A DNA stretch of 64,000 nt, taken from NCBI RefSeq assembly GCF_003382275.1, contig NZ_QTJX01000002.1:372001-436000 (forward strand). The letters are read 5' to 3'. Shown here in pieces: positions 1-64,000 of this stretch (position 1 is the stretch's first letter; each line of letters opens with the position of its first letter). The stretch comes from Flagellimonas nanhaiensis (GTDB lineage: Bacteria > Bacteroidota > Bacteroidia > Flavobacteriales > Flavobacteriaceae). Position numbers and translations under genes: made by a program. The notes under the pieces are model-generated. The model had not been told where the DNA came from and made no database searches. It saw nothing but the letters and a program-made list of their open reading frames with translations.

Positions 1-151
1 AAAGGACGGCAAATAAGTGCTGACTATCCGAAGTGTTTTCAGTAAATATCAGTGCTAAAAGCACTGTAAAAATGGTCAAGAGGACGGCAATAGTAAATGG
101 AGATGGTAAAAATCTCCTAAAAACATCCTCTATAACCTTGGTCAGACCCAA
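1..151 (-). CDS. Short-chain fatty acid transporter-like (AtoE family), N-terminal fragment
   Basis: An open frame on the minus strand runs off the left edge of the window. The visible 50 residues give a short amphipathic start, then FLPSPFTIAVLLTIFTVL, a hydrophobic segment typical of a first membrane helix. A basic helix followed by 'LPxPF.hAhLLT' resembles the N-terminus of the AtoE/TIGR00366 short-chain fatty acid transporters, which are inner-membrane proteins. No ATG is present; the best start is TTG at 151-149, two codons after the stop of the upstream DUF3127 gene and in the same frame. Nearly all of the protein lies outside the window, so the family call rests on one helix only. Confidence 0.5.
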   Translation of the reverse strand, partial: MGLTKVIEDVFRRFLPSPFTIAVLLTIFTVLLALIFTENTSDSQHLFAVL

Positions 152-154
152 GTT

Positions 155-532
155 TTAGAATGGTAAATCGTCATGATCTTCCTCATTAAGGTCATCCGCA
201 GGTTCAAAAGCTTCCATTGGTGGAACCGGCGGCATGTTTTCCGCACCACCAGCAGATTCCATATTTTCAATTCGCCAACCTTGAACAGAATTGAAGTATT
301 TGGTCTCTCCTTGTGGATTGACCCACTCTCTGCCCCTAAGGTTGATACTTATCTTTACCAATTGTCCAGTACTGTAGTTGTTCAACAAATCACACTTATC
401 CTGAACAAACTCTATCAAAATATGTTGGGGATATTGTTCTTCTGTGGTTACCACTACCTCCCTTTTTCTGAAACCATTATTACCATATGTTTTGGTCTCA
501 TCTATCATTTTTATTCTTCCCTGGACTTCCAT
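155..532 (-). CDS. DUF3127 OB-fold-like protein with SSB-type acidic tail
   Basis: A 125-residue soluble protein. Residues 1-95 (MEVQGRI..., '...GQLVKISINLRGREW...YFNSVQGWRIE') match the DUF3127 family, a Bacteroidota group with a predicted OB fold. The C-terminal 30 residues are proline-rich then acidic and end in HDDLPF. This is almost the same tip as the SSB protein encoded at 29126-29584 (DDDLPF), which in SSB recruits repair proteins. No function is established. The tail suggests a role near single-stranded DNA or competition for SSB partners, but that is inference. A TACATTTG -7 element lies 24 bp upstream of the start. Confidence 0.85.
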   Translation of the reverse strand: MEVQGRIKMIDETKTYGNNGFRKREVVVTTEEQYPQHILIEFVQDKCDLLNNYSTGQLVKISINLRGREWVNPQGETKYFNSVQGWRIENMESAGGAENMPPVPPMEAFEPADDLNEEDHDDLPF

Positions 533-555
533 GTAAATTACTTTTCAATGAATGC

Positions 556-563
556 CAAATGTA
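556..563 (-). promoter_or_regulatory. Candidate -7 element for the DUF3127 gene
   Basis: On the minus strand this reads TACATTTG, an exact match to the Bacteroidota -7 consensus TAnnTTTG, 24 bp ahead of the ATG at 532. I did not find a well-placed TTG at -33. Confidence 0.45.
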
Positions 564-657
564 CATAAAATGAATCCTATTGGAAACCCGATCCACCAAC
601 GAACTATCAACATATTTTTTCATTTTCCGCTATCTTTATTCACAATTACACCTAAAA

Positions 658-1809
658 ATGAACTTTAGCCCCAAAAGGAAAGCTTCCAACATTATCATGT
701 TGGTCTCTGCATTTGTGATTGTGAGCCTTATCCTTTGGAACACCAATAGCTTCTTTAAAAAATTTAAAGAGGAAGAGCGTTTAAAGATGGAAATATGGGC
801 CACTGCCCAGTTGGAGCTCATTCAATCCTCCGTAGATCAGGAATTGGGTAATTTGACCTTGAAAGTGATGGGAAACAACACTTCAACCCCCATGATCTTA
901 GTAAACGAGGAGGGTTCAATAAAAACACATAACATTCCAGAGGAAAGAGCCCAGGACAGTGTTTATATCCAAAGAAAAATAAGGCAGTTCGGGAGTGAGA
1001 ACGAACCTATCCAGATTGTTCAGCAAGGGGAACTTTTAGAGACCCTCTATTATGGTAATTCTGAAGTACTGAACAAGTTAAAATACTATCCTTTGGCTCT
1101 TTTGCTGATTATTTTTCTTTTTGGTACAGTGATTTTCTTCTTCTTTAAGACCAACAAGGCATCGGAGCAGAACAAACTTTGGGCCGGAATGGCAAAGGAG
1201 ACCGCGCATCAAATTGGAACTCCCTTGACCTCCCTTCTGGGGTGGAACGAACTTCTTAAATCTGAAAATATCAATCCAGAGATCACCAAAGAGATAGAAA
1301 AGGATATTTCACGGCTTCATACCATCACTGAGCGTTTTTCCAAAATTGGCTCCATTCCAGAACTACAGGTTCATGATATTGTGGAAGAAACGGAGAAAGC
1401 CTACCAATATTTAAAACGACGAAGTTCAAAACTGGTTCATTTTTCATTTGGGTCCAACATTGACCATCTACCTGTTTTGTTAAATCCCCCCTTGTACAAT
1501 TGGAGCATTGAAAATTTGGTGAAAAATGGTATTGATGCTATGAAAGGAAAGGGAAGCATTGCCATTCAAATTGAAAAAAAAGGAAACAATGTCAATATTT
1601 TGGTTTCTGATACCGGTCACGGTATTCCAAAAAGCGACTTTCAGAACATTTTTAACCCCGGCGTGACCTCAAAAAAGAGAGGATGGGGACTAGGACTTTC
1701 TTTGGTAAAAAGGATTGTTGAGGAGTACCACAAAGGAAAAATTAAAGTACTTTCGTCCAATAAAGAAGGAACAATCATGCAAATTTCCCTCAAATCATTA
1801 GAATCATGA
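658..1809 (+). CDS. Membrane sensor histidine kinase
   Basis: 383 residues from ATG 658; an in-frame ATG at 580 would add 26 residues without a signal and is less likely. Two membrane helices (about 12-30 and 145-165) flank a roughly 110-residue extracytoplasmic domain. The dimerisation/phosphoacceptor box follows, AKETAHQIGTPLTSL, with the presumed phospho-histidine at residue 184. Then come the N box (NLVKNGIDAM), G1 (DTGHGIP) and G2 (GWGLGLSLVKRI) of an HATPase_c domain. The protein should autophosphorylate, but no response regulator is encoded nearby, so its partner and signal are unknown. It is followed after 3 bp by a small zinc-ribbon membrane protein, probably in the same transcript. 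Confidence 0.9.
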   Translation: MNFSPKRKASNIIMLVSAFVIVSLILWNTNSFFKKFKEEERLKMEIWATAQLELIQSSVDQELGNLTLKVMGNNTSTPMILVNEEGSIKTHNIPEERAQDSVYIQRKIRQFGSENEPIQIVQQGELLETLYYGNSEVLNKLKYYPLALLLIIFLFGTVIFFFFKTNKASEQNKLWAGMAKETAHQIGTPLTSLLGWNELLKSENINPEITKEIEKDISRLHTITERFSKIGSIPELQVHDIVEETEKAYQYLKRRSSKLVHFSFGSNIDHLPVLLNPPLYNWSIENLVKNGIDAMKGKGSIAIQIEKKGNNVNILVSDTGHGIPKSDFQNIFNPGVTSKKRGWGLGLSLVKRIVEEYHKGKIKVLSSNKEGTIMQISLKSLES

Positions 1810-1812
1810 GCT

Positions 1813-2163
1813 ATGGCAACGGAAAAGAAAATTGCAATAAAAGAGGCAGAAATTACCAATAATTGTCCTGCTTGTTTCAATCAGGAGCTAGAACTTACCT
1901 TCTATCAAAAGCACACTTTCAACGCTTTTTTCCATAGGACCACTTCTGAAGTCACCCATGAAATAAAGTGTAAAAAATGCCATTCTATTATCTATCCGGT
2001 AGATTGGACCCAAGATATTGAGCGTGTTTTTGATTACTACAACAAATTGGTGAGTCCAGATAAACCTTCGGTACGGTTTACCCTGCTGTTCTTTATTTTG
2101 CTTATTGTGGTTTTGGGCCTAATCGGTACAGCGGTCTACCTCAACATGGAGGGCATTATTTAA
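1813..2163 (+). CDS. Zinc-ribbon protein with C-terminal membrane anchor
   Basis: 116 residues, not assigned to a named family. It has two cysteine pairs, CPAC near residue 19 and CKKC near residue 55, spaced as in a zinc ribbon. The C-terminal 25 residues (FTLLFFILLIVVLGLIG) form one hydrophobic helix. The topology would leave the ribbon in the cytoplasm on a tail anchor. It begins 3 bp after the histidine kinase stop, so the two are likely co-transcribed and may work together; that is inference from spacing only. Its 3' end overlaps the HIT gene on the other strand by 8 bp. Confidence 0.75.
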   Translation: MATEKKIAIKEAEITNNCPACFNQELELTFYQKHTFNAFFHRTTSEVTHEIKCKKCHSIIYPVDWTQDIERVFDYYNKLVSPDKPSVRFTLLFFILLIVVLGLIGTAVYLNMEGII

Positions 2164-2548
2164 GCTGTTCCCTAATTTGTTCCGCTACAATTTCAAATTC
2201 TTCCGCGGTTAGACTTTCCTTATGCTGGAACGTAGCGTTTTTCATGCTGTGCAAGGGAATCAAGTGGACGTGCACATGAGGAACTTCCAAGCCAATCACT
2301 GTCATACCTACACGTTGACAGGGAACCGCAGCTTCAATAGCCTTTCCTACTTTTCTTGAGAATTCCATGAGTTTAGTATACGATGCCTCATCCATGTCCA
2401 ACAATTTGTCCACTTCTTTTTTTGGCACACACAAAGTATGTCCCTTTGCATTTGGATTTATATCCAAAAACGCAAAATTATCGTCGTCCTCGGCTATCTT
2501 ATAACAAGGAATTTCTCCATTAATAATTTTAGTGAAAATACTGGGCAT
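2156..2548 (-). CDS. HIT (histidine triad) family hydrolase
   Basis: 130 residues, full length for the Hint/HIT family. The active-site triad HVHVHLIP is at residues 91-98, preceded by the usual N-terminal CYKIAEDD...FLDINPNAKGHTLCVPK region. HIT proteins hydrolyse nucleoside phosphoramidates or dinucleotides in the cytoplasm; the exact substrate cannot be read from sequence. It lies downstream of greA on the same strand but is separated from it by a strong terminator, so it probably has its own or read-through transcription. Confidence 0.93.
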   Translation of the reverse strand: MPSIFTKIINGEIPCYKIAEDDDNFAFLDINPNAKGHTLCVPKKEVDKLLDMDEASYTKLMEFSRKVGKAIEAAVPCQRVGMTVIGLEVPHVHVHLIPLHSMKNATFQHKESLTAEEFEIVAEQIREQLK

Positions 2549-2561
2549 GCTGGTTTGGTTT

Positions 2562-2593
2562 TAAATAAAAAAATCCCGTTGTACAACGGGATT
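2562..2593 (-). terminator. Intrinsic terminator after greA
   Basis: A perfect 9-bp stem (AATCCCGTT, loop GTAC, AACGGGATT at 2572-2593) is followed on the minus strand by a run of seven T. It lies 24 bp past the greA stop and before the HIT start. Confidence 0.85.
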
Positions 2594-2616
2594 AAATATA
2601 GGGATTTTGATATCGC

Positions 2617-3093
2617 TTAGTCTCTTGTTATTTCCAAAATATCAAATTTTAACGTTCCGTTGGGCACTTGAATCTCGGCCACTTCACCTACCGATTTTCC
2701 AAGTAATCCTTTTCCAATTGGCGAGGTCACTGATATTTTACCGGACTTTAAATCAGCTTCACTCTCGGCCACCAAGGTATATTTCATCTCCATGCCGTTG
2801 GCCTGATTTTTCAGTTTCACTGTAGATAAAACCAGTGCTTTGGAAGTATCCAGTTGAGATTCATCTATCAATCTAGCATTGGCCACTGTTTCTTCAAGTT
2901 TGGAAATTTTCATTTCCAGCAGTCCCTGCGCTTCTTTAGCGGCATCATATTCCGCATTTTCCGAAAGATCCCCTTTATCCCTAGCCTCTGCTATGGCCTG
3001 GGAAGCTTTTGGACGTTCCACATCTTTTAGATGGTTGAGCTCTTCCCTTAATTTTTTTAATCCCTCTGCTGTATAGTATGAAATTTTACTCAT
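2617..3093 (-). CDS. greA: Transcription elongation factor GreA
   Basis: 158 residues from the ATG at 3093. The N-terminal coiled coil carries the catalytic acidic tip (EARDKGDLSENAEYDAAKE, about residues 35-53). The C-terminal FKBP-like domain contains SPIGKGLLGKSVGEV. GreA enters the RNA polymerase secondary channel and stimulates cleavage of backtracked transcripts. A longer in-frame start at 3258 exists, but the added residues are not GreA-like and a -7 promoter element lies within them, so 3093 is preferred. Confidence 0.96.
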   Translation of the reverse strand: MSKISYYTAEGLKKLREELNHLKDVERPKASQAIAEARDKGDLSENAEYDAAKEAQGLLEMKISKLEETVANARLIDESQLDTSKALVLSTVKLKNQANGMEMKYTLVAESEADLKSGKISVTSPIGKGLLGKSVGEVAEIQVPNGTLKFDILEITRD

Positions 3094-3224
3094 TTCGTCA
3101 TTTTTTATGCAATGGAACATTGGAGAAAATAAAAAAGATTTTCCCAATGTTCTTGTTATTCTCAAATACAAAAAATCCTCAACTACCACCATGCACTGCA
3201 CAGTTTTTTTGCGAGGATTTAACG

Positions 3225-3232
3225 CAAAGATA
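3225..3232 (-). promoter_or_regulatory. Candidate -7 element for greA
   Basis: TATCTTTG on the minus strand, an exact TAnnTTTG match 132 bp ahead of the greA ATG. It implies a leader of about 125 nt and rules out the longer GreA start at 3258. Confidence 0.5.
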
Positions 3233-3281
3233 GGTATTTTTTGCCCAACTTTGCCCAAGTAATGTATTCAAATCCAAACAA

Positions 3282-3725
3282 ATGAGGCACTTAGGAGGCT
3301 TTATCCTACTGGTTTTTCTAATTTCTTGTAACTCAGACAGTACCAACAGAAACCCTTACCTTCAAGAGGTAAGTTTTAGGTTTGATGTCAATCTCAGTCT
3401 TCCTTTATATAGTGGGCTGAACAACATAGGAAATCCTGTCTATATTGGTGCTAATGGCCTGGGCACACGAGGTGCTTTTGTAATGCGAGCTGGACTAAGT
3501 GGCTCCCAGTTTGTAGCTTTTGAAGCAAGTTGCCCCAACCATACCCCAAATAGCTGTTCCACAATGACCATTGACGGGCAAAACGTGGTCTGCGGTTGTG
3601 AAGGATTTACCTACAATCTCTTTACTGGCCAACAATTGGATAGACCAGATGACGGCAAACGGTATTACGACCTTCTCTTTTATAGGGCAACGGAAAGTGG
3701 AAATGTAGTGACCATATCAAACTAA
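3282..3725 (+). CDS. Rieske-like lipoprotein with altered cluster ligands
   Basis: 147 residues. The signal sequence ends in a lipobox (VFLISC, Cys16). The core (residues 75-125) looks like a Rieske domain: CPNH at 84-87, about 16 residues, then CGCEGFTYNLFTG at 104-116. A working Rieske site needs CxH and CxxH. Here the first box is CxxH and the second reads C-G-C-E, with Glu where His should be, so a normal [2Fe-2S] cluster is unlikely. The protein is probably exported and lipid-anchored. It is followed 11 bp later by an aldo/keto reductase, perhaps co-transcribed. Function unknown. Confidence 0.7.
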   Translation: MRHLGGFILLVFLISCNSDSTNRNPYLQEVSFRFDVNLSLPLYSGLNNIGNPVYIGANGLGTRGAFVMRAGLSGSQFVAFEASCPNHTPNSCSTMTIDGQNVVCGCEGFTYNLFTGQQLDRPDDGKRYYDLLFYRATESGNVVTISN

Positions 3726-3736
3726 AAAAATAAAAT

Positions 3737-4723
3737 ATGAATTACAGAAGGCTTGGAAAAACAGGACTAAACGTTTCAGAAATTTCATTGGGAACCTGGC
3801 AGGTGGGTGGCAAATGGGGTTCTGGATTTGATGATGTTTTAGCGGAACGAATTATCAACGAAGCCATAGATGCCGGCATCAATTTTATTGATACCGCCGA
3901 TGTTTATGAGGCAGGAGCCAGTGAAGCCGCTGTGGGAAGGATAATTAGATCCAGAAGCGAAGAAGTTTATTTGGCCACCAAATGCGGGAGACAGCTTAGC
4001 CCCCATACGAATGAGAATTATACAGTTAAGGCCCTCAGGAAGTTTGTAGAGGATAGTTTAAAAAATACTGGGTTGGATTGTTTGGACCTTATTCAGCTGC
4101 ACTGTCCTCCCGTGGAAGTTTACTATAGACCGGAGATTTTTGAACTTTTCGACCGTTTGAAGGACGAGGGCAAAATAAAGAACCTGGGAATCAGCGTAGA
4201 GAAAATTGAAGATGCTTTAAAAGGGATTGAATTTCCCAATGTGACCACCGTACAGATTATTTTTAATATGTTCAGGCAGCGTCCATCGGAACTGTTCTTT
4301 GAACAGACCCGAAAAAAAGATGTGGGTGTTATTGTGAGAGTTCCTTTGGCGAGTGGCCTGTTGACAGGCAGGTTTTCGTCAAAATCCACATTTGGAAAAG
4401 ACGACCATCGCTTTTTTAATCGTGATGGTGCCGGTTTTGATAAGGGTGAAACTTTTTCTGGCGTACCTTACGAAATTGGCTTGCAAGCCGTTGACGAACT
4501 GAAGCAGCTGTTTCCTGAATATGAAAATCTAGCTCCAATAGCTTTACGATGGATTCTCGATTTTCCAGAAGTAGGTTGTATCATCCCAGGGGCCTCAAAA
4601 GCTGAGCAACTGCATTCCAATGTTAAGGCTACAGGCCTTCCACCCCTTACACAGGAACAAACAAACGCTGTGAATTCAATTTATGAGAGGTATATAAAAT
4701 CCCACGTGCATCAACTTTGGTAG
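3737..4723 (+). CDS. Aldo/keto reductase
   Basis: 328 residues, typical AKR length, (beta/alpha)8 barrel. Catalytic tetrad in order: Asp and Tyr in FIDTADVYEAG, Lys in YLATKCGR, His in LIQLHCPP. The C-terminal NADP-binding segment reads CIIPGASKAEQLHSN. It would reduce aldehydes or ketones with NAD(P)H in the cytoplasm; the substrate is not predictable. It is 11 bp downstream of the Rieske-like lipoprotein and convergent, 3 bp apart, with the Gfo/Idh/MocA gene. Confidence 0.92.
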   Translation: MNYRRLGKTGLNVSEISLGTWQVGGKWGSGFDDVLAERIINEAIDAGINFIDTADVYEAGASEAAVGRIIRSRSEEVYLATKCGRQLSPHTNENYTVKALRKFVEDSLKNTGLDCLDLIQLHCPPVEVYYRPEIFELFDRLKDEGKIKNLGISVEKIEDALKGIEFPNVTTVQIIFNMFRQRPSELFFEQTRKKDVGVIVRVPLASGLLTGRFSSKSTFGKDDHRFFNRDGAGFDKGETFSGVPYEIGLQAVDELKQLFPEYENLAPIALRWILDFPEVGCIIPGASKAEQLHSNVKATGLPPLTQEQTNAVNSIYERYIKSHVHQLW

Positions 4724-4726
4724 TAT

Positions 4727-5728
4727 CTAAATCGCACTCAAGATTTTATCCATAATCCAACTGGTGTGCAAACCCGATTTCCCTATTGAAGGGTGTTGGG
4801 CTTTGCCCACTAAATGGTTTTTGATGTTTTCCACATGGTACTGTTGCACATGTTCAGGGTGGGGAATCTCCACAGTCTGATGCCCTGAAGAGCTTTTGAG
4901 CTCAATAGGTGCCTCATCCAAAACCGAAAAAGTTATAGTTCCATCAGTTCCCAAAATCTCCACCTTGTCCAACCTATTTGAGGCTCCGAAATTCCAAATA
5001 CCTTCTCCTCTAATACCATTTTCATGTTTCCATGACCCCGAAACCATATCATAGGCAGAATAAAGACCTAGTTTGTTTGTAGCTTCTCCGTTCGCTTCTT
5101 TGACGTCGCCCAAAAGAAAGGAAAACAAATCCAATCCATGGCTGGCCAAATCATCAAAATAACCACCAGGAGCCACTTCTTTATCAGTTCTCCAATTGTA
5201 TTTTCCACTGATGTCCAAATCATTGGGAAGTTTGGTTTTTTCCCATCGAATATGACTTACTTTCCCGATAAGATTTTCATCCAACCATTGTTTTACTTTT
5301 AAAAATCTGGGCAACGACCGACGGTAATAGGTTATGAAAAGAGGTACGTTCTTTTTGGTAAATGCCTCATAAATGGCCAGACTGTCCTGATAGTTAGGCG
5401 CCATAGGTTTTTCTATGCAACAGGGCTTTCCTGCCTTGGCCACTTGGAGTGCATAAAACTTATGGGAATCTGGTGGAGTGGCAATGTAAACGGCATCGAT
5501 GTTAGGGTTTTCTATGATTTCCATGGAATCGGTGGTCCAACCCGGAACTTTATGCCTTTTGGCATAGTCCAGAACTCTTTCCTTATTTCTTCCCATCACC
5601 ATATCAACTTGGAAACCTGGAGTTTTTTGATACGCAGGGAGACTCTTCTTTTCAGTGACCTTTCCACATCCAATAACTCCCCATCGAATAGGCTTATTTT
5701 CTTGAAAATAAAAAGGGGATTCCAACAT
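4727..5728 (-). CDS. Gfo/Idh/MocA family oxidoreductase
   Basis: 333 residues. The N-terminal Rossmann motif GVIGCGKVTEKKSLPAY binds NAD(P), followed by the family signature EKPMAPNYQDS. The C-terminal domain carries the substrate site (GGYFDDLASHGLDLF). There is no signal peptide, so it is cytoplasmic, unlike the exported homologue at 60910-62016. The family oxidises or epimerises sugars and cyclitols. It is transcribed toward the aldo/keto reductase and has no sugar-uptake genes next to it. Confidence 0.9.
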   Translation of the reverse strand: MLESPFYFQENKPIRWGVIGCGKVTEKKSLPAYQKTPGFQVDMVMGRNKERVLDYAKRHKVPGWTTDSMEIIENPNIDAVYIATPPDSHKFYALQVAKAGKPCCIEKPMAPNYQDSLAIYEAFTKKNVPLFITYYRRSLPRFLKVKQWLDENLIGKVSHIRWEKTKLPNDLDISGKYNWRTDKEVAPGGYFDDLASHGLDLFSFLLGDVKEANGEATNKLGLYSAYDMVSGSWKHENGIRGEGIWNFGASNRLDKVEILGTDGTITFSVLDEAPIELKSSSGHQTVEIPHPEHVQQYHVENIKNHLVGKAQHPSIGKSGLHTSWIMDKILSAI

Positions 5729-5770
5729 ACTTTAAAAGTAAAGAATCCCCTTAAATAGCAATGGTTAGTG

Positions 5771-8029
5771 CTAAAAATTTATTGTCGCTCCAAGTAAAAA
5801 ATTAGTTCCTGCCTGTGGGTAGTACCCTGCTCCTTCAATAGTGGTTATGGTTCCTGGATTAGAAAAATCATCATCATAAGTGAAGAAGTACCCGTTGGAA
5901 ACAATATCAGCATCAAAAATGTTGTTTACCAATCCCGAAAACACGATGCTCTTTACAAAAGCATTGGTCTCCACTACGTATTGCACATTAAAATCCGTTT
6001 GGGAATAGCTGTCCAATACCGAACCTTCGGAATCAATATTTCCCATGTATTGCTTGCCCACAAATTTTGAAAGCAACGACACTTGAAAATTTTCATTGGG
6101 TATAAACGAAAGAATATTGCCCGCAACCACTTTAGGTGAATATGCAATATTGGTATTCCCTAAATTCTGAAGTTCCCCATCTCTCTGAAAAAAGAAGTCG
6201 ATATTCCTATTGTTGCTCAAGGCAACATTTGGGTTAAGTCTAAATTTGTCCCCTAGCTTAATAGCTGCATCAATTTCTAGGCCCAGGCGATAGCTGTCCC
6301 CTACATTTGCCCTTAGCGGCGCACCTACATCATTAAGTTCACCGGTAAGCACCAGCTGATCTTTATATCGCATGTAGTAGACGTTTGTGTTCACTTGAAA
6401 ATCCGGAGAAACGTAACGCCATCCCAACTCAAAATCATTGAGCCTCTCTGGTTTGGGGCTACCATTTTCATAATCATTTCTATTGGGCTCACGATTTGCC
6501 CTGGCATAAGAAAAATAGAAGTTGTTGTTTCTATCCAAATCAAAAGTTACCCCAGCTTTGGGATTAAAGAAATTGAAGGTGTCATCAACCAAACCCGTAT
6601 CCTCACCATTTGCCTCATATCCCACGCCTCTATATTGTACATCTCCAAAAACGGACCATTTATCGTTCAATTTATAATTAGCCTTGACATAAAGATTGAA
6701 ATCGGTCTTAGTGGAATTATCATCATAATACCTGTCACGTATTTGACTATTACCAGCAAATTGAGCCCAAATCACTTCGCCAAAATGGTCTCCTTTGTAC
6801 ACATTGTATCCTCCACCCGGAATTAATTTTAGAGTACCATTATCATATGTGGCCGAGAAAACAGTTCCGTAGAAATCATTGTCCAGCCATCTTCTTCTAA
6901 TCAAATCTGTTGTGTTTACCTCTTCCCCATTTACATTGATGGGTTCAAAACCGTAGGTTTCAAAGTCGTCATCTTCCCTAAACTGCTCAAAATATCCCCT
7001 TCCGCGAGTGTAGTGAACGGCTATATTGGCATTCCATTCTGAATTAATGGTCTGACTCCAATGTAATTGTGCATGGTCTTGTTTGTAATTATCCTCTTCC
7101 CGATCATAAAACTGGGTGTTCCCATTTTCGTCAGTAAAAATACCAGCAGGGTTAAAGGTCCGGTTGGTTCGAAGGGTTTCAGCATCAATTCCAAACCATG
7201 ATTGATACGTAATCTCATGCCCTCCAAACAGGAGTGCTTTAATCAAGGTCTTATCATTTTTGAAAACTCCCTGTAAAAAATAGGCATCCAACTCTGAACT
7301 GGCACGGTCAATATACCCATCTGAGGTAATCCTTGATAGCCTTCCTGATAATTCAAAGTGTTCGTTTAGGATTCCCGTACTGAACTTTACATTGTTCCTT
7401 AAAGTGTTGAAACTTCCTATGGACGAAGATATTCTTCCATAAGCCTCTTGTGAAAAAGCATCGGTCAAAAGGTTTAAGCTAGCGCCAAAGGCACCTGCTC
7501 CATTGGTAGACGTTCCTACACCACGCTGAAGCTGAAGGCTTTCGGTAGAAGATGCAAAATCTGGCATGTTTACCCAAAATGTTCCTTGCGATTCCGCATC
7601 ATTGTACGGAACACCATTTATGGTGACATTAACACGAGTGGCATCACTTCCTCTAACTCGAATTCCCGTGTAGCCAACCCCTGCTCCTGCATCAGAAGTG
7701 GTAACCACAGCTGGCATTAAGTTCAATAGAATTGGGATGTCCTGTCCAAGATTACGCGGACTTATCTCCTCTTTGTCCAAATTTGAAAAGGTAATTGGAA
7801 ACTCCTTGGTTACCCTAATAGCCTGGACAAGGACCTCATCGAGTACAATTTCTTTTCCCTCTAAAGAGTCTTTTGGTTTTTCTTGGGCACTGATGGTCAG
7901 CGCAAGCCCAAAAAGGGCCAATGTTGTGAATAAATTTTTAATGCGATATCGTCTATTGTTCTTTGATTGTCGCATTGAACCACAAGATAGTCCTGCAGTC
8001 CTGAAATTAATTGAATAAAGCGGTTTCAT
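5771..8029 (-). CDS. TonB-dependent outer membrane receptor under TPP riboswitch control (likely thiamine uptake)
   Basis: 752 residues. After a long n-region a signal peptide ends in LALTISAQ, about residue 49. The plug domain follows (DEVLVQAIRVT..., GIRVRGSDATRVNVTINGVPYND), then a beta-barrel ending in an aromatic residue (ATINF). TonB receptors import scarce ligands across the outer membrane. The substrate call comes from the TPP riboswitch directly upstream with no gene in between; TPP-controlled receptors of this sort in Bacteroidota are linked to thiamine uptake. A shorter start at residue 19 (MRQSKNN) is possible, but a hairpin abutting the ATG at 8029 suggests that this codon is the controlled one. 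Confidence 0.9.
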   Translation of the reverse strand: MKPLYSINFRTAGLSCGSMRQSKNNRRYRIKNLFTTLALFGLALTISAQEKPKDSLEGKEIVLDEVLVQAIRVTKEFPITFSNLDKEEISPRNLGQDIPILLNLMPAVVTTSDAGAGVGYTGIRVRGSDATRVNVTINGVPYNDAESQGTFWVNMPDFASSTESLQLQRGVGTSTNGAGAFGASLNLLTDAFSQEAYGRISSSIGSFNTLRNNVKFSTGILNEHFELSGRLSRITSDGYIDRASSELDAYFLQGVFKNDKTLIKALLFGGHEITYQSWFGIDAETLRTNRTFNPAGIFTDENGNTQFYDREEDNYKQDHAQLHWSQTINSEWNANIAVHYTRGRGYFEQFREDDDFETYGFEPINVNGEEVNTTDLIRRRWLDNDFYGTVFSATYDNGTLKLIPGGGYNVYKGDHFGEVIWAQFAGNSQIRDRYYDDNSTKTDFNLYVKANYKLNDKWSVFGDVQYRGVGYEANGEDTGLVDDTFNFFNPKAGVTFDLDRNNNFYFSYARANREPNRNDYENGSPKPERLNDFELGWRYVSPDFQVNTNVYYMRYKDQLVLTGELNDVGAPLRANVGDSYRLGLEIDAAIKLGDKFRLNPNVALSNNRNIDFFFQRDGELQNLGNTNIAYSPKVVAGNILSFIPNENFQVSLLSKFVGKQYMGNIDSEGSVLDSYSQTDFNVQYVVETNAFVKSIVFSGLVNNIFDADIVSNGYFFTYDDDFSNPGTITTIEGAGYYPQAGTNFLLGATINF

Positions 8030-8049
8030 TCGTAAAAAATGTTACGAAT
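8028..8049 (-). promoter_or_regulatory. Hairpin touching the receptor start codon
   Basis: A 7-bp inverted repeat (ATTCGTA / TACGAAT, 8-nt loop) ends within the start codon of the TonB receptor, between it and the TPP aptamer. It could hold the start in a closed form, as expected for translational control by the riboswitch. I see no U-tract that would make it a terminator. Confidence 0.4.
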
Positions 8050-8124
8050 AAAAGGGGTCATTATTCTTGTTGATATTTGATTTTTTGTTTCTAAAGAGAA
8101 ACCTTGAAATTCCAAGATGCGCTA

Positions 8125-8205
8125 AGCACATTCCCTTGGCAGCATTACCCGCCCAGGTTCATTGGGTATAATCTCAGCCTTTTAAAAAAGCACCCCTTTG
8201 AGATG
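8125..8205 (-). promoter_or_regulatory. TPP (thiamine pyrophosphate) riboswitch
   Basis: Read on the minus strand the element has the conserved TPP aptamer parts in order: AAAGGGGTGC, the CTGAGA box (GGCTGAGATTATACCC), then the AATGAACCTG segment, GGGTAATGCTGCC and the closing AAGGGAATG. It sits about 95 bp upstream of the TonB receptor start and just downstream of a -7 promoter element, so the aptamer begins near the transcript 5' end. High intracellular TPP is expected to repress the receptor. There is no clear terminator in the expression platform, which favours control of translation. Confidence 0.93.
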
Positions 8206-8208
8206 GGG

Positions 8209-8216
8209 CAAATGTA
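8209..8216 (-). promoter_or_regulatory. Candidate -7 element ahead of the TPP riboswitch
   Basis: TACATTTG on the minus strand, an exact TAnnTTTG match immediately upstream of the aptamer. Transcription would start at about 8203, at the first aptamer stem. Confidence 0.55.
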
Positions 8217-8304
8217 ATGGCTAGCACCAAATTTTCATAATAAAAGCTGTACAATTTAAAAGGAAGGCGAGCTTAAATGACATTCTATCAGCAAACAAAA
8301 AAAC

Positions 8305-8330
8305 GAAAAGGCCGCAATTGCGGCCTTTTC
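8305..8330 (-). terminator. Strong GGCCGC hairpin terminator
   Basis: A 26-bp perfect palindrome centred on GGCCGCAATTGCGGCC. On the minus strand it is followed by TTTTCGTTTTTTTG. It ends whatever is transcribed through 8516-8406 and isolates the riboswitch transcript. Confidence 0.8.
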
Positions 8331-8405
8331 TACTTGGTCAACATTTTCGGTTGACGCAGATGGATAATGCACGGTTAGTGTTTGCATAGCATCATCCAAA
8401 AAGGA

Positions 8406-8516
8406 TTATCTTTTGTTCCTTCCTCTCTTTCGCCCTTCTTTTGAATAAAAAACCATTAAGAAGATTGGGATCAAAAAGGATATCAAACTAATTATCAAAA
8501 CAATTTTATAGATCAT
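8406..8516 (-). CDS. Possible 36-residue single-helix membrane peptide
   Basis: Short ORF starting MIYKIVLIISLISFL, one membrane helix of about 22 residues, then a basic tail SKEGRKRGRNKR. It lies alone between two GGCCGC-type terminators, at 8305-8330 behind it and 8569-8591 ahead of it, the arrangement of an independent small transcription unit. No TAnnTTTG promoter was found ahead of it. Helix plus positive tail is typical of small membrane peptides, but this is also easy to get by chance in AT-rich DNA, so confidence is low. Confidence 0.3.
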   Translation of the reverse strand: MIYKIVLIISLISFLIPIFLMVFYSKEGRKRGRNKR

Positions 8517-8568
8517 TATTTGTGTGCTCTGGTAGTAAGACACACGTTTAAAATTTTGGTCACAAAAA

Positions 8569-8591
8569 AAGGCCGCACTTTGTGCGGCCTT
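8569..8591 (-). terminator. Second GGCCGC hairpin terminator
   Basis: Stem AAGGCCGCAC, loop TTT, GTGCGGCCTT, followed on the minus strand by seven T. It shares the GGCCGC core with the terminator at 8305-8330 and lies between the DUF4301 terminator and the small ORF. Confidence 0.75.
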
Positions 8592-8729
8592 CAACCAAAT
8601 CAACCAACCGAAAAAAACCAAGCTATTACGCTTAGACTAATTCAAATCCTTAAAATGGAACAACTATCCATTAGTAATTTGTTATTAGCTTTCATTAATT
8701 GGACACTTCTTTTTGCAATAAGTCACAAA

Positions 8730-8763
8730 AAAATCCCTTCCGATGCGCCAGGGAAGGGATTTT
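8730..8763 (-). terminator. Terminator after the DUF4301 operon
   Basis: A 12-bp perfect stem (AAAATCCCTTCC / GGAAGGGATTTT, 10-nt loop) continuing into a T-run on the minus strand, 20 bp past the DUF4301 stop. It ends the five-gene operon that begins at 12411. Confidence 0.85.
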
Positions 8764-8783
8764 GTTCTAATTTTTTGACTTTC

Positions 8784-10322
8784 TTATGGCTGGTGCGAAG
8801 GCTTCAAAAGGTCATTCACAGTTTTTACAGGATTGAATGTAACCAAAGGAACCTCAACAAAAATGGTATTCCAAAAGGCCATGGCGCCATTCCATAGTCC
8901 GGGAAGTTCCAGTGCCTTGAGTTCTTTCCCTTCTTTTGTTTTGCTTGTGATGAATCCTTGTTTGGAATCCACAAAATCCAACAAATTGTATTTTTCACCA
9001 TTATGATTCCTCACTCCGCAAACAAGGTCAACCGGGTTAAAATGAGTAGAATTCCTTAACAGAGCCGCCTGGTCTGGATTGGACATATCCACTTGTGCGG
9101 ATTCTATTATCTGAAGGGAGGTATTTCCATCTGTACCCTGTATCCAAAACGGACCTCCACCGGGCTCACCCTCATTCTTTACCATACCACAGACTCTGAT
9201 GGGACGATTAATCCTATCCCTTAGCATAGCACATTGATCTTCAAAGCTTGAAGTCGCATAGGTTTCTGGAAATCTAACATTGAGCTCATTTTCCAAAAAC
9301 AACTTGATTTCATCAACTTGAGCTTGACCTACATTGTCTCCTTCAAGTGATTTTGCGTGGGTAAAAGCTGTGTTCTGAACTTTTTTTAATACCCCAGCCA
9401 ACATCTTTTTACTGTTTGAAATCTCTTCGAGATTTTTTTCAACAACTACATTATCAATGTTTTTTATGAAAATGATATCGGCATTCCGATCATTAAGATT
9501 TTCTATGAGCGCCCCATGACCACCAGGTCTAAATAGCAAGGAACCATCATTGTTTTTGAAAGGTTTGTCTTCCATATCCACAGCAATGGTATCCGTAGAG
9601 GGTTTTTGCTGTGAATAGGACACTGCGAATTTTATTGCAGAAGACTCAGCAACCTTTGGCCCAACCTTGTTCTCTTCGTCTTTGAACATTTCCTCATGCT
9701 GTTCGGAAACCGTAAAATGCAGATTGGCCTTATTTTTTGCCGCAGAATAAAGCGTCGCCTCCTTTAGATGTTCCTGAAAAGGGGTGGCACTTTCTGAACC
9801 ATACTTGTGAAAAGGCAGCAATCCTTTAGGGTAAAACCCGTAGTTAAGGCCATCCTCCATAAGCATTTCCTTTACAAATAGATGGGCTTCTTCATCTGAA
9901 TTCGAAGCTTTTCCCTCGATTCTGTCCATAATTAATTCATAAAACGGAAAGCTTAGCATCTGTTCCACAAATTGCTGTACCGCAGAATCTCCAGTACGTT
10001 CAATGTATTCTGAAAGTGGTTCTTTGGAAGGATTATAAGCTTCAACAAAATTGAACATGGCCTTGAACATCCTTGAAGCTGCGCCGGAAGCTGGAACGAA
10101 CTTTAGCAAGTCCAATTTTTCTTTATTGTCCTCAAAATACTGGACAAATTCTTGTTGTTCTTCAGAAGAAAATCTTTGGATTCCATCGGATACCACTGCA
10201 GGTCTAACCAGCTTTACAAAAGGAATACCTTCCTTAAACGTTTGTATTTGATTGATGACTTTATCTTTGGAGATGCCTTTTTTTTGAAGCTGCTGGAGGT
10301 CTTTTTGACTGAAATCAATCAT
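8784..10322 (-). CDS. DUF4301 family protein
   Basis: 512 residues, soluble, matching the Bacteroidota family DUF4301 over its whole length (N-terminal FSQKDLQQLQKKGI; FVPASGAASRMFKAMF near 97; RPGGHGALIENLNDRNADIIFIKNIDNV near 267). The GASRMFK and PGGHGA...NDRNADIIFIKNIDN patterns recall nucleotide-sugar pyrophosphorylase-like folds, but no activity is established. It is the last gene of an operon with PnuC, a NadR-like kinase and a thiamine-binding-family protein; its start overlaps the kinase stop by 8 bp. A link to vitamin or nucleotide metabolism is inferred from that context only. Confidence 0.85.
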   Translation of the reverse strand: MIDFSQKDLQQLQKKGISKDKVINQIQTFKEGIPFVKLVRPAVVSDGIQRFSSEEQQEFVQYFEDNKEKLDLLKFVPASGAASRMFKAMFNFVEAYNPSKEPLSEYIERTGDSAVQQFVEQMLSFPFYELIMDRIEGKASNSDEEAHLFVKEMLMEDGLNYGFYPKGLLPFHKYGSESATPFQEHLKEATLYSAAKNKANLHFTVSEQHEEMFKDEENKVGPKVAESSAIKFAVSYSQQKPSTDTIAVDMEDKPFKNNDGSLLFRPGGHGALIENLNDRNADIIFIKNIDNVVVEKNLEEISNSKKMLAGVLKKVQNTAFTHAKSLEGDNVGQAQVDEIKLFLENELNVRFPETYATSSFEDQCAMLRDRINRPIRVCGMVKNEGEPGGGPFWIQGTDGNTSLQIIESAQVDMSNPDQAALLRNSTHFNPVDLVCGVRNHNGEKYNLLDFVDSKQGFITSKTKEGKELKALELPGLWNGAMAFWNTIFVEVPLVTFNPVKTVNDLLKPSHQP

Positions 10323-10884
10323 GCTTTTGAAGAAGTTTATCTATGTGTTGAACCGCTGTTTTGAGTCTTGTTTTTTTATCTCCCTTCAAGATAACGAAAT
10401 TCCGATTATATTTTTTTAGAGTGTCATGGAAATATTCAAACATCTCCTCCCTCTCATTGGGCTTGTCCCTAAGGTCATCCGCTTCCCAAGGAATATCAAC
10501 ATAGGTCAAAAAGTATAGGTCATACGTGTTCTCTAGCGCATATTTTTCCAATTCCGGATCACAATACCCCAAGTAATACGCTTCGGAATATACCTTGGTT
10601 TCTAACAAATCGGTATCGCATATCAATACATCAGTAGCTTTTTTTGCCAACTCATTTTCCAACTTGATTTGTCCTTTTGCTATGGGCAGAAGATCTTTGG
10701 GTTCGCATGTTTTGCGCTCATTGTTCCATTTGTTCTGCAAATACTCACGAGCATATTCTGGTACCCAAACAGTGTTGTATTGTCTTGCCAATTGTTCCGA
10801 AAGTGTAGTCTTCCCGGTGGATTCCGGTCCAAAAAGGACCACTTTTATGACGTCTGAAGGTTCTTGTCCAAGCTTTTCTTCCAT
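10315..10884 (-). CDS. NadR-like nucleoside kinase (ribosylnicotinamide kinase type)
   Basis: 189 residues from ATG 10884. The P-loop GPESTGKTT is at 19-27, followed by the AREYL motif and ICDTDLLETKVYSE, as in the C-terminal kinase domain of NadR. The adenylyltransferase and DNA-binding domains of enteric NadR are missing, so this is the kinase alone. It overlaps the end of the pnuC-like gene by 40 bp. In a PnuC context the expected job is phosphorylation of the imported vitamin, which traps it inside: nicotinamide riboside in the classic case, thiamine if the transporter is a PnuT. A start at 10947 would add 21 residues inside the transporter gene and is less likely. Confidence 0.85.
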   Translation of the reverse strand: MEEKLGQEPSDVIKVVLFGPESTGKTTLSEQLARQYNTVWVPEYAREYLQNKWNNERKTCEPKDLLPIAKGQIKLENELAKKATDVLICDTDLLETKVYSEAYYLGYCDPELEKYALENTYDLYFLTYVDIPWEADDLRDKPNEREEMFEYFHDTLKKYNRNFVILKGDKKTRLKTAVQHIDKLLQKHD

Positions 10885-11480
10885 ACTAGATATCCCTGAA
10901 TGGCCAATATTGTAAAAATTAGGTATTGTAAGGAGAACATTCCCCATCCCCTATAAGCATACAAAGGTACGGTTATAAGGTCTCCCAAGATCCAAAGCGT
11001 CCAGTTTTCCAGTTTTTTATTGGCCATGTACCACATTGCCGTAAAAAAGACCCCAGAAGTGAATATATCAATATAGTTGGTAGGGCCAATTTCAGCTCCA
11101 AAGCCTTTGTAGACTCCGTAGGTTACCAATATTGTGGCCAAGAAAAATACAAACCCAATCCATTTTTCCCGCTTAGTGGTCCTTGATATTTGAATTACAT
11201 AATCCCTATTGTTCTTTCTTCTGGCCCAATTCCACCAGCCATAAATGCTCATAAGGGAATAATAAAAATTCATCATCATGTCCCCTAGCAATCTGTCCAC
11301 AAAAAATATGTATGTGGTAATAGCAGTTGCCACCAAACCCGTGGGATACACCATAATATCCTCTTTCTTGGCATATATTACGCTGGCTATGCCGAAGAAA
11401 AATGCAGTGGCTTCCAAAATGATCAATGAAAGCTGCCTTTCCTCATAGGGACCTATAAAAAAATCAAAAATGGGGTTCAT
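10845..11480 (-). CDS. PnuC-family vitamin transporter
   Basis: 211 residues with about seven membrane helices and the PnuC signature: a Trp-rich loop (YGWWNW near residue 81) and the WTLW segment in a helix (ENWTLWILGD near 160). PnuC proteins carry nicotinamide riboside by facilitated diffusion; close relatives PnuT and PnuX carry thiamine and riboflavin. Specificity cannot be set by eye. The gene before it is a thiamine-binding-family protein and the gene after it a NadR-like kinase, so context points both ways. Its start overlaps the preceding gene by 17 bp, a sign of translational coupling. Confidence 0.9.
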   Translation of the reverse strand: MNPIFDFFIGPYEERQLSLIILEATAFFFGIASVIYAKKEDIMVYPTGLVATAITTYIFFVDRLLGDMMMNFYYSLMSIYGWWNWARRKNNRDYVIQISRTTKREKWIGFVFFLATILVTYGVYKGFGAEIGPTNYIDIFTSGVFFTAMWYMANKKLENWTLWILGDLITVPLYAYRGWGMFSLQYLIFTILAIQGYLVWKKSLDKNLQTS

Positions 11481-11736
11481 ATTGGCTTCGGTCAGATTTT
11501 ACGATTTTCATACCCAGTACTACATGATCCAAATTTTTGAAAGTTTCCCGTATTTCTGTGTGAAGCAATGTCATTACCTGATCATAATCTCCGTAGACTT
11601 GGGTGCTGAGTGGGTTTTCGAGGACCGTAAGTCCAGAAACCCTCAATTTCTTGATAAAATCAATGATTGGAGGTTCAAAATCGTCTTGTAACGGGGTCAA
11701 GGTAAGTTCTACCGATATTTTCATGGAGGAATTCAA
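11464..11736 (-). CDS. Thiamine-binding (MTH1187/YkoF) family protein
   Basis: 90 residues, one ferredoxin-like domain of the MTH1187/YkoF family (DUF77): KISVELTLTPLQDDFEPPIIDFI..., GLTVLENPLSTQVYGDY. YkoF binds thiamine or its pyrimidine part; single-domain members are assumed to act as oligomers. It has no signal peptide, so it is cytoplasmic. It is coupled to the PnuC gene by a 17-bp overlap and lies 33 bp after the phosphopantetheinyl transferase. A second possible start at residue 5 (MKIS, 11724) removes four residues. Confidence 0.85.
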   Translation of the reverse strand: MNSSMKISVELTLTPLQDDFEPPIIDFIKKLRVSGLTVLENPLSTQVYGDYDQVMTLLHTEIRETFKNLDHVVLGMKIVKSDRSQYEPHF

Positions 11737-11769
11737 TTATCGAGGGCAAAGCTACTAAAAAGCTTACTC

Positions 11770-12411
11770 TCAACCACCCATCATCTTTAATGCATATACA
11801 CATGTGAACCCCTCAAATTCCAAAAACTCAATTTCATAATGGGATTTCTGACCTTTAAAACGGATTTCAGCTACGGTTCTTGCGTCATCAAAGGCAAAGT
11901 CAAGAACATCAATATGTTTTAAAAAGCTCAAGCTGCGCTGCGCATAAATCTTGTACAAAGACTCCTTTGCTCCCCACACAATGGTCAGCTTTCTTATGAT
12001 CGCTTCGGTATTGGCCAATGTTCTGTACTCTTCAAGAGGGGTAAACTTGTATGCTATCTTAAGAATCTTCTCCCGCTGCTTTTCTATATCTATTCCCACC
12101 TCATCTGTACTGCTGATAATAATTCCTGTGAAATTATGTGAGTGTGTAATGGAAATATAATTGCCATCCTTTAAATGGGGTTTACCAAAGTCGTTATATA
12201 CAAGGTCACTGTCCTCATAGCCTGCTTCCCCCAAAAGGTGTCGGATGCTCAAAAATGCTTTTCGATGAGCTTCAGATTTCATTCCATCCATCCTTCTTTG
12301 ACAATAAGGGGTCAATACAATTCCATCCGAAAGTATGCCTTCGGGCTCTTCCACTTTCCAGATATATGCCGTTGTAGTTGGAGAAACTGTAATGGTTCTA
12401 TATAAGGGCAC
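11770..12411 (-). CDS. 4'-phosphopantetheinyl transferase superfamily protein
   Basis: 213 residues. The magnesium-binding motif GIDIE has Asp108 and Glu110, and the downstream WGAKESLYKIY carries the catalytic Lys149-Glu150. These enzymes move the phosphopantetheine arm of CoA onto carrier proteins. The length and the N-terminal extension fit the Sfp/HetI type rather than short AcpS. It is the first gene of the operon that continues into the PnuC group and is divergent from ahcY, 74 bp apart. Confidence 0.9.
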   Translation of the reverse strand: MPLYRTITVSPTTTAYIWKVEEPEGILSDGIVLTPYCQRRMDGMKSEAHRKAFLSIRHLLGEAGYEDSDLVYNDFGKPHLKDGNYISITHSHNFTGIIISSTDEVGIDIEKQREKILKIAYKFTPLEEYRTLANTEAIIRKLTIVWGAKESLYKIYAQRSLSFLKHIDVLDFAFDDARTVAEIRFKGQKSHYEIEFLEFEGFTCVYALKMMGG

Positions 12412-12433
12412 GACTATAAATTAAGTGATTTTG

Positions 12434-12441
12434 TATCTTTG
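12434..12441 (+). promoter_or_regulatory. Candidate -7 element for ahcY
   Basis: TATCTTTG, an exact TAnnTTTG match 44 bp ahead of the ahcY ATG in the divergent intergenic region. No TTG is found at the ideal distance upstream. Confidence 0.5.
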
Positions 12442-12485
12442 CTGCGCTAAAAAAGCGAAGCTACAAAAGTAAATTTATTTTAAGT

Positions 12486-13802
12486 ATGAGCACAAAGACA
12501 ATTCCATATGTACCCTATAAGGTAAAAGATATTTCCTTGGCGGACTGGGGACGAAAAGAAATTGAGCTGGCCGAGGCGGAAATGCCGGGACTTATGGCCT
12601 TGCGTGAAGAATATGGGAGCGAGCAGCCCCTAAAGGGTGCCCGTATTGCGGGTTGTCTGCACATGACCATTCAGACCGCTGTTTTAATTGAAACTTTGGT
12701 GGCTCTTGGAGCAGAGGTGACCTGGAGTTCATGTAATATATTCTCTACACAGGATCATGCGGCCGCGGCAATTGCTGCTGCTGGCATCCCGGTTTATGCC
12801 TGGAAAGGAATGACCGAAGAAGAATTTGATTGGTGTATTGAACAGACCTTGTTCTTTGGTGAAGACCGAGAACCTTTGAATATGATTTTGGATGATGGAG
12901 GAGATTTGACCAATATGGTGCTTGACCAATATCCAGAATTGGCAACTGCAATCAAAGGACTATCTGAAGAAACCACTACAGGAGTGCACAGGTTATATGA
13001 AAGAATGAAAAATGGCACCTTGCCAATGCCCGCCATCAATGTGAACGATTCTGTTACCAAATCCAAATTTGATAATAAATACGGTTGCCGAGAAAGCGCT
13101 GTTGATGCCATAAGAAGAGCCACTGACACCATGTTGGCCGGAAAGCGTGTGGTTGTTGCTGGTTATGGTGATGTTGGAAAAGGTACAGCAGCATCCTTTA
13201 GAGGCGCTGGGGCCATTGTAACCGTAACTGAAATTGACCCTATTTGTGCACTTCAGGCTTGTATGGATGGTTATGAGGTAAAAAAATTGGAGTCCGTAGT
13301 TAAAAATGCGGACGTGGTCATCACCGCTACAGGAAACAAGGACATCATCCGAGAGGAGCATTTCCGTTCTATGAGGGATAAGGCCATTGTTTGCAACATT
13401 GGACATTTTGACAACGAAATAGACATGGCTTGGTTAAATGAAGCTTATGGCCATACCAAGGATGAAATAAAGCCTCAAGTTGACAAATACACTGTTGATG
13501 GTAAGGATATCGTTGTTCTAGCCGAAGGTAGACTGGTCAACCTAGGTTGTGCCACAGGACACCCAAGTTTTGTGATGAGTAACTCGTTTACTAACCAGAC
13601 CCTTGCACAAATTGAGCTTTGGAACCATCCAGATAAGTACGAGAATAAAGTGTACATGCTTCCCAAACATTTGGATGAAAAAGTAGCGAAACTTCATTTG
13701 GCCCGTTTAGGAGCAGAGCTTACTCAACTTGAAGAAGATCAGGCAGAATATATTGGAGTGACTGTTGAAGGTCCCTTTAAGCCGGATTACTATAGATACT
13801 AA
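12486..13802 (+). CDS. ahcY: Adenosylhomocysteinase
   Basis: 438 residues, full length. It converts S-adenosylhomocysteine to adenosine and homocysteine, keeping the methyl cycle running. Visible motifs are the substrate site ([18 protein letters not shown]), the catalytic lysine region ([18 protein letters not shown]), the NAD-binding loop [12 protein letters not shown] and the C-terminal KPDYYRY. It is monocistronic, with a TAnnTTTG promoter ahead and a strong bidirectional terminator behind. Confidence 0.98.
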
Positions 13803-13821
13803 TCTTCTAAGATTTAATAAA

Positions 13822-13855
13822 GAAAAGGCCCCAATCTAAAGATTGGGGCCTTTTC
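13822..13855. terminator. Bidirectional terminator between ahcY and the M61 peptidase
   Basis: A 15-bp perfect stem built on AAAAGGCCCCAATC / GATTGGGGCCTTTT with a 4-nt loop, giving T-runs on both strands. It serves the two convergent genes. Confidence 0.88.
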
Positions 13856-13873
13856 TTTTCTGTTGATTCAAAA

Positions 13874-15769
13874 TTATCCCTTCAACCAAGCGCTACGCAA
13901 TTGTTTTTGCGTTTCCGTTGCATTTGGGTTTTCAAGTAGTGTAGTGGCTTTGGTATAGGTGGGTGTTGTTGTAGTCTTTATGACAATCTCATCATCACCC
14001 CGCAAAAGGACCACTTCAATCTCCCTACCGGGTTTCCAGGTTAACACATCACCAAAAACTTGGTTAGCATTTGCCAAACTCACCTCCGTTCCATCAATGG
14101 ATTTGAAGATATCATCTGGCTTGGCCCCGTTGTCATTCCAAAAGCTGTTTTCGGCAACAAGCTCATTGAATTTAATTGCTTGTTTTATTGGATCTCCTCC
14201 AACAATTAAATTCCCTGCGTTTTGAATATAATTGGTTTCTACTTCGGCCTCACCAAAATGTAGCCCTACTTTCTCGAATATCTTGTCATAATCAATGGGT
14301 GTAGTGCCCACCACGTTGGTGTTCAAAAACTCCCCAACCTCAGGATAGGTCATTGCAGTTATCTCGGCTATCAAATTATCATCTACAAATGGCTTATTTT
14401 TTCCATACTTGGTCGAGAGTTCTCCCATCAATGATCTTAGGCTTCGATTGCCATTACTGTGCTCTCGCATCAAAATATCTATACACATACCAATTAAAGA
14501 TCCCTTCATGTACACATTGGCATAGTTATCCTTATAAGGATTTTCCAAGATGTTCTCACTCATTTGAGTAAAGCTCATGGTGTCGTCATAACTGGACTTG
14601 GACGTATTAATTTTCTCCATTGTACGGACATAGAATTTCTCTTGATCGATCAATCCTTCATAAACTTGAAAATGCTGTGCGAAGTATTCTGTTACCCCTT
14701 CATAGAGCCAAAGATGCTTACTGAATGTGGGATTGTTATAGTCAAAATAATGTACATCCTCAGAGTGCACGGAAAGGGGAGTGACAATATGAAAGAACTC
14801 ATGGGCCACAACATCAATCATGGATTCTGCCAAGGCCTCCGGCTGCATTTGCTCGGGCAATACAACCACGGTAGAGGTATGGTGCTCCAATGCTCCAAAT
14901 CCCTTTGGGGCATCTTCTTTCTGGGTATCGGATAGATAAACCAGGATATCATATCGGGGTGTACTGTTCAAATCGCCCAGATATTTTTTTTGCGCTTGCA
15001 TCATCTCCTCCATGGTCTTTTTCATTTCCGAGGCCTTGTGCACTCCATTCGGAGAAAAGACACTCAACACAATTTTAATGTCCCCGACCATAAATTCCTC
15101 GACCTCTGTTTCTCCAAACATCATTGGGTTGTCCGTTACATCAAAATAGCGGTTGGCCAGAAAAGTGGAACTTTTGGAAGCTCCATCTTCACTTTGGGCA
15201 GATTGAATCTCCTGTAATGGCGAAGTATAGTTAAAGTTTGTTGGCGAGGTGATATCAATTTGATATGAATTGTTTTTCAGATTATCAAAGTACCCCACAA
15301 AACCGTGAAGGTTCAACATGACCTGTTTGGGCTCAATGTTGGTGCCCGAAGGGGAAAAGGGAACTTCCTCTCCAATACCTCCATCCACCTCCTGGTCAAA
15401 GGTGTCATTAACCGCGTACTGGATTTTGTCCAGGTTCTTTGCGGAGGTTAGCATCCAGCTATTCGTGTCCACTTTATTAAACTCCATTTCATTGCCATCA
15501 TAGTCCAAAGCTTTTACTTCCTCGATATATTTTCCAAAGTCGGAAACGGCATAGGTTCCCTGTACCACTCTGGGCAATCTATAGATGACGGTATCCTGAA
15601 CAAATCGACCAGGATCAATGGTCACGGTGACCTTGTCATCTTGAATATTTACCAAATCTAGATGGGCTTTAATGGGATTGCTAACTGCCAAATCATTGGA
15701 TAAGTTCTTTGGGCCACAAGAAACAAGCATTCCTAAGGTAAAGGCATACAAGCCAAGTTTTTTAAACAT
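13874..15769 (-). CDS. M61 family metallopeptidase with PDZ domain, lipoprotein
   Basis: 631 residues from ATG 15769. The signal sequence ends in GMLVSCGP, a lipobox, so the protein is probably lipid-anchored outside the inner membrane. The central peptidase domain carries the zinc site HEFFH (His323, Glu324, His327), followed by the glutamate region LYEGVTEYFAQHF. The C-terminal 100 residues form a PDZ domain ('GAKPDDIFKSIDGTEV'). M61 enzymes are glycyl aminopeptidases. A start 9 residues earlier is possible but lengthens the n-region of the signal for no gain. Confidence 0.93.
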   Translation of the reverse strand: MFKKLGLYAFTLGMLVSCGPKNLSNDLAVSNPIKAHLDLVNIQDDKVTVTIDPGRFVQDTVIYRLPRVVQGTYAVSDFGKYIEEVKALDYDGNEMEFNKVDTNSWMLTSAKNLDKIQYAVNDTFDQEVDGGIGEEVPFSPSGTNIEPKQVMLNLHGFVGYFDNLKNNSYQIDITSPTNFNYTSPLQEIQSAQSEDGASKSSTFLANRYFDVTDNPMMFGETEVEEFMVGDIKIVLSVFSPNGVHKASEMKKTMEEMMQAQKKYLGDLNSTPRYDILVYLSDTQKEDAPKGFGALEHHTSTVVVLPEQMQPEALAESMIDVVAHEFFHIVTPLSVHSEDVHYFDYNNPTFSKHLWLYEGVTEYFAQHFQVYEGLIDQEKFYVRTMEKINTSKSSYDDTMSFTQMSENILENPYKDNYANVYMKGSLIGMCIDILMREHSNGNRSLRSLMGELSTKYGKNKPFVDDNLIAEITAMTYPEVGEFLNTNVVGTTPIDYDKIFEKVGLHFGEAEVETNYIQNAGNLIVGGDPIKQAIKFNELVAENSFWNDNGAKPDDIFKSIDGTEVSLANANQVFGDVLTWKPGREIEVVLLRGDDEIVIKTTTTPTYTKATTLLENPNATETQKQLRSAWLKG

Positions 15770-15819
15770 TTTTTGAATTTTAAATGAAATCATCAACTAA
15801 GATATGGAGAAAAGGCCTC

Positions 15820-15838
15820 CGACTACCGTTGGTAGTCG
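15820..15838. repeat. Perfect 8-bp hairpin upstream of the M61 gene
   Basis: CGACTACC, loop GTT, GGTAGTCG, 51 bp upstream of the M61 start and about 147 bp before the divergent membrane protein. There is no T-run on the plus strand, so a protein-binding site or leader structure is as likely as a terminator. Confidence 0.35.
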
Positions 15839-15984
15839 ATAATTAAAAATTGTTACACGAGTCTGGAGATTTAACATTTAAAATCGAACAAACGCTTCTT
15901 TAAAAAACTAAGGATTAAAATTAAGTAACAAATGATTTTCCCATTGTTCACAATTTCAGTAAAGGTTCTTAATTTCATAAAAAG

Positions 15985-16566
15985 GTGAGGGAAAGGGAAG
16001 AATTGTATGTCAAGTATAATCACTTGGTTATTTGGGCAATGAATGTCTTTTTGGTAGCTTTGACAACAATACTAGCCACGTTAATTGTGACGCAGATATC
16101 AAAAGACAACTCTACTTTTTTAGATGAGCAATTTTTACAAATTGCGGACTTCATCCCATTAAGAGACCAACAAAACGCAAAGGTTTCTGCTGGAGATGTG
16201 GCGTGGCACCTGGATCATAGTCTTAAGACCATCAACCGGATATATGAGGTATTGAAATCATCTAATCCGAAAGAGTACAAGCGGAGTTTTAGCTTTTCTC
16301 GCGTTTTTGTCTTTACTTCTGGAATCATCCCAAGAGGAGTGGCCAGGGCACCAAAATCTGTTCGGCCTCCAGAGATAATTCTGACGGAAAACCTTCATTT
16401 GCAATTGGAACAAGCGCGGGAGAATCTAAAGAAATTTGGGGAACTAAAAGATAAGGCCCATTTTAAACACCCATACTTTAAGGTATTGGATAAGACTCAA
16501 TCCATCCGATTTTTAAAAATTCATACCCGTCATCATTTGAAAATTGTTCGAGATATTTTGAAGTAA
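15985..16566 (+). CDS. Membrane-anchored DinB/DUF1569-like protein
   Basis: 193 residues. One membrane helix (about 14-37) is followed by a four-helix-type domain. It resembles DinB-like DUF1569 proteins: SAGDVAWHLDHSLKTINRIY early and HPYFKVLDKTQ...IHTRHHLKIVRDI at the end. Histidines in WHLDH and RHHL could form the metal site of this fold. DinB-like proteins are often metal-dependent thiol transferases, but the activity here is unknown. A membrane anchor on this fold is unusual. The first codons (MREREE) have little support and translation may begin at a later Met. Confidence 0.6.
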   Translation: MREREELYVKYNHLVIWAMNVFLVALTTILATLIVTQISKDNSTFLDEQFLQIADFIPLRDQQNAKVSAGDVAWHLDHSLKTINRIYEVLKSSNPKEYKRSFSFSRVFVFTSGIIPRGVARAPKSVRPPEIILTENLHLQLEQARENLKKFGELKDKAHFKHPYFKVLDKTQSIRFLKIHTRHHLKIVRDILK

Positions 16567-16597
16567 ACCCGACGGAAAGTTTTTAGCACTTAAACAT

Positions 16598-16616
16598 GGA
16601 TTTACTATGTAAATCC
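16598..16616. repeat. Perfect 8-bp hairpin between two plus-strand genes
   Basis: GGATTTAC, loop TAT, GTAAATCC, in the 96-bp gap between the DinB-like gene and the D-threonine aldolase-type gene. No T-run follows, so it is not a clear terminator; it may be an operator or a processing site. Confidence 0.3.
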
Positions 16617-16662
16617 CTACATTGTTTAGCCAATCACATATTAAAACCCAACTCAGCTGAAA

Positions 16663-17775
16663 ATGACAAAAAATTGGTATGACATTAAAAATGTGGAAAC
16701 GGTAGATTCCCCGTCAATTGCCTTGTACTTGGAACATTTGAACTATAACATCAATGCGATGCTCTCGCTGGTAGAAGGTAATTCCGATAGGATAATGCCC
16801 CATATAAAAACCAACAAAATGCCTGGGATAATACAACTGCTCTTAAATTCAGGGATTACCAATTTTAAGGCCTCTACCATAGCCGAAGCTGAGATGGCCG
16901 CATCAGTTGGGGCAAATTCGGTGTTGATAGCCCATCAGTTGGTTGGGCCCAAAATAGCCCGTTTTCTGGAATTGATGTCTCATTTTCCATCCACTCAGTT
17001 CTCAACAATCATAGATGATGTTTCAATCGCCCAACTTCTCAATGAAAAAGCAAAAGACAAGGGCCCAACCGTCAGTATTTATATTGACATCAACAATGGA
17101 ATGAATCGTTCCGGGATTAAAATTGGTTCTGGGCTTGAGGATTTAATCTCTTCTTTGGATACCTGCAATGCACTCAGTTTTCAAGGTTTTCATGTGTATG
17201 ATGGTCACCTTCGGGACAGTAATTTTTCCGAACGTAATCAGAAAATTGAAAAGGGACTTGAAGAAGTCACTTCCTATTTTAATTCGCTAGCGAAAATGTT
17301 TCCCCATATCCAAATGATCTGTGGAGGAACGCCTTCCTTTACTTCGCACCTAAAAAATGAAACCCGGATTACCAGTCCCGGAACTTGTGTGCTTTGGGAT
17401 TGGGGTTATGGTGAAAAACTTACGGAGCAAAACTTTAAGTATGCTGCACTATTGGTAACCCGTGTTATCTCCAAACCTACGGAGGGGATTGTTACCGTAG
17501 ATTTAGGGCACAAGTCCGTAGCGGCTGAAAACCCTATTGACAAACGGGTCAAATTTCTAAATCTGGACAGGTATGAGTTACTCTCCCAAAGCGAAGAACA
17601 TGGGGTGCTCAAAGTGGAAGACTGGGAGGGCATAAAGGTCGGTGATGTCCTTTATGGGGTCCCCTATCACATTTGTCCGACCATCAATCTGCATGATGAA
17701 GTCTCGGTGGTACAAGACGGTAAGAAAATTGATACTTGGGAGATTACCGCAAGAAAAAGAAGAATAAAGTTTTAA
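16663..17775 (+). CDS. D-threonine aldolase-type PLP enzyme
   Basis: 370 residues with an alanine-racemase-like N-terminal barrel. The PLP lysine lies in the motif PHIKTNKMP (residues 46-54), with the phosphate-binding CGGTPS near 227 and the D-threonine aldolase C-terminal metal-site region (VDLGHKSVAAENP; VPYHICPTINLHDEV). The last includes the His-x-Cys pair that binds the divalent metal in this family. It should cleave or dehydrate D-hydroxy amino acids. It appears monocistronic. Confidence 0.9.
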   Translation: MTKNWYDIKNVETVDSPSIALYLEHLNYNINAMLSLVEGNSDRIMPHIKTNKMPGIIQLLLNSGITNFKASTIAEAEMAASVGANSVLIAHQLVGPKIARFLELMSHFPSTQFSTIIDDVSIAQLLNEKAKDKGPTVSIYIDINNGMNRSGIKIGSGLEDLISSLDTCNALSFQGFHVYDGHLRDSNFSERNQKIEKGLEEVTSYFNSLAKMFPHIQMICGGTPSFTSHLKNETRITSPGTCVLWDWGYGEKLTEQNFKYAALLVTRVISKPTEGIVTVDLGHKSVAAENPIDKRVKFLNLDRYELLSQSEEHGVLKVEDWEGIKVGDVLYGVPYHICPTINLHDEVSVVQDGKKIDTWEITARKRRIKF

Positions 17776-17805
17776 TCTATTGCAGGTTCTTTTTGAGAAT
17801 AAAAA

Positions 17806-17829
17806 AACTCCATCCTAAAGGATGGAGTT
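17806..17829 (-). terminator. Terminator after rpmA
   Basis: Stem AACTCCATCC, loop TAAA, GGATGGAGTT, with seven T following on the minus strand. It ends the rplU-rpmA transcript and also sits 30 bp past the convergent aldolase gene. Confidence 0.85.
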
Positions 17830-17854
17830 CTTATATCTTAAGTGAAATTATTAC

Positions 17855-18115
17855 CTAAGCTTCAAAAGGCTCAATGGAAACAAAGGATTTTCCACCAGCT
17901 TTCTTTTCAAACTTAACAATACCATCTACCTTGGCGTGCAAGGTATGGTCTTTTCCAGCATAAACATTATCACCAGGATTGTGCTTGGTACCACGTTGTC
18001 TTACAATAATGTTACCAGCAATAGCAGCCTGACCACCAAAAATCTTTACGCCCAAGCGTTTCGATTCTGATTCTCTACCGTTTTTTGAACTACCTACACC
18101 TTTCTTATGTGCCAT
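17855..18115 (-). CDS. rpmA: Ribosomal protein bL27
   Basis: 86 residues, [22 protein letters not shown], the conserved L27 N-terminus that reaches the peptidyl transferase centre, then [18 protein letters not shown]. There is no N-terminal extension needing cleavage of the Firmicutes type. It is encoded 28 bp after rplU in the usual order. Confidence 0.98.
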
Positions 18116-18143
18116 GATATATAAATTTTAGTTCTTTTCTTTC

Positions 18144-18686
18144 TTATTTACTTAGCGCTTCGATCAATTCAGCCTTCTTCATTGAAGAGTACCCTGAAAT
18201 TTCCTTGGCTTTTGCCATTTCCTTCAACTCAGCAACAGTCTTGGAGCTCAAATCCTCCGTTGCTTTTGGAGCAGCAGCTTTCTTAGGTGCTTCAGCTTTT
18301 TTCTCTACTTTCTTTTTAGGCTCAGCAGCTGGTTTTTCAGCTTTTGCTTTGGCCGGAGCTGCTTTTTTGGCTCCCTTGGCCACAATACCCTCAACTACAA
18401 TCTCAGTCAAGGATTGTCTGTGTCCATTTTTAACACGGTATCCTTTACGTCTCTTCTTTTTAAAGACGATTACCTTATCTCCTTTTAGGTGTTTTACCAC
18501 CTTGGCCTCAACAGCCGCACCTTCTATGACCGGGGCGCCAATGGTAACGTTACCACCATCGTCCAAAAGAAGAACTTTATCAAAAGTAACTTTTTTACCT
18601 TCTTCTGTCTGCAAACGGTGAACGTACACTTTCTGGTCTTTTGCAACTTTAAATTGCTGCCCTGCCATCTCTACAATTGCGTACAT
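18144..18686 (-). CDS. rplU: Ribosomal protein bL21 with long C-terminal extension
   Basis: 180 residues against about 103 for ordinary L21. Residues 1-103 are the L21 core (MYAIVEMAGQQFKVAKDQKV; FKKKRRKGYRVKNGHRQ). Residues 104-145 are a Lys/Ala/Pro-rich linker. Residues 146-180 (SSKTVAELKEMAKAKEISG...KKAELIEALSK) look like a small SAP/Rho-N-type helical domain known for nucleic-acid binding. The fusion is open in one frame with no sign of error. It is transcribed with rpmA from a well-formed promoter. Confidence 0.96.
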   Translation of the reverse strand: MYAIVEMAGQQFKVAKDQKVYVHRLQTEEGKKVTFDKVLLLDDGGNVTIGAPVIEGAAVEAKVVKHLKGDKVIVFKKKRRKGYRVKNGHRQSLTEIVVEGIVAKGAKKAAPAKAKAEKPAAEPKKKVEKKAEAPKKAAAPKATEDLSSKTVAELKEMAKAKEISGYSSMKKAELIEALSK

Positions 18687-18736
18687 AATGCTTTGATTAG
18701 ATTAAAATTAAGCCGCTTTATCAAAATTAGCGGGTG

Positions 18737-18766
18737 CAAATATACTCCTAAATCCTTAATCTACAA
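18737..18766 (-). promoter_or_regulatory. rplU-rpmA promoter
   Basis: On the minus strand TTG, 19 nt, TATATTTG, a full match to the Bacteroidota promoter (-33 TTG and -7 TAnnTTTG) and the best promoter in the window. It lies 51 bp ahead of the rplU start. Confidence 0.8.
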
Positions 18767-18789
18767 GTATTATTACCCTGTTTGACGGA

Positions 18790-19236
18790 TTATTTTCCTG
18801 GATTATTGGACGTTTTGAACAGCTGCATGAAGGAAAGTGTCAAAACCAAGGTTGTGGCAAACCCCATAACGGCTACCGTAAAAAAAACTATTCCTTGAAA
18901 GTTTTTGTAGTCCTTGGCCCAAACAGCGGAGAGTTGATCTAAAAATACATTGTTCAATTCGGTACTATATAGGGCAAAGAAGATGGTAAACACCAAAGTG
19001 GCCACAAAACCCATGGTAACACCGGCCATAAAACCTTTACCATAGGTAAACCCTTTCCCTTCCCTTAACTTGGTGTACTTTATGGTTTCATATATCCCAA
19101 AACCTGTGATTATTCCATTAAAAAGGCTGTAAAAAACATTGGTGTGCTTTCCCATTAGGGAAAGAATTAAAAAATAGGCGATTAGAACAGCACTGGTGAC
19201 TATTCCAAAACGAATGGGCAGGGTTAAATTTTTCAT
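18790..19236 (-). CDS. DUF4199-like membrane protein
   Basis: 148 residues from ATG 19236 (MKNLTLPIRFGIVTS). It has four hydrophobic helices and the central motif YTKLREGKGFTYGKGFMAG, typical of Bacteroidota DUF4199 inner-membrane proteins of unknown role. A longer start at 19335 adds residues with no membrane or signal character. It lies upstream of, and on the same strand as, rplU, but the rplU promoter separates them. Confidence 0.8.
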   Translation of the reverse strand: MKNLTLPIRFGIVTSAVLIAYFLILSLMGKHTNVFYSLFNGIITGFGIYETIKYTKLREGKGFTYGKGFMAGVTMGFVATLVFTIFFALYSTELNNVFLDQLSAVWAKDYKNFQGIVFFTVAVMGFATTLVLTLSFMQLFKTSNNPGK

Positions 19237-19414
19237 TATGTTGAACTTATGGACGCCCTTTAATTTAACAAATGTTGGTGAATTATGCCATACGTTTCCT
19301 GTTAAAGACCAAAAAGGATGTTCAAAGACCTTCAAATTTTGTCTATATTTAGCGTAACATCAATCCAAAAACTTCTACTTATCCAATTATTACAATAAAT
19401 CAATTTGCTTTATT

Positions 19415-20737
19415 ATGAAACGATATTTGCCAATAGCACTTTTCGTATTTCTCATGGGCAATTTTGCCATTGCGCAAAAGGTGGTCTTTGAGGAATATGA
19501 TTTGGACAACGGACTCCATGTAATTCTTCATCAGGATAATGGAGCACCGGTAGTTACCACTGCGGTCATGTACCATGTGGGCTCTAAGGATGAAAATCCG
19601 GAGAAAACAGGATTTGCCCATTTCTTTGAACACCTCTTGTTCGAGGGCACCAAGAACATAAAACGTGGGGAATGGGATCAAATAGTTTCCTCTAATGGAG
19701 GAAGTGGCAATGCCAATACCTTCTTGGACAGGACCTATTACTACGAAACCTTCCCTTCAAACAGTTTGGAGGTCGGGCTTTGGCTGGAATCCGAACGCTT
19801 GATGCACCCCATTATTGGTCAAGTTGGCGTGGACACCCAAAAAGAAGTGGTTCAGGAAGAGCGGAGACTACGGGTTGACAACTCCCCATACGGAGCTTTC
19901 TTTGAGGTGCTCCTAAAAAATCTCTATACCAAACATCCATACCGCTGGGGGGTTATTGGTTCTTTAGACCATTTGGCCAGTGCCACATTGGATGATTTCA
20001 AGGAATTCAACAAAACATTTTACGTTCCCAACAATGCCGTGCTGGTTGTGGCCGGGGATTTTGAAACGGAAAAGACCAAAAAAATGATTTCGGATTACTT
20101 CGGTCCTATTCCAAAAGGGGCCGAAATCCAACGAAACGAGGTTAAGGAAGAGCCCATCACCAATACCATCATGGACACGTATCATGACCCCAACATACAG
20201 ATTCCTGCAATTCTACTTGCCTACAGAACTCCTGGTCAGGCTGAAAGGGATGCGTATGTAATCAATATGATATCTACCTATCTGAGCGATGGTGAAAGTT
20301 CCAAGCTTTATAAAAAGCTGGTGGACGAGAAAAAGATTGCGCTTCAAATCTTTTCGGTGCCAATTGATGCCGAGGATTACAGCTCCTATGTAGTAGGAGG
20401 ATTGCCTGTTGGAGAAAACTCAATCCAGGATATTAAAGACGAAATTGATGCTGAGATTCTTAAAATACAGACCGATCTCATCTCTGAGAAAGATTATCAG
20501 AAGCTTCAAAACAAGTTTGAGAACAACTTTGTAAATGCCAACAGCAGTATTGCCGGTATTGCCAACTCTTTAGCAGAAAACTACATGCTTAGGGACAATA
20601 CCAACCTAATCAATACAGAAATTGACATTTACCGCTCCATTACCCGAGAAGAAATTAGGGAAGTAGCCAAGAAATATTTAAAGGTGAACCAACGCGTAGA
20701 GCTAGAGTATTTACCCGAACAAAAAGATGCCAATTAA
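19415..20737 (+). CDS. M16 family zinc protease, catalytic subunit
   Basis: 440 residues with a signal peptide ending AIAQ (residue 21). The inverted zinc motif HFFEH is at residues 69-73, with the downstream glutamate region QEERRLRVDNSPYG. M16 proteins cleave peptides in the periplasm and often work as a catalytic plus non-catalytic pair. The next gene is an M16 homologue without the zinc motif, starting 1 bp after this stop, so the two probably form one heteromer. Confidence 0.93.
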   Translation: MKRYLPIALFVFLMGNFAIAQKVVFEEYDLDNGLHVILHQDNGAPVVTTAVMYHVGSKDENPEKTGFAHFFEHLLFEGTKNIKRGEWDQIVSSNGGSGNANTFLDRTYYYETFPSNSLEVGLWLESERLMHPIIGQVGVDTQKEVVQEERRLRVDNSPYGAFFEVLLKNLYTKHPYRWGVIGSLDHLASATLDDFKEFNKTFYVPNNAVLVVAGDFETEKTKKMISDYFGPIPKGAEIQRNEVKEEPITNTIMDTYHDPNIQIPAILLAYRTPGQAERDAYVINMISTYLSDGESSKLYKKLVDEKKIALQIFSVPIDAEDYSSYVVGGLPVGENSIQDIKDEIDAEILKIQTDLISEKDYQKLQNKFENNFVNANSSIAGIANSLAENYMLRDNTNLINTEIDIYRSITREEIREVAKKYLKVNQRVELEYLPEQKDAN

Positions 20738-20738
20738 G

Positions 20739-22811
20739 ATGAAAAAGTATATAGTTTTTACCCTGCTATCTCTTTTTGTGTTCGTTTCGCATGCACAAAT
20801 TGATAGGACAAAACAGCCCGAACGTGGACCAGCTCCCGAGATAAATCTTCAAGAACCTGCACGTTTTGAGTTATTGAACGGACTTAAGGTCATGGTCGTA
20901 GAAAACCATAAACTGCCACGAGTTCGGATGCAATTGACCATTGACAACCCTCCCATTTTACAAGGAAACAAAGCTGGGGTGGCCGATTTGACCTCAAGCC
21001 TATTGGGCAAAGGTTCAAAATCCATCCCTAAGGATGATTTTTATGAGGAGGTTGATTTTCTAGGTGCTTCCATCAGTATTGGAGACCAAGGAGCATCAGC
21101 AAGTTGTCTATCCAAGTACTTTCCTAGAGTTTTGGAACTTATGGCCGATGCTTCCCTAAATCCAAATTTCACACAAGAAGAGTTCGATAAGGAAAAGGAC
21201 AGGATTTTAACTGGAATCAAATCAGAGGAAAAAGACGTTTCCGCAATTGCCACCCGTGTACAATTGGCACTGGCATACGGAAAAGGCCATCCCTATGGTG
21301 AAATAACATCGGAAGAAACGGTAAACAATGTTTCTTTAGCTGATGTGGAGCAGCACTACCGTAATTATTTTGTACCGGCCAATGCCTATTTAGTGATCAT
21401 CGGTGATGTGGAATTTGACAATGTTCAAGAATTAGTGACACAATTCTTCACCCCATGGACCAAGGCAGTTCCGCCATCATTTAATTATTCAAAACCCACG
21501 GATGCGCAGTACACTCAGATCAATTTTGTAGACGTTTCCAATGCTGTGCAATCCGAAGTGGCGGTGCAAAATATTACGGAACTCAAAATGAAGGATGAAG
21601 ACTATTTGGATGCCCTTTTAGTCAATAGAATATTGGGAGGAGGTTCACAGGCCAGATTGTACAAAAATCTTAGGGAAGATAAAGGCTACACCTATGGGTC
21701 TTATTCTGGTATCCGCGCCAATAAATATAGCCCAATGCGATTCAATGCCTATGCCCAGGTCAGAAATGCCGTTACGGATAGTTCTGTGGTACAAATTCTA
21801 GACGAAATAAATAGAATCACCAATGAACCCGTGACCGATGAAGAACTGACCAATGCAAAGGCCAAGTATGCCGGAAATTTTGTGATGGCTCTGGAAAACC
21901 CGGAGACCATTGCCAATTATGCACTGAACATTGAGACCGAAGACCTTCCTAAGGATTTCTATAAAACCTACCTAGAGCGAATAGAGGCGGTGACCAAGGA
22001 CGATGTACAAAAAGCTGCACAAAAATATTTCTCCACCACCAACGCAAGAGTGGTCGTTACAGGAAAAGGAAGCGAAGTGCTGGAAAACCTTGGTAAGGTG
22101 AACTTCAATGACAAGAAAGTTCCGGTTCTCTATTACAATAAATACGCAAGCAAAACCGAAGAACCCAATTATGATGTTGCCCTTCCCGAAGGGTTAACAG
22201 CCGCCACGGTCTTGGAAAAATATATTGAAGTGATTGGAGGAAAAACTAAACTGGAGGGCGTGGAGTCTTATGCCATGTTAGCTGAGGCCGAAATGCAGGG
22301 CATGACCCTTGAATTGGAGATGAAGAAAACCGCAAAAGACCAATTCATGCAGGATATCAAAGTAATGGGCAATTCCATGCAAAAACAAGTTTTGGATGGA
22401 GACAAGGGATATATGATGGCCCAAGGTCAGCGTAAAGACTTATCCCCAGAAGAAATTGAAAAAATAAAGGAAGAATCTGCTGCATTTCCCGAGCTGAATT
22501 ATCTTTCGGTTGGGAATATCACGGTTGAAGGAATTGAGCCTGTAGGTGGCAAAAAAGCCTACAAATTGAAGATTACGGAGAAAAAAACGGTCTTTTATGA
22601 TGTAGAAACCGGACTTAAGCTGAAGGAGACCAACATAGAAGAAGCCCAAGGACAACCTATGACCAATACATTGGAGTATGAAGATTATAGAGAAGTCTCT
22701 GGAATAATGTTTCCTTTTAAGATGGTTCAGACAGTAGGACCACAAAGTTTTGACTTTCAGGTAAAGGAAATCAAGGTCAACGAAGGGGTTTCAGCTTCAG
22801 ATTTTGAATAA
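20739..22811 (+). CDS. M16 family protein lacking the zinc motif, with extra C-terminal domain
   Basis: 690 residues from ATG 20739, which gives a clean signal peptide (MKKYIVFTLLSLFVFVSHAQ). Residues 30-460 are an M16 fold. The site that should read HxxEH is GVADLTSSLLGKGS, so it is non-catalytic. Residues 475-690 add a domain absent from ordinary M16 proteins (EKYIEVIGGKTKLEGVESY ... VKEIKVNEG), similar to outer-membrane lipoprotein-sorting-type beta folds common in Bacteroidota. It probably forms the partner of the preceding active protease, with the added domain binding ligand or membrane. Confidence 0.88.
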   Translation: MKKYIVFTLLSLFVFVSHAQIDRTKQPERGPAPEINLQEPARFELLNGLKVMVVENHKLPRVRMQLTIDNPPILQGNKAGVADLTSSLLGKGSKSIPKDDFYEEVDFLGASISIGDQGASASCLSKYFPRVLELMADASLNPNFTQEEFDKEKDRILTGIKSEEKDVSAIATRVQLALAYGKGHPYGEITSEETVNNVSLADVEQHYRNYFVPANAYLVIIGDVEFDNVQELVTQFFTPWTKAVPPSFNYSKPTDAQYTQINFVDVSNAVQSEVAVQNITELKMKDEDYLDALLVNRILGGGSQARLYKNLREDKGYTYGSYSGIRANKYSPMRFNAYAQVRNAVTDSSVVQILDEINRITNEPVTDEELTNAKAKYAGNFVMALENPETIANYALNIETEDLPKDFYKTYLERIEAVTKDDVQKAAQKYFSTTNARVVVTGKGSEVLENLGKVNFNDKKVPVLYYNKYASKTEEPNYDVALPEGLTAATVLEKYIEVIGGKTKLEGVESYAMLAEAEMQGMTLELEMKKTAKDQFMQDIKVMGNSMQKQVLDGDKGYMMAQGQRKDLSPEEIEKIKEESAAFPELNYLSVGNITVEGIEPVGGKKAYKLKITEKKTVFYDVETGLKLKETNIEEAQGQPMTNTLEYEDYREVSGIMFPFKMVQTVGPQSFDFQVKEIKVNEGVSASDFE

Positions 22812-22825
22812 AAAAACAACCTGTT

Positions 22826-22855
22826 AAAAAGGCGCTCAAATGAGCGCCTTTTTTT
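22826..22855 (+). terminator. Terminator after the M16 pair
   Basis: Stem AAAAAGGCGCTCA, 2-nt loop, TGAGCGCCTTTTT with seven T. A longer start for the next gene (ATG 22840) would fall inside it and is rejected for that reason. Confidence 0.88.
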
Positions 22856-22905
22856 GTTTATCAACCCCAAATTATGACCTATTTTTATACTCTACATGTT
22901 TTCGT

Positions 22906-23652
22906 ATGACTAAAAGAGAATTTATACAGTTCAATAGAAAATGGCACCGCTATCTGGGTGCCATTTTAGGAATACAGTTTTTTCTATGGACCATTGGAGG
23001 GCTCTATTTCAGCTGGACGAACATTGATGAAATTCGAGGAGACCATCTCAAGAAAAAACACATTTTACCTTCTTTGAACGACACTCTGGTCTCCCCTTCC
23101 CAGTTTCTTCTGAAAGAAAATATTCCTAAAGACAGTATTTTGACATTGGAGCTAACCTCCATTCTTAATGATCCCATATATAGGATTGTTTACAACTCTG
23201 GAGGAGAAAGAAAGGTAGTGCTTACCCATGCCCTTACCGGAGAATTAAAAAAGCCTTTATCTGAAAATGAAGCTGTACAAATGGCCAAAGAAGGTTTGGC
23301 TGTGGATGCCCCTCTAACAGAAGTGACCTATTTAACAGAAAGTGGCAAGCACCACGAATATAGAGGAAGGCCGTTACCTGCCTATGCTATTACTTTTGGG
23401 GAACCTGCCAACACTACGGTCTATGTTTCTCCAGAATATGGGAGCATACAAACGTTTAGGAGTAACAAGTGGCGCGCTTTTGATTTTTTATGGATGTTGC
23501 ACACCATGGATTATGAAGGACGCGACAATTTTAACAACTTGTTGTTGAGGGCATTTGCCGTATTTGGTCTTTTCACCATTCTCTCTGGATTTACCCTTTT
23601 TGTTTTGACATCTAAACGATTTTCCAGAAAAAAACACAAATTCAGAAAATAG
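22906..23652 (+). CDS. PepSY-domain membrane protein
   Basis: 248 residues from ATG 22906. An N-terminal helix (HRYLGAILGIQFFLWTIGGLYFSW), a periplasmic PepSY-type region (residues 60-170) and a C-terminal helix (RAFAVFGLFTILSGFTLFVLT) give two membrane spans. The segment FDFLWMLHTMDYEGRDNFNNLL is the hallmark of PepSY-associated membrane proteins near metal receptors. Relatives help move electrons or metal across the inner membrane. It is followed 37 bp later by the secreted HMA protein and faces the copper-receptor genes. Confidence 0.85.
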   Translation: MTKREFIQFNRKWHRYLGAILGIQFFLWTIGGLYFSWTNIDEIRGDHLKKKHILPSLNDTLVSPSQFLLKENIPKDSILTLELTSILNDPIYRIVYNSGGERKVVLTHALTGELKKPLSENEAVQMAKEGLAVDAPLTEVTYLTESGKHHEYRGRPLPAYAITFGEPANTTVYVSPEYGSIQTFRSNKWRAFDFLWMLHTMDYEGRDNFNNLLLRAFAVFGLFTILSGFTLFVLTSKRFSRKKHKFRK

Positions 23653-23689
23653 AACAGGTAAATTGCAGTTATGTAATAAAATAAGATCC

Positions 23690-24046
23690 ATGAAAATCAA
23701 ACTCCTTTCCTGCTTGTTGTTTTTATTCTTGTCTGTTCATTTTGTTGGTGCACAAACCACAAAAGAACAAAGCTCTTCAAAAGAAATTCCATCAGTGAGC
23801 CTTGCCAAAATAACCATTGATGGTATGGCGTGCCAAGAAGGTTGCGCAGATACCATTCAGCTAAATCTTAGCAAGATAAAAGGTGTCCACAAGGCGACAG
23901 TGAGTTTTGAGACGGGAATGGCCATGGTAGAATTTGACCCTAAAATGGTCTCAGAGGAAGAAATCCAAAAGACCATAACCGACACTCGAGTGAAGGATTA
24001 TGTTTACTCTATAAAGGATATTGTTATCCTGGAAAATCCGATGTAG
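23690..24046 (+). CDS. Secreted heavy-metal-associated (HMA) domain protein
   Basis: 118 residues from ATG 23690 with signal peptide MKIKLLSCLLFLFLSVHFVGAQ. The ferredoxin-like HMA domain contains GMACQEGCADTI, the CxxxC variant of the metal loop found in Bacteroidota exported HMA proteins (the classic form is CxxC). It then shows the family's VHKATVSFETGMAMVEFDP strand. It should bind copper or a similar ion in the periplasm. It is co-directional with the PepSY gene and convergent with the copper receptor. Confidence 0.9.
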   Translation: MKIKLLSCLLFLFLSVHFVGAQTTKEQSSSKEIPSVSLAKITIDGMACQEGCADTIQLNLSKIKGVHKATVSFETGMAMVEFDPKMVSEEEIQKTITDTRVKDYVYSIKDIVILENPM

Positions 24047-24052
24047 AAAAAA

Positions 24053-24079
24053 GGGCAGATAATCTAAAATCACCTGCCC
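24053..24079 (-). terminator. Terminator after the OprC-like receptor
   Basis: GGGCAG / CTGCCC arms with an inner GAT/ATC extension, followed on the minus strand by six T. It ends the receptor transcript 17 bp past its stop. Confidence 0.65.
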
Positions 24080-24095
24080 CAATCGTCAAGAACAA

Positions 24096-26207
24096 CTAAA
24101 AACTATATTGTACAAATGCTGAAAAGCTTCGGCCGGGATCGTTTATTGGAACCCTTCCGAAATCAGCTTGGTTTACAAAAGAAAAATTCATGTGGTTGTT
24201 GTAGGTCTTGTCAAAAATGTTCATGGCAGCTACACCGAGTGTAAAATGCTTGAACGGTTTTGCTCCAAATCTAAAATCCAGAAGACCGTAGCCATCAGTA
24301 ACCTGCTCCCCAAAGGAGGATGCAATGTCTGATTGCTCCGAGGTAAGGGTATAGGTGGCCCTAGCCCATAGTTTTTCCCGCTCGTATCCAAAATTGAATC
24401 GAGTGACCAATGGAGGCGTCAAAGGCAAGGCCTCATCCAAATCTTTATTTTTTGTGTATACATAGGCTAGTTCAGTCTTTAGGTTGAAATCTTCCAAAAA
24501 TTTGATTTCCCCAAATACTTCAAAGCCTGTTTTATATGCCTCGTCCACATTGGTGAATCTTTTTACCTCTTGAGGAGGGGCCATGGGCATATATTTCTTT
24601 TGAATCGACTCATCAATCAAGGGAGCAATGTAGTTGTCATAGAAAGAATAATATGCTGATGCTCCATAATCCACTCGGTCAATAAACGAATCCGAGAAAA
24701 TCTTTTTGGCCTTTACTCCCAATTCAAATTGGTTGTTGACCTCGGCATCCAAAAACGGGTTACCTACATGTTCGTATGGGTCTTGCCCTACATTGAAGTG
24801 GTTTATGAACCGTTCAATCATATTGGCAGAACGCACTCCTCTACCATAGGCAAATTCAAACAAAACATCTGGAGATGCCATAAACTTCATGGAGGCCGTT
24901 GCACTTATATTGTTTTCTGTTCTACTTCCCACTTCGGGATATAGCGCCACAAAATCGTCCGCAGGAGCGTTGATGTCTGAACGGACCATATCATATCGCA
25001 TGCCCATGTTGAGCAACCATTTTTCCGCAAGCGGATATTTTCCTTCCACAAAAACACCAAAATCATCAATTCTGGAATCTTGCCATACATCGTCCACAAA
25101 TTCCATTGGCATTGGTAGCGGGTCTCCGTTCATATTAAGCTTCATCGATCTTACTCTTTGACCTTCCCTTCCAACGGAAAAGGCATCCACTCCCGTGAAA
25201 AGTTTAAAGTTCTCTTTAGGTCTCCACTCTAGCTCTACCCGGCCTCCTATAGTAGTGGCATCAACGGTGGAAACAGCATCCACGCGCATAAAACTTGGGC
25301 GGTCTGTATTGGACATAATATGATCAACCTGAGAAAAATAGGTTTTGGCGCTTATTTGTCTAAGGACTCCGTTTGCGTTTTCCCATTTATAATCCAAAGA
25401 AGCTACTGTACTGTTGTCTTCATCTGTATCCATGGGAAGACCGGCATGTAGCACATCCCTACCGTAGGATTGTCTAAACTCAGCAAGAAAACGTTGCTTT
25501 TCATTTGGGTTGAACCCTACTTGAATACCATAGTCGGTACTCTTGAAAGATGAAGGTATTTCATTACCGTCTCCATCTTCATAATTTCCAAAATCGCGAT
25601 AGCCAACATTAAGATTTACATCAAAATCTTCGTGTACATATTTAACATTGGCCAAGGTGGTAATTGAGTTTCCATTGGTTTCATCACCAAAGTTTACTTT
25701 TCCATGGTACCCTTTTTCTCCTTTGTCGGTTTCGTGGGTAACCAAATTGACCACCCCGCCAAAGGTGGCTCCATACCTAAAGGTATACGGCCCTTTGACC
25801 ACTTCTATCCTTTCTATTTCTTCGGGAATGACATGAGTAGTAATTGGGTCCATTCTGTTGGGACAGGCATGCATAACCTTGGTCCCTCCATTGAACTGAA
25901 CGTTCAATTGTTCATACTGAGAGGCGCGAAAGGAAGGGTCTATGGCATAGTTGCCTCGTTTGATCAATGCAAAACCATTGATGTCCTTAAAAAGGTCCGC
26001 AACATTCTTGGGTTGGACAATTTTCTTGGAGTGTTCGCTTTCCACCATTGAGAAAACGGGGTCAGATTTTTGTTCTCCCTCAACCACCACTTCGCTCAGC
26101 TTAACGGTTTTTTGCATTAGGGAGTCTTGCGCAGTTTCAACCTGCGCGTAGGACACTGCGGTCCCAAAAAACAAAACCATAAGTTTTGTTATCGTAATAT
26201 TTTTCAT
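24096..26207 (-). CDS. TonB-dependent copper receptor (OprC/NosA-like)
   Basis: 703 residues. The signal peptide ends SYAQ (residue 22), followed by a plug (residues 35-155) and a beta-barrel ending in Phe (FVQYSF). The plug carries ACPNRMDPITTH. Cys115 and Met119 form CxxxM, and His296 and Met298 form HxM in VDHIMSN. In OprC of Pseudomonas these two motifs bind copper, and the spacing between them is almost the same here. It should therefore import copper, possibly Cu(I), across the outer membrane. Upstream in the same orientation is a CxGKC small protein, joined by a structured 64-bp spacer. Confidence 0.92.
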   Translation of the reverse strand: MKNITITKLMVLFFGTAVSYAQVETAQDSLMQKTVKLSEVVVEGEQKSDPVFSMVESEHSKKIVQPKNVADLFKDINGFALIKRGNYAIDPSFRASQYEQLNVQFNGGTKVMHACPNRMDPITTHVIPEEIERIEVVKGPYTFRYGATFGGVVNLVTHETDKGEKGYHGKVNFGDETNGNSITTLANVKYVHEDFDVNLNVGYRDFGNYEDGDGNEIPSSFKSTDYGIQVGFNPNEKQRFLAEFRQSYGRDVLHAGLPMDTDEDNSTVASLDYKWENANGVLRQISAKTYFSQVDHIMSNTDRPSFMRVDAVSTVDATTIGGRVELEWRPKENFKLFTGVDAFSVGREGQRVRSMKLNMNGDPLPMPMEFVDDVWQDSRIDDFGVFVEGKYPLAEKWLLNMGMRYDMVRSDINAPADDFVALYPEVGSRTENNISATASMKFMASPDVLFEFAYGRGVRSANMIERFINHFNVGQDPYEHVGNPFLDAEVNNQFELGVKAKKIFSDSFIDRVDYGASAYYSFYDNYIAPLIDESIQKKYMPMAPPQEVKRFTNVDEAYKTGFEVFGEIKFLEDFNLKTELAYVYTKNKDLDEALPLTPPLVTRFNFGYEREKLWARATYTLTSEQSDIASSFGEQVTDGYGLLDFRFGAKPFKHFTLGVAAMNIFDKTYNNHMNFSFVNQADFGRVPINDPGRSFSAFVQYSF

Positions 26208-26213
26208 TTTGAT

Positions 26214-26280
26214 ATTGTTTAAGGTTATACCGATACGGTCTACGGTCTAAAAACCGATTTGTATGTAAGCCTTAAACAAT
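26214..26280 (-). promoter_or_regulatory. Structured spacer with long-range inverted repeat
   Basis: ATTGTTTAAGG at 26214-26224 and its perfect complement CCTTAAACAAT at 26270-26280 enclose 45 nt that hold a second small hairpin (CGGT / ACCG) and a GACCGTA tandem repeat. In the RNA this forms a closed multibranch element covering the stop codon of the upstream CxGKC gene and ending six bases before the receptor ATG. It could control receptor translation or mRNA processing. Confidence 0.5.
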
Positions 26281-26673
26281 AGGGGGTTTGTACGAAGAAG
26301 AAATATAATTGAAGGAATAATTGTTGGTATATTGATAATATACTTGCTGCGCTTCTTTTGAATCTGAAAACGAATACTTGGGAGCATCCATGTAAAAGAC
26401 AAGTATCTGCTCCCAACCTATGGCCGGCATAGGAAGTTCATTTTCATCACTCTGGGCCGTTAGCATTTGGGAAAGCATACATTTACCATCACAATTAAGT
26501 TCTGGTCTATCCCTATTTTCACAAAGCCTTTCTATAAATCCTTCCTGATCTATGCTATAATACACATACATGGAAGAAAAGCGAAGATTGCTCATCATAA
26601 TCAGGACTATGAAAAGTGATGAAAAAATCAGTGCTTTGTGGTCTGTCTTCAACACGGGTTGATATTGAATCAC
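26272..26673 (-). CDS. CxGKC small membrane protein of the copper locus
   Basis: 133 residues, no named family that I can recall. One N-terminal helix (residues 14-29) is followed by an outside region with ERLCENRDRPELNCDGKCMLSQML. The three cysteines in CxNxxxPxxxCxGKC are the notable feature, and the C-terminus is Tyr/Ser/Pro-rich. The CxGKC pattern recurs in Bacteroidota beside metal receptors and may bind the ion. It is upstream of the OprC-like receptor on the same strand and likely co-transcribed. Start: the N-terminal Met at 26673 puts the helix near the N-terminus, as for an uncleaved signal anchor. Confidence 0.7.
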   Translation of the reverse strand: MIQYQPVLKTDHKALIFSSLFIVLIMMSNLRFSSMYVYYSIDQEGFIERLCENRDRPELNCDGKCMLSQMLTAQSDENELPMPAIGWEQILVFYMDAPKYSFSDSKEAQQVYYQYTNNYSFNYISSSYKPPIV

Positions 26674-26800
26674 AAAATTAGTGATTCCACGACCTCAAAA
26701 GCTGACAATTGTCAGCTAATGGACAAATTGGGCGGTTATCTATCAAAATATGGTAATCATTACATCCCAATGTCTAAATTTGCTTTCAATAATCCATATC

Positions 26801-27226
26801 ATGAAAAAATATATTCCCTTAGCGCTCTCCGTATTGTTTTTGACAATAGCTTCCTGCAAACAGGAAAAAAAAGATGATTCTCCAACCCAAATGGAACAGG
26901 TAATGGCCGTCCATGACGAGGTAATGCCCAAAATGGGAAAACTGGGTAAGCTGGTTGGTCAACTTAAAAGCAAGGTGGATACCACAGAAATTGGCAAGAA
27001 ATATGAGGCAGCTATGATAGATCTTCAGGATGCCAATACTTCCATGATGGATTGGATGAGAAACTTTGGTGATCGTTTTGATTCTGATGAGATCTTGAAC
27101 GGCAAAGAACTCTCTGAACAAAAACAGCAATGGCTAAATGAAGAAGAGGAAAAAGTCAAAGCTCTTAAGGAACAGATCAATTCCAGTATAGAGCGCGCTG
27201 AAAAATTATTGGCCGAGGAGGAGTAA
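26801..27226 (+). CDS. Met-rich helical lipoprotein
   Basis: 141 residues from ATG 26801 (MKKYIPLALSVLFLTIASCKQEKK, lipobox Cys19). The mature part is almost all helix, with clustered methionines: MEQVMAVHDEVMPKMGKL and SMMDWMRNFGDRF. It ends in a Glu/Lys coiled coil. Methionine plus histidine spacing of this sort is typical of copper-binding periplasmic proteins, and the gene is divergent from the copper-receptor operon. No named family is recognised; a copper-binding role is inference. Confidence 0.75.
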   Translation: MKKYIPLALSVLFLTIASCKQEKKDDSPTQMEQVMAVHDEVMPKMGKLGKLVGQLKSKVDTTEIGKKYEAAMIDLQDANTSMMDWMRNFGDRFDSDEILNGKELSEQKQQWLNEEEEKVKALKEQINSSIERAEKLLAEEE

Positions 27227-27784
27227 TCATTTACTCCATCGTATGCTTTCCATAATTCTCCTGATATCATTTTGGAGATACATGGCAGCAGGAAGTATTG
27301 AATCGTAATTGGGCTTTGCATAAAAATAAAGGGAGCCCGTAATAAAGTGGTCCGTACTGTCCGTGACATAAAATTGGGACTGTGAGGCCGCATTTCCACT
27401 GACTTCGTAGAACATTCCGTAAACCCTTTCCTCAGGATTTATAAATTCCTTTGGAGCAATGTTATCTGCTTTTACCACATGCTCGTAGGTCAATTTTTGG
27501 GCATCAATCAGTAAATCCCTGATGTTACCATCAACCCTTTTATAGGTAAGAAATATGGAGCCTTTCATCATTGGATAGTCCAAGACCAGGGAGCAGTCTT
27601 TGTTCTCCTTAACTGTTGACAATATATTTTGATCAAACCCATATTCACAATCAACATCTGACTTGGCGTACTCCGCACTTGGATATTCCAATCGCAACAT
27701 GGCCTTGGGCTTGGGCAGTACATCATCTTTACAACCCATCAACAAAATAAAAACAAGACTAAATACAACTCCGCTACGCTTCAT
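27227..27784 (-). CDS. gldD: Gliding motility lipoprotein GldD
   Basis: 185 residues, lipobox LLMGCKD (Cys18), then RLEYPSAEYAKSDVDCEYGFD and the C-terminal YFYAKPNYDSILPAAMYLQNDIRRIMESI that characterise GldD. It is required for gliding and, in related species, type IX secretion. It overlaps gldE by 11 bp in the standard mutY-ssb-gldE-gldD order. Confidence 0.96.
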   Translation of the reverse strand: MKRSGVVFSLVFILLMGCKDDVLPKPKAMLRLEYPSAEYAKSDVDCEYGFDQNILSTVKENKDCSLVLDYPMMKGSIFLTYKRVDGNIRDLLIDAQKLTYEHVVKADNIAPKEFINPEERVYGMFYEVSGNAASQSQFYVTDSTDHFITGSLYFYAKPNYDSILPAAMYLQNDIRRIMESIRWSK

Positions 27785-29102
27785 GGGGCAATGTCACTTT
27801 TATACGTTTTAACCGCTTTTTGTCCAGGCTTTCCACTACAAACTGATAATTTTTAAAAAACACTTTTTCTCCTCGTTTAGGAAAGCTTCCTGAAATCTCC
27901 AAAACAAAACCAGCAATGGTCTCTGATTCTCCCTTCTGGTCCTCAAAGTCCTCCTCATCTTGAATTTTTACCACTCTATAAAAATCCTTCAATGCAGTTT
28001 TTCCGTCAAAAACGTAATTGTTATCGTCCAATTTGGAGAAAATAAGGTCCTCATCATCAAATTCATCACTGATGTCCCCTACAATTTCCTCAATAATATC
28101 CTCCAGAGTAACTATCCCTGATGTTCCTCCATATTCATCCACCACAACGGCCAGGTGATTTTTTTTCTCTTGGAATTCCAGTAAAAGATCGTCCAGTTTT
28201 TTGTTTTCCGGAACAAAATAGGGCTCCCGTATCAAGGACATCCAGTTGAAACTTTTACGCTCTATATAAGGAAGCAGGTCTTTAACATAGAGCACCCCAA
28301 GAACATTGTCCATATTTTCGGCAAAAACCGGAATCCGGGAATATCCATTTTTTTTGATTTCCTCGAGCACCTCTGGGAATTTCATTTCTTCATCAAGCGC
28401 AAATATGTCAATCCGAGGTCTCATAACCTGTTTGGTATCCGTGTTCCCAAAGGTTACAATACCTTCCAATATTTTTTGCTCTTCCTTTGTGGTATCCCCT
28501 TCGGATGCTAATTCTAAAGCCTGGGATAAATGATCTACGCTCAAATTGGATTTTTGTCTCCCCAGTTTTTCCTCCAAAAAGATGGTTCCCGAACGCATTG
28601 GAGAACTCAAAGGAGTAAACAAAGCATTTAAAAACTTTAAGGGGTAGGCCATAAAAAGGGAAAAATTAACCCGGTTTCTGTTGGCATAGATTTTTGGAAG
28701 TATTTCCCCGAACATCAAAATCAAAAAAGTGGCAACGATCAGTTCAACCACAAATCGGACCGAGACCACTCCAAAAAGTGTTTGGTCTATTTGAGAGAAG
28801 ATAACATCGCCCAAGGAACTGAACAACAAGACAATTCCAATATTAATGGCATTGTTGGTAATCAATATGGTAGCCAACAATTTCTTGGGCCTGTTCAATA
28901 GTTTTGCCACAATACTTCCGCGTGCAGTACCATTATCCTGCATTTCATTTACATTGGTCTGGGAAAGCCCAAATAGGGCCACCTCAGCGGCTGAAATCAT
29001 GGCCGAACAACCCAACAGAAACAAAAGCAATATGGCTTTTGTGATAAAGACACCGTTATAAGCATTCAGAAAAAATACTAAACAATGGGGGTCAGGATCC
29101 AA
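27774..29102 (-). CDS. gldE: Gliding motility-associated CNNM/CBS membrane protein GldE
   Basis: 442 residues. The N-terminal CNNM domain has about four membrane helices (residues 15-170; 'MISAAEVALFGLS'), then two CBS domains (MRPRIDIFALDEE; LAVVVDEYGGTSGIVTLEDIIEEIVGDI) and a CorC-type C-terminal domain. It resembles magnesium/cobalt efflux proteins (TlyC/CorC type), and in Flavobacteria it supports GldD. It is downstream of ssb by 23 bp, probably in one transcript. Confidence 0.95.
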   Translation of the reverse strand: MDPDPHCLVFFLNAYNGVFITKAILLLFLLGCSAMISAAEVALFGLSQTNVNEMQDNGTARGSIVAKLLNRPKKLLATILITNNAINIGIVLLFSSLGDVIFSQIDQTLFGVVSVRFVVELIVATFLILMFGEILPKIYANRNRVNFSLFMAYPLKFLNALFTPLSSPMRSGTIFLEEKLGRQKSNLSVDHLSQALELASEGDTTKEEQKILEGIVTFGNTDTKQVMRPRIDIFALDEEMKFPEVLEEIKKNGYSRIPVFAENMDNVLGVLYVKDLLPYIERKSFNWMSLIREPYFVPENKKLDDLLLEFQEKKNHLAVVVDEYGGTSGIVTLEDIIEEIVGDISDEFDDEDLIFSKLDDNNYVFDGKTALKDFYRVVKIQDEEDFEDQKGESETIAGFVLEISGSFPKRGEKVFFKNYQFVVESLDKKRLKRIKVTLPHEA

Positions 29103-29125
29103 ATTGTATTGTTTTAAACTTAATT

Positions 29126-29584
29126 CTAGAATGGAAGATCATCATCTTCCTGGATTTCATCTGCAGATGAGGTTTCTGCCGATTTAACAGGTTCGCTTTG
29201 CGGAGTTGGCGCTACTGGAGCTTGCTGCGTATTGGCCATGCTTTCTTTCTTAGTTGAAAGAAATGTAAAGTCCTGAACATGGACTTCAGTGGTATAGCGC
29301 ATATTCCCATCTTCTCCTTGCCATTGCCTGTTCTTTAACCTTCCTTCCACGTAGACCTTGTCTCCCTTGGTAAGGTATTTTTCGCAAATTTCCGCGGCCT
29401 TGTTCCGTACAACAATATTATGCCACTCCGTGTTGGTCACCTTTTCTCCTGTCTGTCTATTGGTATAGGTTTCATTGGTGGCCAATGGAAATCGGGCTAT
29501 GCAGTTTCCTCCTTCAAAATAGTGGATTTTCACTTCGTCTCCCAAATGCCCGATCAGCATCACTTTGTTCAATGTTCCGCTCAT
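29126..29584 (-). CDS. ssb: Single-stranded DNA-binding protein
   Basis: 152 residues. The OB fold spans residues 3-108 (LNKVMLIGHLGDEVKIHYFEGG; TEWHNIVVRNKAAEICEKYLTKGDKVYVEGRL), followed by a Gln/Pro-rich linker and the acidic tip DDDLPF. It binds ssDNA as a tetramer and recruits repair partners through the tip. It has its own -7 element within the end of mutY. Confidence 0.97.
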   Translation of the reverse strand: MSGTLNKVMLIGHLGDEVKIHYFEGGNCIARFPLATNETYTNRQTGEKVTNTEWHNIVVRNKAAEICEKYLTKGDKVYVEGRLKNRQWQGEDGNMRYTTEVHVQDFTFLSTKKESMANTQQAPVAPTPQSEPVKSAETSSADEIQEDDDLPF

Positions 29585-29599
29585 AACTCTTTAATTGTT

Positions 29600-29607
29600 C
29601 AAAAGTA
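29600..29607 (-). promoter_or_regulatory. Candidate -7 element for ssb
   Basis: TACTTTTG on the minus strand, a TAnnTTTG match 16 bp ahead of the ssb ATG and adjoining the mutY stop, so ssb can be expressed apart from mutY. Confidence 0.4.
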
Positions 29608-30645
29608 CTAAATTTTGAATGTTTGTATGAAATCAGCGATCAAAACAGGTACCGGAAAAGAGATTATTTCATCCCAGGAACTTCCTTCGGAAAGAGTTTC
29701 ATCTGTCTTAACCACCCAAAACTTAGTGTGCAAATGTTGGTGCGAAAGTTTATGTGTTATGGGTTTATCATTGTAAAGGTTGACCGATGCCATTGATGGA
29801 ATTCCATTGGACTCTCCAAGTCTTTGCAGAAATTCATCCTGACTCAACTCCTTTTCTGATTCTACCAGGGGAAATTGATAAAGGTTTTGCCAAATTCCGC
29901 GTTCTTTCCGTTGTTCCATTCTAGTTTTCCTGTCCTTATCCAGCAGCACCACATAATTGAAATAACGTTCTCTGATTTTTGTCTTGTTTTCCTTAATAGG
30001 TAAAATGCCCACCTTTCCCTCCTTAAGAGCTACACAACTATCATTTAGCGGACATAAAAGACATAAAGGTTTTTTGGGAGCACATTGAATAGCCCCGAAC
30101 TCCATTATTCCTTGATTATAATCCCGAATATTTTCAATGTCCATAACTTCTCTGGCAAGTTCCTTGAAATACTTGATTCCCTTATTGCTGTTGATGGGCA
30201 AATCAACCCCAAAATATCTGGCAAGCACTCTGTATACATTGCCGTCCACAACCGGTTCAGGTAAATCAAAACAAATTGATGCAATGGCGCTGGCGGTATA
30301 ATCTCCAACTCCCTTTAGACTTCGGAGCTCCTTGTAGGTATTTGGGAATTCTCCCTGATACTCGTTCACAACTTTTTTTGCCGTGGCGTGTAGATTTCTT
30401 GCCCGGGAATAATACCCAAGGCCCTGCCACAACTTCAGTACTTTTTCTTCTGGGGAATTTGCCAAATCGAACACCGTAGGGAACGCTTCCAAAAACTTGT
30501 GATAATATGGCATTCCCTGTGCAACACGGGTCTGTTGCAGCATTATCTCTGACAACCATATTTTATATGGATCACGGGTAGATCTCCAGGGCAGGTCTCG
30601 CTTGTGTTCATGGTACCAGCCTAAAATTTTTTGGGAAAAAGACAT
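29608..30645 (-). CDS. mutY: A/G-specific adenine glycosylase
   Basis: 345 residues. The helix-hairpin-helix glycosylase core carries LKGVGDYTASAIAS and the catalytic aspartate in PVVDGNVYRVLARYF. The [4Fe-4S] cluster motif is CAPKKPLCLLCPLNDSC. A C-terminal NUDIX-like domain recognises 8-oxoG. It removes adenine mispaired with 8-oxoguanine. A TACATTTG element lies 20 bp before its start. Confidence 0.97.
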   Translation of the reverse strand: MSFSQKILGWYHEHKRDLPWRSTRDPYKIWLSEIMLQQTRVAQGMPYYHKFLEAFPTVFDLANSPEEKVLKLWQGLGYYSRARNLHATAKKVVNEYQGEFPNTYKELRSLKGVGDYTASAIASICFDLPEPVVDGNVYRVLARYFGVDLPINSNKGIKYFKELAREVMDIENIRDYNQGIMEFGAIQCAPKKPLCLLCPLNDSCVALKEGKVGILPIKENKTKIRERYFNYVVLLDKDRKTRMEQRKERGIWQNLYQFPLVESEKELSQDEFLQRLGESNGIPSMASVNLYNDKPITHKLSHQHLHTKFWVVKTDETLSEGSSWDEIISFPVPVLIADFIQTFKI

Positions 30646-30664
30646 GTGGGAAAATACTATTGAT

Positions 30665-30672
30665 CAAATGTA
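30665..30672 (-). promoter_or_regulatory. Candidate -7 element for mutY
   Basis: TACATTTG on the minus strand, exact consensus, 20 bp ahead of the mutY ATG. Confidence 0.5.
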
Positions 30673-30726
30673 GCAGTTTATATACTTAAAATTAAAGGCT
30701 TTAAACAAAAGATTAATTTTAATTTT

Positions 30727-30734
30727 TATATTTG
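30727..30734 (+). promoter_or_regulatory. Candidate -7 element for the HU gene
   Basis: TATATTTG, exact consensus, 33 bp ahead of the HU start, divergent from the mutY element 55 bp away. Confidence 0.55.
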
Positions 30735-30766
30735 CAAGCCTAAAAAAACAGAAAATTAAAGACGAA

Positions 30767-31057
30767 ATGACGAAAGCAGATATTGTAACTAGAATCTCAG
30801 AGAAGCTAGGAATTGAGAAAGGAGACGTTCAAGCAACAGTTGAATCTTTTATGGAGGAGGTTAAATCGTCCTTGGAGAATGGTGATAATGTATATCTAAG
30901 AGGTTTTGGAAGTTTTATCATTAAGACGAGAGCTGAAAAAACAGGTAGGAACATTTCAAAAAACACTACCATCAAAATCCCCGCACACAACATTCCTGCC
31001 TTTAAGCCTGCCAAGGTTTTTGTGGAAGGTGTAAAAAGCAACGTTCAAGTAAAATAA
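30767..31057 (+). CDS. HU/IHF-family DNA-binding protein
   Basis: 96 residues, MTKADIVTRISEKLGIEKGDVQATVESFMEEVKSSLENGDNVYLRGFGSF, then the DNA-binding arm (GRNISKNTTIKIPAHNIPAFKPAK). Full length for the HU/IHF fold. It bends and compacts DNA as a dimer. A 29-residue basic gene follows after 27 bp and shares its terminator, so the two are probably one transcript. Confidence 0.96.
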   Translation: MTKADIVTRISEKLGIEKGDVQATVESFMEEVKSSLENGDNVYLRGFGSFIIKTRAEKTGRNISKNTTIKIPAHNIPAFKPAKVFVEGVKSNVQVK

Positions 31058-31084
31058 TATAACTAACACTAAAGGAAAAGCTAT

Positions 31085-31174
31085 ATGCCGAGTGGTAAAA
31101 AGAGAAAAAGACACAAGGTAGCTACTCATAAGCGTAAAAAGCGCAGAAGAGCTAACCGACACAAGAAAAAGTAG
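31085..31174 (+). CDS. 29-residue basic protein, AURKAIP1/COX24 (mS38/bS22-like) type
   Basis: MPSGKKRKRHKVATHKRKKR and on to RANRHKKK, 29 residues, two thirds Lys/Arg/His. It matches the tiny Bacteroidota proteins classed with the AURKAIP1/COX24 domain (DUF1713), the family of the mitochondrial ribosomal protein mS38 and mycobacterial bS22. A ribosome-bound role is likely by homology. It is shorter than most gene finders accept. It lies 27 bp after HU, and its stop codon is inside the stem of the terminator that ends the transcript. Confidence 0.85.
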   Translation: MPSGKKRKRHKVATHKRKKRRRANRHKKK

Positions 31175-31192
31175 TTGTTGCAACTACTTTTT
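31166..31192 (+). terminator. Terminator overlapping the stop of the 29-residue gene
   Basis: A 12-bp perfect stem (AAAAAGTAGTTG, loop TTG, CAACTACTTTTT). The TAG stop codon is within the left arm, so a ribosome finishing the small protein will cover the hairpin. Confidence 0.85.
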
Positions 31193-31245
31193 CATTTTAC
31201 ACATATACGTTCTTTGACATAGAGATTCAGAAAAAAGAATTTCAG

Positions 31246-31311
31246 TCGGTCCTAAAAAGACCGATTCTAGATATTGTTTAATCCATTATCCCATAAATCT
31301 ATAGGGATAAT
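31246..31311 (+). promoter_or_regulatory. Two-hairpin leader of the RNase E/G gene
   Basis: Two clean stems precede the GTG start: TCGGTC/GACCGA (31246-31264) and ATTATCCC/GGGATAAT (31285-31311), the second ending 14 bp before the start. RNase E in other bacteria controls its own mRNA through leader hairpins, so these are candidate self-control sites. I see no Rho-independent terminator here. Confidence 0.45.
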
Positions 31312-31325
31312 AAAAATCGATTCAG

Positions 31326-32873
31326 GTGAATAGAGAATTAATTGTAAGATCTAGTCCCAATGCAGTCGATTTTGCCTTACTAAAAGATGGAAAACTCATT
31401 GAACTTCATAAGGATGAGGACGACAACAACTTTTCCGTTGGGGATATCTTTCTAGCCAAGATTAGAAAACCCGTCACCGGCCTTAATGCGGCATTCGTCA
31501 ATGTAGGTTATGAAAAAGATGCTTTCCTGCATTACCATGACCTCGGTCCGCAACTTTCCTCAATGCTTAAGTTCATTAAAAAGATCAGAACAGGGAAATT
31601 GAAGGAGTATTCCCTAAAGGACTTTCCATTTGAAAAAGATATAGACAAGAATGGCAGCATCAATGATGTAATCAAAGCCAATCAGTCACTTTTGGTGCAA
31701 ATTGTAAAAGAACCCATTTCCACAAAGGGCCCTCGAATAAGCTCCGAGCTTTCAATAGCCGGACGCTATTTGGTCATGGTACCTTTCTCTGACCGCGTAT
31801 CCGTATCACAAAAAATAGGGAGCAAGGAAGAGAAGGACAGGTTAATACGTCTTGTTAAGAGTATTAAGCCCAAAGGGTTTGGTGTTATTATACGTACCGT
31901 TGCAGAAGGCAAAAAAGTTGCAGAACTGGACAAAGATCTCCAGAACCTGTTGTCCAAATGGACAACGATGTGCAAAAAATTGCACAGAGCGCCGCATCCG
32001 TCCAAAGTCTTGGTTGAAGTCAATAGGGCTTCCTCCATTCTTAGGGATGTATTCAACGATTCATTTACAGGAATACATGTTGATGATGAAACGCTCCACA
32101 ATCACATCAAGGACTATTTGCATGAAATTGCTCCCAAAAAGGAATCCATTGTAAAACTATATTCAGGTTCCGCTCCCATCTTTGAAAAGTTCGGTATTGA
32201 ACGTCAAATCAAGACTTCGTTTGGCCGAACAGCTTCAATGAGCCGTGGGGCATACCTCGTTATAGAACATACAGAAGCACTGCATGTTATCGACGTAAAC
32301 AGTGGGAACCGTTCCAACAAAGCCAAAAATCAGGAAGATACCGCACTGGAGGTAAACCTTTTGGCCGCTTCCGAAATTGCAAGACAATTACGATTGCGAG
32401 ATATGGGCGGAATTATAGTTGTGGACTTTATTGATATGACCAAGGGTGAGCACAGACGAAAATTGTTTGACCACCTAAGGGAAGAAATGAAGGACGATAG
32501 GGCAAAACATAAAATATTGCCTCCCAGTAAATTTGGTCTTGTTCAGATTACAAGACAAAGGGTACGTCCGGAAATGAATATAAAGACCAGCGAGGAAAGT
32601 CCCAATGTTTCTGGAGCCGAAGTAGAGGCCCCAATAGTTTTGATAGATAAAATACAGGCGGACCTGGAAAGAATCCTAAAAGGTAACCAAAGTGAGAACG
32701 GAATAGTTTTAAACTTACACCCGTTCATTGCGGCTTACATGACAAAAGGGTTTCCTTCCATAAGGACCAAATGGTTCAAAACTTATAAAAAGTGGGTAAA
32801 AATACAGCCCAGGGATGCATACAAATACCTTGAATACCGTTTTAAGGATAAAGACGGTAAAACAATACGATAA
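31326..32873 (+). CDS. rng: Ribonuclease E/G
   Basis: 515 residues from a GTG start (NRELIVRSSPNAVDFALLKDG). The N-terminal S1 RNA-binding region (about 35-130) is followed by the 5'-sensor and the DNase I-like domain with the metal-binding aspartates in HVIDVNSGNRS and IIVVDFIDM. It cleaves single-stranded RNA in mRNA decay and rRNA processing. The zinc-link motif CPxCxGxG is not there; the matching place (about residues 421-432) reads ESPNVSGAEVEA with no cysteine. It lacks the long C-terminal degradosome scaffold. Confidence 0.93.
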   Translation: MNRELIVRSSPNAVDFALLKDGKLIELHKDEDDNNFSVGDIFLAKIRKPVTGLNAAFVNVGYEKDAFLHYHDLGPQLSSMLKFIKKIRTGKLKEYSLKDFPFEKDIDKNGSINDVIKANQSLLVQIVKEPISTKGPRISSELSIAGRYLVMVPFSDRVSVSQKIGSKEEKDRLIRLVKSIKPKGFGVIIRTVAEGKKVAELDKDLQNLLSKWTTMCKKLHRAPHPSKVLVEVNRASSILRDVFNDSFTGIHVDDETLHNHIKDYLHEIAPKKESIVKLYSGSAPIFEKFGIERQIKTSFGRTASMSRGAYLVIEHTEALHVIDVNSGNRSNKAKNQEDTALEVNLLAASEIARQLRLRDMGGIIVVDFIDMTKGEHRRKLFDHLREEMKDDRAKHKILPPSKFGLVQITRQRVRPEMNIKTSEESPNVSGAEVEAPIVLIDKIQADLERILKGNQSENGIVLNLHPFIAAYMTKGFPSIRTKWFKTYKKWVKIQPRDAYKYLEYRFKDKDGKTIR

Positions 32874-32907
32874 AAAAAGCGACTTCAGCAGTGGGGTCGC
32901 TTTTTTT
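32872..32907 (+). terminator. Terminator after rng
   Basis: AAAAAAAGCGAC and GTCGCTTTTTTT arms around a 12-nt loop, directly after the stop codon. Confidence 0.85.
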
Positions 32908-32966
32908 GTTTCAAGAAGGTTTCGGATCAAAATGCTACTTTTGATAAATCACCAACTTTTAAGACA

Positions 32967-35336
32967 ATGAAATTCCTGTATAGCATTCTTCTGGTCCTTT
33001 TATTGGTAAGCTGTTCCAAAAAAACGGAAAGCTCTATATCCGAATTATTCACTGATGTTCCCTTTATAAAAGGGAAGGATGCTTATTTGAATTCTCCTTA
33101 CGTAACAGCAGGAGATCGGGTTTACATGGTTGGTCATCAAGATGGATCCTTTCCCCCATTGGGCTGGCATATAAAAGGTGAAATGGGTGGAATCTGGAAC
33201 CATCCCATCAAGCTTATGGATGGATTTGAAACTGCACTTGTTCTTGACAAGGATACAATAAGACTGGATAATGCCTCAGAATTCGTCAACTACCCCTTTG
33301 CCAACAAGCATATCTTTGAATTTCCTTCCAAAAATCTTGTAGTGGAGCGTTTGCAATTCGTTCCCGACAACCATCAAGGAATAGTTATCCAATTTATTTT
33401 TAAGAGCGCCAATGCTGAAAAGCAGAATCTACAATTTGAATTCATAGGTCATTCGGATCTGAGGCCGACCTGGTTGGGAGAACGTACCAATATGCATGAT
33501 AATCTGGACGAAGCAGTTTTTGAAGATGGAAAATGGATTGTCAAGGACAGCTCTAACCCGTGGTTCAACATTTTTGGCTCCGACCAGACTCCAATTGAAC
33601 ATCATACAATAACTGGAGTTTCTCAAGAGAACAACATTTCCAACGCATTGACTTATGATATCAACTTGGATGCGAATGAACCTACCGTCATCAACTTTTT
33701 TATTTCAGGTTCCTATCAATCCAGGGAAGATGCCCTGGACACGTACAATCGGATGTCTCAAAATCATTTCGATTTACTTGCCAACAAAAAAAATCGATAC
33801 CAAACTCTGGTAGAACAATCAAAACTAACTATCCCAGATAAAGATTTGGAACAAGCTTTTGAATGGTTGAAATACAATTGCGATTGGCTGGTACGCACCG
33901 TTCCCGAAATAGGTACTGGCATTGGTGCAGGTATTCCAGATTATCCGTGGTGGTTTGGTGTGGATAGTGAATATGCCTTAAAAGGCTACATGGCCATTGG
34001 TCAAGAGGACATAGTTCATCAAACGATTCAATTATTGGATAGTGTTTCTATGGCCATAAACGGTAACGGCAAGATTCTTCATGAAATGTCAACAAACGGT
34101 AGCGTCTTTAACGAAGGAAACATTAATGAAACGCCTCAGTTTGCATCTTTGATATGGGAAATCTATACCTGGAATGGCGACAAGCAATTCTTGGAAAAGT
34201 ATTTCCCTACCGTGAAAAAAGGTCTCACATGGTTGATGGAGGAGAACGACAGCAACAAAAATCTTTTTCCAGATGGGTTTGGGATGATGGAAATACATGG
34301 ACTGGACAGTGAAATGATAGATGTGGCCGCCTACACCCAAAGAGCCTTTTATGATGCCTCTCTAATTGCCATGGAATTGGAGGAATCGGAATTGGCCAAA
34401 GAATATAAATCATTGGCCGCTGAGCTACGAAAGAAGATAAACGATGAATTCTGGTCTGATGAATTTGAATCCTATGCCGACTTTTTAGGAACCGATGAAC
34501 AGGCCATACATCTTATTGATGATGCCATTGTCCGTGCGGATACCTTGAACAAGCCCTGGGCAGTTGAAGAATTGCAAAATACCAAGCAGCAGATCCTGAA
34601 AAATCGATCTAAAAACTTAAAACCTTTTGTATTGCATCATAATTGGGTGGTAAATACACCCATGGAAATGGGCATTGCAGATTCTACCAAAGCCATTACC
34701 GCACTGAATACAGCGAAAAAGTTTACCAATCCCTTTGGAATGTTTGTAACGGGAATAGACCGGGATGATTCCGCAGGTAAGGATTTTGGGTCTTTTAAGG
34801 GAAGTAAAGTGTTCTCCTATACCGGAGCTGTAATGACCCTTCCTACAGGAGTACAAGCGGTGGCCGAAAACAATTATGGAAGACCGGACATGGCCCTGGA
34901 TTATCTGAAAAGGATGACACGGACATTCAGTTACGCACTGCCTGGAAGTATTTATGAGGTTTCACCAGATTATGGAATGATGACACAGGCCTGGAACATT
35001 TATGCCTTTGCCATACCCATCGTTCAACAATTCTTTGGTATTGAACCAATGGCCAACAAAAAACAGGTCATTATCCGGCCTCAAATGCCTAACAGTTGGG
35101 ATAATGCGAAATTGGAAAATGTAAAGATTGCAGATAACGAAATATCTATATCCTATAAAAGTGACAATGGAAGCACCCAAATAGAAGTTCAGCAAACTAA
35201 CCCAGATTGGGAGTTGCGACTTGTTTTGCCCAAGGATACTTATACCGTTCTAGAAGGTAATGCTGAAACTTTCTCCGAAAAAGAACATTCCATTTTTGTA
35301 GGGTCTGGAAATAAGTTAGTGATTACAAACAAGTAA
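32967..35336 (+). CDS. Glycosidase-like lipoprotein, (alpha/alpha)6 barrel (glycogen-debranching type)
   Basis: 789 residues with lipobox LLLVSCSKK (Cys16). The N-terminal 270 residues are beta-rich. The rest looks like an (alpha/alpha)6 barrel: NCDWLVRTVPEIGTGIGAGIPDYPWWFGVDSEYALKGY, FPDGFGMMEIHGLDSEMIDVAAYTQRAFYDA, VTGIDRDDSAG. Acidic residues in DYPWWFGVDSE and EIHGLDSE are candidates for catalysis. It is closest to the amylo-alpha-1,6-glucosidase/GDE group, but trehalase- or GH15-like activity cannot be excluded. No sugar-receptor pair is nearby. It is followed 3 bp later by recX. Confidence 0.75.
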   Translation: MKFLYSILLVLLLVSCSKKTESSISELFTDVPFIKGKDAYLNSPYVTAGDRVYMVGHQDGSFPPLGWHIKGEMGGIWNHPIKLMDGFETALVLDKDTIRLDNASEFVNYPFANKHIFEFPSKNLVVERLQFVPDNHQGIVIQFIFKSANAEKQNLQFEFIGHSDLRPTWLGERTNMHDNLDEAVFEDGKWIVKDSSNPWFNIFGSDQTPIEHHTITGVSQENNISNALTYDINLDANEPTVINFFISGSYQSREDALDTYNRMSQNHFDLLANKKNRYQTLVEQSKLTIPDKDLEQAFEWLKYNCDWLVRTVPEIGTGIGAGIPDYPWWFGVDSEYALKGYMAIGQEDIVHQTIQLLDSVSMAINGNGKILHEMSTNGSVFNEGNINETPQFASLIWEIYTWNGDKQFLEKYFPTVKKGLTWLMEENDSNKNLFPDGFGMMEIHGLDSEMIDVAAYTQRAFYDASLIAMELEESELAKEYKSLAAELRKKINDEFWSDEFESYADFLGTDEQAIHLIDDAIVRADTLNKPWAVEELQNTKQQILKNRSKNLKPFVLHHNWVVNTPMEMGIADSTKAITALNTAKKFTNPFGMFVTGIDRDDSAGKDFGSFKGSKVFSYTGAVMTLPTGVQAVAENNYGRPDMALDYLKRMTRTFSYALPGSIYEVSPDYGMMTQAWNIYAFAIPIVQQFFGIEPMANKKQVIIRPQMPNSWDNAKLENVKIADNEISISYKSDNGSTQIEVQQTNPDWELRLVLPKDTYTVLEGNAETFSEKEHSIFVGSGNKLVITNK

Positions 35337-35339
35337 TAG

Positions 35340-35822
35340 ATGGCATCTAAATCATCTTACAGCACCCATATTTCTGTACAAGAAGCCCAGAAAAAAATGG
35401 AGCATTTTTGTGCCTACCAGGAACGCTGCCACCAGGAGGTTTATGAAAAACTCAGGGGCATGGGAATGATCCAGCAAGCGATAGATTATATCACTACGCA
35501 TCTGATCCAAGAAAACTATTTGAACGAAGAGCGTTTTGCAAGAGGTTTTGCAAGAGGTAAGTTCAGAATTAAAAAATGGGGTAAAAATAGAATCGTTCAG
35601 GAGTTAAAGCGACGAAACATTTCAGCATATAATATAAAAAGTGCATTAAGTGAAATTGAGGAGGAGGAATACCTTAGTACTCTTGATGAGCTTGCCCAAA
35701 AGAGGTTAGCGCAGATTCATGAACCCAACATTCAAAAGAGAAAGAAAAAGCTGGCTGACTACCTACTTTACAGAGGCTGGGAAAGTTCCTTGGTCTACGC
35801 TAAACTCAAAGAACTTATTTAA
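35340..35822 (+). CDS. recX: RecX family regulatory protein
   Basis: 160 residues, all helical, three repeats of the RecX fold: EVYEKLRGMGM...IDYITTHLIQENYLNEERFARGFARGKF, KKWGKNRIVQELKRRNIS, and LADYLLYRGWESSLVYAKL. RecX binds RecA filaments and limits their growth. recA is not in the window. It starts 3 bp after the stop of the glycosidase-like gene, though the two have no functional link. Confidence 0.92.
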   Translation: MASKSSYSTHISVQEAQKKMEHFCAYQERCHQEVYEKLRGMGMIQQAIDYITTHLIQENYLNEERFARGFARGKFRIKKWGKNRIVQELKRRNISAYNIKSALSEIEEEEYLSTLDELAQKRLAQIHEPNIQKRKKKLADYLLYRGWESSLVYAKLKELI

Positions 35823-35837
35823 AAGGTTTCATTCCGG

Positions 35838-36707
35838 TTATTTCCGCACCAATACCTTTTGGGTGCGGACAATGGCCCTTTCATTCTTCCAATCTATCCA
35901 TTTTTGCCCCTGAATTCTTCGCATCAAATTGTCAAAATACCTCATGAACAAAATGTTATAGAGAGCCTTGCCAAAGTTTTTTGGTCTTCGTGCAATTGCC
36001 CTTAAGCTCATTGAAAATCCAGGTGAAATATATTTCATGTGGTGCCAGTACCCTTCGGGTATGTACAAAACATTTCCATGCTCCAAGTTCGCTATGTGCC
36101 CTTTGGCATGTTTAAGTGCCGGCCATTTTTCCAAGTCGGGGTCCGCAAAATCAATGTCTTCCCTGGTTATCAGCGAATGCGGAATCTTGTATAAAAACTT
36201 AGTCTCTGATTGAGGAAAGAGGATGCATTGTTTTTTTCCTTCAAAATGAAAATGGAAAATATTGGCCAAATCAATATCATAGTGCATGAAGGTATGGGAG
36301 TTGCTTCCCCCAAAAAAGAGCATGGGCAGCCCTTTCATCAAACGCAGTCCAAAATCAGGATAAGAAAAATCCTTTTGCAACTGAGGTACTTCTTTCAAGA
36401 CATTCCAAAGGAAAATCCGATATTTTGTGGGTTCGCTCTTTAAAAGATCTACATATTCCCACATTTTCATCTTGGCATGGGGTTCATTGAATCCCTCATC
36501 GTGGCGTACAGGGCGATCATCATAAAGCGGGACCTCCTTATCTCCAGCAATCTCTTTCATATAATCCAGATTCCACTTGGAATAGGCGGGCCAATCCTCA
36601 ACAAAGCGCTCTATAACTACGGGCCTTTGGGGCTTAAAATATTTATGTAGGAATTCCTCTTTGGTAAGAGTAGACTCCCTGGGAATTTGTTCAAGGTTAA
36701 GCTTCAA
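35838..36707 (-). CDS. JmjC-like cupin (cupin_8) oxygenase
   Basis: 289 residues. Iron-binding residues of the JmjC/cupin_8 fold are visible: His142 and Asp144 in FMHYDIDLANIFHFH, and His222/His223 in YIPEGYWHHMKY; Lys/Gln near 159 (GKKQCILFP) may hold 2-oxoglutarate. The N-terminal RPVVIERFVEDWPAYSKW is typical of bacterial members. It should be a cytoplasmic 2-oxoglutarate-dependent hydroxylase of unknown substrate. It is convergent with recX, 15 bp apart. Confidence 0.87.
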   Translation of the reverse strand: MKLNLEQIPRESTLTKEEFLHKYFKPQRPVVIERFVEDWPAYSKWNLDYMKEIAGDKEVPLYDDRPVRHDEGFNEPHAKMKMWEYVDLLKSEPTKYRIFLWNVLKEVPQLQKDFSYPDFGLRLMKGLPMLFFGGSNSHTFMHYDIDLANIFHFHFEGKKQCILFPQSETKFLYKIPHSLITREDIDFADPDLEKWPALKHAKGHIANLEHGNVLYIPEGYWHHMKYISPGFSMSLRAIARRPKNFGKALYNILFMRYFDNLMRRIQGQKWIDWKNERAIVRTQKVLVRK

Positions 36708-36823
36708 AACGCTAAATTTTGAACTAACTAAAGTAATAAAAAAGAAATTTAAACCACTTTCAATACATCAATGGTAGCAGAAGGAATGGAGTTCCTGAAG
36801 TTTAAAATAGCATAGTAAGATTG

Positions 36824-38656
36824 TTATTTAAAACTATAACGCAACCCGAATAACACGTTACTTGGTGGCATAGGTACAAATCCCGACTCGATATATTCAG
36901 CATCAAAAATATTACTTGCTGTGACTGTAAAATCAGCTTGACCTAATTTAATAGCCAGAGATGCATCCCAAACATTATAGGTTTGCCCAGTTGTACGCTC
37001 AGCATACTTGTAAATGATATTTTGCCGTACATTTTTAAATAGTTGGGTGCTAAAACGTGTTGTGTATTGGTGCTTTAAAGTATTGAGCGAGTAACGTGAT
37101 AATTCTTCGTTCTGGTCCAAAATATTGTCATCTAGAAAGGCATAACCAACACTCAATGTTTGCGTAAAATCTTTGAATTTAAAATTATAGGAAGCATCAA
37201 ACTCAAGACCTTTTGTGTTGACTTCTGTAATATTTGTTGCTGTAAAGACATCTTCAGAAACATCATTTCTAATGTAATCAATCAAGTTATCGGCATCTCT
37301 ATTAAATACCGCTATACTAGCGTTAATTTTGGGTGATGTATACTTAAAGCCTAGTTCCTGGGCAAAGGCTTCTTCCGGCTCCAAATCTTCGTTTCCACTA
37401 GTAACAGGATCACTGTAATACAAATCAGTATAGGTTGGTATGCGGTATGTATAACCTACATTACCATAAATTTTAAAGCTGTTAGTAATATCGTAACCTA
37501 TATCCAAGCCTGGAAACGCATGAAATTTAAAGTCTGAAAAATACGTTAATGCCACGCCGGGTGTAATGTCTAGTTTGTTGTCGAGTAAGCTAAATCGATG
37601 TTCCAGGAATACATTGGTCATAAAACGGTTACGTTTGCCAAGATTATTACTTCTTAGATAGATTTTGGACATATCTATACCAAACCCTGTAATCCCTAAT
37701 TTTGAAGAATAAGAAGCATTGGTTTCCACACCTATCTTATCTGAAATATGGAAGTTTCTAAAAAAACTTGGCTCATCACGTCTTAATAGAAACATATCCT
37801 GATTACGTTTCCAATATATCCTTGGTTGAATTTTGAGATTACTCTTTCTGAAAGTCGTAGAAAAAGCTATTAGACTATTTTGAGTTTCTTCGTACTCGTG
37901 AAAAGTAGGGTTGGTGGTATAGAAATTTTCCGCACCAAAATTACGCTCTAAAAACGTAGCTATCATTTCAATAGGTTGTGCATTTTTATTGAATGTGCTT
38001 TTAAGATAATAGTTGGCATTGTCATAATCAGAGTTATTTCTATACCCTTCAGATGTTACTCTCCCAACATGAACAATATGAGACGAGTTTTCTTTTTCAA
38101 TACCAGCTGTTACATTACCATTTAATTGTCCAAAAGAACCAGTTTCAACATTTACGGACGCAGAATTATTTAAGTTCTTTTTAGTTACGATATTAATAGC
38201 TCCTGCGAAAGCATTTTGACCGAACACCCTTGCTGCAGGACCTTTAATAATTTCTATTCGTTCTATGACTTCTATTGGTAAAGCAGCATTCATGGTATGA
38301 TGACCTGTTTGGGCATCGTCCATTTTAATACCATCAATCAATAATAATGTTTGGTCAAAGCCACCTCCTCTAATATATAAATCTGCTTGGCTACCACCTG
38401 TACCACGACGTCTAATATCTACACCAACAACTTGCTGCAACAGGTCAGCAACATTTACGGCAGCACTGTTTTCGATATCTGCTGCCGTAACAATATTTAT
38501 GGTTCTTGAATTTTCTTTGAAGGGTAGATCAATTCGATTTCCTATGAGCACCACTTCACTCAAAGAATCAATTTTTATAATAGGCTGTTCTTGTTGAGCA
38601 CTCAATTGAAATGCGACAAGTAGTAAAAATGCAAAAGGTAAGACTGTATTTCTCAT
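36824..38656 (-). CDS. BtuB-like TonB-dependent receptor
   Basis: 610 residues, signal peptide ending QLSAQ (residue 20). The plug domain (ADLYIRGGGFDQTLLLIDGIKMDDAQTGHHTMN; VFGQNAFAGAINIVTKK) is followed by a barrel ending LFGLRYSFK. The short plug and barrel length fit the BtuB/vitamin-type receptors. There is no cobalamin riboswitch in the 95-bp upstream region; instead the gene is divergent from a MocR-type regulator that probably controls it. DNA here is AT-richer than the neighbours (30-45% GC in the stretches I counted, against about 42% in ahcY), suggesting transfer. The substrate is unknown. Confidence 0.88.
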   Translation of the reverse strand: MRNTVLPFAFLLLVAFQLSAQQEQPIIKIDSLSEVVLIGNRIDLPFKENSRTINIVTAADIENSAAVNVADLLQQVVGVDIRRRGTGGSQADLYIRGGGFDQTLLLIDGIKMDDAQTGHHTMNAALPIEVIERIEIIKGPAARVFGQNAFAGAINIVTKKNLNNSASVNVETGSFGQLNGNVTAGIEKENSSHIVHVGRVTSEGYRNNSDYDNANYYLKSTFNKNAQPIEMIATFLERNFGAENFYTTNPTFHEYEETQNSLIAFSTTFRKSNLKIQPRIYWKRNQDMFLLRRDEPSFFRNFHISDKIGVETNASYSSKLGITGFGIDMSKIYLRSNNLGKRNRFMTNVFLEHRFSLLDNKLDITPGVALTYFSDFKFHAFPGLDIGYDITNSFKIYGNVGYTYRIPTYTDLYYSDPVTSGNEDLEPEEAFAQELGFKYTSPKINASIAVFNRDADNLIDYIRNDVSEDVFTATNITEVNTKGLEFDASYNFKFKDFTQTLSVGYAFLDDNILDQNEELSRYSLNTLKHQYTTRFSTQLFKNVRQNIIYKYAERTTGQTYNVWDASLAIKLGQADFTVTASNIFDAEYIESGFVPMPPSNVLFGLRYSFK

Positions 38657-38719
38657 CTATTTGAGCTTGCAATGGTTGTTATAGTGTTGTTTATTTTGTT
38701 CTGCAAAAGTGATAACTTT

Positions 38720-38764
38720 CCGGACGATTAAACTAGTCCAGTTTTAAAACAATGAATAGTCCGG
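38720..38764. promoter_or_regulatory. Candidate MocR operator: three GTCC[AG]G boxes
   Basis: TAGTCCAGTTT at 38734-38744 and TAGTCCGGTTT at 38757-38767 are direct repeats with starts 23 bp apart. CCGGAC at 38720-38725 is an inverted copy. They lie in the 95-bp space between the divergent receptor and regulator genes and reach into the regulator's first codons. MocR regulators usually bind such direct repeats. Confidence 0.45.
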
Positions 38765-40248
38765 TTTATGACATATTAAAACAACTTGTCGCATTTGACA
38801 AAACTATCGTACAACCTGTTTATATACAAGTAGCACAACAAGTTATAAATGCAATACAACGTGGCTATTTGGCTAAAGGTAGTAAGTTGCCTGGAACACG
38901 TGTTTTAAGTCAGTTGTTAAATGTTCATCGTAATACAGCTGTTGCCATTTACGAAGAACTGGCTTCACAAGGTTGGGTAGATATTATAGCCAATAAAGGG
39001 ACTTTTGTTTTGGTACCAGAGGAACCTAATGTAAAAATCAAAGCAACAGCTCAGCATATTCATCAGGCCTATACATATCCAATGGTTGCTGGTTTCCCGT
39101 TTCAGCAATCATTTCATTTGGCTTCAACAGCAGAAGTAACTTCTTCAAAGTATTCCATAAGTGACGGCACACCAGATTTACGGCTGCATCCTGTGCACCA
39201 GTTTTCAAGATGGTATAGTGCTGCAATGAAACGAAAACCATTAGTTAATAAATGGAATAGAACAAATGCGTTAACTCCTTCGGTTTTTAGCACACAACTT
39301 TGTAATTATTTAAACGTAACACGAGGATTTCATATAAAACCAAGTAACCTAGTGAATACACGTAGTACAGAAATGAGTCTGTATATAGTTTCACAATTAT
39401 TGATTAAAAAAGGTGATTTGGTGTTGGTCGGGGAGTTGAGTAATTATGCTACCAACATGATTTTTCAACAGGCTGGGGCCAAAATTAGAACTGTTCCTGT
39501 AGATAGTGACGGTTTAAATATAGCCTATATAAAAAAGCATTTTGTAAAAGGGAGTATACGGTGTGTGTATGTTTGCGCCAATAGAGATTACCCAACAACG
39601 GTAACGTTGAGTGCACAAAGACGACTGCAGTTGTTGCAATTGGCCAAGACACATGGCTTTGCCATTATTGAAGACGATTACGATTATGATTTTCAATTTG
39701 AAGGATCTGCAATGTTACCCATGGCGAGTGCAGACGTCAATGGAAATGTTATTTATTTGGGTAAGTTAGGACAGTCGTTATTTCCAAGTTTTCACACGGG
39801 CTTTGTAGTAGCACCGGAAAACCTGATTTCTGAGGCTAAAAACTATTTGCAATTACTGGACAAACAAGGCGATCTAATACAAGAACAAATGCTTTCCGAA
39901 CTTATTTCTGAAGGCGAAATATATAGACTTAAGAAAAAGAATATTGTCACTTACAAACAGCGTCGTGACTGTTTGTGCCATTTTTTAAACCATTATTTTG
40001 AAGGTATCACAACTTGGGAAAAGCCCTTAGGTGGTTTGGCAATCTGGCTCCAATTTGCAGAAACAATATCATTGGTGAAACTTGCCGAGGAAGCCGAGAA
40101 ATTAGATTTATTTCTACCAAAAACCATTTTATATCAAGATAAAAACACCTGTGCAATTCGTTTTGGTTTTGGGCACTTAAATGAAGAAGAAATCGAAATT
40201 GTAATTAAGAAGCTTAAAAGTGCTTATAATAAAGTCATTAATTTTTGA
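38752..40248 (+). CDS. MocR-type regulator (GntR HTH plus aminotransferase domain) lacking the PLP lysine
   Basis: 498 residues. A GntR winged helix (residues 15-85: YIQVAQQVINAIQRGYL...LPGTRVLSQLLNVHRNTAVAIYEEL) is fused to a class I aminotransferase fold (about 125-498), as in GabR and PdxR. The pyridine-binding IIEDDYDYDF is kept. The usual PLP-lysine motif (GTFSKSLFP.LR) here reads GKLGQSLFPSFH: Gln341 takes the place of the lysine and His that of the phosphate-binding arginine. It is therefore unlikely to bind PLP covalently. It is divergent from the BtuB-like receptor and probably regulates it. AT-rich (two 60-base lines count about 28% GC). Confidence 0.9.
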   Translation: MNSPVYDILKQLVAFDKTIVQPVYIQVAQQVINAIQRGYLAKGSKLPGTRVLSQLLNVHRNTAVAIYEELASQGWVDIIANKGTFVLVPEEPNVKIKATAQHIHQAYTYPMVAGFPFQQSFHLASTAEVTSSKYSISDGTPDLRLHPVHQFSRWYSAAMKRKPLVNKWNRTNALTPSVFSTQLCNYLNVTRGFHIKPSNLVNTRSTEMSLYIVSQLLIKKGDLVLVGELSNYATNMIFQQAGAKIRTVPVDSDGLNIAYIKKHFVKGSIRCVYVCANRDYPTTVTLSAQRRLQLLQLAKTHGFAIIEDDYDYDFQFEGSAMLPMASADVNGNVIYLGKLGQSLFPSFHTGFVVAPENLISEAKNYLQLLDKQGDLIQEQMLSELISEGEIYRLKKKNIVTYKQRRDCLCHFLNHYFEGITTWEKPLGGLAIWLQFAETISLVKLAEEAEKLDLFLPKTILYQDKNTCAIRFGFGHLNEEEIEIVIKKLKSAYNKVINF

Positions 40249-40423
40249 TAGGAAATTCAGTTTTGCAATCTTTCCTCTAGGTTTGATAAGATAGTTAGGA
40301 TATTTTCTTTGGTTGGAACCGATATTCGTTCTTCTTCAATGAAAAAATCCTAAAATGAACCATTATAGACCGAAAGGCAGGATATCGACATGGCGCCAAA
40401 ACCCTTAATTTATCTATATTGCG

Positions 40424-41938
40424 ATGGTCATAGCCAAAAACTTTATCCTTAAAGTGCTCAAAAAAACCAACTTTTTTCATTTGTCCAATTATGAAAGCTT
40501 AAACTGGAGGACAGTTTTTTGGGTTTTACTCCTAATTGCACTTTTCATAAGGTTTCCTTTCTTTTTTAGGGATTATGTTGACAGGGATGAGAGCACCTTC
40601 ATAATCATGGGGCAGTCTTGGGCCAACGGATATTTACCCTATACCCAATTGTGGGACCTTAAACCTCCAATCACATTTCTTTTTTTTGGTATTGCCATTA
40701 AGTTATTTGGTCAAAGTTTTATTGCAATCCGACTTCTAGGAACTATAATGGTGGCCTTAACCGCGTTATTTACCTATGGAGTAGCTACAAAAATGTCCAG
40801 CAAAAAGATTGCTTTTTGGTGCGCAATCTTTTGTGTCTTCTTTCAAAGCCTTTTTGGGAGCCTTCAAGGGGTGATGTCAGAACACATTTGTATTTTCTTT
40901 TTTATGGCGGGTGTTTACGTTTTGTTTTCCAAAAAACATTGGGCGTGGTATTTCGTTATCGGGATTCTTTTTGGGTTTTCCGTAATGTCTAAACTGAATA
41001 TGGCTTATGCTGTTCTGTTTTTAGGGCTATATCTTTTATGGAATGGCTTTTCTGAAAGAAAATACTCGGCAACTTTGGGCAAATTAAGTCTTATGGGGGC
41101 AGGGTTCGTTCTCCTAATCTTGCTTACGGCTCTTCCCTATTATCTACAGGAGACGACATCCGTTTGGTGGACTTCCATTTTTAAGGCTCCATTGGCTTAT
41201 TCAGAATCCAAACAGCATTCTCTGCTGAAAACTCTTCCCGCTATTTTGGTGATTCTTGGGCTCTTGGTAGCAGGGTTTGCGTCAAAAGTAATCGATTATA
41301 AATCCAAGCAACAGCAGCTTTTGGCAATAATGGTAATCGGAGTTTCTTTTTCTTTCATGCAAGCTGGAAAAGTGAATGGCCATTACCTCATTCAACTCTA
41401 TCCATTTATGTTGATTCTAATAGGGATAGCCATAGGCAAACTACCCCAACCAAAAAAAGCACTCAATTGGGTAATCGCAGGGGTTCTTGCTCTTATTCCA
41501 ACCGAAGCTTATCTGGAATACGCCAATATCATCAACCATAAAGTTGAAAAGGGTTCATTTTATAATGGTGAGGGAATTGATGTTCCCAACTACATTTTGA
41601 ACCAAAATCTTGAAACTAAAAACATCTTCTTCACTGAATATCATATTGGATATTGGATACTGGGCGTACACCCCCCGACCAAAGCGGCCACCCATCCAAG
41701 TAACATAACCAGAGAGGAACTATTTCCATATATGAACAACCCCAGAAAAACAGGCCTAGAGGAACTGCGGTATATTCTAGAGGTTATTAAACCCAAGACA
41801 TTGGTGGCCCGAAAGGGCAAGAAAATATTCGATAAGAAGTTGATGGATTACAACGAGTACATTGATTCCTATTTAGAGAATCATTATGCACTGGAGTACA
41901 CAGTAGGCAGAGGACTTATTTACCAGCGATTAGAATGA
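40424..41938 (+). CDS. Glycosyltransferase family 39-like membrane protein
   Basis: 504 residues with about ten membrane helices. The first periplasmic loop has the acidic motif RDYVDRDESTFIIMGQSWANG, the feature of the PMT/ArnT (GT39/GT83) superfamily that uses lipid-phosphate sugar donors. It ends in a soluble C-terminal region (residues 385-504). Likely acts in glycan or lipid modification at the inner membrane. It is monocistronic; the 175 bp before it hold no clear promoter. Confidence 0.8.
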   Translation: MVIAKNFILKVLKKTNFFHLSNYESLNWRTVFWVLLLIALFIRFPFFFRDYVDRDESTFIIMGQSWANGYLPYTQLWDLKPPITFLFFGIAIKLFGQSFIAIRLLGTIMVALTALFTYGVATKMSSKKIAFWCAIFCVFFQSLFGSLQGVMSEHICIFFFMAGVYVLFSKKHWAWYFVIGILFGFSVMSKLNMAYAVLFLGLYLLWNGFSERKYSATLGKLSLMGAGFVLLILLTALPYYLQETTSVWWTSIFKAPLAYSESKQHSLLKTLPAILVILGLLVAGFASKVIDYKSKQQQLLAIMVIGVSFSFMQAGKVNGHYLIQLYPFMLILIGIAIGKLPQPKKALNWVIAGVLALIPTEAYLEYANIINHKVEKGSFYNGEGIDVPNYILNQNLETKNIFFTEYHIGYWILGVHPPTKAATHPSNITREELFPYMNNPRKTGLEELRYILEVIKPKTLVARKGKKIFDKKLMDYNEYIDSYLENHYALEYTVGRGLIYQRLE

Positions 41939-42018
41939 TTCCACCACAAGTCAAAAATTATATCAGTATCGTTCAGCGGAACTAATAACTCGCTCTCTCC
42001 TTCAATTACCTAATAATT

Positions 42019-42405
42019 TCATTTTTTTGCTTTAGTGAGAAAGTTGCAGTTGTTGCATTTATATTTTTTGGGCTCCAAAAAGGGGAAAAGCTTGTACAAA
42101 ATCGTCTTTCTTGCGTAGTAAACTTCACTTTTTTGAGCTCCACATATGGGACATACAATCAAGTTGCCATCCTTGTCCGTGGCATAGTTCCTAATCTCAT
42201 TGTATATAGCCTTGGCCTCCTTTTCATCATATCTATGGACCATTAATTTTACACCTCCAAGTGCATTGCTTGCAAAAGGTTCTACGCTAACCGTGTTATC
42301 GTCTTTTAAACGGACTTCTATCCCTTCCGATTCTAATTTGCCCTTAATGATCTGCACGTCAGCCAAAAACTCGAAAGTGCCCAAAATAACCCAATCTTTA
42401 CCCAT
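42019..42405 (-). CDS. DUF2007 protein with C-terminal zinc ribbon
   Basis: 128 residues. The DUF2007 domain (residues 5-70, WVILGTFEFLADVQIIKGKLESEGIEV...GGVKLMVHRYDEKEAKAIY) is a ferredoxin-like fold once called a putative signal-transducing protein. It is followed by a zinc ribbon with CPIC and CNNC near 85 and 118. Cytoplasmic, unknown role. It is convergent with the GT39-like gene. Confidence 0.87.
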   Translation of the reverse strand: MGKDWVILGTFEFLADVQIIKGKLESEGIEVRLKDDNTVSVEPFASNALGGVKLMVHRYDEKEAKAIYNEIRNYATDKDGNLIVCPICGAQKSEVYYARKTILYKLFPFLEPKKYKCNNCNFLTKAKK

Positions 42406-42622
42406 TATTAAATTCTAAAATCACGTGTAACACTTTGTTGATTTAATATCAAACTCCTTTTCCTGTAATCTTAATGCAAATTGTTTTGCGAATATAGGAT
42501 TTGAAGTTTTAAAACCTTTACATGTTCCTTGATATGGTCTACCAATTCAATTAGTTGATACCTTGCAAACTTTCCCTCCTCATTATCTAAAAACTGGCAG
42601 GTTTGCCTTATTTCAAAGGTAC

Positions 42623-42630
42623 TATCTTTG
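42623..42630 (+). promoter_or_regulatory. Candidate -7 element for the GNAT gene
   Basis: TATCTTTG, exact consensus. Its distance to the two possible starts (42638 and 42647) favours the second, which leaves room for a short leader. Confidence 0.5.
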
Positions 42631-42646
42631 ATTAAATTTGTTGGAT

Positions 42647-43174
42647 ATGGTACGCTATAAACAGGCATCAACAAAGGATGAGCTTGAACAAATTCTTTTA
42701 CTTCAACAAGAAAACCTGCCCATAAACCTATCCTTTCAGGAACAGAGCAAAGAAGGTTTTGTTACTGTTGAACATTCCATGGAAATTTTGAAAGAAATGA
42801 ATGATGAATGTGGCCACATTATAGCTCTGGATAACGAAAAAGTCATTGGTTATGCATTGTGCATGCATCCCAAATTTGGTGAATCTATTGAAGTTCTAAA
42901 ACCAATGTTTGCAGAAATCAATAAAATATTACTAGGTAAATCCAACTATATGGTGATGGGTCAAATCTGCGTTGCCAAGAGTCACCGGGGAAAGGGTGTT
43001 TTTAGGAAGCTGTACCTAACAATGAAAAAATGTCTTCCTCTTGGGATTGACAAGATTATTACTGAAGTAGATGAAAAAAACCAAAGATCGCTCATGGCAC
43101 ATGAGGTAATTGGGTTCAAAAACCTTGCGGTCTACCAATCTGGAAATACAACCTGGCGTTTGATAGTATTATAA
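42647..43174 (+). CDS. GNAT family N-acetyltransferase
   Basis: 175 residues from ATG 42647. The acetyl-CoA-binding motif A reads MGQICVAKSHRGKGVFRKLYLTM (residues 104-126), the R/Q-x-x-G-x-G/A pattern of GNATs, followed by ITEVDEKNQRSLMAHEVIGF. Acetyl acceptor unknown. It ends at a bidirectional terminator shared with the ATP synthase genes. Confidence 0.88.
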   Translation: MVRYKQASTKDELEQILLLQQENLPINLSFQEQSKEGFVTVEHSMEILKEMNDECGHIIALDNEKVIGYALCMHPKFGESIEVLKPMFAEINKILLGKSNYMVMGQICVAKSHRGKGVFRKLYLTMKKCLPLGIDKIITEVDEKNQRSLMAHEVIGFKNLAVYQSGNTTWRLIVL

Positions 43175-43210
43175 AAAGAAGGGGCGCTCTAATGAGCGCC
43201 CCTTCTTTTT
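43173..43210. terminator. Bidirectional terminator between GNAT and atpC
   Basis: A 17-bp perfect stem around a 4-nt loop (AGAAGGGGCGCTC / GAGCGCCCCTTCT core), flanked by A and T runs on either side, between convergent genes. Confidence 0.9.
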
Positions 43211-43229
43211 GTATATCGGTTCAATATTC

Positions 43230-43508
43230 CTAGTCCGCTAGAACAATAACTTTGTTATCCTTCATTTCTACCGTTCCGCTGATAATGGAGAGTACCGTTT
43301 CTCCATCTGCGCCTTTGGTAAATTTGCTCTGGAATTCCTCATCAATGGAGATTTCTCCCTTGACCTTTACTTTACCTTCTTGCAACAAGGAAACAATCGG
43401 GGCGTGGTTTTCTAACATTTGAAATTCCCCGTTCACACCAGGTACTGTAACCGCAGTTACTTCTCCTGAGAACAATGTTGCTTCTGGTGATACTATTTCT
43501 AAATACAT
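43230..43508 (-). CDS. atpC: F1 ATP synthase epsilon subunit, short form
   Basis: 92 residues, MYLEIVSPEATLFSGEVTAVTVPGVNGEFQMLENHAPIVSLLQEG, the N-terminal beta sandwich of epsilon. The C-terminal two-helix inhibitory hairpin of E. coli epsilon (about 45 residues) is absent, as usual in Bacteroidota. It lies 77 bp after atpD, in a pair separate from the other ATP synthase genes. Confidence 0.95.
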   Translation of the reverse strand: MYLEIVSPEATLFSGEVTAVTVPGVNGEFQMLENHAPIVSLLQEGKVKVKGEISIDEEFQSKFTKGADGETVLSIISGTVEMKDNKVIVLAD

Positions 43509-43585
43509 ACTTCTTAAGTATTGAGATTTGAGATTTGAGTACTGAGACTATTCTAACTACTCGATACTAGATTCTCAATTCTAAT
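43509..43585. repeat. Short tandem TGAGATT repeats in the atpD-atpC spacer
   Basis: The 77-bp spacer contains TGAGATTTGAGATTTGAG followed by partial copies and an inverted TCTCAATTCT. It is low-complexity and may form a weak stem between the two genes. Confidence 0.5.
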
Positions 43586-45169
<1,584 letters not shown>

Positions 45170-45204
45170 TTAATCTGAAACTAATATCTTCTTTTTTTGA
45201 CAAG

Positions 45205-45235
45205 AAAAAAGGCGCTGATTTCCTCAGCGCCTTTT
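45205..45235 (-). terminator. Terminator after the large TonB receptor
   Basis: AAAAGGCGCTGA / TCAGCGCCTTTT stem with a 5-nt loop and six T on the minus strand, 22 bp past the receptor stop and 50 bp ahead of the atpD promoter. Confidence 0.85.
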
Positions 45236-45256
45236 GTGTTATTTTGAAATTGTTTT

Positions 45257-48067
45257 TTACGGATTTATGGTCCAAGAAACATAGTAAATAGACCCAATGT
45301 TTCCGGTTCCAACAGCGGTAAAATATTCATCTCCCAAGATGTTGGAGCCTCCTAACTTAAATACCGACTTTATGCTGGGTACTGCATAGTTAATCTGGGC
45401 ATCTAGAACGGTAAAGGCAGGAACATCACCATCAGCAAAGGTAGCTTCCCAAAAATAGCTATCGCTCCATCTGTAATTTACATTGAAACCAAAGTTCTCA
45501 AAAAGTTTAGGGTTTCCAAATGAAGCCTTTACTTTATGTTTGGGTGAGTTGAAGTTGGTTCTAAAATCTGGGAACCTTGCTTCATCAAAATCCAATTCTG
45601 TATAGGTATAGTTAACTCCCAGATCAAAATCTCCAATCTTGGTATCCACTCCCACAGTACCTCCATAGGAATTGATATCCACCGTAGAATTGGTATAGGT
45701 TTGATAAGCCTGGAAATCTCCATTGGCAATAGCAGCGATTGCCACAGGTGTATTATTTGGGTCTCCAGGGATTGTTTGCGTCAATCCGGAGTCTCCATAA
45801 AAAGGAACAACGGTAGTAACGTTGGCAATAAAGTTGGAATAACTATTATAGTATCCGCTCAAATCAATCGTGAACTTACCTATCTGACCTCTATATCCAG
45901 CTTCAAATGCAGTAATTTCCTCAGGTTGAATTAAACCAGGTGAAGCCGCTTCTAGATCCAATGGATTTTGAGTTTCTCCAAAACGCTGCACAGAATTCAG
46001 GGTGAAAGAATTCTCATAAGCTGCCCTACCGACCACTTCAACTGTAGATCCACCTGCAAGTGCTTGACCGGAGGCACTGACGTCAAATGTTCTTACATCC
46101 CGGTCCAAATTATCGGGAGCCGATCCAACCAAAATAGCTCGACCCGCATTTAACCCAATAAACAAATCTTGTGTAGTTGGGTTTCTAAAACCTTGTTGTA
46201 CGGAAGCTCTAATGTTGTGATTTCTATTTTCTCCTGCGGTATAAGACAAAGAAAGTCTGGGAGAAACAAATCCATCAAAGAATTCGTTCTTGTCATAACG
46301 TGCAGAACCTGTGAATTTAAATCTATCATCCAAAAACTTCTTTTGGAGTTGTGCATAGGCTCCATATTCATTATAAGTAATTGGTCCGTCCAAATCTGTA
46401 AAGATTGTTCCTCCAGAATTCAATTCGTACTCTCTGTACGATCCACCAATTTGGATATCAGCCCAATCATCAATCAAATGTGCTAGGTTATAATTTCCGT
46501 TAACATGTCTAAACTTAGTATTGTCAATGAATTTTGCTCCTGTTGTTAAATCACCATCGTTGGTAACGGTATTAAAAGCGCTTTGGAATGCTGGTGTTCC
46601 AGGGATAAGCCTTCCAGTATCGGCTACTTGACGAGCAGCTGCATGGGCCTGCGCAGAAGCTTCCTCTGGGGACAATCCTCCTTGTTGTATTCCTCCCAAA
46701 TATGCCGGTATATAGGTTCCTGCATATTCAGTGAACCACTGCGTATCCGATTTCCAAGACCTATTAATATTAATCGCTGCAAATCGAGTATCATATGCAT
46801 CTCCAGAGTTTTCAGAGACGATATAACCCCTCAAGAAGAAATTGTCATTTTTAATTTCCAGTTTATGCTGTTGCATGGAAAATCCACTTACGGCATATCT
46901 GTTCGCACCTTGATAAATAGTGGTACCCCTACCGATACGACCGTTATAAATAAACTCCAAGTCATCACCGAATGGACGATAATGTACTGCAAAATCAGTT
47001 TTTATACTTTCCGCATCGTAATCAGCCAATACAGTTTCCGAGTAGCCTGTTCTGGAAACCGTAGCGGAGCCAACTGTACCACTTGGGAGTCCCGCTGCCG
47101 CGTCGAAATCCAATAATGTCGACACTTCATCTCCATAGATGTTCAACCCGTCATACGCTGGGTTGGAACGATCAGCTCCGGGATTGCCAAAGTCAACTAC
47201 ACTATTTGCATGCCAGTCTTCTCCTTTAAGGATGGAAAGGTTTGCTTTCACCGCAAGCTTGTCGCTGAACGCATGGGCCGCTCTAATACCAAAATCATAG
47301 TAATTATTGTCTCCTGCAGCTTCCTGGGATGTAATCCCTGTTTTTGCATAGGCACTTATCCCTTGAAAATCAAATGGGTTTTTACTTCTCATAAAGAGAA
47401 TACCATTGAAAGCACCAGCTCCATAAAGCGCGGAGGAGGCTCCTGGAAGAATCTCAATACTCTGAACATCCAATTCTGACATCCCCACTAGATTACCCAA
47501 TACAAAATTAAGACCGGGCGCGGTATTGTCCATACCATCTACCAACTGTAAAAATCTGTTGTTGGCGAAGGTTGCAAACCCTCTAGTGTTTATGGACTGA
47601 AAAGTCAAACTGTTGGTGTTCATGTCCACACCTTTCAAGTTTTGAAGGCCCCCATAAAAGGATTCAGCCGTTGTATTTTTGATTTCATTTAAACCAAATC
47701 GCTCTACTGAAACAGGGGACTCGAAAATACGTTCCGGAGTCCTAGAAGCGGAAATAACAATCTCATCTAAGATAGTTGATGCTTCGCTCAAGGTTATCGT
47801 TAATGTTTGATTATTGGAAGTTACCTCTGCAATGAAATCGGAAAATCCAATACTAGTGAAACGAAGCTGGAATGGCGGTTGTTCAGAAGTATTAAAGGTG
47901 AAGTTTCCATCAAAGTCGGTAGTGGTTCCTTCGGCTTTGCCCACCAAAACCACATTGGCTCCAGGAATGGGTTCATTGTTTGCGTCAACTACTTTTCCCT
48001 GTATTGAAGTCTGTGCATAGGAAAGCACTCCGAACAGCATCAGGGAAACAATAAAGAGTATTCTCAT
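45257..48067 (-). CDS. TonB-dependent receptor with N-terminal carboxypeptidase-like domain
   Basis: 936 residues. Signal peptide ends LSYAQ (residue 19). A carboxypeptidase D-regulatory-like domain (TSIQGKVVDANNEPIPGANVVLVGKAEGTTTDFDGNFTF) spans residues 20-100. Then come the plug (ISASRTPERIFESPVSVERFG; SINTRGFATFANNRFLQLVDGMDN) and a large barrel. The N-terminal domain is shared with SusC, but no SusD is encoded next to it, so it is not a standard glycan pair. Substrate unknown. A 16-bp palindrome lies about 100 bp upstream. Confidence 0.92.
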   Translation of the reverse strand: MRILFIVSLMLFGVLSYAQTSIQGKVVDANNEPIPGANVVLVGKAEGTTTDFDGNFTFNTSEQPPFQLRFTSIGFSDFIAEVTSNNQTLTITLSEASTILDEIVISASRTPERIFESPVSVERFGLNEIKNTTAESFYGGLQNLKGVDMNTNSLTFQSINTRGFATFANNRFLQLVDGMDNTAPGLNFVLGNLVGMSELDVQSIEILPGASSALYGAGAFNGILFMRSKNPFDFQGISAYAKTGITSQEAAGDNNYYDFGIRAAHAFSDKLAVKANLSILKGEDWHANSVVDFGNPGADRSNPAYDGLNIYGDEVSTLLDFDAAAGLPSGTVGSATVSRTGYSETVLADYDAESIKTDFAVHYRPFGDDLEFIYNGRIGRGTTIYQGANRYAVSGFSMQQHKLEIKNDNFFLRGYIVSENSGDAYDTRFAAININRSWKSDTQWFTEYAGTYIPAYLGGIQQGGLSPEEASAQAHAAARQVADTGRLIPGTPAFQSAFNTVTNDGDLTTGAKFIDNTKFRHVNGNYNLAHLIDDWADIQIGGSYREYELNSGGTIFTDLDGPITYNEYGAYAQLQKKFLDDRFKFTGSARYDKNEFFDGFVSPRLSLSYTAGENRNHNIRASVQQGFRNPTTQDLFIGLNAGRAILVGSAPDNLDRDVRTFDVSASGQALAGGSTVEVVGRAAYENSFTLNSVQRFGETQNPLDLEAASPGLIQPEEITAFEAGYRGQIGKFTIDLSGYYNSYSNFIANVTTVVPFYGDSGLTQTIPGDPNNTPVAIAAIANGDFQAYQTYTNSTVDINSYGGTVGVDTKIGDFDLGVNYTYTELDFDEARFPDFRTNFNSPKHKVKASFGNPKLFENFGFNVNYRWSDSYFWEATFADGDVPAFTVLDAQINYAVPSIKSVFKLGGSNILGDEYFTAVGTGNIGSIYYVSWTINP

Positions 48068-48165
48068 TGGTCTTTAATTTGAGTTAATTTAGATTTAAGT
48101 ATGCGTTAAGTTATAGGGGTGGAAGATACATTATTTTTCCCTTGGTTTCCATAAAATCGAAAAAA

Positions 48166-48181
48166 ATTATGCATGCATAAT
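48166..48181. promoter_or_regulatory. 16-bp perfect palindrome ATTATGCATGCATAAT
   Basis: A perfect dyad 99 bp upstream of the TonB receptor start, between it and the glmS terminator. The length and symmetry fit a dimeric repressor site for the receptor gene. Confidence 0.4.
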
Positions 48182-48223
48182 ACTTTTTTGGTAAAAAAAA
48201 GGGCTTTTATCTGCACATTTAAC

Positions 48224-48251
48224 AAAAATGGCGCCTATTTAAGCGCCATTT
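48224..48251 (-). terminator. Terminator after glmS
   Basis: AAATGGCGC, 8-nt loop, GCGCCATTT, with T-run on the minus strand, 26 bp past the glmS stop. Confidence 0.78.
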
Positions 48252-48276
48252 CATATTAAACTCTATTTTCTAAAAG

Positions 48277-50124
48277 TTACTCCACAGTAACTGATTTCGC
48301 CAAATTTCTAGGCTGATCAACGTTGCAATCCCTCATAACTGCTATATGGTAAGACAGCAATTGAAGTGGAATTGTGGTCAACAATGGAGTTAGACATTCG
48401 GACGTCTCAGGAACCTCAATAACATGGTCCGCCAATTCCTTGACCGTTTTATCACCTTCGGTTACAATGGCAATGATCCGTCCGCTTCTGGATTTTATTT
48501 CCTGAATGTTGCTCACTACTTTTTCATAGTGTCCCTTCTTTGTTGCAATAACCACAACCGGCATTTGCTCATCAATCAAGGCAATAGGACCGTGCTTCAT
48601 TTCCGCGGCAGGATAGCCTTCAGCATGGATATAACTTATCTCCTTTAATTTAAGGGCTCCTTCCAATGCAACCGGGAAATTATATCCTCTACCCAAGTAC
48701 AGACAATTATTGGAATCTTTGTAAATATCAGAGATATGCTCTACCAATTCATTTGATTCCAACGTTTTTTCCACTTTAGCTGGAATTGATTCCAACTCAG
48801 CTAGATATTCATGATATTTGGAAGTGGAGAAAGTTCCTTTTTCGTGAGCCAATTTAAGAGCGATAAGCGTCAATACGGTAATCTGGGTAGTAAAGGCTTT
48901 TGTGGATGCCACCCCAATCTCTGGTCCCGCATGCGTATACGCTCCTGCATCTGTTTCTCTGGCTATAGAAGATCCAACAACATTACACACCCCAAAAACA
49001 AACGCTCCCTTTTCCTTTGCCAATTTAATTGCTGCCAAGGTATCCGCAGTCTCACCAGATTGTGAAATGGCAATCAAGACATCATTCTCAGTGATTACTG
49101 GATTTCTATATCTGAATTCTGAGGCGTATTCCACCTCTACGGGAATGCGCGCCAAATCCTCAAAAATATATTCTGCCACCAAACCTGCGTGCCAAGAAGT
49201 TCCACAAGCAACAATAATGATTCTATTGGCATTCATGAACTTCTCTAGGTTCTGGTCTATCCCAGACATTTTGATGATTCCCTGATCCGCCAGCAAACGT
49301 CCTCTATAGGTGTCTAAAATAGCCCTGGGCTGTTCGTAGATTTCCTTAAGCATGAAATGGTCGTAACCTCCCTTTTCAATTTCCTCCAGATTCATTTGGA
49401 GCTCAAGAATGTTTGGATATGCTATGGCATCATCTTTTATTTTTCTTAGTTTGATTTCCTTTCCGATTCGGACAATGGCCATCTCCTCATCTTCCAAATA
49501 CACCGCATTGTTTGTGAACTCGATAAAAGGAGAAGCATCCGAAGCAATGAAATACTCATTTTCTCCTATTCCGATCGCCAATGGACTTCCCAACTTGGCC
49601 ACAACAATTTCATCTGGTTTGGATTTATCAAAAACTGCTATTGCATAAGCTCCAACCACTTGGTTTAAAGCAATCTGTACTGCTTTCCCAAGTTTGACCC
49701 CTTCCTTCTTCTTGACCTCTTCAATCAAGTTTACCAATACTTCGGTATCGGTATCAGATTCAAAGACATACCCTCTTTCAATCAATGCCTTTTTGATGGA
49801 TTCATAATTTTCTATAATTCCATTATGTATGATCACCAGATCACCAGAATTGGAATAATGAGGATGGGAGTTAATATCATTTGGAACTCCGTGGGTTGCC
49901 CAACGGGTATGTCCCAGACCAAGCTTACCATTTAAGTCAATGGTATTCTCTGATTTTTTCTTGAGGTCCTCAACTTTACCTTTTGTCTTGGACAGATGGC
50001 TGTTTTCACCATCAAAAAGAACAATTCCGGCGCTATCGTATCCTCGATACTCCAACCGTTGTAATCCTTTAATTATTATGGGGTAAGCATCTCTATGGCC
50101 AATGTAGCCTACAATTCCACACAT
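48277..50124 (-). CDS. glmS: Glutamine-fructose-6-phosphate aminotransferase
   Basis: 615 residues. After removal of Met1 the nucleophile is Cys2 (MCGIVGYIGHRDAYP), with the glutaminase domain to about residue 240 (GHTRWATHGVPNDINSHPH) and two SIS isomerase domains ending in the conserved NLAKSVTVE. It makes glucosamine-6-phosphate for peptidoglycan and LPS. No glmS ribozyme is visible in the short upstream region. It follows DUF4270 on the same strand after 115 bp. Confidence 0.97.
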   Translation of the reverse strand: MCGIVGYIGHRDAYPIIIKGLQRLEYRGYDSAGIVLFDGENSHLSKTKGKVEDLKKKSENTIDLNGKLGLGHTRWATHGVPNDINSHPHYSNSGDLVIIHNGIIENYESIKKALIERGYVFESDTDTEVLVNLIEEVKKKEGVKLGKAVQIALNQVVGAYAIAVFDKSKPDEIVVAKLGSPLAIGIGENEYFIASDASPFIEFTNNAVYLEDEEMAIVRIGKEIKLRKIKDDAIAYPNILELQMNLEEIEKGGYDHFMLKEIYEQPRAILDTYRGRLLADQGIIKMSGIDQNLEKFMNANRIIIVACGTSWHAGLVAEYIFEDLARIPVEVEYASEFRYRNPVITENDVLIAISQSGETADTLAAIKLAKEKGAFVFGVCNVVGSSIARETDAGAYTHAGPEIGVASTKAFTTQITVLTLIALKLAHEKGTFSTSKYHEYLAELESIPAKVEKTLESNELVEHISDIYKDSNNCLYLGRGYNFPVALEGALKLKEISYIHAEGYPAAEMKHGPIALIDEQMPVVVIATKKGHYEKVVSNIQEIKSRSGRIIAIVTEGDKTVKELADHVIEVPETSECLTPLLTTIPLQLLSYHIAVMRDCNVDQPRNLAKSVTVE

Positions 50125-50239
50125 AAAATAGGTTTTTAGTTAACTACGTGTTCATTTGGATTATAAAATTAGTCTGAATTAACCAATAATGTCAATTCTT
50201 TGTGTCGTATGACATAAAAAGTCTGTAAACAGCACAGAA

Positions 50240-52087
50240 TCAATTAGCTTCGGTAAAATAAATCTCCAATTGCATTCTCTTATCGGCGTTGTCAGCCTCT
50301 ACATCGCTCCCGAAAAGCACGGTTCCTAAAGGATTGATTGTGGACATAAGCGGCAGGTCCACTTCTGTTGGGTCTGCAGTGGCAACCGATTCACGCACAG
50401 CTGTGAGCCCTATGTTGGAAGTAACAGTTAGTGCAAGTCTGGCATTAACGGAATCTCTCACTATGATATCGTTGATGTATTCGGTAATTCGTATTGAGTA
50501 TTTTGACCCAAGTCCATTCTCTTTTTCTAAAATAGCATCATGATTTAGAACTACGCCAAGAGGTTCGTCAGTAACATTGTTCTCTGTCAACAAATCGTAC
50601 AAGGGTTGATTGGTCTCGGCATTGTACAAGTATAATCTGGGCGGTTCAAAAACACTTTCATTGGAGTTGCCAAAAGCACTTCTATCTACATGGAATACCA
50701 ATTTTGCTTCATTGATAATCCAATTATTGGCTTTGATTTGATTTATTATATCTCCTCCTCCATTTTCCAGTTCATCAAAGAGTCTTATCTCCGTTATGGT
50801 AGACGCTCCTTTTAAATATAGCCTTGAGGCATTCTCTCCATTATCCAGGGCGTTGGCAATTTCAGGGGATAATGTTTCATTGGTAAACGTGTTCACCGCA
50901 TTACCCACTATCTGTCCATTACTATTGAGCAATAGATTAAGAACATAATCTCTTTCAGCAGTCTCAACTACGTTGTCCGTAGTATTGTAATCCTGATATT
51001 CGTATGTAATGGTAATCGTAGCTTGGGTCAAATCCAACAAGAACATCAATGGTTCCTCGTCATTCTCTGAAGTTATAGAGATTTGGATTCCCCTAAAAAA
51101 CTCCCTGAAATTATTTTGGCTCAATAATTCTGCCTGGCCCTCTTTGTCCAGAATATTTTCTTGGAAAAAAGTATTGTCCAAACGTACCCGTATCCCTGGA
51201 GGGAGCCTGTTCGCTACAACAGTCTCGGACTCATCCACATCGGTGGTCTCGGGGTCATCTTCGGCAAAAAACAACATTTCCTGATTATCAATAGAAAGTG
51301 TTTTTTCACCGGCCAAAGTAAGCTCAGGACCTGCAAAACTGGAAAAATCCTGATTTGAATAGTACATTTGAGCTTCCTCAAAATTGGTGTTCGGATCTAA
51401 ATCCCGTAGAAAAAATGTAGATCGGGAAACGGTTATGTCAAAGGACTGATCTCTTTTTCCAAAAATACTGTCCAAATCAAAAGTATTTCTGAAAGTATTG
51501 GCCACAAACCCTTCTTCCGTACCATCTGAATTCTCATCGAACGGATCAGAACCAATAATTCGCTCTTCATTGTCCGTAACCCCATCTCCATCCTCATCGG
51601 TATTTGGGTCACTGGAATCGTTATCAAATTCGTTTTGTACACCATCTCCGTCACTATCACGAAGAGATGTAGGTGGTTGTTGAAAAGGAATATGTAGATA
51701 AACTTCTTTTACCGTCTCATTCTCTGGAACAGTAGCCTCAACTCCATCTGTTTCCGCTACATCCTCTGCTGATTGGGATATATCTCCAAAAACAGGAGCG
51801 CCTTGCCCATTGGAAAGTGACACTTGGGAAACTATATTGGCGGTCCTTCTTCCATAAACAGGGTCATTGTAGGTCCCTAATTGATATAAAGGCAGACTAT
51901 TGGTCTGTACAGCTTCTATTCCTCTGTTGAAAGCATAAACATTGAACACCTCTTTTCCGGTATTAAAGGGCTCTCCTCCTATTACTCCCTCTCCAATCGT
52001 CCTCAGTTGTTCTTCCTCACAAGAAGCGAACAGTACCAACAAAGCTCCAACCAAGGCCGAAGCTTTTATAATTCCAAAAAATTTCAT
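50240..52087 (-). CDS. DUF4270 lipoprotein with calcium-type repeats
   Basis: 615 residues, lipobox LVLFASCEE (Cys23). It matches DUF4270, a Bacteroidota surface or periplasmic lipoprotein family of unknown function. Residues 143-190 ([14 protein letters not shown]...[12 protein letters not shown]...[11 protein letters not shown]) form thrombospondin type 3-like acidic repeats that would bind calcium. It starts 5 bp after the half-length glycogen synthase stop, so the two are surely co-transcribed. Confidence 0.87.
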
Positions 52088-52092
52088 GCAAT

Positions 52093-52902
52093 TTATTTTA
52101 GAACTTCTGTTTTATAGAAATTAGTGTATGCCTCTTCCGCTTCTTGAAGCGAAACATAGGGCAGTACAGGTTTGGAAAGGCTGGCAATATGATCTTTTAA
52201 GTCATCAGACACCTCTTCCGAGGCTAAAATAATGGCATCGGAATAATCCGCTGCTACTTTTAACAAATTATTATAGTCAGGCTGTGAAAGGGACTCAATG
52301 CTATCTCTTTCAATTCCATCAAAGGCAATTTTATTCATCATTTGTTGATCCAATTCCCCATCAAAACCTTGACCGTAGACCGAAGTGACTATCTTACTGT
52401 CAGCAAATAGTGGTTCATCAGCGTAATACTTTCTAAGATAAAGAGGAAGCAAGGAGGCCATCCAACCATGCACATGGATGATATCAGGGGACCAGTTTAG
52501 CTTCTTTACCGTTTCAACAACCCCTTTTGCAAAGAAAATGGCTCGTTCGTCATTATCGGGAAAAAGATTTCCATCTGCATCTGCAAAAGTTGCCTTTCTT
52601 TTAAAGTATTCCTCGTTGTCAATAAAGTATACCTGTATGCGCTCTCTGGGAATAGAAGCTACTTTGATGATCAAGGGCATATCCATGTCATTGATCACCA
52701 AGTTCATCCCTGATAAACGAATCACCTCATGCAGCTGATGTCTTCGCTCGTTGATGTTTCCATACCTTGGCATAAATATGCGAATCTGCCCTCCACTGCT
52801 ATTGACCATTCGAGGCGCTTCATAAGACATTAAGGAAACTGGATTCTCTGGGAGGTAAGGCACTAATTCAGAAGATACAAACAATATCTTTTTACCATTC
52901 AT
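52093..52902 (-). CDS. Glycogen/starch synthase N-terminal domain protein (half-length GT5)
   Basis: 269 residues from ATG 52902 ([21 protein letters not shown]). It matches only the N-terminal Rossmann domain of GT5 glycogen synthase (ADP-glucose-site GG near 45; [34 protein letters not shown]). The C-terminal donor-binding domain is missing, so normal synthase activity is unlikely. The usual KTGGL motif at the start is replaced by LPENP. The N-terminal 13 residues of a longer start at 52941 fall in the promoter. It is divergent from panC. Confidence 0.85.
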
Positions 52903-52938
52903 AAACACTATCTTTTGCTTATCCGAAAAACGTAGCTG

Positions 52939-52985
52939 CAAAATTACAAAAATTATGCCGATTACCAGTATTTATAGTATTTTTG
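52939..52985. promoter_or_regulatory. Divergent -7 elements for the glycogen synthase-like gene and panC
   Basis: TAATTTTG on the minus strand (52939-52946) and TATTTTTG on the plus strand (52978-52985) match TAnnTTTG back to back. They lie 37 bp and 19 bp ahead of their genes. Confidence 0.45.
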
Positions 52986-53004
52986 CGCGTTTTTATACCT
53001 CAAC

Positions 53005-53853
53005 ATGCACATTTTTCACCAAAAAAGGGAGCTAAAGGGCTTTTTACAGGGCAAGAAACAAAGCACTGTTTCAGTAGGTTTGGTCCCTACCATGGGAGCT
53101 CTGCACCAAGGACATATCTCTTTGGTTAGAAGGGCGTTATTGGAAAATGATTGGGTGGTCGTGAGCATTTTTGTGAACCCTACACAGTTTGATAAAAAGG
53201 ACGACCTTGAAAAATATCCGAGAAACTTGGAGCAAGATTTAAAAATATTGGAGCTCGTGTCCGATGATCTAATCGTATTTGCTCCTTCGGCAAAAGATAT
53301 CTATGGCTCGGATGTTGAATCTAAGACCTATGAGTTCGACGGTCTGGACAAAGTAATGGAAGGGGAGTTTAGAGAAGGTCACTTTGATGGTGTCGGCACT
53401 ATCGTGGAACTTCTGCTTACCGCAGTATCTCCCGACCAGGCGTATTTTGGAGAAAAGGATTTTCAACAACTCCAAATCATTAAAAAAATGGTGGAATGCA
53501 AAGAATTACCCTTTAAAATCATTGGTTGCCCCATTGAAAGGGAGCCCACCGGATTGGCTATGAGTTCACGTAATGAACGCTTGTCAAAAACGACTAGGGA
53601 AGAAGCTGGATTTATCTATGAAACCCTACAGACTGCCAAAACAAAATTTGGCACGGAAAGTGCTAAAGATATTGCGGATTGGGTAAAATCCCAGTTTAAC
53701 GAAAATACTGTTTTTGATTTGGAATATTTTCAAATTGCAGATGAAGATACCTTGACTCCAATGATCAAAAAACAAGAGGATAGAAAATATAGAGCGTTCA
53801 TTGCCGTTTACGCAGATGACGTTCGATTGATAGATAATCTAAGACTGAATTGA
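53005..53853 (+). CDS. panC: Pantoate-beta-alanine ligase
   Basis: 282 residues. ATP-site motifs GLVPTMGALHQGHISLV and MSSRNERLS, with the conserved YFGEKDFQQLQII between them. It joins pantoate and beta-alanine for CoA synthesis. panD, which supplies beta-alanine, follows after 13 bp. Both should be cytoplasmic and co-transcribed. Confidence 0.97.
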   Translation: MHIFHQKRELKGFLQGKKQSTVSVGLVPTMGALHQGHISLVRRALLENDWVVVSIFVNPTQFDKKDDLEKYPRNLEQDLKILELVSDDLIVFAPSAKDIYGSDVESKTYEFDGLDKVMEGEFREGHFDGVGTIVELLLTAVSPDQAYFGEKDFQQLQIIKKMVECKELPFKIIGCPIEREPTGLAMSSRNERLSKTTREEAGFIYETLQTAKTKFGTESAKDIADWVKSQFNENTVFDLEYFQIADEDTLTPMIKKQEDRKYRAFIAVYADDVRLIDNLRLN

Positions 53854-53866
53854 TTAATTTTGCACC

Positions 53867-54217
53867 ATGCAAGTAGAAGTTGTAAAATCTAAAGTTCACA
53901 GGGTAAAAGTAACTGGTGCCGACCTTAATTACATTGGCAGCATTACCATTGATGAAGACGTGATGGATGCCGCCAATATTATACGGGGAGAAAAGGTACA
54001 GATTGTGAACAACAACAACGGTGAACGATTGGAAACCTACGCCATACCGGGACCCAGAGGTTCTGGAGAACTTACACTGAACGGTGCGGCCGCACGGAAG
54101 GTTGCCGTGGGCGATGTTCTGATTCTGATCACATATGCCTGGATGGACATTGAAGAAGCAAAGTCCTTTAATCCAGCATTGGTATTCCCCAACGAGGAAA
54201 CCAATCTTTTGAACTAG
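53867..54217 (+). CDS. panD: Aspartate 1-decarboxylase
   Basis: 116 residues. The self-cleavage site is Gly-Ser in [18 protein letters not shown] (Ser about 26), which becomes the pyruvoyl cofactor; [16 protein letters not shown] follows. It decarboxylates aspartate to beta-alanine. Sits between panC and a membrane protein with 2-13 bp gaps, one operon. Confidence 0.97.
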
Positions 54218-54219
54218 TT

Positions 54220-55185
54220 TTGAGCAGTTCCCTGAAAAAATTTCTAAAGATATTTATCCCGATTGCCCTCGGGCTTTTTTTGGTTTGGTACTCATACCAA
54301 TCAACTACCCCCGAAGAAAGAAGGCAAATTGTACATTACATTTCCAATGCCAGCCCTTTTTGGGTCACTTTGTCAGTTGTTATCGGAATTTTGAGTCATG
54401 TTTCCCGTGCTGTTCGTTGGAATTATCTTTTGGAGCCCATGGGCTATAAACCCAAGATTTCCAATAATCTATTGATTGTTCTCATTTCCTACTTTGCCAA
54501 TCTAGGTATTCCCCGGTCAGGAGAAATTCTTAGGGCCACCGCCTTGACCACATATGAAAATGTACCTTTTGAAAAAGGATTCGGAACAATTGTAACGGAG
54601 AGGGTAATAGACCTTTTTATGTTATTGTTGATCATCATAATAACATTGGTTTTACAGACCGATATCATTTTAGCGTTTCTTCAAGACAATGGAGTCAACC
54701 TAATTGGAGCTTTTGGGATTCTATTCGCAGGAATTTTGGGGCTCTTCGTGGCCACCTGGATCATTAAAAAGTCCAAATCCGGTTTCGCCTTAAAGGTAAA
54801 GTCATTTTTAAATGGGCTGCTAGATGGTGTGCTCAGTATTTTCAAGATGAAGAAAAAATGGCCCTTTATCTTTCACACCTTGCTTATTTGGGGTTCCTAT
54901 ATCGCCATGTTCTGGGTAATTAAATATACAGTGCCCGAGACCATGGAACTATCGCTAAGTGAACTTTTAGTTGCCTTTGTTGGGGGTGCTTTTGCCATGT
55001 CCACCACCAATGGTGGTGTTGGACTCTATCCAATTGCCGTAAGTGCTGCTTTGGGCATTTTTGGTGTTGGCTCAGTTTCCGGTGATGCGTTTGGGTGGAT
55101 CATGTGGATCGCCCAGACCTTAATGGTCGTAGTTTTTGGCACAATATCCTTTATTGTCCTACCGTTATTGAATAGAAATCGGTAA
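54220..55185 (+). CDS. Lysylphosphatidylglycerol synthase-like membrane protein (UPF0104)
   Basis: 321 residues with about eight membrane helices and the family pattern ISYFANLGIPRSGEILRATALTTYENVPFEKGFGTIVTERVIDL. This is the flippase-like part of LPG synthase without the catalytic domain. It starts at TTG, 2 bp after the panD stop, the only start that keeps the N-terminal SSSLKKFLKIFIPIALG. It likely handles lipid in the inner membrane; the substrate is unknown. Gene order panC-panD-this-radA is common in Bacteroidota. Confidence 0.87.
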   Translation: MSSSLKKFLKIFIPIALGLFLVWYSYQSTTPEERRQIVHYISNASPFWVTLSVVIGILSHVSRAVRWNYLLEPMGYKPKISNNLLIVLISYFANLGIPRSGEILRATALTTYENVPFEKGFGTIVTERVIDLFMLLLIIIITLVLQTDIILAFLQDNGVNLIGAFGILFAGILGLFVATWIIKKSKSGFALKVKSFLNGLLDGVLSIFKMKKKWPFIFHTLLIWGSYIAMFWVIKYTVPETMELSLSELLVAFVGGAFAMSTTNGGVGLYPIAVSAALGIFGVGSVSGDAFGWIMWIAQTLMVVVFGTISFIVLPLLNRNR

Positions 55186-55211
55186 ACCCCTGCCAACAAA
55201 AACATAAAACC

Positions 55212-56354
55212 ATGAAAAAATGTCTATTCCTGTTAATAGGCTTAATCTGTTTCAATCTTGGAGCACAGGTAAAAAAAGAGATTTTTGAGTCCTTCAAACT
55301 TCAAGAACGCAGGGATGTTTCCTATTACTTTCCCGAGGACTATTCCGAAGAAAAAAAATACCCACTTCTGGTTGTTCTCGATGCCGACTACCTTTTTGAC
55401 CTGGTAGTCGCCAATTCAAAATTCTATAGCAGCCAGGGACGTATGCCGCAAGCCATAGTTGTGGGAATTCATCAGTCTGAAAATGATCTTAGATGGGAAG
55501 ATTGTGATTACGATGAGACTTCTGGTCTCCCGAATGAAAAAGGAGCCAATTTTTACGAATTCCTAGGAACTGAAATCATTCCCTACCTGGAAACAAGCTA
55601 TAACATAGCACCTTTTAAAATGTTTGTTGGGTATGATATCACCGCCAACTTTGGGAATTACTTTTTGTTCAAGGACAGGTCTTTCTTTAATGCATATTTG
55701 AGCATTTCACCAGTATTAGCCACAGAAATGGAAAGCAGGGTTCCTGCCAGACTATCTGCGTTGGATCAAGAAATTTTCTATACAGTTGTAGTGGAAAAAG
55801 AAAAAACGGACGACAGGCAACGTATCCTTCAAATGAACCATTCCATAAAATCCATCAACAAGGAATCCCTACACTATTCCTTTGATGAATATGAAGATGC
55901 CGACCACACTTCCATTGCTGCCTACGGAATAAGCAAAGCTTTTGACAACATCTTCAATGTATTCAAACCTATTAGTCCAAAAGAATACAAGACCCAAATA
56001 TTGACTTCCGATGAGCCTGCTTTCAGCTATTTGGAAAACAGGTACAATACCATTAAAAAATTCTTTGGGTTTGAAAAACCGGTGGAGCTCAACGATATCA
56101 TGGCCATTTATGCCGCTTGTCTTAAAAAGGATGATTTTGAGTCGTTGAAACCCCTGGCAGAACTCTGCAAGAAAGAATTTCCAGATACCATGATGGGTTT
56201 CTATTTTGAAGGTGAGTATTATGAAGAATTGGGCGAACCTAAAAAAGCATTCAAGACTTTTGAAAAAGCATTTCAATTGGAAGAAATCGATTTTCTAACC
56301 AAGGATATGGCCCTTGAAAAAATCGACGCATTAAAAGCAGACTTCGGATACTAA
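55212..56354 (+). CDS. Esterase-fold (alpha/beta hydrolase) protein lacking the nucleophile serine
   Basis: 380 residues, signal peptide ending NLGAQ (residue 19). Residues 25-270 follow the esterase D/Fes-type fold (YPLLVVLDADYLFDL; AIVVGIHQ; FYEFLGTEIIPYLE). The nucleophile elbow, normally GHSxGG, reads GYDITA at 140-145, so Asp142 stands where Ser should be. The histidine region DADHTSIA is kept. The C-terminal 100 residues are TPR-like. It is exported and probably not a serine hydrolase; it may bind a ligand or partner. Confidence 0.83.
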   Translation: MKKCLFLLIGLICFNLGAQVKKEIFESFKLQERRDVSYYFPEDYSEEKKYPLLVVLDADYLFDLVVANSKFYSSQGRMPQAIVVGIHQSENDLRWEDCDYDETSGLPNEKGANFYEFLGTEIIPYLETSYNIAPFKMFVGYDITANFGNYFLFKDRSFFNAYLSISPVLATEMESRVPARLSALDQEIFYTVVVEKEKTDDRQRILQMNHSIKSINKESLHYSFDEYEDADHTSIAAYGISKAFDNIFNVFKPISPKEYKTQILTSDEPAFSYLENRYNTIKKFFGFEKPVELNDIMAIYAACLKKDDFESLKPLAELCKKEFPDTMMGFYFEGEYYEELGEPKKAFKTFEKAFQLEEIDFLTKDMALEKIDALKADFGY

Positions 56355-56409
56355 AAGACCTATTTCTTTATTGGACTTTGCTATCTTAGCCAAAACCGAA
56401 CCATAGGTT

Positions 56410-57771
56410 ATGGCCAAGACCAAAACAGCCTTTTTTTGTCAAAACTGTGGCACCCAATATGCAAAATGGGTAGGTCAGTGTACCTCCTGTAAGCAATGGA
56501 ATACCATTGTGGAGGAAGTGGTACAAAAAGAGGAAAAAAGAAATTGGAAAACTGATACATCCACCGCAAAACGAGCCTCTAAACCCTTAAGGGTTTCCGA
56601 GATTACCCATGAAAAGGAGCTTAGGATGGATACCTTGGACCAAGAATTCAACAGGGTTCTTGGAGGTGGTTTGGTTCCAGGATCCCTAACCTTATTGGGC
56701 GGTGAGCCAGGTATTGGAAAAAGTACGCTTTTGCTTCAAATTGCCTTAAAGTTGCCCTACAAAACACTGTATGTTTCCGGGGAAGAGAGCCAAAGGCAGA
56801 TTAAAATGCGGGCCGATCGTATTCAACCCAATAGCGAAAATTGCTTTGTGCTAACAGAAACCAAGACCCAAAGTATTTTTCAGCAAATAAGTGCCCTAGA
56901 ACCTGATTTGGTGGTCATAGACTCCATTCAGACTTTGCACACAGACTATATCGAATCTGCTGCCGGAAGCATTTCCCAGATTCGGGAATGCGCTGCTGAG
57001 CTCATCAAATTTGCCAAGGAAAGCAACACCCCGGTCATTTTGGTAGGGCACATAACCAAGGATGGCACCATTGCAGGTCCGAAGATTTTGGAACATATGG
57101 TGGATACCGTACTTCAATTTGAAGGCGATCGCAATTATGTGTATCGTATTCTGCGTTCCCTAAAAAACAGGTTCGGCTCCACTGCGGAACTGGGCATTTA
57201 TGAAATGCAGGGAAGCGGCCTTCGAGAAGTCAATAATCCGTCTGAAGTTTTGATCTCCAAGAACGATGAAAATCTTAGTGGCACAGCCATTGCCGCCACA
57301 GTAGAGGGTATGCGTCCACTATTGATTGAAATTCAGGCATTGGTTAGCACCGCAGTTTATGGAACCCCCCAGCGCTCGGCAACAGGATTTAACGCCAAAC
57401 GATTGAATATGCTTCTGGCCGTTTTGGAGAAAAGGGCCGGTTTTAAACTAGGGGCAAAAGATGTCTTTTTAAACATTACCGGAGGTATTTCTGTGGATGA
57501 CCCGGCAATAGATCTCGCAGTGATGGCGGCCATCTTATCCAGTAATGCAGACATTCCAATTGAGAAAGGAGTATGTTTTGCTGCAGAAGTGGGTCTGGCA
57601 GGAGAAATTCGTCCTGTTCAACGCGTAGACCAGCGTATCCTTGAAGCTGAAAAATTGGGCTTTACCAAAATCCTTGTCTCTAAAAACAATAAAATGGGCT
57701 TGAAGAAGACTTCCATCCAGGTGGAACTGGTTTCCAAGATTGAGGATGTGGTAGAAGCCCTATTCGGATAA
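56410..57771 (+). CDS. radA: DNA repair protein RadA
   Basis: 453 residues. The N-terminal zinc finger is CQNCGTQYAKWVGQCTSC, with Walker A GGEPGIGKST near 98, the RadA-specific LKNRFGS near 253, and a C-terminal Lon-type domain (VFLNITGGISVDDPAIDLAV). It moves along DNA at recombination branches and aids RecA. Its stop abuts the stop of the convergent aldo/keto reductase. Confidence 0.96.
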   Translation: MAKTKTAFFCQNCGTQYAKWVGQCTSCKQWNTIVEEVVQKEEKRNWKTDTSTAKRASKPLRVSEITHEKELRMDTLDQEFNRVLGGGLVPGSLTLLGGEPGIGKSTLLLQIALKLPYKTLYVSGEESQRQIKMRADRIQPNSENCFVLTETKTQSIFQQISALEPDLVVIDSIQTLHTDYIESAAGSISQIRECAAELIKFAKESNTPVILVGHITKDGTIAGPKILEHMVDTVLQFEGDRNYVYRILRSLKNRFGSTAELGIYEMQGSGLREVNNPSEVLISKNDENLSGTAIAATVEGMRPLLIEIQALVSTAVYGTPQRSATGFNAKRLNMLLAVLEKRAGFKLGAKDVFLNITGGISVDDPAIDLAVMAAILSSNADIPIEKGVCFAAEVGLAGEIRPVQRVDQRILEAEKLGFTKILVSKNNKMGLKKTSIQVELVSKIEDVVEALFG

Positions 57772-58812
57772 CTACGGAGCCGGATTCGGAATTTCCTTGT
57801 GGATGGCCTCAATCCCGTCCAACACCTCATCAGAAAGGTCCACATCAATACTTTCAATATTTTCCTTGAGCTGCTCCAATGTGGTCGCCCCAATAATATT
57901 GCTGGTCAAAAAAGGCCGGGTATTTACAAATGCCAATGCCATTTGTGCTAAACTGAGGCCATGTTCTTGGGCCAATTGCTGATATTTTCTGGTGGCCTCG
58001 GTAGCGGTGTCACCACTGTACCTGCTATAATTCGGAAACAAGGTCATCCTTGCCTTTCTTGGAGGTATTTCGGTTAAATACTTGCCGCTCAACACTCCAA
58101 AACCCAATGGTGAATAGGCCAATAACCCAATACTTTCTCTCATGGACACTTCAGATAGGCCCACTTCAAAAAGTCGGTTGAGCAAGCTATACGGATTTTG
58201 TATGGTCAACATTCGCGGTAAATCTTGATGCACTTTGCTTTCTTCCAGAAAGCGCATTGTTCCCCAAGGTGACTCATTGGACAGTCCCACATGTCTAATT
58301 TTTCCTTCAGCAACCAAGTCGCGAAGCGTCTCCAGTACCTGATGGATGTTATCTTCCCAAACATCGATGATATGGGCATCAAAACCACGTTCTCCAAAGT
58401 AGTTGGTATTTCGTTCGGGCCAATGCAACTGATAGAGGTCAATATAATCTGTTTGCAAGCGCTTGAGGCTTCCCTCTACCGCCTGCACCAAGGAATCCTT
58501 ACTGAAACCTGTAGTCCTAATATGTTTGGTAAAATCAGCTCTTCCAGCAATTTTTGTGGCCAATACCACTTTATCCCTGTTACCAGTTTTCTTGAACCAA
58601 TTTCCAATAAACTCTTCGGTTACCGCATACAGCTCCTTTTTGGCCGGAACAGGATATAGCTCTGCAGTATCAAAAAAATTGATGCCTTGATCCAAGGCAT
58701 AATCCATCTGTTCATGACCCTCCTCTTCTGTGTTCTGACGACCCCAGGTCATGGTTCCCAAACAAATCTTGCTGATTCTTATATCAGTATGCGGAATGCG
58801 GGTATACTTCAT
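57772..58812 (-). CDS. Aldo/keto reductase, Tas/YajO type
   Basis: 346 residues. Catalytic residues: Asp and Tyr in FFDTAELYP, Lys in VVLATKIAG, His in LYQLHWPE; NADP site SNIIGATTLEQLKENI. The insert EEEGHEQMDYAL and the length match the Tas subgroup of NADPH-linked reductases. It shares only the general fold with the aldo/keto reductase at 3737-4723. Confidence 0.92.
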   Translation of the reverse strand: MKYTRIPHTDIRISKICLGTMTWGRQNTEEEGHEQMDYALDQGINFFDTAELYPVPAKKELYAVTEEFIGNWFKKTGNRDKVVLATKIAGRADFTKHIRTTGFSKDSLVQAVEGSLKRLQTDYIDLYQLHWPERNTNYFGERGFDAHIIDVWEDNIHQVLETLRDLVAEGKIRHVGLSNESPWGTMRFLEESKVHQDLPRMLTIQNPYSLLNRLFEVGLSEVSMRESIGLLAYSPLGFGVLSGKYLTEIPPRKARMTLFPNYSRYSGDTATEATRKYQQLAQEHGLSLAQMALAFVNTRPFLTSNIIGATTLEQLKENIESIDVDLSDEVLDGIEAIHKEIPNPAP

Positions 58813-58875
58813 AGTTTCATAGCTTAAAGACTGGTAAAATTATATGATTCCAGTCACCAAAGTTTAAAGCAATTG

Positions 58876-59640
58876 TTATTTTTCGACCTCGAGCAGGATA
58901 GGACAGTGATCACTGTGCTTGGCCTCCGAAAGAATGACAGAACGTTTTAGTCTATCCTTAAGGGATTCATTGACCATGCCATAATCCAACCGCCAGCCTT
59001 TGTTATTGGCCCTGGCATTGGCCCTGTAGCTCCACCAGGTATAATTATGGGGTTCTTTGTTGAAATGCCGGAAGCTATCAATAAACCCACTATTGATAAA
59101 ATTTCCGATCCATTCCCGTTCCACGGGCAAGAATCCCGAAACATTTTTGTTCCGGACCGGGTCATGGATATCAATCGCCTCATGGCAAATATTATAGTCT
59201 CCACAAACGATTAGATTTGGACGCTCCTTTCTTAGCTCATCAGCGTACTTTTGAAAGTCGGCCATGTACATCAATTTGTGCTCCAATCGGGCTATATTGG
59301 TCCCAGAGGGCAGGTACATGCTCATCACGGACAAATCTCCAAAATCTGCCCTAAGATTTCGACCTTCATGGTCCATATAATCGATTCCTGTACCGTACTC
59401 AACATGATCGGGCTGCTCTTTGCAAAGCAATGCCACTCCACTATACCCTTTTTTTTGCGCACTGAACCAATAATGATGAGGATAACCTATCTCTTCCAAG
59501 GCGGAAACATCTACCTGTTCCTTCATGGCCTTGGTTTCTTGGATACACACCACATCTGGGTCAACCGATTTTAACCAATCGGTAAAACCCTTGTTCATGG
59601 CCGCTCGGATTCCGTTCACATTGTACGATACTATCTTCAT
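58876..59640 (-). CDS. xth: Exodeoxyribonuclease III
   Basis: 254 residues from ATG 59640 (MKIVSYNVNGIRAAMNKGF). Metal- and AP-site motifs: IQETKA, GDYNICHEAIDIHDP, LDYGMVNESL and SDHCPILLEV. It removes 3' blocks and cleaves AP sites. A much longer start at 59883 adds residues unlike any exonuclease III and is rejected. Confidence 0.96.
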   Translation of the reverse strand: MKIVSYNVNGIRAAMNKGFTDWLKSVDPDVVCIQETKAMKEQVDVSALEEIGYPHHYWFSAQKKGYSGVALLCKEQPDHVEYGTGIDYMDHEGRNLRADFGDLSVMSMYLPSGTNIARLEHKLMYMADFQKYADELRKERPNLIVCGDYNICHEAIDIHDPVRNKNVSGFLPVEREWIGNFINSGFIDSFRHFNKEPHNYTWWSYRANARANNKGWRLDYGMVNESLKDRLKRSVILSEAKHSDHCPILLEVEK

Positions 59641-59708
59641 CTTAAAATTTTGCCTAAAAATAACCATTGCATTTCGGTTCTTAAAATGGTCTTTATTCAC
59701 ACATGCCG

Positions 59709-59716
59709 TAACTTTG
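59709..59716 (+). promoter_or_regulatory. Candidate -7 element for the small outer-membrane protein
   Basis: TAACTTTG, exact consensus, 48 bp ahead of the ATG at 59765; it confirms that the gene does not start at 59525. Confidence 0.45.
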
Positions 59717-59764
59717 TTTTTGGAACGCTTGTTGATTATCATTTGGGACATTAAACTCACAATC

Positions 59765-60283
59765 ATGAAAAAAATACTGCTTTTGGGCATTTTCCTATCG
59801 GGACATTTTATCATGGCCCAGGCATATCCCCGTTTTGACAATAGCAATGAATTGAAGTTTAATATTGGACTTTTTTTGGCCACAACTACAGTGGAAGGTT
59901 CCTACGAATACTATTTTAGTGAAGACACCAGTATCGGAGCTACGGTGTATTTTGATAATGACGCTACTACGGACTACAATGGCAATTTTGGAATTGGACC
60001 CAATCTACGAGCCTATTTTGGCTATCAGCCCCGTAGTGGTTTCTTTGCAGAAGCCTTTGGACTTTATTATACCGGAGAGGATGATGAACTTGGAGAAAAT
60101 GACCCAAGAAACCAGGAGTATAGTACCGTAGCACTGGGATTGGGACTGGGCAATAAGTGGTCTACCCGCGATCAGAGATTCACGCTCGAAATCTTTGGGG
60201 GATTTGGCAGGAACATTAACCCTGAAGATTTTCAGGATACCTTCATGTACCGAGGAGGATTATCAATCGGATTCAGGTTTTAA
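59765..60283 (+). CDS. Small beta-barrel outer membrane protein
   Basis: 172 residues from ATG 59765, signal peptide ending HFIMAQ (residue 19). Alternating hydrophobic strands with aromatic girdles (YEYYFSEDTSIGATVYFDND; FFAEAFGLYYTG; LEIFGGFGRN) and a final SIGFRF ending in Phe are typical of an eight-stranded barrel. Acidic loops (DDELGENDPRN) face outside. No named family is sure; a role as a porin-like or OmpX-like protein is a guess. Confidence 0.8.
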   Translation: MKKILLLGIFLSGHFIMAQAYPRFDNSNELKFNIGLFLATTTVEGSYEYYFSEDTSIGATVYFDNDATTDYNGNFGIGPNLRAYFGYQPRSGFFAEAFGLYYTGEDDELGENDPRNQEYSTVALGLGLGNKWSTRDQRFTLEIFGGFGRNINPEDFQDTFMYRGGLSIGFRF

Positions 60284-60315
60284 TCCGTAATTTTAAGGTC
60301 TAATTCCACCTTAAA

Positions 60316-60867
60316 ATGACCGCCCTTTTACTTATCGACATTCAATTAGGTCTACAACAAATAGACTTTTATGGTACAGAACGCAACAATCCCCAAGCCG
60401 AAACCAATTGTAAAACAATATTGAGCGCTTTCAGGGAAAAGCAACTGCCCATTTTCCATATCCAGCATTCCTCCACAAATCCTGAGTCTCCTTTACATCC
60501 ATCCAAAAAAACCTACGCGTTCAACCCCTTGGTCCAACCCGAAGGAAACGAACCAATTATTCAAAAACATGTGAACAGTGCATTTATTGGCACAGACTTG
60601 GAAGAACGCTTAAAATCCCAAAACATAACTGATGTGGTCATTGTAGGCCTTACTACGGAACACTGTATTTCTACCTCAACTCGAATGGCCGCCAATCTTG
60701 GATTTAATGTCACCCTAATCGCTGATGCCACGGCAGCTTTCAACAAAAAAGGAGTGAACGGCGAGGATTTTAGTGCGGAACTTGCCCATAACATTGCCCT
60801 GGCCAATCTTAAGGATGAGTTCGCCAAAGTTGTGGCCATGCAAACTTACTTGGGGCAACTTGGGTAA
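60316..60867 (+). CDS. Isochorismatase-family cysteine hydrolase
   Basis: 183 residues. Catalytic triad: Asp in LLIDIQLGL, Lys in IIQKHVNSAF, Cys in GLTTEHCISTSTRMA. The cytoplasmic family covers isochorismatases, nicotinamidases and other amidases; no feature here singles out one. It follows the outer-membrane protein by 32 bp and may be co-transcribed. Confidence 0.92.
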   Translation: MTALLLIDIQLGLQQIDFYGTERNNPQAETNCKTILSAFREKQLPIFHIQHSSTNPESPLHPSKKTYAFNPLVQPEGNEPIIQKHVNSAFIGTDLEERLKSQNITDVVIVGLTTEHCISTSTRMAANLGFNVTLIADATAAFNKKGVNGEDFSAELAHNIALANLKDEFAKVVAMQTYLGQLG

Positions 60868-60909
60868 TTCCTTCTTATTTTTATAAGATTATCATTAAAC
60901 CCATAGTTC

Positions 60910-62016
60910 ATGCAACGCATATTCATCATAATAATTCTCTATTTTCTTATGATTCCCCATTCCGGATTTTCTCAAGAACAACCCTTAAGGGTTGGGGTCG
61001 CAGGACTCACCCATACCCATGTGCACTGGATTCTGGGCAGGGAGGATATTGGCGATATTGAAATTGTGGGTATTGCCGAACCCAACAAAGATTTGGCCCA
61101 ACGCTATGCCGAACAACACGGTTTTTCCATGGATTTGGTGTACGATACCTTAGAAGAAATGATTTCCGCCACAAATCCTGAAGCGGTAACCGCCTTCGGC
61201 ACCATTTATGATCATTTAAAAGTGGTGGAAACCTGTGCCCCAAAAGGTGTTCACGTAATGGTTGAAAAACCACTTGCAGTAAACGTGGACCACGCTCAAA
61301 AGATGGCCACATTGGCAAAAAAACACAACATCCATTTGTTGACCAATTATGAAACAACTTGGTATCCCACCAATCATAAAGCCAAGGAACTGTTAGATCA
61401 AGGGAAAATTGGTGACCTCCGAAAGGTCATTGTTAGGGATGGTCACCGCGGGCCTGTGAAAATAGGAGTGAACAAAGAGTTTTTAGAATGGCTGCAAGAC
61501 CCAATCCTTAACGGAGGTGGAGCAATCACAGATTTTGGCTGTTATGGAGCCAATTTAATGACCTGGCTAAAAAACGGCCAGCGACCTAACACGGTCACCG
61601 CAGTGACCCAGCAAATGCAGCCCGAAAACAATCCCAAAGTGGATGACGATGCCACCATTATTTTAACTTATGATGATTCCCAAGCCATCTTGGAACCTTC
61701 ATGGAATTGGCCTATGGGAAGAAAGGACATGGAACTCTACGGTCTCACTGGAGCTATTTATGCAGATAATCGAAATACGCTTCGTATTCGGATGGCAGAA
61801 GGGTACGATGGTTATGAGGAAGAACAGTTTACCTTGGAGGAGCTCGCATCCCCAAACAATGATCCTTTTGCTATGCTGGCGGCTGTAATCAGGGGCAAAC
61901 TGACCCTTTCCAAACATGACCTTTCCTCTTTGGAAAACAACCTCATTGTTGTGGAGATTTTAGATGCCGCTCGTAAAAGTGCCCAAAAAGGGAAGACCAT
62001 TAAACTGAAAAACTAA
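60910..62016 (+). CDS. Exported Gfo/Idh/MocA family oxidoreductase
   Basis: 368 residues with signal peptide MQRIFIIIILYFLMIPHSGFSQ. The Rossmann motif is unusual, VGVAGLTHTHVHWI, lacking the second and third glycines of GxGxxG. The family signature EKPLAVNVDHA and the C-terminal DFGCYGANLMTWL are kept. Exported members of this family in Bacteroidota carry NAD tightly bound. It is 31 bp upstream of the truncated TonB receptor in the same direction, a pairing that suggests a sugar-derived substrate. Confidence 0.88.
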   Translation: MQRIFIIIILYFLMIPHSGFSQEQPLRVGVAGLTHTHVHWILGREDIGDIEIVGIAEPNKDLAQRYAEQHGFSMDLVYDTLEEMISATNPEAVTAFGTIYDHLKVVETCAPKGVHVMVEKPLAVNVDHAQKMATLAKKHNIHLLTNYETTWYPTNHKAKELLDQGKIGDLRKVIVRDGHRGPVKIGVNKEFLEWLQDPILNGGGAITDFGCYGANLMTWLKNGQRPNTVTAVTQQMQPENNPKVDDDATIILTYDDSQAILEPSWNWPMGRKDMELYGLTGAIYADNRNTLRIRMAEGYDGYEEEQFTLEELASPNNDPFAMLAAVIRGKLTLSKHDLSSLENNLIVVEILDAARKSAQKGKTIKLKN

Positions 62017-62047
62017 TTTCTGGAAATTTCATGCTACCTTCACCCGC

Positions 62048-64000
62048 ATGAAAATTTTCCGCCCATTTCTATTCATATTTTTTACGACCACATTGGTTGC
62101 CCAGGAGGTCCAATTAGATTCGGTTACCCAGCTCGATGAAGTCATTGTATTGGAAGACGCCGTTCCCAAAAAAGCTACAGGGATTACAGCCTCATCCATT
62201 GTAGGTCCATCAACTTTTGAAAAATTCAATCCGGTGGACATTGCTTCGGCAATTAACCAGATTTCCGGGGTATACATTCTATCTGGAGCACTCAACACCA
62301 ATAGGATTACCATTCGCGGTGTAGGCGCAAGAACACCATTTGGAACGGATAAACTTCGATTGTATTTCAATGGCATTCCCGTGACCAATGGTACGGGTTC
62401 ATCCACCATTGAAGCATTCGATTTTGAAAACCTGGGTGCCGTGGAAGTCATCAAGGGACCCAAGGGTACCACCTTTGGTGGTAATCTGGGAGGTGCAGTG
62501 CTTTTGAACACCTTACCTTCCGAAACCAACCTTACCCGAATCAGCAATTCATTTACGATTGGCTCCTACAATATGTTGAAGGACAACCTTTCCTTCAGCC
62601 ATCAAGAAAAAAACTTCAACCTTAGATTGAGTTACAATCATTTGGAAACAGATGGATTCCGACAAAATAACGGGCTTACTAGGGATGGGGTGTTATTGAA
62701 TACCAACTTCAACCTAAACGCGAAAAGTGAGTTGGGTATCCTCATCAATTATATTGATTTTAGAGCTCATATCCCCAGTTCACTCAATCAAACCGATTTC
62801 TCTGAAAATCCCAGATTGGCCGCTGCCAATTGGTTGGCTGCCCGTGGGTTTGAGGACAATAAATATACCCTCACAGGATTATACCACAACTGGCAGATTA
62901 CGGATAAGTTCAAAAACACCACCAGTATTTTTTACACTTATTTGGACCATTACGAACCCAGACCTTTCAATATTTTAGATGAAATCACCAACGGCTATGG
63001 CTTTCGAAGTTTGTTTGAGGGAAATTGGGGGACCTTCAATTACAGTTTTGGCGGAGAACTATACAAAGATGAATACGAATGGAGCACTTACCGTAATCTG
63101 TTCAGGGACAATGATGGTGATGGCAGTCTGCAGGGCAATCAATTAAGTCAAAATAAAGAGTTTCGGACCCAGTTGAACCTTTTTGGCACGCTGATGTATC
63201 CTTTTACTGAGGATTTCTCAGTGCAGTTGGGATTGGGCTTCAACCAAACGGATTACGATTTTAGAGACTTGTTCAACACAGGAGATGAAAATACCTCCGC
63301 AGAACGCAATTTTGACCCCATTCTGCTTCCTAGCGTGGGACTGCAATATCAGTTTGAAAAAGGTCAGCTTTATGCCAATGCTAGCCGAGGGTTTTCCAAT
63401 CCCAGCCTTGAGGAAACTTTAACACCAGATGGAATCATTAATCCTGATATTGCCCAGGAGACCGGTATGAGCTACGAACTGGGTGGACAGTGGCGCCCCA
63501 TTGGCAGAAAACTATCCCTTGGGTTAGCTCTTTATCACATGAACATCAATAATTTGTTGGTCGCGCAACGTGTGGGAGAAGACCAATTTATTGGTCGGAA
63601 TGCCGGGGAGACACGCCACCAGGGACTGGAACTTGATGCCAAATACATTCTGCGTCTCTCTGAAACGTTGGTGCTCTCACCTTACCTGAGTTATACGCTA
63701 AACGACCATAGTTTTGTGGATTTTGTGGATGAGGACAATGACTTTTCAGGCAATCCGCTCACAGGGGTACCCAAGCACCGGGTCAGCTCTGGATTGACAG
63801 TACATCATACCAATGGATTTCGTCTGAACCTTACCCACCAATTTGTGGATGAGATTCCGCTTACAGATGCCAATACCCTGCGCAGTGAATCCTTTAATGT
63901 GTTCCATGCCAAGTTAAATTACCGCAGTCAATTGGGCGACCATTTCTCATTGGGTCTGAATGTAGGAATCAACAACCTTTTCAACACCAACTATGCCCAA
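62048..64000 (+). CDS. TonB-dependent receptor, truncated at the window end
   Basis: 651 codons are open from ATG 62048 to the last base, with no stop. The signal peptide is MKIFRPFLFIFFTTTLVAQ. The plug has NPVDIASAINQISGVYILSG, NRITIRGVGARTPFGTDKLRLYFNGIPVTNG and GAVEVIKGPKGTTFGGNLGGAVLLNT. The barrel continues to INNLFNTNYAQ, within about 30-60 residues of the end of a normal receptor. It belongs to the siderophore/vitamin-type receptors, with no SusC-type N-terminal domain. It is 31 bp after the exported Gfo/Idh gene. Confidence 0.92.
   Translation, partial: MKIFRPFLFIFFTTTLVAQEVQLDSVTQLDEVIVLEDAVPKKATGITASSIVGPSTFEKFNPVDIASAINQISGVYILSGALNTNRITIRGVGARTPFGTDKLRLYFNGIPVTNGTGSSTIEAFDFENLGAVEVIKGPKGTTFGGNLGGAVLLNTLPSETNLTRISNSFTIGSYNMLKDNLSFSHQEKNFNLRLSYNHLETDGFRQNNGLTRDGVLLNTNFNLNAKSELGILINYIDFRAHIPSSLNQTDFSENPRLAAANWLAARGFEDNKYTLTGLYHNWQITDKFKNTTSIFYTYLDHYEPRPFNILDEITNGYGFRSLFEGNWGTFNYSFGGELYKDEYEWSTYRNLFRDNDGDGSLQGNQLSQNKEFRTQLNLFGTLMYPFTEDFSVQLGLGFNQTDYDFRDLFNTGDENTSAERNFDPILLPSVGLQYQFEKGQLYANASRGFSNPSLEETLTPDGIINPDIAQETGMSYELGGQWRPIGRKLSLGLALYHMNINNLLVAQRVGEDQFIGRNAGETRHQGLELDAKYILRLSETLVLSPYLSYTLNDHSFVDFVDEDNDFSGNPLTGVPKHRVSSGLTVHHTNGFRLNLTHQFVDEIPLTDANTLRSESFNVFHAKLNYRSQLGDHFSLGLNVGINNLFNTNYAQ

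Follow-up and report, generated by a model that had tools for sequence, protein, structure and literature searches.

A putative regulatory leader peptide upstream of an OprC-type receptor in Flagellimonas nanhaiensis

The window analysed here, a 64,000-nt stretch of Flagellimonas nanhaiensis DNA (NZ_QTJX01000002.1, positions 372,001–436,000), holds at positions 22906–27226 a locus whose core appears to be two genes, a regulatory leader and the OprC-type TonB-dependent receptor that follows it. We lean, with modest confidence, towards a reading in which ribosome arrest at a Pro-Pro motif in the leader would free the start of the receptor gene and copper would be the OFF signal.

Organization and conservation of the locus

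The five open reading frames (ORFs) that an initial annotation had reported are present at or near the positions it gave, and its descriptions of a PepSY_TM protein, an HMA protein with C-x3-C, a small CDGKC protein and a Met-rich lipoprotein all stand. By strand and spacing they look like three transcription units. The first, on the + strand, encodes a short PepSY_TM membrane protein of 248 residues with two TM-like segments (22906–23652; PF03929, E 9e-8) and an exported MerP/CopZ-like HMA protein with C-x3-C (23690–24046; PF00403, E 6e-11); it comes after a terminator-like hairpin and T-run (22831–22855, + strand; found by eye and unscored) located 3' of an M16 peptidase gene. The second, on the − strand, consists of the CxGKC leader and the receptor, and the third, divergent from the leader, of a lipoprotein with a VHDEVMPKMG motif (26801–27226, + strand). 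Between 26100 and 26850, three sigma-70-like promoters were found against 3.0 expected, and the one terminator-like site lies on the opposite strand, outside the leader–receptor junction.

The annotation had also proposed that the five proteins form a single route from the outer to the cytoplasmic membrane. As a conserved unit this found no support when the window proteins were searched by tblastn against other receptor loci: the five genes are not kept together in other Flavobacteriaceae, where the constant partner of the receptor is the CxGKC leader, directly upstream of it in 28/28 family loci. PepSY, HMA and lipoprotein were all undetected at 27 other family receptor loci (E 1e-3, a threshold that distant PepSY and HMA proteins would escape), and the five-gene route was rejected as a unit on this ground. 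No HMA homologue was detected in 47 other receptor loci, with the same threshold and the same caveat for distant ones. Among 20 close relatives, the lipoprotein was detected in 20, PepSY in 1 and HMA in 0 (tblastn, E 1e-3), giving 21, 2 and 1 over 21 loci once the window is included. These relatives belong to a set made up of the best 80 of 530 loci in a scan that started from leaders linked to receptors, and receptor adjacency within the set is for that reason not independent. Scripted gene calls are simple longest-ORF calls. PepSY and lipoprotein relatives occur in CxGKC-headed clusters elsewhere, the latter directly downstream of the leader in 4 loci, which makes a copper link for both reasonable. 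A copper TonB receptor with a PepSY_TM neighbour is also seen in the CrtA–CrpH pair of Bordetella pertussis (PMC12914433, PMC13038864). CrtA, however, lacks the conserved Cys and Met of the window receptor, and the window PepSY protein is shorter than CrpH, lies in a separate transcription unit and is seldom near an OprC-type receptor.

An OprC-type receptor

Sequence and fold together give good support for assigning the 703-residue receptor (24096–26207, − strand) to the OprC type of copper receptors. A phmmer search identifies OprC as a homologue (E 5.6e-52) and, counted along that alignment, C115, M119, H296 and M298 fall on OprC residues 143, 147, 323 and 325, its four copper ligands according to the available text of PMC8610252. 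The alignment thus bears out the OprC ligand set, CxxxM (C115/M119) and HxM (H296/M298), that had been assigned to the receptor. All four residues are invariant in alignment A3 (31 of 62 receptors plus the window, 32 in all) and CxxxM is found in 62/62 receptors examined, 61 as CPNxM and one as CTNRM, which indicates conservation rather than chance. A Foldseek search with the receptor returns OprC chains at all of ranks 1–27. Convergence of the four ligands was looked at in the AlphaFold2 model, whose plug region has a pLDDT of only about 25–45.

The best NCBIfam model for the receptor is TIGR01778, which covers OprC and NosA, with a score (242.9 bits) under the equivalog cut-off of 472.45. 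This shortfall, together with matches to heme-receptor models (170.3 bits), would suit a receptor importing another metal or a metallophore within a CxGKC cluster that answers to iron, a reading we regard as improbable given that all four OprC ligand positions are kept and that OprC is the closest solved relative by both sequence and fold. We infer that the receptor transports copper. It differs from OprC and NosA in its low identity (about 22% in the Foldseek alignment), and their upstream leader family is unlike CxGKC. An OprC-like flavobacterial receptor with CxxxM–HxM, G2EC70 of Bizionia argentinensis, has already been published and proposed for copper uptake in the accessible part of PMC11213822, which makes no mention of an upstream leader; Bizionia is absent from the best 80 of 530 loci compared here.

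The CxGKC leader

The leader ORF (26272–26673, − strand) encodes 133 residues from a GTG codon and comprises an N-terminal membrane segment (by hydropathy), a C-x-N-x7-C-x-G-K-C motif, a variable linker and a KPPIV-stop terminus; searches of Pfam and NCBIfam gave no family match. Translation could also begin at an in-frame TTG (26652), which would be favoured by a candidate box at 26680–26673, of what we take to be the Bacteroidota −7-like form (TAnnTTTG), since this overlaps the GTG. The three-Cys motif (C51, C61 and C65; 26479–26523, − strand) is the proposed copper-sensing site, and the Pro-Pro codons CCC CCT (26281–26286, − strand), two sense codons 5' of the stop, the proposed site of ribosome arrest.

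Conservation was followed in three leader sets of 85, 82 and 42 members, or 207 distinct sequences out of 209 (L044 duplicates L221, and L051 duplicates L230). The 85-member set derives from 89 profile matches, 4 of which were dropped by inspection as spurious ORFs; the leader places listed numbered 103, of which a part was taken, and 40 stretches were taken from the phylum matches outside the family. C51, N53, C61, G63, K64 and C65 are invariant in alignment A4 (34 of 82 leaders plus the window, 35 sequences). In A1 (48 of 85 leaders) invariance is restricted to C46, N48, C56, C60, P125 and P126. The C-terminal Pro-Pro is present in 85/85, 82/82 and 42/42 members (the query for the first set included the Pro-Pro end, though several matches covered the N-terminal part alone), against a background of 36/1298 ORFs with Pro-Pro within the last 12 residues. 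It mostly stands in an H/K/R/Q/P-Pro-Pro context, not RAPP. The distance from the last Cys to Pro-Pro is nearly fixed: 63–71 residues (sd 2.35) in the 85-member set, 62–66 (sd 0.84) in the 82-member set and 62–71 in 41/42 members of the third, the exception being L260 with 36. The linker between them keeps its length and not its sequence. The downstream gene is codirectional in 85/85 (background 545/751), 80/81 and 41/41 cases. Its identity varies among importer-type receptors, MbnP and, once, cydA.

These features bear on the possibility that the CxGKC protein acts as a periplasmic chaperone, anchored in the membrane and taking copper from the receptor, with a structural Pro-Pro. A Cys cluster conserved behind a membrane segment and a constant pairing with a copper-type receptor would be expected of such a protein. 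Yet the 60–70-residue stretch between Cys and Pro-Pro conserves length rather than sequence, and the AlphaFold2 model (pTM 0.36, from a shallow alignment of 35 sequences) contains a single helix predicted with confidence, the rest, linker included, having no confident fold; moreover, the downstream gene varies, and the invariant Pro-Pro near the stop and the stop-codon helix described below would be left without a role. A chaperone thus seems unlikely, and at the level of sequence a regulatory leader peptide accounts for the protein better than a chaperone or carrier does. Judged by the rule published for CutF-like leaders (PMC9973294), it is under 150 residues long (133), carries an export signal, read here as the hydropathy membrane segment, has its Pro-Pro two residues from the end and is followed by a codirectional receptor 64 nt away (limit 1000 nt).

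Membership in DUF2946, the Pfam family of CutF and of the CruR leader of B. pertussis, was considered and rejected: none of 48 leaders matched PF11162 (Pfam, E 0.1), the model had 0/149 hits in family genomes, and the leader profile showed no similarity to one DUF2946 protein. Across the phylum, the CxGKC profile matched in 152/395 Bacteroidota genomes sampled and DUF2946 in 11/395; in genomes with both, the DUF2946 matches sit elsewhere than the listed CxGKC matches (by eye). CxGKC-type leaders are widespread in Bacteroidota and apparently unstudied there.

A predicted helix between leader stop and receptor start

Folding of the leader–receptor junction predicts a 12-bp mRNA helix (fold z −3.39) at the leader stop codon. 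Its 5' arm (26270–26281, − strand) holds the stop codon itself (26274–26272), and its 3' arm (26213–26224, − strand), proposed to mask translation initiation, ends 5 nt 5' of the receptor AUG (26207–26205); a smaller hairpin is predicted inside it (26233–26258, − strand). A predicted RNA structure over the initiation region of the next gene is a feature shared with the CutF-type mechanism.

Covariation was assessed in alignment A5 (the window and 18 of the 20 close relatives, without L159 and L164). The whole structure scores 0.280 against 0.139 for shuffled alignments, none of 500 reaching it, and no more than 0.063 when slid, and the outer helix alone 0.153 against 0.105 (0/500) and at most 0.066 when slid. 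Most of the covariation comes from the inner hairpin, in which 5/6 consensus pairs have changed on both sides. In the outer helix both-side changes affect just 2/9 pairs, which is not above shuffles (303/500 reach it), and 3 pairs are invariant.

Pairing of the stop codon with the next start region was measured over junctions with gaps of 40–130 nt (30–130 nt for the 42-member set). It reaches 0.929 against 0.091 for shuffles in 21 junctions of close relatives and the window, compared with 0.126 against 0.132 in control gene pairs (150 of 258). A stricter control, in which each leader end was joined to the junctions of other loci, leaves a clear excess in close relatives (0.929 versus 0.366) and at loci where a different gene follows the leader (0.606 versus 0.350), and a modest one in the other loci of the best-80-of-530 set (0.537 versus 0.397, p 0.006). 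In a separate set of OprC loci there is no excess (0.417 versus 0.381, p 0.27), and the comparison with shuffles falls short of significance too (p 0.067). Close relatives thus lend the helix strong support, which becomes uneven beyond them. Intergenic stability alone was rejected as evidence: ordinary junctions also fold better than shuffles, and 37 of them used as controls average a z of −2.44, as low as the −1.92 of the leader junctions. This measure left the stop codon out, and with it most of the helix.

A helix from stop codon to start region is also what plain translational coupling would call for, receptor translation being tied to any ribosome that completes the leader, with no metal sensing. 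We find this quite unlikely, as it would leave the invariant Cys, the Pro-Pro and the near-fixed spacing unexplained.

Proposed mechanism and relation to known leaders

Motif, spacing and helix suggest instead that ribosomes are arrested at the leader Pro-Pro. In the mechanism proposed for the two-gene core, the leader protein would be inserted into the membrane during synthesis, and the ribosome would pause on reaching the C-terminal Pro-Pro. The paused ribosome, with a footprint spanning the stop and the leader codons just ahead of it, would then block the helix and allow the receptor to be translated. Copper, the presumed ligand, would bind the three-Cys motif, which by then would lie about 60–70 residues away from the peptidyl-transferase centre and probably beyond the membrane; binding would release rather than strengthen the pause, the ribosome would leave, the helix would close and receptor synthesis would end. 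A Pro-Pro without RAPP may be too weak to arrest ribosomes, and the three-Cys motif may instead bind a different metal or respond to redox state.

The proposal has its nearest counterpart in CruR (bp2923), likewise an exported upstream ORF with a Cys motif and a C-terminal Pro-Pro, encoded as the first gene before a TonB receptor that copper turns off (PMC9426467); arrest of CruR at RAPP is shown in the text available for PMC12992588. CruR, however, has CXXC and RAPP with 45 residues between them, a 162-nt intergenic region, Rho-dependent termination and a DUF2946 domain, whereas the window type has CxGKC, mostly (H/K/R)PP, 62–71 residues between the two motifs and a junction of 64 nt, shows a predicted helix over the start of the next gene and does not match DUF2946. 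CutF of Rhodobacter capsulatus, as described in the accessible portion of PMC9973294, shares an exported leader, CxxxC, a C-terminus rich in Pro and a stem-loop that shields the ribosome-binding site of the following gene, but there copper prolongs stalling, the spacing is 45 residues and the target is a multicopper oxidase. Since the sign in CutF is the opposite one, the copper-OFF sign proposed here rests on downstream gene content. An arrest leader of CutF sign, in which copper strengthens arrest and the receptor is made in its presence, would draw on the same resemblance; we give it little credence, as the genes that follow CxGKC leaders, namely importer-type receptors, MbnP and in one case cydA, fit copper shortage.

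Significance

Copper sensing and acquisition by Bacteroidota seem little described in the literature surveyed. In the available text of a 2025 survey of RAPP/RGPP leaders, Bacteroidota are among the groups without copper-related leaders and the TonB-related class is spread throughout Gram-negatives (PMC12992588). The CutF survey, in the part accessible, assigns to Bacteroidota 19% of CutF-like proteins by count and 40% when normalised (list D), members that were counted and none of which was tested (PMC9973294). It is conceivable, though we hold this only tentatively and at somewhat below an even chance, that CxGKC leaders form a broad Bacteroidota lineage of nascent-chain copper sensors of their own, without detectable DUF2946 similarity. 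Such sensors would carry their Cys site further out than CutF and CruR, read periplasmic copper during the ribosomal pause at (H/K/R)PP, place the stop codon in one strand of an RNA lock on the next gene, and control copper receptors, MbnP, other outer-membrane proteins and, at least once, a copper-free cytochrome bd oxidase.

The Flagellimonas locus is a compact two-gene case that yields precise predictions on the arrest codons, the pairing bases and a receptor switched off by copper. The leader gene has the look of a self-stalling protein combined with an RNA switch, which would activate the probable copper importer under copper shortage.

Receptor and locus

Five genes lie between two M16 peptidase genes on one side of the locus and gldD on the other: PepSY (22906-23652, + strand), an exported HMA protein (23690-24046, +), the OprC-type receptor (24096-26207, -), the CxGKC ORF (26272-26673, -) and a lipoprotein (26801-27226, +). 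All four companions that the initial annotation placed near the receptor are thus present. The CxGKC ORF and the receptor share a strand, with a junction of 64 nt. By eye, a terminator-like hairpin with a T-run lies at 22831-22855, between an M16 peptidase gene and PepSY; because it comes after the peptidase gene, PepSY-HMA looks like a separate transcription unit.

The best NCBIfam model for the receptor is TIGR01778 (242.9 bits, below the cut-off of 472.45). Among proteins of solved structure, OprC comes closest to it both in sequence (E 5.6e-52) and in fold (Foldseek ranks 1-27). Counted along the pairwise alignment, C115, M119, H296 and M298 correspond to OprC residues 143, 147, 323 and 325, named as copper ligands in the available text of PMC8610252, and are invariant across 32 receptors. 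At the level of alignment, the putative copper-ligand set proposed in the initial annotation holds; in the AlphaFold2 model, the plug region that would bear on how close the four residues come is of low confidence (pLDDT about 25-45). This part is not new, because a receptor resembling OprC and sharing this motif has been described in Bizionia argentinensis (PMC11213822).

The CxGKC leader family

The receptor is found in 28 of 149 Flavobacteriaceae genomes, the window's own included (E at most 1e-60), and a CxGKC ORF lies directly upstream on the same strand in 28/28 of these loci. No Pfam or NCBIfam model describes this ORF, no family matching more than 2 of 48 members at E 0.1; CxGKC matches occur in 77/149 family and 152/395 Bacteroidota genomes. 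The residues invariant in an alignment of 48 members are the motif C, N, C and C and two prolines near the C-terminus. A C-terminal Pro-Pro is present in 85/85, 82/82 (from the best 80 of 530 loci) and, phylum-wide, 42/42 members (207 distinct), against a background of 36/1298 ORFs with PP within the last 12 residues. The distance from the last Cys to Pro-Pro is 63-71 residues in the first set (mean 67.0, s.d. 2.35), 62-66 in the second, from the best 80 of 530 loci (mean 64.3, s.d. 0.84), and 62-71 in 41/42 of the phylum set, the remaining one being 36; the linker is variable in sequence. Of the 85 members of the first set, 81 have two to five residues after Pro-Pro; the position before it holds H in 36, K in 15, R in 11, Q and P in 9 each, E in 4 and Y in 1. 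For the window's leader, the structure model is confident in a single membrane helix and in no fold beyond it (pTM 0.36). Six fetched loci (L077, L098, L100, L111, L159 and L222) carry two CxGKC leaders.

The next gene is codirectional in 85/85, 80/81 (best 80 of 530 loci) and 41/41 cases (background 545/751). Classes assigned by blast clustering to the genes downstream of 85 leaders comprise TonB receptors (43), MbnP (20), 340-aa outer-membrane proteins (10), YtkA-like lipoproteins (6), the window's lipoprotein family (4), cydA (1) and another CxGKC (1). In a Pfam check of one or two members for most classes, MbnP and cydA were clear; Plug was matched by one of two TonB-class proteins, the other matching no TonB model; one of two YtkA-like proteins exceeded the cut-off, and the window-type lipoprotein matched no Pfam family. 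At L107:3857-7504, cydAB and a window-type lipoprotein directly follow a CxGKC leader, which suggests a copper-free oxidase under the same kind of leader. Outside the family (among L237, L243, L255, L259 and L261), some short downstream proteins carry EDPICHMKT, and others that resemble outer-membrane proteins have CD(V/S/I)CG close to the N-terminus; both are possibly further metal-handling families.

A predicted helix at the leader stop codon

In the window, a 12-bp helix is predicted between 26281-26270, which holds the leader stop codon, and 26224-26213, whose end lies 5 nt upstream of the receptor AUG (z -3.39; 1/200 shuffles as stable). Across the window and 18 close relatives, 94.7% of cells in the whole structure are paired and covariation is 0.280 versus 0.139 shuffled (0/500 reach it; slid ≤0.063), most of it contributed by the inner hairpin. 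Scored by itself, the outer helix gives 0.153 versus 0.105 (0/500; slid ≤0.066), with both-side changes in only 2/9 pairs, no more than in shuffles, and three pairs that never vary.

Pairing between the leader stop codon and the start region of the next gene has a probability of 0.929 for the window and close relatives (21 junctions, p 9.5e-7) and 0.537 for other named loci (56, p 6.9e-7), both among the best 80 of 530, and, outside the named set, 0.417 for further OprC loci (19, p 0.067) and 0.606 for loci with other downstream genes (36, p 3.1e-7), versus 0.09-0.18 in shuffles; these p values are only indicative, because the junction sequences are related. Across 27 phylum-wide junctions it is 0.462 versus 0.191 (p 0.0025), and in control gene pairs (150/258) 0.126 versus 0.132 shuffled. 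Under a stricter control, in which leader ends were joined to other loci's junctions, the excess is clear for the window and close relatives (0.929 versus 0.366) and modest for other named loci (0.537 versus 0.397), both among the best 80 of 530; outside the named set it is absent for the 19 further OprC junctions (0.417 versus 0.381) and clear with other downstream genes (0.606 versus 0.350). In some loci, L210 and L230 among them, the helix takes in the start codon itself. In L182, L192 and L223 the receptor's first called ATG is possibly wrong; by eye, a second ATG lies inside sequence seemingly complementary to the leader stop region.

Conservation of the neighbouring genes

The initial annotation had joined the five genes into one route, which does not hold as a fixed unit: tblastn with the window's proteins (E 1e-3) found no PepSY, HMA or lipoprotein homologue in the other 27 receptor loci. 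Judged by this locus, Flagellimonas/Muricauda are the named taxa closest to the window, and 20 such loci among the best 80 of 530 (L152-L170, L186) keep the M16-receptor-CxGKC-gldD order; by tblastn, the lipoprotein is present in 20/20, PepSY in 1/20 (L159) and the HMA protein in 0/20 (E 1e-3). Six further genomes have CxGKC at this chromosomal position, at the head of or next to varied combinations of the 340-aa outer-membrane protein, TonB receptor, lipoprotein family, PepSY and cydAB. Given this distribution and these combinations, PepSY and the lipoprotein are plausibly members of copper-linked clusters without a fixed five-gene route.

A 282-aa ORF separates CxGKC from the receptor in L179 and L183. 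In many of L042-L068 and L171-L231, respiratory-gene-sized ORFs stand back to back with the pair; Pfam-tested examples are cytochrome bd subunit I, and cytochrome c with a COX1-family (NorB-like) protein.

Proposed mechanism and relation to known leaders

The edge of a ribosome footprint lies 16 nt downstream. A ribosome arrested with the Pro-Pro codons (26286-26281) in its P and A sites would reach 26270, where the 5' arm finishes; for CruR, toeprinting suggested that the Pro-Pro codons occupy these two sites (PMC12992588). In 91/132 junctions with a helix and Pro-Pro in the last seven codons, a mean of 62% of paired 5'-arm bases would fall under the footprint, so arrest at Pro-Pro would hold the helix open. 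CruR is released by copper (PMC9426467) and CutF held by it (PMC9973294); the CruR sign, in which copper would release the arrest, is favoured, since the genes found downstream are ones suited to a shortage of copper. On the values given in PMC9973294, about 30 residues for the tunnel and 17 to cross the membrane, the CutF Cys motif, at 45 residues, would lie in the vestibule, whereas that of CxGKC, at 62-71, would be in the periplasm at arrest. Ribosome arrest, copper binding by the leader and the copper sign are what we infer.

CutF and CruR form a known class, with an exported leader, a Cys motif, a C-terminal Pro-Pro and RNA over the next start. The survey in PMC9973294 already has CutF-like proteins from Bacteroidota, and its count very possibly includes CxGKC members. 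Membership of DUF2946 was rejected, none of 48 CxGKC leaders matching PF11162 at E 0.1; DUF2946 matches, loci L232-L236 among them, occur in 11/395 Bacteroidota genomes (5 above cut-off), apart from the CxGKC family. Searches of mostly open-access literature turned up no work on a Bacteroidota member and none on the stop-codon helix. The leader class is known from CutF and CruR, and what seems new here is a CxGKC family that fails the DUF2946 test and has, most clearly in close relatives of the window, a predicted helix at its stop codon.
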